The translations under genes were made by a program, and so were the position numbers. The notes below the pieces were generated by a model. That model searched no databases and was not told the DNA's origin. It was given only the letters and a program-made list of their open reading frames with translations. Source: a virus. From it: DNA of 20,123 bases. Shown here one piece after another: positions 1 to 20,123 of the stretch; within the stretch, counting starts at the first letter, position 1, and each line of letters begins with the position of its first letter. The stretch covers positions 1 through 20,123 of the IMG/VR virus record IMGVR_UViG_3300034095_000587; one strand, written 5' to 3'.

Positions 1-75
1 ATTTTGTTGGGGAGTACCGCCCGCCCCCGCCTGCAATTCAACAAGGGGGGGTCGTCGTGCCTGCGGTCTGACCAG

Positions 76-119
76 TTATGCACAGCCTAACCCTGCCTGT
101 GGATAAAGCCTGTGGATAA
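76..119. other. Cluster of three DnaA-box-like 9-mers; candidate replication origin
   Basis: Two perfect copies of TGTGGATAA (98-106 and 111-119), the reverse complement of the consensus DnaA box TTATCCACA, lie 13 bp apart in the same orientation. A third copy in the opposite orientation, TTATGCACA (76-84), differs at one base. Three such 9-mers in 44 bp of non-coding DNA is unlikely by chance. Host DnaA binding and origin function are inferred. No clear AT-rich unwinding element is obvious beside them, apart from the A-rich stretch at 121-132. Confidence 0.6.
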
Positions 120-164
120 GTTTAAGAAAAAAGCGGGGGGCTGACTCTACTTTGGGCAGACCCA

Positions 165-214
165 AACAGATGTTCGACTCCCATTCAATAACCCCCAACC
201 GAACAGTTGTTCGA
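165..214. promoter_or_regulatory. Two LexA (SOS / Cheo-box) operator-like palindromes
   Basis: Positions 200-213 read CGAACAGTTGTTCG, an exact GAAC-N4-GTTC palindrome, the core of the SOS box bound by LexA in Gram-positive bacteria and Actinobacteria. Positions 165-177 carry a near copy (AACAGATGTTCGA) with the same right half and one weakened base on the left. The two centres are about 37 bp apart. This suggests control by host LexA, or by a phage repressor with the same specificity. No promoter -35/-10 pair could be assigned with confidence next to them. Confidence 0.55.
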
Positions 215-299
215 TACCAATAGACCCGTTGGCACAATCCAACGACCAACCAACCGACCCCAAACTCCTCCAATCTGTGGCACTTACCCACCCCGAAAA

Positions 300-333
300 G
301 CCCACGAACTGATCCGAACTAGTGACCTCCCAC
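300..333 (-). other. tRNA 3'-end-like segment, possible attachment-site core
   Basis: Read on the minus strand, this stretch resembles the variable loop plus T-arm of a tRNA: AGGTC followed by ACTAG, TTCGGAT and a G-rich acceptor-like end. Only about three of five T-stem pairs form, and no matching 5' half or anticodon arm is found upstream, so it is not a functional tRNA. Phage attP cores often copy the 3' end of a host tRNA gene and the phage does encode a tyrosine recombinase, but that gene is about 16 kb away, so the assignment is weak. Confidence 0.2.
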
Positions 334-420
334 GCTGAGCTGAACCTGCCACCGGTTTTTAGCTGGCCGCCTGGTTTGCCTCCAGCTCGTTAAAGTCAGG
401 CTCTAAATAGATCAAAACCG

Positions 421-486
421 CCCACCTAATGGGTGAGCCTCCTGCCCCTTTTCGTGGTATCGTAATCCTGTGGGCAACCGCTCACC
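421..486 (+). promoter_or_regulatory. Structured leader upstream of the first small gene
   Basis: GGTGAGC (432-438) is exactly complementary to GCTCACC (480-486), and inside it TGCCC (443-447) pairs with GGGCA (472-476), giving a long interrupted hairpin that ends just before the GAAAGGG Shine-Dalgarno of the gene at 506. The 5' flank CCCACC (421-426) can pair with GGGTG (431-435) instead, so the two folds exclude each other. It matches no riboswitch class I recognise. It may act as a cis-regulatory RNA; this is inference. Confidence 0.4.
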
Positions 487-505
487 ATTTGAAAGGGTTA
501 AACAA

Positions 506-628
506 ATGGAAAGTAATGAATGTCCAAAGTGCAAAACAGAAATGCACACCAATTCCATTATTGGAAAAAGGCCTTGGAAAAAATATCAAGAATGTCCAAA
601 GTGTAATTTCAAAACGGCGGCCAAGTAA
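506..628 (+). CDS. Small zinc-ribbon protein (40 aa)
   Basis: This 40-residue protein has two CPKC knuckles, near residues 6-9 and 30-33, the usual four-cysteine arrangement of a zinc ribbon. The rest is basic (several Lys, plus Arg-Pro-Trp). The start ATG follows a GAAAGGG Shine-Dalgarno by eight bases. The stop overlaps the ATG of the next gene by one base (TAATG), showing translational coupling. Small zinc ribbons of this kind are common in phage early regions; a nucleic-acid or protein contact role is plausible but cannot be specified. A longer open frame at 429-659 overlaps it in another frame and is judged a shadow. Confidence 0.65.
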   Translation: MESNECPKCKTEMHTNSIIGKRPWKKYQECPKCNFKTAAK

Positions 629-801
629 TGGAACAACACACACGCGACGCACTCAATAAAGAAATGATGGAAGATTTCTCAAATGTAATTGCAAAGCATT
701 TTCCACATTTTGATTACAGAAACATTGAAGAACAAACTTGGTCTTTTCTTGTTTTATTTACTGAAGAGTTAATCCACCAACTAGGAAAGGAAACAAAATA
801 A
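628..801 (+). CDS. Hypothetical small acidic protein (57 aa)
   Basis: I recognise no family. The protein is His- and acid-rich in the first half (MEQHTRDAL..., with KHFPHF near residues 23-28) and probably helical at the end (FLVLFTEELIHQL). It starts on the last base of the preceding stop codon and ends on the first base of the next start codon, so it sits in a tight coupled array with genes at 506 and 801. That packing, rather than similarity, is the main evidence that it is real. Confidence 0.55.
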   Translation: MEQHTRDALNKEMMEDFSNVIAKHFPHFDYRNIEEQTWSFLVLFTEELIHQLGKETK

Positions 802-995
802 TGAAAATAGCTGAAATCAAAGTAAAAAGTATTGCGCCATATGGAAAAGGTTTTCAGGTCAATGCTTTCATTGACGGCGTAGAAAGTGAAATGACCTTTT
901 ACGGATACACCAAGAAAGACGCTATCCAAGAAGCAAAAAAGCGCATTGAAAAGGATGGACGCTTACCTCACGAACCATACAAGGGAGGCAACTAA
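801..995 (+). CDS. Hypothetical small protein (64 aa)
   Basis: A beta-rich N-terminal half (MKIAEIKVKSI...GFQVNAFIDG) is followed by a helix (KKDAIQEAKKRIEKDG). The pattern of two or three strands then an amphipathic helix resembles many small phage proteins and integrase arm-binding-like folds, but no specific family is recognised. AGGAAAGGA upstream is a good Shine-Dalgarno. The stop TAATG overlaps the next start by one base. Confidence 0.6.
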   Translation: MKIAEIKVKSIAPYGKGFQVNAFIDGVESEMTFYGYTKKDAIQEAKKRIEKDGRLPHEPYKGGN

Positions 996-1186
996 TGACA
1001 ACACTTACAAACTACAAAGGCCGTGTTTGGACTTGCGACGAGCACCACAAAGAGATTGAAGCCCTAATCATTACAGGACTAACAAAAGAGGCCAATGCTT
1101 TTGTTAATTCACTCAACCCAAAGAAGGGCAACTCCTGCAAAGAGTGCGCCCGCCTTTATGAAGACACCCCACCCTGCAACCGCTAG
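995..1186 (+). CDS. Hypothetical small Cys/His-rich protein (63 aa)
   Basis: The protein contains C14, H17/H18, C48, C51 and C61, so a small zinc-binding module (CDEHH ... CKEC) is possible. No family is recognised. It follows the GGAGG Shine-Dalgarno carried at the end of the previous gene. Its TAG stop codon is unusual in that its final G is also the first base of the hammerhead ribozyme at 1186, so translation termination and the ribozyme core are physically linked on the mRNA. Confidence 0.6.
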   Translation: MTTLTNYKGRVWTCDEHHKEIEALIITGLTKEANAFVNSLNPKKGNSCKECARLYEDTPPCNR

Positions 1187-1235
1187 GCCGAAACCCCTTC
1201 GGGGGTCGTGGCGTAATTCGTCACCTGATGAGGCC
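1186..1235 (+). ncRNA. Type II hammerhead ribozyme, copy 1
   Basis: All parts of a hammerhead are present in type II order (stem II open). GGCC 1186-1189 pairs with GGCC 1232-1235 (stem II). GAA 1190-1192 is the G12-A13-A14 core. A1193 plus CCCC pairs with GGGG plus U1206 (stem III) across a UUCG tetraloop. GUC (1205-1207) is the cleavage triplet. GTGGCG 1208-1213 pairs with CGTCAC 1219-1224 (stem I, one G-U) across a 5-nt loop. CTGATGA 1225-1231 is the conserved C3-A9 core. Predicted cleavage lies between 1207 and 1208. It sits between two small genes, starting on the last base of the upstream stop codon. A second copy lies at 1478. Activity is inferred from the complete core. Confidence 0.92.
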
Positions 1236-1240
1236 ATCAG
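1225..1240 (+). promoter_or_regulatory. Alternative hairpin that would sequester the ribozyme core
   Basis: CTGATG (1225-1230), part of the hammerhead core, is exactly complementary to CATCAG (1235-1240) with a 4-nt AGGC loop. This 6-bp hairpin cannot form at the same time as the active ribozyme fold. It lies just upstream of the GAAAGGG Shine-Dalgarno of the next gene. The second ribozyme has only a 3-bp equivalent. Confidence 0.4.
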
Positions 1241-1259
1241 ATACTGAAAGGGTTAAGAA

Positions 1260-1478
1260 ATGATCATCGCAATTTGTGACGGAACTGCCGAAACAATCTA
1301 TGCAACTGCACCAACAGAAGATGAAGCCAAGGCAGCACTATGGGAATTAGTCCATCAGTTCCTCTATAAATCCAATGCGGTCGAAACTGCCTATTATTCA
1401 GCGACAGAGTTAGAAGATTACTTTGGATGCGTCGTTATAAACACAGAGGAAAACCCTGCAGGATTTCTTCGAGGATAG
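1260..1478 (+). CDS. Hypothetical protein (72 aa) lying between two hammerhead ribozymes
   Basis: The protein begins MIIAICDGTAETIYATAPTEDEAKAALWELVHQFL, a beta-hairpin followed by a helix, and ends with an acidic segment and FLRG. I recognise no family. The start follows a GAAAGGGTTAAGAA Shine-Dalgarno region. The gene is bracketed by hammerhead ribozymes whose predicted cleavage sites (1207/1208 and 1501/1502) lie outside both start and stop, so its whole reading frame and Shine-Dalgarno would be released as one monocistronic RNA. The TAG stop again shares its G with the downstream ribozyme. Confidence 0.7.
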   Translation: MIIAICDGTAETIYATAPTEDEAKAALWELVHQFLYKSNAVETAYYSATELEDYFGCVVINTEENPAGFLRG

Positions 1479-1529
1479 GCCGAAACTCCCGAAAGGGAGT
1501 CCAACTGTGAGGCAGTTGCTGACGAGGCC
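1478..1529 (+). ncRNA. Type II hammerhead ribozyme, copy 2
   Basis: Same architecture as the copy at 1186 but with different stems. GGCC 1478-1481 pairs with GGCC 1526-1529 (stem II). GAA 1482-1484. ACTCCC 1485-1490 pairs with GGGAGT 1495-1500 across a GAAA tetraloop (stem III). GUC 1499-1501 is the cleavage triplet. CAACTG 1502-1507 pairs with CAGTTG 1513-1518 across a 5-nt loop (stem I). CTGACGA 1519-1525 is the core, differing only at the non-conserved position 7. Predicted cleavage lies between 1501 and 1502. Stem I and III sequences differ from copy 1 while pairing is kept, which is covariation-type support that structure is under selection. Confidence 0.93.
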
Positions 1530-1601
1530 AGATCTTTTGAAGCTTTGTTTGAAGATAGGGGAGACTCCCCCATTGATCGAAACTAGAGAAAAGGGTAAAG
1601 A
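1530..1601 (+). promoter_or_regulatory. Leader between ribozyme 2 and the next gene
   Basis: This untranslated stretch holds a short hairpin (GGGGA 1559-1563 with TCCCC, 3-nt loop) and an AAAAGGG Shine-Dalgarno about 6 bases before the ATG at 1602. A GATCGAAAC near 1574 resembles the 5' part of another hammerhead, but no matching core or stem I follows it. After cleavage at 1501 the downstream mRNA would begin with stem I of ribozyme 2 and then this leader. Confidence 0.4.
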
Positions 1602-1820
1602 ATGTTAATCAAAGTTAATGCACAGAATGACACGAATGGAAATCCTCGACGAGGTTGGATCCGCTACGACTTAGACGGCCGCTTTCTAGGTTTTTATCCT
1701 GAAGGCTACGACGACGGGGGCGAAACCCTGAGAAAACTTAAGGCTGAAGAGGGCGAGGGTTACCCGTCCATCAACATCACCCCGAAAGAATACAAGCGAC
1801 TTAAAGGGCTGGTGGCATAA
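1602..1820 (+). CDS. Hypothetical protein (72 aa)
   Basis: The protein starts MLIKVNAQNDTNGNPRRGWI and has a strand-rich first half with GRFLGFYPEGYDDG, then a helix (ETLRKLKAEEGEG) and a basic end (KEYKRLKGLVA). No family is recognised. It is the first gene downstream of the second hammerhead, so its mRNA 5' end would be created by that cleavage. The TAA stop is directly followed by the ATG of the next gene. Confidence 0.65.
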   Translation: MLIKVNAQNDTNGNPRRGWIRYDLDGRFLGFYPEGYDDGGETLRKLKAEEGEGYPSINITPKEYKRLKGLVA

Positions 1821-1991
1821 ATGAGAAGCCTGACCCCTCGCGGGTGGCTGGTGCTGGTTGTTGTTGGTCTGTTGGCCTTGTGGCTGCTTTGGAAGCTTTC
1901 CGCCTGCCTTTGGTGGGTGGGTGTGGGAGAGGAAGAGGCCGACTTCTTGGGTTGGTGTTGGGGAACAATGGCCGAATGCGTGAAGCTTTAG
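1821..1991 (+). CDS. Small single-pass membrane protein (56 aa)
   Basis: The N-terminus is MRSLTPRGWLVLVVVGLLAL, a positively charged start followed by one strongly hydrophobic helix (about residues 9-26), then a Trp/Cys-rich, acidic tail (ADFLGWCWGTMAECVKL). Short proteins beginning with this type of Arg-rich, Gly-Trp-Leu-Val membrane anchor are common in actinobacteriophages; their function is not known. It abuts the preceding stop with no gap. The DNA is unusually rich in G and T compared with its neighbours, reflecting the Leu/Val/Trp content. Confidence 0.65.
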   Translation: MRSLTPRGWLVLVVVGLLALWLLWKLSACLWWVGVGEEEADFLGWCWGTMAECVKL

Positions 1992-2096
1992 AGGCGAACT
2001 ATCGCCCACCAGGGAAAGCGGTGGGCGGTGGTCTGTTGCTAAATGGCGATAGAGGGAGAGGGCGAGAGCCGTCACCAATAAGAAAGGGTGGAAGTT
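1992..2096 (+). promoter_or_regulatory. Structured intergenic RNA with two mutually exclusive stems
   Basis: CGCCCACC (2003-2010) and GGTGGGCG (2020-2027) form an uninterrupted 8-bp hairpin with a 9-nt loop. CTATCGCC (1999-2006) is also exactly complementary to GGCGATAG (2045-2052), sharing the bases CGCC, so the two 8-bp stems cannot coexist. There is no U-run, so it is not a simple terminator. The Shine-Dalgarno GAAAGGGTGG for the next gene lies about 30 bases downstream. It fits no ribozyme or riboswitch class I could confirm. Confidence 0.4.
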
Positions 2097-2342
2097 ATGA
2101 AAGTAAGCGAGTTAATTAGTCAATTAGGCAGTTATGACCCTGATCAAGAGTTATTAGTAGCCTATTGGGATAAAGAGTTTGTCGAGACATCTTTCGATAG
2201 TGATGAAAGTGTAAAGATAACTGATGAGTTATGGTCAGAGGCTATTGCTAAGGCTAGTAAAGCTGAATACTGGCAGAGTTGCGGTTCAGAGGAGATATGC
2301 GATCAAGTGAGGCAGTTATTAAAAGAGGGAGAGGTAGCATAA
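2097..2342 (+). CDS. Hypothetical protein, short MKVSELISQL-type phage protein (81 aa)
   Basis: The N-terminus MKVSELISQLGSYDPDQELLVAYWD matches a pattern often seen in phage and prophage proteins: a helix ending in a DPD turn, then a strand. Function is unknown. ATG 2097 is preferred over GTG 2088 because it follows GAAAGGGTGG at the normal distance. The protein is acidic and ends in EGEVA, encoded by the recurrent junction sequence that also supplies the Shine-Dalgarno of the next gene. The stop TAATG overlaps that start by one base. Confidence 0.65.
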   Translation: MKVSELISQLGSYDPDQELLVAYWDKEFVETSFDSDESVKITDELWSEAIAKASKAEYWQSCGSEEICDQVRQLLKEGEVA

Positions 2343-2485
2343 TGCTAAAGGATACCGTAATAAATGAACTGGCAACTGTGCGACAAGAGATAGAGAGCGA
2401 TAACGACCAAGAGAGAGCCTTGCTAGAGGGTTGGGAGAAGGCTTTACTGTGGGTATTACGAAAGATAGAGAGTGAGGTAGCGTAA
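2342..2485 (+). CDS. Hypothetical helical protein (47 aa)
   Basis: The start at 2342 is chosen because it overlaps the previous stop (TAATG) and is preceded by GAGAGGTAG. The protein (MLKDTVINELATVRQEIESD...) is predicted to be almost entirely helical, possibly a short coiled coil, and ends ESEVA. No family is recognised. It sits in a series of short coupled genes. Confidence 0.55.
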   Translation: MLKDTVINELATVRQEIESDNDQERALLEGWEKALLWVLRKIESEVA

Positions 2486-2727
2486 TGAAAGTAAAATGCT
2501 TAAAGCAAGAGATAGATAGTTGGAGTCGGATAATAGAGATAGAGGTAGAGGGCAACACTTACAGAGCTATATTTGGGTGGGATATTTGGGATGGATATGA
2601 ATTGAAGTTCCAAGATGCCAATGAAAAAGATATTGAGTGGCCTAAGTGGGCAGATGATTACGACAACCCTATAGATCTATATGGTGAGCTTGAGCATATG
2701 TCTGATGAGAGCCAGGTAACCAAATGA
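2485..2727 (+). CDS. Hypothetical acidic protein (80 aa)
   Basis: The protein is acidic and aromatic-rich (GWDIWDGYELKF, EWPKWADDYDNP), with a beta-rich N-terminal part. No family is recognised. It begins on the final A of the previous stop codon after GAGGTAGCG and overlaps the next gene by four bases (ATGA). Confidence 0.6.
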   Translation: MKVKCLKQEIDSWSRIIEIEVEGNTYRAIFGWDIWDGYELKFQDANEKDIEWPKWADDYDNPIDLYGELEHMSDESQVTK

Positions 2728-2855
2728 ACAAGTGCAAAGGGTGTGGGATGTCAATGTGGTTAGAGGGCAAGATAGATGACAACATCCCACTATGTCACGC
2801 CTGTTATCAGGATAATGAACTACGCATTAAATACACAGAGGGAGAGGTAGCGTAA
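2724..2855 (+). CDS. Small zinc-ribbon protein (43 aa)
   Basis: CKGC (residues 4-7) and CHAC (24-27) form a compact four-cysteine zinc ribbon in a 43-residue protein that ends EGEVA. The ATG overlaps the preceding TGA (ATGA). Such minimal ribbons are frequent in phage early operons. The substrate or partner cannot be inferred. Confidence 0.6.
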   Translation: MNKCKGCGMSMWLEGKIDDNIPLCHACYQDNELRIKYTEGEVA

Positions 2856-3058
2856 TGGACACAATGGACATACTACGCGCCCTAAGTACGGAGGCGAGAG
2901 AGTGTGAGCTATGCGGATCTGGCAGCTGGCGCATACTACACGCGGGAGATGAGAGTAATTGCGAGTGTGAAGGAGAGTGCTTGCGCGTATGCGATAACCC
3001 GTTGCTAGAGGACGGGTGTGACGGAGTGGCAATTCTAATTGAGAGAAAGGGAAAGTAA
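2855..3058 (+). CDS. Cysteine-rich small protein (67 aa)
   Basis: Cysteines cluster as CELC (residues 17-20), CEC/C (36-42), C46 and C54, enough for one or two zinc sites. The protein is acidic with a short N-terminal helix (MDTMDILRALSTEA). No family is recognised. It starts in the recurrent GAGGGAGAGGTAGCGTAATG junction. Confidence 0.55.
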   Translation: MDTMDILRALSTEARECELCGSGSWRILHAGDESNCECEGECLRVCDNPLLEDGCDGVAILIERKGK

Positions 3059-3223
3059 ATGAAAGATAAATGGCTAGTAACACTAGAGATAGATACCTAT
3101 GACGGCGACCCTAAAGATTGGGATTGGGAGAAGCTATCTACGGGATCAGATGTAATCAAGATAATCAGTAGCGACTTCAAGGGTCGAGTACATCCAACAA
3201 GCGAGGGAGAGAGTAATGAATGA
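3059..3223 (+). CDS. Hypothetical small protein (54 aa)
   Basis: The protein begins MKDKWLVTLEIDTYDGDPKDWDWEKL: an edge strand, then an acidic Trp-rich loop and a helix-strand. No family is recognised. Its ATG directly follows the previous stop with GAAAGGGAAAG as Shine-Dalgarno, and its end overlaps the next gene by eight bases. Confidence 0.55.
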   Translation: MKDKWLVTLEIDTYDGDPKDWDWEKLSTGSDVIKIISSDFKGRVHPTSEGESNE

Positions 3224-3374
3224 AGAGTACCTACGGGCTAAGGCTAACCTGTGCCTTAACCAAGCTGAGATAGATCTAAAGCAAGAGGAGATAGCCAGGG
3301 CTATTAAGAATCTAGAGCGTGCCAATAGTGCGCTATCGCGCTTGTTCGGATTAGAGGGAGAGGCTAATGACTAA
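3216..3374 (+). CDS. Hypothetical coiled-coil-like protein (52 aa)
   Basis: The sequence is almost all helix-forming, with heptad-like spacing of Leu/Ile (AEIDLKQEEIARAIKNLERA). It starts inside the previous gene after GAGGGAGAGAG and overlaps the next gene by eight bases. No family is recognised. Confidence 0.5.
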   Translation: MNEEYLRAKANLCLNQAEIDLKQEEIARAIKNLERANSALSRLFGLEGEAND

Positions 3375-3495
3375 GCGAGTGATAACTGCTGAGGTAGATC
3401 AGCAATGGTTCGATATGTTAGGTCAGCTTACCCGTCACCAAGACGGGTTCGTATGGATTAAAGTGCAGGAGAAGGGGGAGAAAGAGAGTGAGTAA
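3367..3495 (+). CDS. Hypothetical small protein (42 aa)
   Basis: A 42-residue protein (MTKRVITAEVDQQWFDML...) with a short strand, a helix and a charged tail. No family is recognised. The start overlaps the preceding gene and uses the GAGGGAGAG Shine-Dalgarno within it. The end overlaps the next start by eight bases. Confidence 0.5.
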   Translation: MTKRVITAEVDQQWFDMLGQLTRHQDGFVWIKVQEKGEKESE

Positions 3496-3730
3496 TATCT
3501 ACACCATACACCCGAAGAAGTCTTCATTGATCCTACTTTATGAGGTAGTGGATGAGGACGGCAGAGCTGAATGGGGCGGCCATAGTGCTGAGCATTGTAT
3601 GCAATGGCTTAGCCTTGCACCTACCGGCTCTCGCGTACTGGTATCTGGGTGGGAGAGCGATGAAGAGGACGCTCACTTAGTAGGCCAGAGCCTCGACATC
3701 ACCGACATCATCAAGGCGGCAAGTCTATGA
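3488..3730 (+). CDS. Hypothetical protein, GTG start (80 aa)
   Basis: GTG 3488 is the start that keeps the overlap pattern and follows GGGGGAGAAAGA. The protein is strand-rich (SSLILLYEVVDEDG, SRVLVSGWES) with a central helix HSAEHCMQWL, and ends DITDIIKAASL. No family is recognised. It overlaps the next gene by four bases (ATGA). Confidence 0.55.
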   Translation: MSNIYTIHPKKSSLILLYEVVDEDGRAEWGGHSAEHCMQWLSLAPTGSRVLVSGWESDEEDAHLVGQSLDITDIIKAASL

Positions 3731-3807
3731 GCTTGGTATTAGGTCTAATAATAGTAATGCTGGTAGCCTATGTGCTTATAGTGTGGGAGGACAATATCAA
3801 TGGATAG
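3727..3807 (+). CDS. Very short membrane peptide (26 aa)
   Basis: The 26-residue product is a single hydrophobic helix (about residues 3-19) with an acidic C-terminal tail. It is joined by ATGA overlap to the gene before and by an 8-base overlap to the gene after, which is the main support. Function is unknown. It is too short for homology-based calling. Confidence 0.45.
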   Translation: MSLVLGLIIVMLVAYVLIVWEDNING

Positions 3808-4099
3808 CGAGATTACCCGCCGTTTGGAAACGGCTAAAAGAAAAGCAGTACGAGACAGGAACTACCGAAGAGCTAGAGATAGAGCATTGGTTCGCCTTGC
3901 TCATTTATATCCCGATACATACAAGCAACTGCTTGAGATTGAGAAGGCATTTGATGAGCAAGAAGGTAAAAAGTGGATTGGTATTGACGGCCTTACTAAC
4001 CTTAGTGTTGGTACTCATACCAGAGCGAACGGGACACCCCCATTTGGAGATCCCGCAGATGCAGGCGAGGACGAAGGCAACGATGGAGGAGAAGCGTGA
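3800..4099 (+). CDS. Hypothetical basic protein (99 aa), phage RRARDRAL-type
   Basis: The first half is highly basic and helical (RRARDRALVRLAHLYPDTYKQLLEIEKAF), a pattern I associate with short conserved actinobacteriophage proteins of unknown role. The C-terminal third is Gly/Asp/Pro-rich and probably disordered. The start overlaps the preceding gene. Its last 146 bases also encode, in another frame, the signal peptide and linker of the transglycosylase-like gene at 3954. Confidence 0.6.
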   Translation: MDSEITRRLETAKRKAVRDRNYRRARDRALVRLAHLYPDTYKQLLEIEKAFDEQEGKKWIGIDGLTNLSVGTHTRANGTPPFGDPADAGEDEGNDGGEA

Positions 4100-4370
4100 G
4101 AACAAGGCACTTATCATTAGTTACCTCAACGCACTCGGTTACAACAACAGTCAGGTCAAATGTGCTATCACCTTATGGACCCGTGAGAGCAGGCTTGACC
4201 ACTTGGCAGACAACCCAAGATCGACAGCTTACGGAATTGCTCAGCTCCTTAGAGAGCGAAGTAGCGACCCTAGTATCCAAATCCTGCACGGTATTAGATA
4301 CGTGCAACACCGTTTCTCAGGAAGTTTCTGCCGCGCTCTCCAGCATAGCAATAGACGAGGCTGGTACTAA
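3954..4370 (+). CDS. Secreted lytic transglycosylase-like protein (138 aa)
   Basis: Residues 1-22 (MSKKVKSGLVLTALLTLVLV...) form a typical signal peptide or membrane anchor. From about residue 53 a lysozyme-like SLT domain follows, with ITLWTRES (putative catalytic E78), ADNPRSTAYGIAQ (85-97) and a C-terminal HGIRYVQHRF ... HSNRRGWY block, the order seen in soluble lytic transglycosylases. It would cleave the glycan strands of peptidoglycan outside the membrane. ATG 3954 follows GAGAAGG and gives the signal peptide; upstream frame to 3783 has no such support. C70 and C126 could form a disulfide. It lies far from the lysis cassette at 13097-14415, so it may serve infection or superinfection functions instead of final lysis. 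Confidence 0.7.
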   Translation: MSKKVKSGLVLTALLTLVLVLIPERTGHPHLEIPQMQARTKATMEEKRENKALIISYLNALGYNNSQVKCAITLWTRESRLDHLADNPRSTAYGIAQLLRERSSDPSIQILHGIRYVQHRFSGSFCRALQHSNRRGWY

Positions 4371-5179
4371 TGAGTGAGATGACGGGAGTATCTTTATTCG
4401 CAGGTGTCGGAGGATTCGACCTTGCTATGCAACGACAAGGCGTAAGAGTTGTAGCCTCTGTTGAGATAGATAAGAATTGCAACCAGGTATTGGCTAAACA
4501 CTTTCCTGATGCAACCCAATTTAACGATGTAACTACGGTGAAAGGAAGTGATTTAATTGGAGTCGGATTTAATTCAAGCAGAGGTATTATTGCGGGAGGA
4601 TTTCCCTGCCAAGACGTCAGCGTTGCTGGCAAAAGAGCTGGTCTTGCTGGCGCACGAAGCGGGTTATTCTGGGAAGCTGCAAGAATTGTGGAAGAAGCGC
4701 AGAGCGAGTACTTCATCCTCGAAAACGTACCTGGTCTGCTATCCAGTAACAAAGGAGCAGATTTTGGAGTCGTCATCGGGACGATGGCCGACCTCGGGTA
4801 TTCTGTCGGCTGGCGTGTGCTTGATGCTCAATACTTCGGAGTACCCCAGCGACGCAAAAGAGTCTTCATCGTTGGGCGACGTTCTTCTGACCGAGGCATT
4901 GCCGAAATACTTTTTAAGTCAGAGGGCTTGCGAAGGGATACTTCGCAGATCATCCAAGCGAGGCAAGACACTACCACCAGCACTGCAAGAAGCTTTGGTC
5001 AATCAAGTTTCGCAGGGTACACAGAAGGACCAGCAACCATAACAGCTACGTCGTATAAAAGACCTGAAGATAATGTTGTGGTTTATGCAGACCCAGTAGG
5101 AACACTTCAGGCACGAGACTATAAGGGAGTAGGCAACCAGTATGTTGCAGAGAACAAACTTGTGGTTCACAAAGGGTAG
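4370..5179 (+). CDS. Cytosine-C5 DNA methyltransferase, N-terminal part
   Basis: Ordered motifs of the Dcm/HhaI family are visible: motif I FAGVGGF (10-16, SAM binding), motif IV GGFPCQ with catalytic C80, motif VI ENVPG (118-122) and motif VIII QRRKR (160-164). The frame stops at 5179 after the target-recognition region begins, without motifs IX and X, which lie in the next frame (5142-5660). Intact members run about 400 residues, close to the sum of both parts. Likely role: methylating phage DNA to evade restriction or to mark it. It overlaps the stop of the transglycosylase gene by one base (TAATG). Confidence 0.88.
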   Translation: MSEMTGVSLFAGVGGFDLAMQRQGVRVVASVEIDKNCNQVLAKHFPDATQFNDVTTVKGSDLIGVGFNSSRGIIAGGFPCQDVSVAGKRAGLAGARSGLFWEAARIVEEAQSEYFILENVPGLLSSNKGADFGVVIGTMADLGYSVGWRVLDAQYFGVPQRRKRVFIVGRRSSDRGIAEILFKSEGLRRDTSQIIQARQDTTTSTARSFGQSSFAGYTEGPATITATSYKRPEDNVVVYADPVGTLQARDYKGVGNQYVAENKLVVHKG

Positions 5180-5660
5180 GCGAGCACAGAATGAAGAAGA
5201 CTATGAGACTTGGATTGAGGGGGGGGTAATGCCGACCTTGAATGCTTTTGATAATGGAGATATTAGAACTACTGTTATTATCTTTTATGGTAATAGGGTA
5301 GATGATGTGCGCTTACAAGGCGGAGTAATCAATACACTGCAAGCTAGAATGGGGACAGGTGGGAACAATATGCCTATGCTAATGCGTATGCGTGAAGGTA
5401 AACCAGGCGGAGGTAAAGGTCCATTGATTAGTGATGACAAGTCTTTGACTATTGCAACTGCTAACGATCAAACACTTCTTAATGAAGGAACAGTACGCCG
5501 CTTAACACCAGTAGAGTGTGAAAGATTACAGGGTTTCCCTGATGATTGGACTGCTGGACAGTCAGACTCTGCTCGCTATAAGCAAATGGGTAATGCAGTT
5601 GCAGTACCTGTAGTAGAGTGGCTCATACAAAACATAGTAGATATTGCTGAGGTTTCTTAA
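5142..5660 (+). CDS. Cytosine-C5 DNA methyltransferase, C-terminal part (+1 frame)
   Basis: Residues from about 119 carry motif IX (RRLTPVECERLQGFPDDW) and 148-153 motif X (QMGNAV), completing the enzyme begun at 4370. The target-recognition region lies before them, including PTLNAFDNGD and a second NTLQARMG element. The frame is +1 relative to the first part. The junction AAA GGG TAG G (about 5171-5180) reads through in this frame as KGRRAQN, giving a continuous family-like protein if one base is skipped. ATG 5142 has no clear Shine-Dalgarno and its first ten residues do not look like the family, so independent initiation is less likely. Alternatives: programmed +1 frameshift, sequencing error, or a broken gene. 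Confidence 0.8.
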   Translation: MLQRTNLWFTKGRRAQNEEDYETWIEGGVMPTLNAFDNGDIRTTVIIFYGNRVDDVRLQGGVINTLQARMGTGGNNMPMLMRMREGKPGGGKGPLISDDKSLTIATANDQTLLNEGTVRRLTPVECERLQGFPDDWTAGQSDSARYKQMGNAVAVPVVEWLIQNIVDIAEVS

Positions 5661-5678
5661 CCCTTTTCCTCAGCTACT

Positions 5679-5716
5679 AAGAACCCTATCGCTAACCTTT
5701 CGGCGGTAGGGTTCTT
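5679..5716. terminator. Strong hairpin between convergent operons, probable bidirectional terminator
   Basis: AAGAACCCTATCGC (5679-5692) and GCGGTAGGGTTCTT (5703-5716) pair over 14 bp with one G-U and a 10-nt loop. It lies 18 bases after the stop of the methyltransferase and ends four bases before the stop of the minus-strand FmdB-like gene. T-rich (plus) and A-rich (minus) flanks are short, so the efficiency as an intrinsic terminator is uncertain. Confidence 0.75.
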
Positions 5717-5719
5717 GCT

Positions 5720-5893
5720 TTACCCACCAGTAGTATAAAAACCCTTACCCTTGAAGGTGACGGCGGGAGAGTCCCATACACGGCTCATAGTTTCGTGGCA
5801 CTCAAAGCACATAGGAGTAGATGCTTCTTCGTGGATAGAACGCTCAACCGATATGGTTGCATTGCACTTGCCACACTTGTAGTCATAGATCAT
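5720..5893 (-). CDS. FmdB-type zinc-ribbon protein (57 aa)
   Basis: The N-terminus MIYDYKCGKC, the second knuckle CFEC (29-32) and the C-terminal VTFKGKGFYTT are the hallmarks of the FmdB/CxxC zinc-ribbon family, whose members start with a Tyr-x-Tyr-x-Cys pattern and end in a FKG-GFY motif. It is last in the minus-strand operon and overlaps the upstream nuclease gene by four bases. The family's biochemical role is not settled; DNA or regulatory-protein contact is usually supposed. Confidence 0.75.
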   Translation of the reverse strand: MIYDYKCGKCNATISVERSIHEEASTPMCFECHETMSRVWDSPAVTFKGKGFYTTGG

Positions 5894-6273
5894 AACTGCA
5901 CTGCCTCCTCAATAGGTAGATAACCTACTAACTTCTCAACCTTTTCAGCTCTATCAAACTCAGTAGTGGCAGGCATTTGGTGACTAAACCATACTGGCTC
6001 TGGTAAATCCATTAAGTCAAAGGAGTAGATACCAAGCGGAGTAGAGTTGATGTAGTAGGGAACAAGGTCACGCTCTGCAGCTTGTGTGATGAGCTTGCGA
6101 TACTTCATCTCTTCAATAAGCAAGGTGTCATAGTGCCTAGCCCTGCACTTTAACTCTATGTAGTGACCTGCTTGCCTAGAGATGCAGTCATAGGAATCAT
6201 AGATACCCTCAGACTTTACTAGGTCAGGGTATAAACCCTCGCGCAAGAAAGTAAATAACAACTCTTCATTCAT
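5890..6273 (-). CDS. PD-(D/E)XK nuclease-like protein (127 aa)
   Basis: YDSYDC ... GHYIELKCR supplies the core of a PD-(D/E)XK nuclease: D26 or D29, then E40-L-K42 on the next strand, followed by a helix (LLIEEMKYRKLI) and a strand region YYINST. The length suits a minimal nuclease domain of the VRR/resolvase type. It probably processes branched or damaged DNA during phage replication. The last four bases overlap the FmdB-like gene and the start overlaps the sigma-like gene by four bases. Confidence 0.6.
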   Translation of the reverse strand: MNEELLFTFLREGLYPDLVKSEGIYDSYDCISRQAGHYIELKCRARHYDTLLIEEMKYRKLITQAAERDLVPYYINSTPLGIYSFDLMDLPEPVWFSHQMPATTEFDRAEKVEKLVGYLPIEEAVQL

Positions 6274-6902
6274 TGCCAGGGTGAAATCCCGCCAAGATTA
6301 TCCTGCAACCTACGCAGTGACTTATCACATCTGCGATCTGCAGTAGAGATAGCGCACTCTAATACCTGTGCTATCTGTTGCAGAGTAAAGCCCTCGTGGT
6401 GGCGCATACGCAAGAGGCTCTGGTCATCTTGTTCTAGTTGAAGAAAGCCCTTCTTGATATCTATAAGGTTAGCCAGTAGGTTGCCACCTTCTGCCGGAGA
6501 TGATGAACCTTTAGGTTGCCCGTCGTTAATCATCTCTTGTGCCTGCTCTAATACTGTGCCATCTATGATAGATGCAATAACAAAGGGTAGTAGCTGACCC
6601 AGAGTTGCTGACTCATAGTAAGCCTCATCGTTAGTCTGATAGCCAGATTTAGATGCCTTCTCCTTACGTGCATAGCGCTCAGCTACACGTCTCATCTGCC
6701 ACGCTATGCGTTGCTCGTTGTGCCTGCGTCGCTCTTCGATTGGCTCCATTAAATCTTCAGTATGATCTGCAGCCCTTGTCATAGCCCAAGCCATTAGCTC
6801 CTGCTTGATGTCATCCTTCTCAACGTGCTTGTTATACCTACGATGGATAGTGTTAGCCACGCTAGGCACGAGGTCATATATTACTGGATGTAGTTCACTC
6901 AC
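6270..6902 (-). CDS. Sigma-70-like / helix-turn-helix protein (210 aa)
   Basis: The C-terminal part (about 165-205) has the layout of sigma region 4: LLRMRHHEGFTLQQIAQVLECAIS, then TADRRCDKSLRRLQ, i.e. a helix-turn-helix with a recognition-type helix. The N-terminal half contains a region-2-like DIKQELMAWAM stretch (31-41), followed by a charged helical linker. Similar diverged sigma-like proteins are frequent in actinobacteriophages and may direct RNA polymerase to late promoters, but the core-binding motif is weak, so a plain DNA-binding role remains possible. It overlaps both neighbours by a few bases. Confidence 0.6.
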   Translation of the reverse strand: MSELHPVIYDLVPSVANTIHRRYNKHVEKDDIKQELMAWAMTRAADHTEDLMEPIEERRRHNEQRIAWQMRRVAERYARKEKASKSGYQTNDEAYYESATLGQLLPFVIASIIDGTVLEQAQEMINDGQPKGSSSPAEGGNLLANLIDIKKGFLQLEQDDQSLLRMRHHEGFTLQQIAQVLECAISTADRRCDKSLRRLQDNLGGISPWQ

Positions 6903-7308
6903 AGTCGGGTAGCACCTGATCTATAGTGTGTTGGATGTTGAGTAGTTTGATAGCAAGGAAGTCTATGTAGTTACTAGCATCTGCCAGCTCTTCAATGAGT
7001 TCTCTAATAGTATCTGATGTAGTAAAGGACTCAAACTTCTGTCCTTGTGCTATAGCATATTGACTATGGCCCACACCTTTGACTCGGTTAGCACGAAGTG
7101 ATGCAAAAGATTCAATGAAGGATGTTAAGTCCTCAGTTGATACACCCACTGCACGATAGCCAGTAACGGCAGCGTGATCTGCTAGCGGGTTGGTTGGGGT
7201 CTTATCAGTAGAGTTTGACTTTGGTAATGTGCTTGCAAGATCTGAAAGCCCATATGCTGCAAAGTCTGTATCATTGTGTCCCACTCTTGTTCTGTCATTG
7301 TCATACAT
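6895..7308 (-). CDS. MazG-like nucleotide pyrophosphohydrolase-type protein (137 aa)
   Basis: Residues about 84-122 (YAIAQGQKFESF ... IRELIEELADASNYIDFLAIKL) match the MazG-like alpha-helical core, with the EELADA metal-binding helix (E106, E107, D110) and a following NYIDF helix (D116). MazG proteins hydrolyse nucleoside triphosphates; phage versions may adjust nucleotide pools or alarmones. The N-terminal 60 residues are polar and probably variable. It overlaps the Toprim gene upstream and the sigma-like gene downstream by eight bases. Confidence 0.6.
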   Translation of the reverse strand: MYDNDRTRVGHNDTDFAAYGLSDLASTLPKSNSTDKTPTNPLADHAAVTGYRAVGVSTEDLTSFIESFASLRANRVKGVGHSQYAIAQGQKFESFTTSDTIRELIEELADASNYIDFLAIKLLNIQHTIDQVLPDCE

Positions 7309-7951
7309 TCGACTCCCCTATCAGTAACTTCCGTGTCGCATCAATACCATTAGCCAAGTAATAATCATTGATGTCCATACCTGGTGGTAGTGTAACAATC
7401 TGTGAGTTCATTACCTCATTCGCCACACGCTTAGCAAACTCAGCTCCAGGGTTAGAGCCATCCTCTTTAACATCATTATCGCCAACAACATAGATAGTTT
7501 CGTACCCCGCAAATAGCTTTGGAAAGTGGTTCTTCCACGCTGCAACACCTGGTACTCCTACTGCTGGGATGCCTAGTTCACCACTAGTAACGATGGCATC
7601 TAACTCACCTTCACATACTACGATGTATGGTGAATCAATAGTGATATCACATACGTTAAACAGGTGTGCCTTCTGCCCAGTAGGTGAACCATACTTAGGT
7701 TTGGCATCATCTAATCGTCTAAACTTAAAGCCAACACAACCACCAGATGCGGTGATGTATGGGATTGATAACCAACCCTGATACATCTCGTGACCATTGA
7801 TTGGTTTGGTAATACTTCCTAACTGAAAGCGTGCAGCTACTTCTTCAGAGATCCCACGTGCGTTTAGCGCGGCCAGTGCTTCTTGACTTATTGCCTGAGC
7901 GTATTGTTGCGCCGCTTCCAGTAGCAATTTCGACTGCACGTTTAAGGCCAT
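7301..7951 (-). CDS. Toprim-domain primase protein (216 aa)
   Basis: The N-terminal domain has the DnaG core pattern (ALNARGISEEVAARFQLG ... GWLSIPY), then the Toprim signature: EGELDA (E114) and GDND (D158, D160), which bind metal in primases and topoisomerases. It would supply the catalytic RNA-primer synthesis core, using the zinc-finger protein encoded just upstream (7845-8228) for template binding. The two genes overlap by 107 bases in different frames, an unusually long overlap for two real genes. No helicase domain is fused; the ATPase at 8932 is the likely partner. Confidence 0.8.
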   Translation of the reverse strand: MALNVQSKLLLEAAQQYAQAISQEALAALNARGISEEVAARFQLGSITKPINGHEMYQGWLSIPYITASGGCVGFKFRRLDDAKPKYGSPTGQKAHLFNVCDITIDSPYIVVCEGELDAIVTSGELGIPAVGVPGVAAWKNHFPKLFAGYETIYVVGDNDVKEDGSNPGAEFAKRVANEVMNSQIVTLPPGMDINDYYLANGIDATRKLLIGESNV

Positions 7952-8228
7952 CGTTAAACTCCAAGTTCTCTAGGATGCACACTAGGTTAGCTGCATTGCC
8001 ACCCTTACCGCAGGTATGGCAGAAATATAAATTGTCATAAGTATTGATAACTGCTGAGCGTCTACTGTCACTATGTAAACAGCAACGAACCGAAGCGCTC
8101 TTGCCTTCACGTACCTCACCTCCATAGTGGGAAACAATTGCTCCTATGGGGATTGAGTTTGCATCAACGGCACCTTTGTACCGTCCCGCTTTACGTACCC
8201 TGGACCAGTCTTGTGCTGACATACACAC
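7845..8228 (-). CDS. CHC2-type primase zinc-finger protein (127 aa)
   Basis: The pattern IGAIVSHYGGEV ... VRCCLHSDS ... YFCHTCGKGGNAANLV is the DnaG N-terminal zinc finger, with C49, H52, C70 and C73 as probable ligands. It would recognise the template initiation site for priming. The C-terminal 30 residues are basic and overlap the start of the Toprim gene. The start region overlaps the small zinc protein gene at 8144-8323 by 85 bases. MCM gives two possible ATG starts six bases apart; no later ATG is available before the zinc finger. Confidence 0.75.
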   Translation of the reverse strand: MCMSAQDWSRVRKAGRYKGAVDANSIPIGAIVSHYGGEVREGKSASVRCCLHSDSRRSAVINTYDNLYFCHTCGKGGNAANLVCILENLEFNDGLKRAVEIATGSGATIRSGNKSRSTGRAKRTWDL

Positions 8229-8323
8229 CCCTTATCATCACACTTATCGTGCCATTGAGCTGAACGCTTGTAGTGTGCAAGAGTGTTCTCTTCTCCACCT
8301 TTAAGGCAGTTCTGGCAAATCAT
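8144..8323 (-). CDS. Small Cys/His zinc-binding protein (59 aa)
   Basis: The preferred start at 8323 gives MICQNCLKGGEENTLAHYKR..., with CQNC, HDKC, and CVCQH knuckles that could bind one or two zinc ions, then VKRDGTKVPLMQTQSP. I believe similar short proteins occur next to primase genes of actinobacteriophages. It shares 85 bases with the primase zinc-finger gene in another frame and 23 bases with the acidic peptide gene before it. Confidence 0.6.
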   Translation of the reverse strand: MICQNCLKGGEENTLAHYKRSAQWHDKCDDKGCVCQHKTGPGYVKRDGTKVPLMQTQSP

Positions 8324-8399
8324 CTTTATCCTCTTCGACTGGTACAACTTCTGGTACTAGTATCTCTGTTGTTGTTATTTCTCCACCTGGTACTGGCAT
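8301..8399 (-). CDS. Short acidic Pro/Val-rich protein (32 aa)
   Basis: A 32-codon frame that fills the gap between the resolvase-like gene and the small zinc protein. The product (MPVPGGEITTTEI..., then VPEVVPVEEDKDDLPELP) is acidic and unstructured-looking. Its ATG overlaps the upstream stop by one base (TAATG), preceded by AAAGGAGAAA in the resolvase gene, a good Shine-Dalgarno. Function is unknown. Confidence 0.55.
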   Translation of the reverse strand: MPVPGGEITTTEILVPEVVPVEEDKDDLPELP

Positions 8400-8749
8400 T
8401 ACTGTTTCTCCTTTAACCATTGTGCTAGGTCCTGAATGACCCAGGCTTGATCTATTGAAGCGTTGCGACGCTTAACTATTACATATGACAGAGGAACTTC
8501 CCCAAGACCTCTTGCCTTAGAGTAGTTAAGCGCCTCAACTTGTGCTTCTCTCCAGAACTCAGGCAGCGAAAGGGTTGCCCTGTTCTTGAGTTCAAGGATG
8601 TAAGTTTCTCCCGCGATAACAGTAACGATGTCGCCCTCATCCTTTGCCCCAGCTTTAGTCAGACGCTCTGCAATAACTCCGGCCTTGCGGAGCCACTTCA
8701 TTACGTCTGTCTCAAACTGAGAACCTTTAGTCTTGTTGTACTGACTCAT
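8399..8749 (-). CDS. Hjc-like Holliday junction resolvase / PD-(D/E)XK nuclease (116 aa)
   Basis: The order KGSQFETDVMKWLRKAG (E13), GAKDEGDI (D40) and YILELKNR (E53, K55) matches the E...D...ExK catalytic pattern of Hjc-type resolvases, and 116 residues is the usual size. It would cleave four-way DNA junctions during replication or packaging. It overlaps the short acidic gene by one base and the gene at 8727 by 23 bases. Confidence 0.7.
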   Translation of the reverse strand: MSQYNKTKGSQFETDVMKWLRKAGVIAERLTKAGAKDEGDIVTVIAGETYILELKNRATLSLPEFWREAQVEALNYSKARGLGEVPLSYVIVKRRNASIDQAWVIQDLAQWLKEKQ

Positions 8750-8939
8750 CTACCAATACAACCTTGTTGATTTTATAGATGATATTACCTTCTTCATCTT
8801 TAACTAATTCGACAATACCAGATTGCAATAGAGCACCAACGAAGTTGGTCAGGTCTACCTTGAGTGCATCAACTTCTGCACGTAGCCCATCTGCCTTGAG
8901 ATTATCTCTGTACTTATTTGTTAACTGTCCTTCAGACAT
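8727..8939 (-). CDS. Hypothetical small protein (70 aa)
   Basis: ATG 8939 is chosen because AAGGAGG lies seven bases upstream; the longer frame to 9023 lacks this. The protein (MSEGQLTNKYRDNLKADGLRAEVDAL...) is helical for about 45 residues, then has two short strands (IVELVKDEEGNIIYKINKVVLVDE). No family is recognised. Its position between the replicative ATPase and the resolvase suggests a role in DNA replication or repair. Confidence 0.65.
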   Translation of the reverse strand: MSEGQLTNKYRDNLKADGLRAEVDALKVDLTNFVGALLQSGIVELVKDEEGNIIYKINKVVLVDESVQQD

Positions 8940-9780
8940 TGTAGCCTCCTTGGTATCCTGCGATTGTATCTTTGCGTAACATCCAACCAAACTCGTTCTG
9001 ATCTGATATCTGTACTGCTGCATAGTTTACCAGTAGCTGTGCATATACACTGCCGTCTGCAGTATGTTTGCCAAAGCGATTCTTTACTGGTGCAACCTTG
9101 AGTATTCCTTGTGTCGGGTCATAGCCCAGTGTAAGTATCAGTGCAGGTAACTGACTGACCTTTCCGTGAATTGCTCTGCGATGAGGTGGGTTGCTAGGTG
9201 ACCCATACTCTGACTGTTCTGATACGTGATGAAGTACTAGGACACAGGCCTCAGTCTTGCGTGCCATATCGTGTAGCTCCATCATAATGGCTCTAAGTCC
9301 AGCCCACTCGTTGTCTGTCTCAGCAGTTATGTTCATTAAGTTATCAATGACAATCAACTCAGGTGGCTGTCCGAAGAGTTCAACGTAGGCCCTTATCTCC
9401 AACTCCAAATCGTCAATGTTTGGAGATGAATCAAAGACCCACTTGATATGTGAAAGTTTGTCTAAATGTGCATTGTAGTACTGGCTATTGTCTGAAAGGT
9501 TTGCCTCAACCGTCACTTGTGAGTGACCAGATAGATGCGATACAGACCTCATCATTACTGTGGTTGTGTCAGTGTCTGCAGAAAAGAAAAGCGTAGGCAC
9601 TTTGGCTTTGATTGCATAGATCAGAGCGAACATAGACTTACCGGCGTTCGGTGCAGCAGCTACCATACATACCTGGCCTCGGCGAAACTTAATACCTTCT
9701 GCTTTTAATCCATCCCACACGTCCGGCAATGGTGTTGCTTTGGTAAGCACACCACTCCAAGCGCGGGAAAGATTAAGCAC
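8932..9780 (-). CDS. DnaB/RecA-fold replicative ATPase or helicase (282 aa)
   Basis: Walker A is at 41-49 (AAAPNAGKS) and Walker B at about 142-147 (LIVIDNL, D146), preceded by SADTDTTT and followed by LVLHH (motif 3 His) and PVKNRFGKH near the end, the order of the DnaB C-terminal ATPase domain. It lacks the DnaB N-terminal domain. It probably unwinds DNA at the phage fork together with the split primase downstream in the same operon. The start overlaps WhiB by eight bases. Confidence 0.75.
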   Translation of the reverse strand: MLNLSRAWSGVLTKATPLPDVWDGLKAEGIKFRRGQVCMVAAAPNAGKSMFALIYAIKAKVPTLFFSADTDTTTVMMRSVSHLSGHSQVTVEANLSDNSQYYNAHLDKLSHIKWVFDSSPNIDDLELEIRAYVELFGQPPELIVIDNLMNITAETDNEWAGLRAIMMELHDMARKTEACVLVLHHVSEQSEYGSPSNPPHRRAIHGKVSQLPALILTLGYDPTQGILKVAPVKNRFGKHTADGSVYAQLLVNYAAVQISDQNEFGWMLRKDTIAGYQGGYNV

Positions 9781-10042
9781 TTTTCCAGTCCTTTACTCTA
9801 ATGTTGCTTCGTCTACGTAACAAGGTGCGTTCGTATTCTGTTAACCCACCCCAGATACCAAAGCGTTCATTCTTAATACCCCATTGAGCGCACTCAGTTT
9901 TATGAATACAACTCCGACAGATTGACTTTGCATAACTAGGGTCTAGTAACTTACGGTTTTCTGGGTTATCTCTTTCTGGAAACCAGAAGTCTCCACCAAT
10001 CTCTGCACATAGCGGGTTCTCGTATTCACGAGGCTCCCGCAT
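9773..10042 (-). CDS. whiB: WhiB-family Fe-S transcriptional regulator (89 aa)
   Basis: The four cluster cysteines C12, C42, C45, C51 have WhiB spacing (C-x29-C-x2-C-x5-C), and the G-x-W-G-G turn (GIWGG, 62-66) plus a basic tail (ERTLLRRRSNIRVKDW) follow as expected. WhiB proteins bind a [4Fe-4S] cluster and region 4 of the host primary sigma factor to alter transcription, and are restricted to Actinobacteria and their phages. In a phage it may redirect host transcription or block superinfection, as known for TM4 WhiB. It lies in the middle of the replication operon. Confidence 0.93.
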   Translation of the reverse strand: MREPREYENPLCAEIGGDFWFPERDNPENRKLLDPSYAKSICRSCIHKTECAQWGIKNERFGIWGGLTEYERTLLRRRSNIRVKDWKSA

Positions 10043-10045
10043 CGT

Positions 10046-10429
10046 TTATCTAACCCAGATAGTGTCGCACTTGTCTACTGCACCCTTTGGCGCAGCACAC
10101 ATATAGCCCTTCCAAGGTCCCTTAGCTGATGTACCTGAGCGGAAGGCCATCTCTCCGTGTCGGCACGTGTGTGCCTGTCCATTAGATTGAACTGCTACTG
10201 GTTGTGCTTGCGGTGGTGTTTCAAATTGTCGTGCAATTGATTCAACAGTTGGTGCTGGTGCTGATGCACCACCGAGTAGTTCCCTGCCTGTTGTTTTAAT
10301 AAGAGTAGATACCATTGCTAGATCTGTTAGACCAACCTCTAAGTCTTTGACATCCTTTGCGTAAAGATTGATGAGTGTTCCATCAGGCAACTTATAGTTG
10401 ACCTGGAACTTTGTTCCTTCTACTGACAT
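10046..10429 (-). CDS. Hypothetical phage protein with C-terminal zinc-ribbon-like motif (127 aa)
   Basis: The N-terminal half is strand-rich (FQVNYKLPDGTLINLYAKD) then helical; a Pro/Ala/Gln linker follows; and the C-terminus has HTCRHGEM ... PWKGYMCAAP ... DKCDTIWVR, with three cysteines and His residues that could bind zinc. I associate this layout with conserved actinobacteriophage genes next to RecB-like nucleases, possibly with single-stranded-DNA handling, but no function is established from sequence. It lies three bases upstream of WhiB and abuts the nuclease gene. Confidence 0.6.
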   Translation of the reverse strand: MSVEGTKFQVNYKLPDGTLINLYAKDVKDLEVGLTDLAMVSTLIKTTGRELLGGASAPAPTVESIARQFETPPQAQPVAVQSNGQAHTCRHGEMAFRSGTSAKGPWKGYMCAAPKGAVDKCDTIWVR

Positions 10430-11401
10430 TTACTTACCTCCACTTTGTTTTACAGATAAGCGATGACTCTCAGCGCCTATCTTCTTAGGGACATACCCTA
10501 AAAGTTTTTCTACTTCTTCACTATCAACAGTCTCGCGCCCTCTAACAGTGCTCCAACTTACTTCGATACCAGAGTTAGTAACTCCTAGTAATCCTTCGAA
10601 GGATGCCTTCAAAGAATCTTGTTCTTTCTCTAGCTCTTTAATCTGTAATGCTAACTGTAAATACATCAGTGCATTCCTGTCAATATCAGGATCTGCAATG
10701 ACTACATCAGTCACTGGTGTACGTTCTTTTTTTAGACCAACGCATCCCATCTGCCCACTTGCGTCATAGAACTTGCAATAGAACTGACAGTAACTTGCAT
10801 CCTTCTCTGGTGCTGGTGCCTCTGCTGCTTCTTTAACAGCCGCTAGCCAACCGAGTGCCTCTAGTGCAATGGACTCATTGTAGTCTTCGGTGTGAACCTT
10901 GACATCTCTTTCGTCCCCGTCCCTGGCAATTGCTACCAGTGACACTCGGTTGACCGCATAGCCGTTTTTAGCTAGGAGGTAGCCGTAAAGTTGTACCTGC
11001 CACCGTTGTTGTTTTGATGGAAAGTAAGTAAGGTTCCGGACCTTACTTGTCTTCCAGTCAATGACATCACCAGTACCAGGTACAAAGCAGTCAATGTGTG
11101 CTTTCATTCCATTGTATTCAGCTTCAACTTCTACTAATACATCTGGATTATCAGCCAATGCTCTTTCAATTTCTGCGTGAATAGCAGTACCCATAATCGC
11201 TGCAAGTTTTAATTCGTTATCGTTAGTTTCAGGTTGGTCATTAAGGCGATACCAAACCTTACGTCGGCAACCACCTACCTCTGATGGACCAATCTGTACT
11301 TGTGTAGAACGTGAACGCTTTGCATCTCCTGCACGTAGCGCAGTAAGTAATAGTTCTTTAGGATCAGTAACGCTCACTTCTTGTACTTCCAATCTACCCA
11401 T
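10430..11401 (-). CDS. RecB/Cas4-like exonuclease (323 aa)
   Basis: The motif series IGPSEVGGCRRKVWY (C45), GTAIHAEIE (H75), AHIDC (D104), GDVIDWKTS (D115, K117) and QVQLYGY is that of RecB-family PD-(D/E)XK nucleases. C205, C209 and C220 in the C-terminal part (YCQFYCKFY ... GCVG) together with C45 could hold a 4Fe-4S cluster as in Cas4 and AddB. Likely role: resecting DNA ends in recombination or degrading host DNA. The last 80 residues (ERTPVTDVV...) look like a separate helical tail. No cas genes or repeat arrays are visible nearby. Confidence 0.8.
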   Translation of the reverse strand: MGRLEVQEVSVTDPKELLLTALRAGDAKRSRSTQVQIGPSEVGGCRRKVWYRLNDQPETNDNELKLAAIMGTAIHAEIERALADNPDVLVEVEAEYNGMKAHIDCFVPGTGDVIDWKTSKVRNLTYFPSKQQRWQVQLYGYLLAKNGYAVNRVSLVAIARDGDERDVKVHTEDYNESIALEALGWLAAVKEAAEAPAPEKDASYCQFYCKFYDASGQMGCVGLKKERTPVTDVVIADPDIDRNALMYLQLALQIKELEKEQDSLKASFEGLLGVTNSGIEVSWSTVRGRETVDSEEVEKLLGYVPKKIGAESHRLSVKQSGGK

Positions 11402-11460
11402 AAATCAAATGCTCTGGCAATTAACATTCCAACCATTAGACCAATAAGAAATGTTGTCAT
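11374..11460 (-). CDS. Very short membrane peptide (28 aa)
   Basis: A 28-residue hydrophobic peptide (MTTFLIGLMVGMLIARAF...) with a basic end (WKYKK), a single predicted helix. The start overlaps the preceding gene by four bases (ATGA) and the end overlaps the nuclease gene by 28 bases. It is supported only by packing and its membrane-like character. Confidence 0.4.
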   Translation of the reverse strand: MTTFLIGLMVGMLIARAFDLWVDWKYKK

Positions 11461-11618
11461 TTAGGATTCTCCACTATCACCTTTGCAAAGTTCATACCAT
11501 TACAGATACCTAAATAAAACTGATAGTCCTCAGACTCTTTATCTTTTGCTAAGTCTAAATAAGGCTTACGCTTTTCTTCAATCTCATTAGAGATTTGCTT
11601 GCGTAACTCTGCGCTCAT
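11457..11618 (-). CDS. Hypothetical small protein (53 aa)
   Basis: A charged helical protein (MSAELRKQISNEIEEKRKPYLDLAKDKE...), ending YQFYLGICNGMNFAKVIVENPK. No family is recognised. It is linked by ATGA overlaps to the genes on either side, fitting a translationally coupled operon below the HslV-like gene. Confidence 0.55.
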   Translation of the reverse strand: MSAELRKQISNEIEEKRKPYLDLAKDKESEDYQFYLGICNGMNFAKVIVENPK

Positions 11619-11752
11619 ACTCTAAACGCTCCAGCATCTTGTGCATCATTGTATAACTTGTAAGCCAGTCTGCACGCTAACCAACCTTGTTGATGCCAAT
11701 ACTGTGCAGCGTACTCTTCTGTCATATGAATGTATTTAACTTGATCTTCCAT
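11615..11752 (-). CDS. Hypothetical small protein (45 aa)
   Basis: A 45-residue protein rich in aromatic residues (EEYAAQYWHQQGWLACRLAYKLY). No family is recognised. AGGAGGAGCT, partly inside the stop of the HslV-like gene, is a strong Shine-Dalgarno five bases from the ATG, so the two genes are probably translated from one message. Confidence 0.6.
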   Translation of the reverse strand: MEDQVKYIHMTEEYAAQYWHQQGWLACRLAYKLYNDAQDAGAFRV

Positions 11753-11760
11753 AGCTCCTC

Positions 11761-12318
11761 CTAGAACCGTTCTTGTACCACCAACTGTAAGGGCTTGTTA
11801 GTGTTAGCGTCAAGCACCGAAGCAATCTCTACGGCTCTACGGGCGTGTCTCTTTGAATAGGCTAGGTCCATATCAGGTTTGACAATTGAATACAGGTAGC
11901 CAAGAGCAAGCTGGCCCCCAGAACCAATGCCATACGCTCCGTGATTTGCTTGGAAAAAAGAGAGATCACAAGCAATACGAAAGATATTACCGTTAAAAGC
12001 AATGAGATAATCGAAGCCATCATCTTTGTCCACCTTGTTGTAGTCGTAGTTGTTGTCAGCAAATGCTTGGATAATACTGGGTATAACTTTCTTTCCCATA
12101 AACTGCGCCGGCTCTTCACCTTTATACAGTGGTGGCTTCCAGTTGTAGGAAAGAATATCGCCTGGCCTAGTATCACCTGATAAACCAATAAGATACTTAC
12201 CCACCTCAACTATCTTTGGCGTGCTGGTGGCTAGAGTTACTAAGTTGTCCTCTGTAATCTGTGAGTCAGCTACTAGAACCGCGTAATCAATACCTTCAAG
12301 CGCCGCGATAGTTGTCAT
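11761..12318 (-). CDS. HslV / proteasome-beta-like Ntn-hydrolase (185 aa)
   Basis: After Met1 removal the protein would begin TTIAALEG, with Thr as the catalytic N-terminal nucleophile of HslV and proteasome beta subunits. Asp18 (VADSQ) and Lys35 (TPKI) occupy the positions of the family's Asp17 and Lys33, GLSGD (45-49) matches the first core loop, and GIGSGG (130-135) matches the IGSGG block around the active-site serine. The length agrees with HslV (about 175). No propeptide and no unfoldase (HslU, Mpa, Clp) are in this window. ATG 12318 is chosen because the longer frame to 12546 has a non-family, Arg-rich extension. It is the first gene of the minus-strand operon. A peptidase role is inferred. 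Confidence 0.85.
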   Translation of the reverse strand: MTTIAALEGIDYAVLVADSQITEDNLVTLATSTPKIVEVGKYLIGLSGDTRPGDILSYNWKPPLYKGEEPAQFMGKKVIPSIIQAFADNNYDYNKVDKDDGFDYLIAFNGNIFRIACDLSFFQANHGAYGIGSGGQLALGYLYSIVKPDMDLAYSKRHARRAVEIASVLDANTNKPLQLVVQERF

Positions 12319-12388
12319 ACTAGAGAGCCTACCAGTCAACGGCGTGTCGCTACTAGGCGACACCCTACTGGGCGCTACAATATGAGCC
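12319..12388. promoter_or_regulatory. Divergent intergenic region with a perfect inverted repeat
   Basis: GTGTCGC (12344-12350) and GCGACAC (12357-12363) form a perfect 7-bp inverted repeat around TACTAG. It lies 26 bases upstream of the HslV-like start on the minus strand and before the plus-strand gene at 12389. It could be an operator for the divergent genes or an RNA hairpin. A -10-like TACAAT (12376-12381) faces the plus strand but no good -35 is paired with it. Confidence 0.4.
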
Positions 12389-12703
12389 GTGAGGCGAATT
12401 AAACGGGCAGGCGCCCTTAAGGGGCGCACCGACAGTAACCGTACAGTAACCCTACGGTTCCGTCTACCAACCCTGCCATCGTTTAGATGGCGTAGGTATG
12501 CCCTTCCTGAGCCTTTCGGGGCCGATTTAAGACAGTTAGGACCCATCCACGTATGTACTTGTGGGTGTCAGGTCTTTAACGTCTTAGCCAGCTTTGAAGA
12601 TTATGAACTGGTCTGGTACTTCTTAGATGCAACCTGTGTTAATTGTGGCAATCTAGTAATTGTCCCTTGTCCAGTAGATAAAGATGCAGCACAAACTCAG
12701 TAA
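12389..12703 (+). CDS. Hypothetical actinobacteriophage zinc-binding protein (104 aa, start uncertain)
   Basis: The C-terminal half (from about residue 50: GPIHVCTCGCQVFNVLASFEDYELVWYF..., then CVNCGNLVIVPCPVDK) looks like a conserved actinophage protein with CxC...CxxC knuckles that could bind zinc. The first 40 residues are basic and low in family-like signal and are probably not all translated; GTG 12389 is the only in-frame standard start and has no Shine-Dalgarno, so the true start is unresolved. Hairpin-forming sequences (GCGCCC/GGGCGC near 12410-12427) lie within this leading part. It overlaps the HNH gene by 20 bases. Confidence 0.55.
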   Translation: MRRIKRAGALKGRTDSNRTVTLRFRLPTLPSFRWRRYALPEPFGADLRQLGPIHVCTCGCQVFNVLASFEDYELVWYFLDATCVNCGNLVIVPCPVDKDAAQTQ

Positions 12704-13034
12704 CCATAACGAAGAAGATCGCACTGCCACGTGCTCTGTTTGTGGTCCTACCAAGATGAAGCTACGAGATAAAACCAGACCATTGGCTGGTAGATATAGA
12801 TGCCGTACTGTATGGAAGATTAACTACAACAACACCGTCTATCCATACGCTAGACATAAAGGCACAGAATGTCAAGGATGTGGGTTCATACCAGAACACA
12901 TCTCTCAGCTAGATGTAGATCACATAGACGGTGACCGTTTTAATAATGACCCTGCTAACTTGCAGACCTTGTGCGCTAACTGCCACCGGCTAAAGACCCA
13001 CCTATCAGGGGATAGTAACTCTGGCATATTTTAG
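12684..13034 (+). CDS. HNH endonuclease (116 aa)
   Basis: The C-terminal HNH/zinc-finger module is clear: CQGCG (about 67-71), DVDHIDGDRFNNDPANLQTLCANCHRLKTH, with the catalytic His of DHI, the central Asn and the final CxxCH. The N-terminal half has another CSVC and a Pro/Arg-rich loop (KTRPLAGRYRC). Phage HNH proteins are homing endonucleases or packaging-associated nickases; no intron is visible. Together with the preceding gene it forms a plus-strand island among minus-strand genes, which fits a mobile homing-type insertion, though packaging use is also possible. Confidence 0.85.
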   Translation: MQHKLSNHNEEDRTATCSVCGPTKMKLRDKTRPLAGRYRCRTVWKINYNNTVYPYARHKGTECQGCGFIPEHISQLDVDHIDGDRFNNDPANLQTLCANCHRLKTHLSGDSNSGIF

Positions 13035-13043
13035 GCATAAAAA

Positions 13044-13075
13044 AAGAAGCCCACCCCTTTCGGGGTGAGCCTCTT
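13044..13075. terminator. Hairpin terminator between convergent genes
   Basis: A hairpin with CACCCC pairing to GGGGTG around a TTTC loop extends outward with two mismatches to AAGAAGC/GCCTCTT. It has a run of A on the 5' side (13039-13045), which becomes a U-run for minus-strand transcripts, and a short TTAGTTT on the plus side. It lies between the HNH stop (13034) and the holin-like stop (13097), which converge on it. Confidence 0.7.
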
Positions 13076-13096
13076 AGTTTGCCTCGCGCTGATGGG

Positions 13097-13282
13097 TTAC
13101 TTAGACCCACGACCAAACTCTGTAGATGAAGCATCTAGCCACTTGAGTACTGGACCAGCAAAGCCAGCTACTGCTGCCATTGCTAGTGTCTTGAGGTCTG
13201 TCTCACCTGCAAGGTAAAGTGCGATAGCAGAAGCTGCTGCAGCACGAAACCAAGTGAGTGCGATTTGTTTGAACTGTTCCAT
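13097..13282 (-). CDS. Holin-like small membrane protein (61 aa)
   Basis: Two hydrophobic segments (about 9-25 and 30-49) separated by a short polar turn (GETD), with a charged tail (KWLDASSTEFGRGSK). Size, topology and position directly after the endolysin gene suit a holin that lets the endolysin reach the peptidoglycan. AGGAGG seven bases before the ATG is a strong Shine-Dalgarno. Confidence 0.65.
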   Translation of the reverse strand: MEQFKQIALTWFRAAAASAIALYLAGETDLKTLAMAAVAGFAGPVLKWLDASSTEFGRGSK

Positions 13283-13301
13283 TGTATCCTCCTAGGGGGG
13301 G

Positions 13302-13805
13302 TTAGGATTTTGTACCGTGCATTTTGCAACAGGTACAAACTTCGGTCTTATATGCCTTCTTAACAGGCACTGGTTTTACATTGGCAATGATTTGATTAAC
13401 AACCTTTGGCTGGTTCATCCACCAGAACCAAGGACTAGTATCGTCACCACAACCATCGTTAATAGAAATGTGTAAGTGTTTTGTGTGCGGGTTGCTACCA
13501 GTATAAGGGCGATTTCCAAGGCGAGCCTTGTCCTTCGACCAAATCTTCTTGTTGAAAATAAGGTACTTAACTCGTTTGTCTTCTTTAAGTTTTTCAAATA
13601 TGTCACTACAGTCAACCCCACTTTCGGGGTCGTGAGTTAAATCAACTGCATACCCTGTGTTGTGGTCAGATGTTGGACTCTGTTTGATGTGTGCTGCTGA
13701 TGGCAGTAGACCATCCGAGGCTTTCTTGCGAGATGGCTTGATTGCTGTGGCTTGTCGAAGGACAGCAATAGCTGCAGGTGTGGCTTTCTTGGCAACAGGT
13801 TTCAT
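13302..13805 (-). CDS. Endolysin, M15-type peptidase (167 aa)
   Basis: SDHNTGYAVDLTHD (H48, D55) and HTKHLHIS (H110, H112) are the zinc-binding motifs of VanY/L-alanyl-D-glutamate peptidases (H-x6-D ... H-x-H), which cut the peptide cross-bridge of peptidoglycan. The N-terminal 25 residues are basic and Ala-rich. The C-terminus carries CTCCKMHG, a possible extra metal site. No signal peptide is seen, consistent with release through a holin. It overlaps the upstream membrane gene by one base (TAATG). Confidence 0.85.
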   Translation of the reverse strand: MKPVAKKATPAAIAVLRQATAIKPSRKKASDGLLPSAAHIKQSPTSDHNTGYAVDLTHDPESGVDCSDIFEKLKEDKRVKYLIFNKKIWSKDKARLGNRPYTGSNPHTKHLHISINDGCGDDTSPWFWWMNQPKVVNQIIANVKPVPVKKAYKTEVCTCCKMHGTKS

Positions 13806-14080
13806 TATTCTCCATCTTTCTTTTCCTTTGGCTTAGACTTCAATCCATTTCCTGCAAGTACTCCAGCAAGAGAACCAGTAAGAAACACACACAAGGTACT
13901 AACAAGATCAATAAATGCAGCATCGTTGGGTGCCTGATCTCCTAATGGTTGTGTGATAAATAGCAGCGCATAGAGCAACGCAAAGACAGAACCAGCAAAC
14001 ACAATGGCTAGTATGATTCCGATAGTTACAATCAGTCTTGCGTGTAAGTCTTCTGGACTTAACTTACTTCTTTGGTTCAT
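13805..14080 (-). CDS. Two-pass membrane protein, holin candidate (91 aa)
   Basis: Two strong hydrophobic segments (about 17-44 and 59-80), a charged N-terminus (NQRSKLSPEDLHARL) and a Lys-rich C-terminus (KSKPKEKKDGE) are the plan of a class II holin. It lies immediately before the endolysin gene. It may act with or against the similar protein at 13097 as holin and antiholin; this is inferred from position. Confidence 0.6.
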   Translation of the reverse strand: MNQRSKLSPEDLHARLIVTIGIILAIVFAGSVFALLYALLFITQPLGDQAPNDAAFIDLVSTLCVFLTGSLAGVLAGNGLKSKPKEKKDGE

Positions 14081-14255
14081 CTAATACTCCAGGCAAAGTG
14101 TCTTTGGTACAGGTACCAGTAGGAATACATTGTGGGGGATTGCACTCAGGCTTTTCCCAGTTCTTAAACTCTTGGCAGGGATACCTAACCCAGCCTTGGT
14201 AACCGCAACCGCTAAGAGTTATTGCGAGCAAGAAGAATGCGATAAATCTCTTCAA
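14064..14255 (-). CDS. Phage lipoprotein (63 aa)
   Basis: A charged start (MKR), a hydrophobic stretch (FIAFFLLAIT) and the lipobox LSGC (14-17) indicate lipidation at C17. The mature part has further cysteines (C27, C38, C43, C49) and ends PKK. A lipoprotein inside a lysis cassette could be a spanin-like or superinfection-exclusion protein, but an actinobacterial cell envelope makes a classical spanin uncertain. It overlaps the neighbouring genes at both ends. Confidence 0.7.
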   Translation of the reverse strand: MKRFIAFFLLAITLSGCGYQGWVRYPCQEFKNWEKPECNPPQCIPTGTCTKDTLPGVLDEPKK

Positions 14256-14415
14256 CTTGTCGCTCCAATCTGTTTACCGAATCTTTAACACTTGACCCAC
14301 CATTAGGCTTGAGTTCATTAAGGTAATGCTTAACCATCCAGCGCACTGCGCCAGCAAAGCCACCGATGATTGTCATTACTGCAACAACTACTGTTGCGTA
14401 GTCTTGTGCTTGCAT
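14212..14415 (-). CDS. Small membrane protein with a coiled-coil tail (67 aa)
   Basis: One hydrophobic segment (about 6-25, TVVVAVMTIIGGFAGAVRW), then a Gly-Ser linker and a helix with heptad-like spacing (VNRLERQVEEIYRILL). It could be a lysis regulator or a virion-assembly membrane factor. It overlaps the tail-type gene upstream by one base and the lipoprotein gene by 44 bases, both in different frames. Confidence 0.6.
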   Translation of the reverse strand: MQAQDYATVVVAVMTIIGGFAGAVRWMVKHYLNELKPNGGSSVKDSVNRLERQVEEIYRILLARNNS

Positions 14416-16325
14416 TATACCGTCCTGATTGTGACTAGTAGTAACCCACCAAAACCGGTGAATCGTTTATCTGATGGTGTGTTATTTCTAAAATCCATTT
14501 CTTCAATAATGCCAAGGTATGACTCACCAGTTCTAAAGTCTTGAATCTGGATGGTGTCTCCAGCATTTTCTATTAACTCTAGTTGTGACATACGATCATA
14601 GGCTGCGCCTTCAAAGCCAACCTCTACTCCGAAGTGGTCTGTCTCGTGGTCAAAGCAAGAGAGTGGATACTGGATAAGTCTTTGGCGTGGTGTTGCAGGC
14701 AGGGAACGTATCTGATAACCAGTAAAGAGTGGTCCCTTAGTCACATCAGTTGTTGAGCGAGATAGAGTAAATTGGAATCCAAGATATTCTTGGGCAGTTT
14801 GTGGATAACTGATATTGATTTGAGGCACTGCAGAGCCTTGTGAAAAGTTACCGATAGTAAAGAAGTTATCTAATGAATCAACGGATTGGATTAAGACACC
14901 GCCATCGGTGGTATCTACACGAGCCTGCATTAACTTAAATATCTTTGTCTCTAACGTGTTGTAGCGGATGTAACCAGTACGCAAGTAACCACTTGCTACT
15001 AGGCTGGTGGTTGATTCAGCCCAGGTATTATTACCATTGGTAAAGGCAGCTCTATCTGAGTTGCCAAAGAAGGCAACCTGGGATGCAGTGGTAGTAGTAC
15101 CAGTTGCTATAAGGTCCCAAGCCCAAGGAAAGAAAAGGCTATTTGTTAGAACAGTAGTAGATAAATCCACGCGAACTAGCCCTGCCGTACCATCTACAAG
15201 GGTTGCAATGTAGGCATAGCTATCTCTAAAAGCAATAGCGTTGCAGGGTGCATCTCTAAAGAGCAATGGCCCATACTGGATATCTCCAGTTGCATCAGAG
15301 ATACCTACTCTAAAACCTAGGCTAGTTGCAAGGATTGCATAGGCACCAAGGTATACATCAAAATCATTGATGCGCTCACCTTGTGGCATATCAATAATAA
15401 CTGTAGGTGTTTCTAGTGTAGGAAAACCTAAAGTGTTAGGAGTTGTAGCATCTAAGGCAATCTTAAAGACAGATGATGATGTACCGTTTGGATCATAACC
15501 TGATACATAGATAGCCTGTGGTCCTTCAGAGATACTAGACCATACCCAACTAGCATTAGGATGAGTAAATAAAGCAGTAGGTAGGGCAGCAGAAGCAGTA
15601 GCATTAGGGTCAAGTTCATATAATACGTTTTCTTTAGCCAAGATAAGACGCTGTTTAACATAGCGGATAGTGGCTCTAGTAGTAGATGCTGCTGTATAAA
15701 TCTCAGCATCTGCTGGAGATGCACCAACTGAACCTTTGTGGACTCTAGTGCCATTGATAAAGTAATAGTTAGAACCATCAGTTGTAAGGCTAAAGATAGT
15801 CGATGCTGTTCCTGCTTGGGTGATAGGTGTTACTGTGCCACCAGTTGTAATCTTCTTGAGCGCTGTGCCATCTGTGACAAAGATGCAGTCATTGGTGCCA
15901 TCATTGACACCAATTAACTGAGCAGGTGCAGCACCAGCATAGAAGCTGGCTGTGTCATTGAGCAGGGTAGCCTGGCCTCTAGTAAAGACATCTAAGCCTT
16001 TAGACTCTGTGTACTGGAAGCGTAGCGACTCTTCTTGCTGTGGTTCAAAGAACTTAATACCAGCGCCAAGGTGAAAGGATGATTGGCTTCGTAGCCACCA
16101 ACCAGTCAGGGTCTGTTCTCCAGCCTCACGTGTCTGGTCAATCTGTTGCTTACGATACTGAGCCGTTACACGGCGATATGGTGCATCATCAGAGTTAAAA
16201 AGAAAGAACGGTAAACCAGCAACAGCGACATCGTAGGCTTCGCCGGTAGCTGCATAAGTGGCAGAGCCAGAAGGATTGGATAGTACATACGGTATTCCCT
16301 CGGTAATATCATCGCCGTATGGCAT
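14415..16325 (-). CDS. Large phage structural-type protein, probable tail component (636 aa)
   Basis: The protein is strand-rich with repeated short blocks of the kind YIRYNTLETKIFKLMQAR and YIATLVDGTAGLVRVDLS, reminiscent of beta-propeller or repeat-built tail proteins, and few charged residues. It starts MPYGDDITEGIPYVLSNPSG after an AAGGAGAA Shine-Dalgarno. Position between the tail-fibre genes and the lysis cassette supports a tail tip, baseplate or appendage role. No enzymatic motif is seen. No family is identified with certainty. Confidence 0.6.
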   Translation of the reverse strand: MPYGDDITEGIPYVLSNPSGSATYAATGEAYDVAVAGLPFFLFNSDDAPYRRVTAQYRKQQIDQTREAGEQTLTGWWLRSQSSFHLGAGIKFFEPQQEESLRFQYTESKGLDVFTRGQATLLNDTASFYAGAAPAQLIGVNDGTNDCIFVTDGTALKKITTGGTVTPITQAGTASTIFSLTTDGSNYYFINGTRVHKGSVGASPADAEIYTAASTTRATIRYVKQRLILAKENVLYELDPNATASAALPTALFTHPNASWVWSSISEGPQAIYVSGYDPNGTSSSVFKIALDATTPNTLGFPTLETPTVIIDMPQGERINDFDVYLGAYAILATSLGFRVGISDATGDIQYGPLLFRDAPCNAIAFRDSYAYIATLVDGTAGLVRVDLSTTVLTNSLFFPWAWDLIATGTTTTASQVAFFGNSDRAAFTNGNNTWAESTTSLVASGYLRTGYIRYNTLETKIFKLMQARVDTTDGGVLIQSVDSLDNFFTIGNFSQGSAVPQINISYPQTAQEYLGFQFTLSRSTTDVTKGPLFTGYQIRSLPATPRQRLIQYPLSCFDHETDHFGVEVGFEGAAYDRMSQLELIENAGDTIQIQDFRTGESYLGIIEEMDFRNNTPSDKRFTGFGGLLLVTIRTV

Positions 16326-16334
16326 CTATTCTCC

Positions 16335-17132
16335 TTATTCTAAAAGGTTGACTAACGATCTAGTTCGACCTTGTGCTAACTGGGTATAAATCTGGGTTGT
16401 AGCCACACTTGTGTGGCGCATAAGTTCTTTAACTGCAATCAAATCACCGCCTGATTTCTCAAGCATTGTGGTTGCGAAGTAGTGGCGAAGACTATGAAAA
16501 TGCTTAGCATCAGGACCTAAGATGCGACGCATTTCTTTGGCTGCCCTTGCTGAGAACTTGTTAGCAGTGACCTGCCATAGCCTGTCTAATGTCTTATAGG
16601 ACATAATCATCTCAGCTACCTTGGGTGCTATTGGGACTATTAGGTCAGTCCCACCCTTGCCCTGCACCCGTAGGCTGTAGCCTTCATCGTGCTCTATTAG
16701 GTCTGAGCCTTTAATCTTGGCAGCTTCCATAGCCCGAAGGCCAACCATTCCACCTAGTACAAACCAGTCGTGGTAGAGAGGCTTCGCCTCTGCTAACAGC
16801 TTGGCATACTCAGCCTTAGTAACGGGCTTAGGTACACCGCGCCCTGGCTTGACCTGTGGCAGTTCATCTGCTGGGTTGTTGCCATTGACTAGGTTCATCT
16901 TATTAAGAGCCTTGTAGAGGCTCCTGTAGCGTGCTACATAGGTAGCCCTGGTGGACTGCTTAGTTACCCGTAGGATGACCTTCTCGACCTGCTCATAGGT
17001 GGCCTCAGCAGGGTGTGAACCCAAGCTCAGAATCAAGCGCCAGTCGTTCTTGAACAGTTGCTCAGAGAACCCACTGGTCTTGTACCTATTGTGAAGCTGC
17101 TCTTTGATCTGCTCTAAGGGTATAAGTTCCAT
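16335..17132 (-). CDS. Tyrosine recombinase / integrase (265 aa)
   Basis: Catalytic residues are in order: R133 (GLRAME), K159 (QGKGGTD), H213 and R216 (HSLRHYFAT), H240 (LMRHTS) and Y249 (TTQIY). The N-terminal about 100 residues form a SAM-like core-binding domain (EQVEKVILRVTKQSTRATYVARYRSLYKAL). It is XerC/D-like in size. It could integrate the phage or resolve genome multimers. It is unusual in lying among tail genes, 9 bases upstream of the 636-aa gene, with no recognisable att site beside it and no visible excisionase or repressor. Confidence 0.9.
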   Translation of the reverse strand: MELIPLEQIKEQLHNRYKTSGFSEQLFKNDWRLILSLGSHPAEATYEQVEKVILRVTKQSTRATYVARYRSLYKALNKMNLVNGNNPADELPQVKPGRGVPKPVTKAEYAKLLAEAKPLYHDWFVLGGMVGLRAMEAAKIKGSDLIEHDEGYSLRVQGKGGTDLIVPIAPKVAEMIMSYKTLDRLWQVTANKFSARAAKEMRRILGPDAKHFHSLRHYFATTMLEKSGGDLIAVKELMRHTSVATTQIYTQLAQGRTRSLVNLLE

Positions 17133-17153
17133 AGATAGACCATAGCACTAAAG

Positions 17154-17312
17154 CTACACGTTCGGTGTGAAGTGTTCCGCCTCAGGATTTAGATAGCGTT
17201 GATAGTCAGAGTTGGCTGGGTCCATTGGTACTGACCACTCTTTACCGTTTTCTTCAATCTTAAAAAGTAGGTCGTTGCCTGCTTCGTCTTTTCTGATTTC
17301 ATATGTAGTCAT
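17154..17312 (-). CDS. Hypothetical small protein (52 aa)
   Basis: A 52-residue protein (MTTYEIRKDEAGNDLLFKIEENGKEW...) with a beta-hairpin start and a charged tail. No family is recognised. Its ATG lies two bases after the end of the tail-fibre gene, whose last codons carry AGTTATAAA. It sits between fibre and recombinase genes. Confidence 0.5.
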   Translation of the reverse strand: MTTYEIRKDEAGNDLLFKIEENGKEWSVPMDPANSDYQRYLNPEAEHFTPNV

Positions 17313-17313
17313 T

Positions 17314-18438
17314 TTATAACTCCGCACTTAGTTCAAGGTAGGCACTTCCTGAAGTTCCAACTAACGCACTTGCATTTCCAGCAACTAATCCAGCACCGCC
17401 AGAGATTTGTAAACTAACTGAATCAGCACTCATTTGGAAAGCAGCAATTGTTCCACCAGCACCACCTGTACTTGAAGTCCAACCAGCAGCACTACTGTGT
17501 GCTACAGACGGTGCTACTCTAAATGATACAGGTATTGGAATTGAATAATAGGCTTGAGTAGTGCTTGAGGCTTGACCCATACCAAATAGTGTTGCATTAC
17601 CTACCGAAGTTTTGCGTTGGTAGTAACGCTGGCAAGCGGCTAATTCTCCTTGGATAGTAGCGGCATAAGTTCTAAAAGGTAATGCCACGCTGCCAATATC
17701 TATTTGCACACCAGTCACATCTGCATAATCTGCTGCCCCTGCCGTACCCGCTGGCCCCCAGTTAAAATAAAGCGCAATTTCAGTTGCGCTGGCAGAAACA
17801 CTTCCAGTATAAGAAAAACGCTGCCAAGTAGTTGTAAGAGTTGATAATCCAGAAAAAGCAACAGTTGCACCAGTATAACTTTGCAAAAGATTTTGGTCTG
17901 TGCCTGTTCCTTGATAAAAACTAAAACCTAATTGGCTGCTTGTCTGTGAATAGTTTGCACCTTTGCGAGCATAATAAGACACAGTTACAGTTTTTCCAGC
18001 AAAAGGAATTGAGTTTATTGATTCAAAACTTTGCGCTAGTTGCACCAGTCCTGTTCCAGTTTGTCCATTAAGTCGTTGCATACGTAAGCAGTATTGAATA
18101 GATGGAAGATTAGTAGTGTCACCAGTTACTTGTTGTGACATCGTTATTCCAGTGTTTGGAATATTTGTATTCCATCGGTCTGCTACATAGGTCATAGTGC
18201 TTGCAGCAATTGCCGTGCTAGTTCCACGCTGAAATACTTGAAATGCTGAGTTTAAGACTGGATTACTTGCGCTTGGTGTTGCGCTATATCGCAAGCCTGT
18301 TGTGGCGGCACTATCTGCTACGAGGCTTTCACCGTTGTTGCCGACAGCCAACCTTGCTGGTGCTGTGGAGTAACCGAATAGATCACCCTTTGCTGTTAAG
18401 GGCGAGTTCGCCGTTGTAGGTACGCGACCTGTAGCCAT
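17314..18438 (-). CDS. Tail-fibre-like protein (374 aa)
   Basis: The N-terminal module (LTAKGDLFGYSTAPARLAVGNNGESLVADS) is a short collagen-free fibre segment repeated in the gene at 18730. The central and C-terminal part (from about 60) resembles a carbohydrate-binding beta-sandwich: RWNTNIP ... VTVSYYARKGANY ... FSYTGSVSASATEIALYFNWG, as seen in phage receptor-binding fibres. Likely role: binding host surface glycans. AAGGAAA upstream is a good Shine-Dalgarno. Confidence 0.75.
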   Translation of the reverse strand: MATGRVPTTANSPLTAKGDLFGYSTAPARLAVGNNGESLVADSAATTGLRYSATPSASNPVLNSAFQVFQRGTSTAIAASTMTYVADRWNTNIPNTGITMSQQVTGDTTNLPSIQYCLRMQRLNGQTGTGLVQLAQSFESINSIPFAGKTVTVSYYARKGANYSQTSSQLGFSFYQGTGTDQNLLQSYTGATVAFSGLSTLTTTWQRFSYTGSVSASATEIALYFNWGPAGTAGAADYADVTGVQIDIGSVALPFRTYAATIQGELAACQRYYQRKTSVGNATLFGMGQASSTTQAYYSIPIPVSFRVAPSVAHSSAAGWTSSTGGAGGTIAAFQMSADSVSLQISGGAGLVAGNASALVGTSGSAYLELSAEL

Positions 18439-18484
18439 TAGTTTCCTTCTTTCTGTGTCGTGTTAATCTTAGTCAAGTGTTCCA

Positions 18485-18730
18485 CTATGAAAGCAGTAAC
18501 TTTGCTTCATCGGCAGTAATGCCTAGTTTGGCCAGTAACGCTGCCTTGTCGGCTGCTGCCTTAGAATCTTGCTCAGCCTTCCAAGAATCATATTGAGCAA
18601 AGCCAGCCTCAAATTGTGCTTTAGTAATTGGCTGACACTCAAACCACTCAATGCCTTCGTATTCATCACCAGTCATAGCCCAGCCGCCTTGCGGAATAAG
18701 CATTTCTAAAACTTGGTATGCCTTTGCCAT
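18485..18730 (-). CDS. Small fibre-associated protein (81 aa)
   Basis: The C-terminal part (ITKAQFEAGFAQYDSWKAEQDSKAAADKAALLAKLGITADEAKLLLS) is a long helix ending in a small SAP/UBA-like helix pair (LGITADEAKLLL), a pattern often found next to phage fibre genes. It may be a fibre assembly chaperone or a minor tail protein. It overlaps the next fibre gene by one base. Confidence 0.6.
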   Translation of the reverse strand: MAKAYQVLEMLIPQGGWAMTGDEYEGIEWFECQPITKAQFEAGFAQYDSWKAEQDSKAAADKAALLAKLGITADEAKLLLS

Positions 18731-19338
18731 TATGCACCTATTTCCATAAGAGTAATTGTTGAAGTAGAACTATCACCTTGCGCCAGTATCACACCAGCAT
18801 TTGCAACATTTCTAATTTGTGTTTTGTAGGTAGTCGCTGAAGTAGTTCCTGGAGAATCTAAATAAGTTGTTGTTGAAGAACCAACATTGTTATCGATTGC
18901 CGTGTTTGTGTAAGCAAATTGACCTTCGAAATAGAACAATTCTGTTGCGCCACGCATTAGTCGTAATGCTCCAAATGAACCAGCGTTTGCAGCACTTTTG
19001 CCTAATCCATTTTGTGAAACAAATACTAACACTTTACTCGTTGCTGAAGATGGTGTGATTGTGGCAGTTAAATTAGAATCTGCATAGGTTGATGAAGAAG
19101 TAGTTTTAAGAGTGCTTGTCGTTGCATTAACAACCTGCAAGACTTTGCCACCTGCTGCGGCAGTAGCCCATTTCAAGCCTGTTGCAGTGGAACTATCCGC
19201 CACAAGTATTTGGTCATTAGATCCGACTGCTAGACGAGCTACAGTAGATGCAGCCGTTGCGCTGATAAGGTCGCCCTTAGCTGTAAGAAGCGTAGGTTGA
19301 ATACCACCTTCAACCGAAGGTATACGTGAGATAGTCAT
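18730..19338 (-). CDS. Tail-fibre-like protein (202 aa)
   Basis: The N-terminal module (LLTAKGDLISATAASTVARLAVGSNDQILVADSSTATGLKW) is a copy of that in the gene at 17314, so the two are partial paralogues. The C-terminal part (from about 65) is Ser/Thr-rich with TITPSSATSKVLVFVSQNGLG, like fibre shafts and C-terminal knobs. It probably forms part of the receptor-binding apparatus. Confidence 0.7.
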   Translation of the reverse strand: MTISRIPSVEGGIQPTLLTAKGDLISATAASTVARLAVGSNDQILVADSSTATGLKWATAAAGGKVLQVVNATTSTLKTTSSSTYADSNLTATITPSSATSKVLVFVSQNGLGKSAANAGSFGALRLMRGATELFYFEGQFAYTNTAIDNNVGSSTTTYLDSPGTTSATTYKTQIRNVANAGVILAQGDSSTSTITLMEIGA

Positions 19339-19339
19339 A

Positions 19340-19669
19340 TTAGGATAGTTCGCTTCCGAAAGCGTTGAATGAGAATGTTGCTGCTGAGGAGTAAACAGTA
19401 ATCACATCTGTAGCTCCTAGAGTGATACCAAGAGTTAAGGTATCTGAAGCGTTACCAGGTAGTGATACATCGTAAGCTAAGTACTGTGCTGCAGCCAAGG
19501 CTGCACCTGCTACACGGACTGCAATACGGTATGTACCAGCAGTAGCTGTCTGATTACAGACTGTAACTGTAGATACGATTGCTTGTGTAGCAGCAGGCAC
19601 TGTGTAGAGTGTTGTTGCTGTGGTTGCCGCTGGGTTCGATTGCCCTAGCACCTTGTAATTTGTTGCCAT
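19340..19669 (-). CDS. Small structural-type protein (109 aa)
   Basis: An Ala/Thr/Val-rich, strand-forming protein (TTLYTVPAATQAIVSTVTVCNQT ... YLAYDVSLPGNASDTLTLGITLG) of the kind that makes small beta-sandwich virion proteins. It lies in the tail-fibre gene group. No specific family is named. AAGGAAAAA lies upstream of the ATG. Confidence 0.65.
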   Translation of the reverse strand: MATNYKVLGQSNPAATTATTLYTVPAATQAIVSTVTVCNQTATAGTYRIAVRVAGAALAAAQYLAYDVSLPGNASDTLTLGITLGATDVITVYSSAATFSFNAFGSELS

Positions 19670-19698
19670 TTATTTTTTTCCTTTACTGTAGTGTTTGG

Positions 19699-20079
19699 TT
19701 AACCGCCCATTAGAAGTAGGCTGCTAACAGTTCCACCGGAACTGCCAGTTAGCCCATCTTCAAAATTGGTTAAATCATAGGATGTAAGTACGTGCTTCAC
19801 GCTTGCACCTGCAGTATGTGTTACTGCTGAGGTACCAGCTTGCCCACGCACAATAGTCATTGTATCGCTTGTTTGGTTGGTGATGAAGACAACCTCTTCG
19901 TTAATGGTGTCAACGTCAATAGCAACTGTAAAGACATCTACGTTGCCAGAGGCCAGGGTGACACCACCCATTAGGGCAGTACCTGTTCCTGTTGATACCA
20001 CCATACTAGTAGCACCAACTGTGGTGATAGCATTTTGCAGCGTAGTGGCTACGCTAGTAGAGGAGAATTTGCTAGTCAT
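19699..20079 (-). CDS. Structural-type protein (126 aa)
   Basis: The protein has SMVVSTGTGTALM, NVDVFTVAIDVDTINEEVVFIT and IVRGQAGTSAVTHTAGASVKHVLT, a pattern common to phage tail and baseplate accessory proteins. It ends GGTVSSLLLMGG. The ATG at 20079 follows AAGGAAAA. No enzymatic motif is seen. Confidence 0.65.
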   Translation of the reverse strand: MTSKFSSTSVATTLQNAITTVGATSMVVSTGTGTALMGGVTLASGNVDVFTVAIDVDTINEEVVFITNQTSDTMTIVRGQAGTSAVTHTAGASVKHVLTSYDLTNFEDGLTGSSGGTVSSLLLMGG

Positions 20080-20088
20080 TGGTTTTCC

Positions 20089-20123
20089 TTAACGGGTGTA
20101 GTGAATACGGATTGGGTACTTGT
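20089..20123 (-). CDS. C-terminal end of an upstream structural gene (partial)
   Basis: The last codons read KYPIRIHYTR and a TAA at 20089-20091, followed by the AAGGA Shine-Dalgarno of the next gene. The frame continues beyond the window. A competing frame (20076-20123, ending VKENQ, with ATGA overlap) cannot be excluded because only 35-48 bases are visible. Confidence 0.4.
   Translation of the reverse strand, partial: KYPIRIHYTR

Follow-up and report, generated by a model that had tools for sequence, protein, structure and literature searches.

Genomic context of the hammerhead pair

The window, meaning the whole stretch of DNA that was analysed, is a 20,123-base virus record with a G+C content of 45.5%. 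Its plus strand opens with small ORFs (about 500–3,700), followed by a DNA methyltransferase, and its minus strand holds replication, integrase, and tail-fibre genes. A 636-aa minus-strand protein (14415–16325) shares 35–39% identity over 96–99% of its length with Streptomyces phage proteins and is one of many closely related proteins in IMG/VR; the virus is therefore actinophage-like. Elsewhere in the window, positions 6270–6902 of the minus strand encode a sigma-factor-like phage protein (phrog_354, phrog_3512), and the C5 DNA methyltransferase is encoded in two plus-strand ORFs of different frame (4370–5179 and 5142–5660), which a +1 shift at GGG-UAG joins cleanly. In L413, L369, L384, L386, L389, L393, and L409 (same offset), as well as in L365 and L373 (other offset), the N- and C-terminal portions of the enzyme are likewise out of frame with each other, which points to a conserved two-part enzyme or a programmed frameshift and away from a sequencing error.

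Among the small plus-strand genes, an upstream ORF of 63 aa (995–1186, without a PHROG match) and a second ORF of 72 aa (1260–1478, with a weak match to phrog_5531, E = 1.8e-5) are each followed by a candidate self-cleaving ribozyme, here designated HHR1 and HHR2, respectively. Both ORFs end in UAG (1184–1186 and 1476–1478), the final G of which also belongs to stem II of the adjoining ribozyme. The start codon of the bracketed 72-aa ORF is preceded by a leader on the plus strand (1241–1259) that carries a Shine-Dalgarno-like GAAAGGG at 1246–1252. Downstream of HHR2, a 72-nt leader (1530–1601) containing its own GGGGAGACUCCCC hairpin extends to the start codon of another plus-strand ORF of 72 aa (1602–1820). 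The early-operon setting proposed for this pair in a preliminary description of the locus is plausible, given the small plus-strand genes upstream of the methyltransferase gene; promoter and terminator scans returned nothing relevant to the hammerhead question.

Two complete type II hammerhead ribozymes at gene borders

A strict structural descriptor and a covariance model both identified complete type II hammerhead ribozymes on the plus strand at 1186–1235 (HHR1, predicted cut 1207/1208) and 1478–1529 (HHR2, predicted cut 1501/1502). In HHR1, the two strands of stem II (GGCC 1186–1189 and GGCC 1232–1235) enclose GAAA (1190–1193), stem III CCCC-UUCG-GGGG (1194–1205), UC (1206–1207), stem I GUGGCG-UAAUU-CGUCAC (1208–1224), and the core CUGAUGA (1225–1231, with G8 at 1230). 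HHR2 has the same order of parts: stem II GGCC (1478–1481 and 1526–1529), GAAA (1482–1485), stem III CUCCC-GAAA-GGGAG (1486–1499), UC (1500–1501), stem I CAACUG-UGAGG-CAGUUG (1502–1518), and the core CUGACGA (1519–1525, with G8 at 1524). Both sites thus possess the type II architecture specified in the descriptor (C3UGANGA9, G12A13A14, the A15.1-U16.1 pair, and cleavage after H17), and the descriptor and the alignment to the covariance model show stems I and III closed by loops and stem II open. The full core, the GGCC stem II, the differing sequences of stems I and III, and the UUCG and GAAA loops had all been noted previously, and each is present at the coordinates given here; the reported distance of 292 bases is that from start to start. 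The overlap with the stop codons and the core-complementary tail of HHR1, described below, were missed in that earlier description. Cleavage at both predicted sites would release a 294-nt RNA (1208–1501, plus strand) holding the bracketed ORF.

HHR1 and HHR2 are the only matches to the strict descriptor on either strand of the window, and the same pattern read backwards as a control has none. A covariance model (R1), built from 36 IMG/VR examples with the window excluded from training, scored HHR1 at 60.1 bits (E = 6e-15) and HHR2 at 69.8 bits (E = 1e-17), with no third match within the window. Its training alignment contains two-sided changes at 10 of the 12 base pairs of stems I and III; these rows were chosen for pairing, so that the percentage paired is no evidence in itself, but the diversity of pair types does carry information. 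With the Rfam type II model (RF02276), HHR1 scored 17.9 bits and HHR2 26.2 bits (E = 7e-4) against a curated cut-off of 37, and a search of the window at the Rfam gathering threshold returned no match. The significant covariance-model score anticipated for the pair was therefore obtained with the model built from phage relatives and not at the Rfam cut-off. The 37-bit value is a threshold rather than a defining property of type II hammerheads: members of unmistakable arrays elsewhere also fall below it, with three of the eight hammerheads in L009 reaching it. The Rfam type II model overlooks many phage members. On the sequence evidence, HHR1 and HHR2 were confirmed as genuine type II hammerheads, and the original class call, with its intact core, GUC triplet, and covarying stems, was right, as was the judgement that a chance origin is very unlikely.

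Related hammerheads in IMG/VR

Several hundred related hammerheads were found in IMG/VR, up to eight per locus and mostly abutting an upstream stop codon. An open pattern that fixes only the core, a GGCC stem II, and the cleavage triplet, without demanding pairing in stems I and III, matched at least 120 IMG/VR stretches. Among the matches listed, 107 of 134 passed the strict test for stems I and III, most of the others having bulged stems, and the reversed-sequence control for stem pairing gave 0. Placement was assessed for 188 distinct sites with sufficient flank, 181 of which follow a same-strand ORF (≥40 codons) with its stop no more than 60 nt away. The stop codon falls at −6 to 0 relative to stem II at 77% of sites, as compared with 4.7% of random positions. 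The commonest offset is −2, at which the G of UAG is common to GGCC, exactly as at HHR1 and HHR2; the median distance from stem II to the next start codon is 29 nt.

Single hammerheads predominate (224 of 275 locus strands), and at least two are carried on one strand at 51 fetched loci, where the median spacing is 458 nt. The sites of an array nearly always share a strand. Arrays of four to eight type II hammerheads, about one gene apart, were observed in L009, L524, L136, L452, L427, and L510, the largest having eight sites (L009 and L524) and L136 having six. Hammerheads flanking single genes or forming clusters in prophages had already been described by Perreault et al. in 2011 (PMC3088659), and a pair bracketing one gene is accordingly less distinctive than had been proposed; the window pair is another case of a known arrangement. 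Neither the hammerhead region of the window nor three array loci had a blastn match among cultured phages. In a scan of genome contigs, the stem test was passed by only 11 of 117 unique pattern matches, so that host organisms could not be read off.

The bracketed gene was also considered as a conserved hammerhead partner and rejected, as the only relative of its protein found by the scan (L413, 60% identity) lacks a hammerhead on either side of its gene. The L413 gene has the same coding end as that of the window, and divergence begins at the stop codon. Close phage relatives carry a hammerhead in 5 of 32 records, one each; in L535 it follows the counterpart of another gene of the window (a homologue of ORF 628–801), so that the elements either change place relative to genes or are gained and lost.

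A core-complementary tail that covaries with the ribozyme core

The HHR1 sequence CUGAUGAGGCCAUCAG contains a perfect inverted repeat in which CUGAUG can pair with CAUCAG, the latter consisting of the last base of stem II and five bases beyond it. The resulting anti-core (core-trapping) hairpin, CUGAUG-AGGC-CAUCAG (1225–1240, plus strand), pairs core positions 1225–1230 with 1235–1240 and places N7 (U1229) opposite A1236. This hairpin and the active hammerhead are mutually exclusive, since both use the core and part of stem II. HHR2 lacks such a tail, its product having only CUG/CAG at this position. In unbiased scans, the frequency of the tail depended on the stem II type: 53 of 131 GGCC sites (~40%), 14 of 133 GGUC sites (11%), and 104 of 115 GACC sites (90%).

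Catalysis fixes CUGA and G8, which leaves N7 as the sole core position able to covary. One GGCC scan left both the N7 and the tail letters free, and its raw matches, taken without the stem test, comprised 101 C-G and 27 U-A combinations of N7 and tail base and 0 of any other; such raw counts overstate independence because of kinship, and the contig clusters with a tail in the GGCC set number 12 C-G and 4 U-A. N7 and the tail are able to pair in 103 of 104 cases, as compared with 59 ± 4 after permutation of N7. Compensatory double changes were found between the close homologues L319 and L036, L280 and L072, L098 and L089, and L273 and L122, and these within-family changes are independent of the cluster counts. 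A wider search yielded one C-A mismatch, and the tally for stem II of the GGUC/GACC type was U-A 10, C-G 2, A-U 1, and U-G 1. A core-trapping tail is very rare where N7 is a purine: in the first GGCC scans, no site with A or G at N7 had a matching tail in the tight position, and a single clear A-U example (L456) came to light later, so that purines contribute little to the covariation.

In the GACC/GGUC type of stem II, the stem itself supplies GUC, and a tail of AG lets CUGAC pair with GUCAG in a tighter register. This AG is present at 98 of 115 GACC/GGUC sites, as compared with 10 of 137 sites of the reverse type, and within the GACC/GGUC type it accompanies N7 = C in 64 of 66 cases and N7 = U in 36 of 48. 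The hammerhead of L599 has the same sequence as HHR1 from stem III to the end of stem I, combined with a GACC stem II, a U-to-C change at N7, and the AG tail; its sequence indicates that the capacity to form the hairpin is kept through the change of register.

Loop I is nearly always GUNNNGC in the phage subtype represented in the IMG/VR set. Tertiary contacts that link loop I to the stem II side are frequent, though not universal, among type II hammerheads. A pseudoknot between loop I and the tail was considered as the cause of tail conservation and discarded, as Watson-Crick complementarity, the only kind of pairing counted, did not exceed that of permuted pairs across 156 sites. No account of a core-complementary tail was found in the open-access literature, to which the search was confined, and the co-evolving, core-pairing tail is provisionally regarded as a new feature.

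Predicted energies and product folds

For uncut HHR1, nearest-neighbour calculations gave −23.5 kcal/mol for the anti-core fold and −22.8 kcal/mol for the hammerhead (difference −0.7), and the anti-core fold was likewise favoured in the uncut tail class as a whole (median difference −1.9 kcal/mol); these energies describe secondary structure alone, the tertiary energy of the active core not being counted. The slight preference for the anti-core fold before cleavage suggests that it could also inhibit cleavage. In the predicted folds of the 3′ cleavage products, the anti-core hairpin appears in 99% of the tail class. The HHR1 3′ product is predicted to fold into stem I followed without a gap by the anti-core hairpin, and then by an open, unstructured leader with GAAAGGG and the AUG at 1260.

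Proposed mechanism and alternatives

The motifs, their covariation, their placement at gene borders, and the predicted product fold are established above; from them we infer cleavage in the window phage, an order of events, and protection of the mRNA. Both hammerheads would cut a polycistronic phage transcript at gene borders, giving shorter mRNAs. Each upstream piece would end in the stem III hairpin and UC with a 2′,3′-cyclic phosphate, and each downstream piece would begin with a 5′-OH within the hairpin of stem I. Once the strand is cut, nothing but the four stem II pairs would hold the upstream piece, and the anti-core hairpin should win. At HHR1, the tail CAUCAG would then pair with the core strand CUGAUG, and, because this pairing excludes both the hammerhead core and stem II, the upstream fragment would be released and the reaction made irreversible. 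With the anti-core hairpin immediately next to stem I, the 5′ end created by the cut would consist of a blunt pair of stacked hairpins, which should resist 5′-end-dependent decay while leaving the Shine-Dalgarno region free. We assign a probability of roughly 0.6 to this reading, in which active hammerheads split the phage transcript and an HHR1-type tail traps the core after cleavage and seals the 5′ end of the downstream mRNA.

Post-cleavage trapping is favoured by the expected dominance of the hairpin once the strand is cut and by the predicted fold of the 3′ product. The main rival, which we consider unlikely, is that the hairpin acts as a gate before cleavage: ribosomes at the stop codon overlapping stem II would cover the 5′ half while the tail holds the core, and the cut would follow only once upstream translation stops or transcription pauses. 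The nearly equal energies of the two folds, the transcription of the hairpin partner right after stem II, and the contact or overlap of the stop codon with stem II at most sites all agree with such a gate; however, densely packed phage genomes equally predict this abutment, most sites have the same placement without the hairpin, and no ligand or factor is known. Absence of the hairpin from HHR2 and from most GGCC- and GGUC-type relatives indicates that it is not needed for processing, and both hammerheads might simply process mRNA, the tail complementarity being a functionless by-product of descent. Perreault et al. proposed such a role, the processing of long transcripts into single-gene mRNAs (PMC3088659), and HHR2 does without a tail, but the double changes between near-identical homologues and the conservation of pairing in two registers are difficult to account for unless pairing is under selection, making this account improbable.

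Excision of the 294-nt RNA by the pair, followed by circularisation as hammerhead halves reassemble around the ORF, is very improbable. The 3′ half of HHR1 and the 5′ half of HHR2 have GGCC in common and can form a hybrid hammerhead, and the Rfam type III model aligns weakly across both halves (16.8 bits); against this, the anti-core hairpin makes religation at HHR1 less favourable, single hammerheads far outnumber pairs, and Perreault et al. sought circular or spliced products and saw none (PMC3088659). Scores under the Rfam curated cut-off speak for chance or decayed motifs without activity, an explanation made barely credible by the R1 E values, intact cores, paired stems, and conserved placement. 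A viroid-like or retrozyme circular RNA, in which tandemly repeated type I or III hammerheads release a circle of unit length, was rejected, as the sites are type II, their stems differ, and their spacing corresponds to a gene rather than a repeat unit.

Comparison with known self-cleaving systems

The window ribozymes share the core, stem order, open stem II, cleavage triplet, and gene-flanking clusters with the bacterial and (pro)phage type II hammerheads described previously (RF02276; PMC3088659). According to Perreault et al., three arrays from other prophage regions cleave in vitro, and an Agrobacterium triple array cleaves in E. coli. The phage subtype differs from those published forms in its 4-bp stem II, its GUNNNGC loop I, and its sub-threshold Rfam score. 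In the published pseudoknot type, loop I pairs with the 3′ tail, whereas the phage subtype has no Watson-Crick pseudoknot above the permuted background. A core-complementary tail, as found here, is not mentioned in those passages of Perreault et al. (PMC3088659) that were searched.

The glmS ribozyme-riboswitch resembles the present elements in self-cleaving within a bacterial leader and leaving a 5′-OH on the downstream mRNA, an end that is predicted here. It is, however, another ribozyme with another fold and depends on a metabolite, and once it has cut, its 3′ product is degraded by RNase J1 (PMC7125110), in contrast to the double hairpin proposed here, which would seal the end. The glmS precedent makes the direction of any expression effect uncertain in the present case; that RNase J1 can attack a ribozyme-made 3′ product would, on our analysis, explain why such an end should be sealed. 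Viroid and satellite hammerheads (types I and III) have the catalytic core in common with HHR1 and HHR2, but are of another permutation and serve in processing and circularisation of rolling-circle RNA. In these RNAs, the hammerhead is known to compete with alternative folds.

Implications for phage hammerheads

A reason for the presence of hammerheads between phage genes has been sought since 2011. The results point, as a probable conclusion, to a large phage type II class with a co-evolving off-switch tail, acting either as a ratchet that seals the RNA after the cut or as a gate before it that is coupled to upstream translation. The covarying tail and the exact placement at the stop codon provide a specific, mutable handle on why phages keep hammerheads: single or paired changes outside the fixed core predict changed product release, religation, 5′-end stability, or translation coupling. 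The HHR1 and HHR2 junctions may behave differently within the operon, and the occurrence of one hammerhead with the hairpin and one without it in a single operon constitutes a natural paired test. If the proposed mechanism is true, HHR1 would represent a natural self-limiting ribozyme, useful in designs that divide an operon into stable mRNAs.
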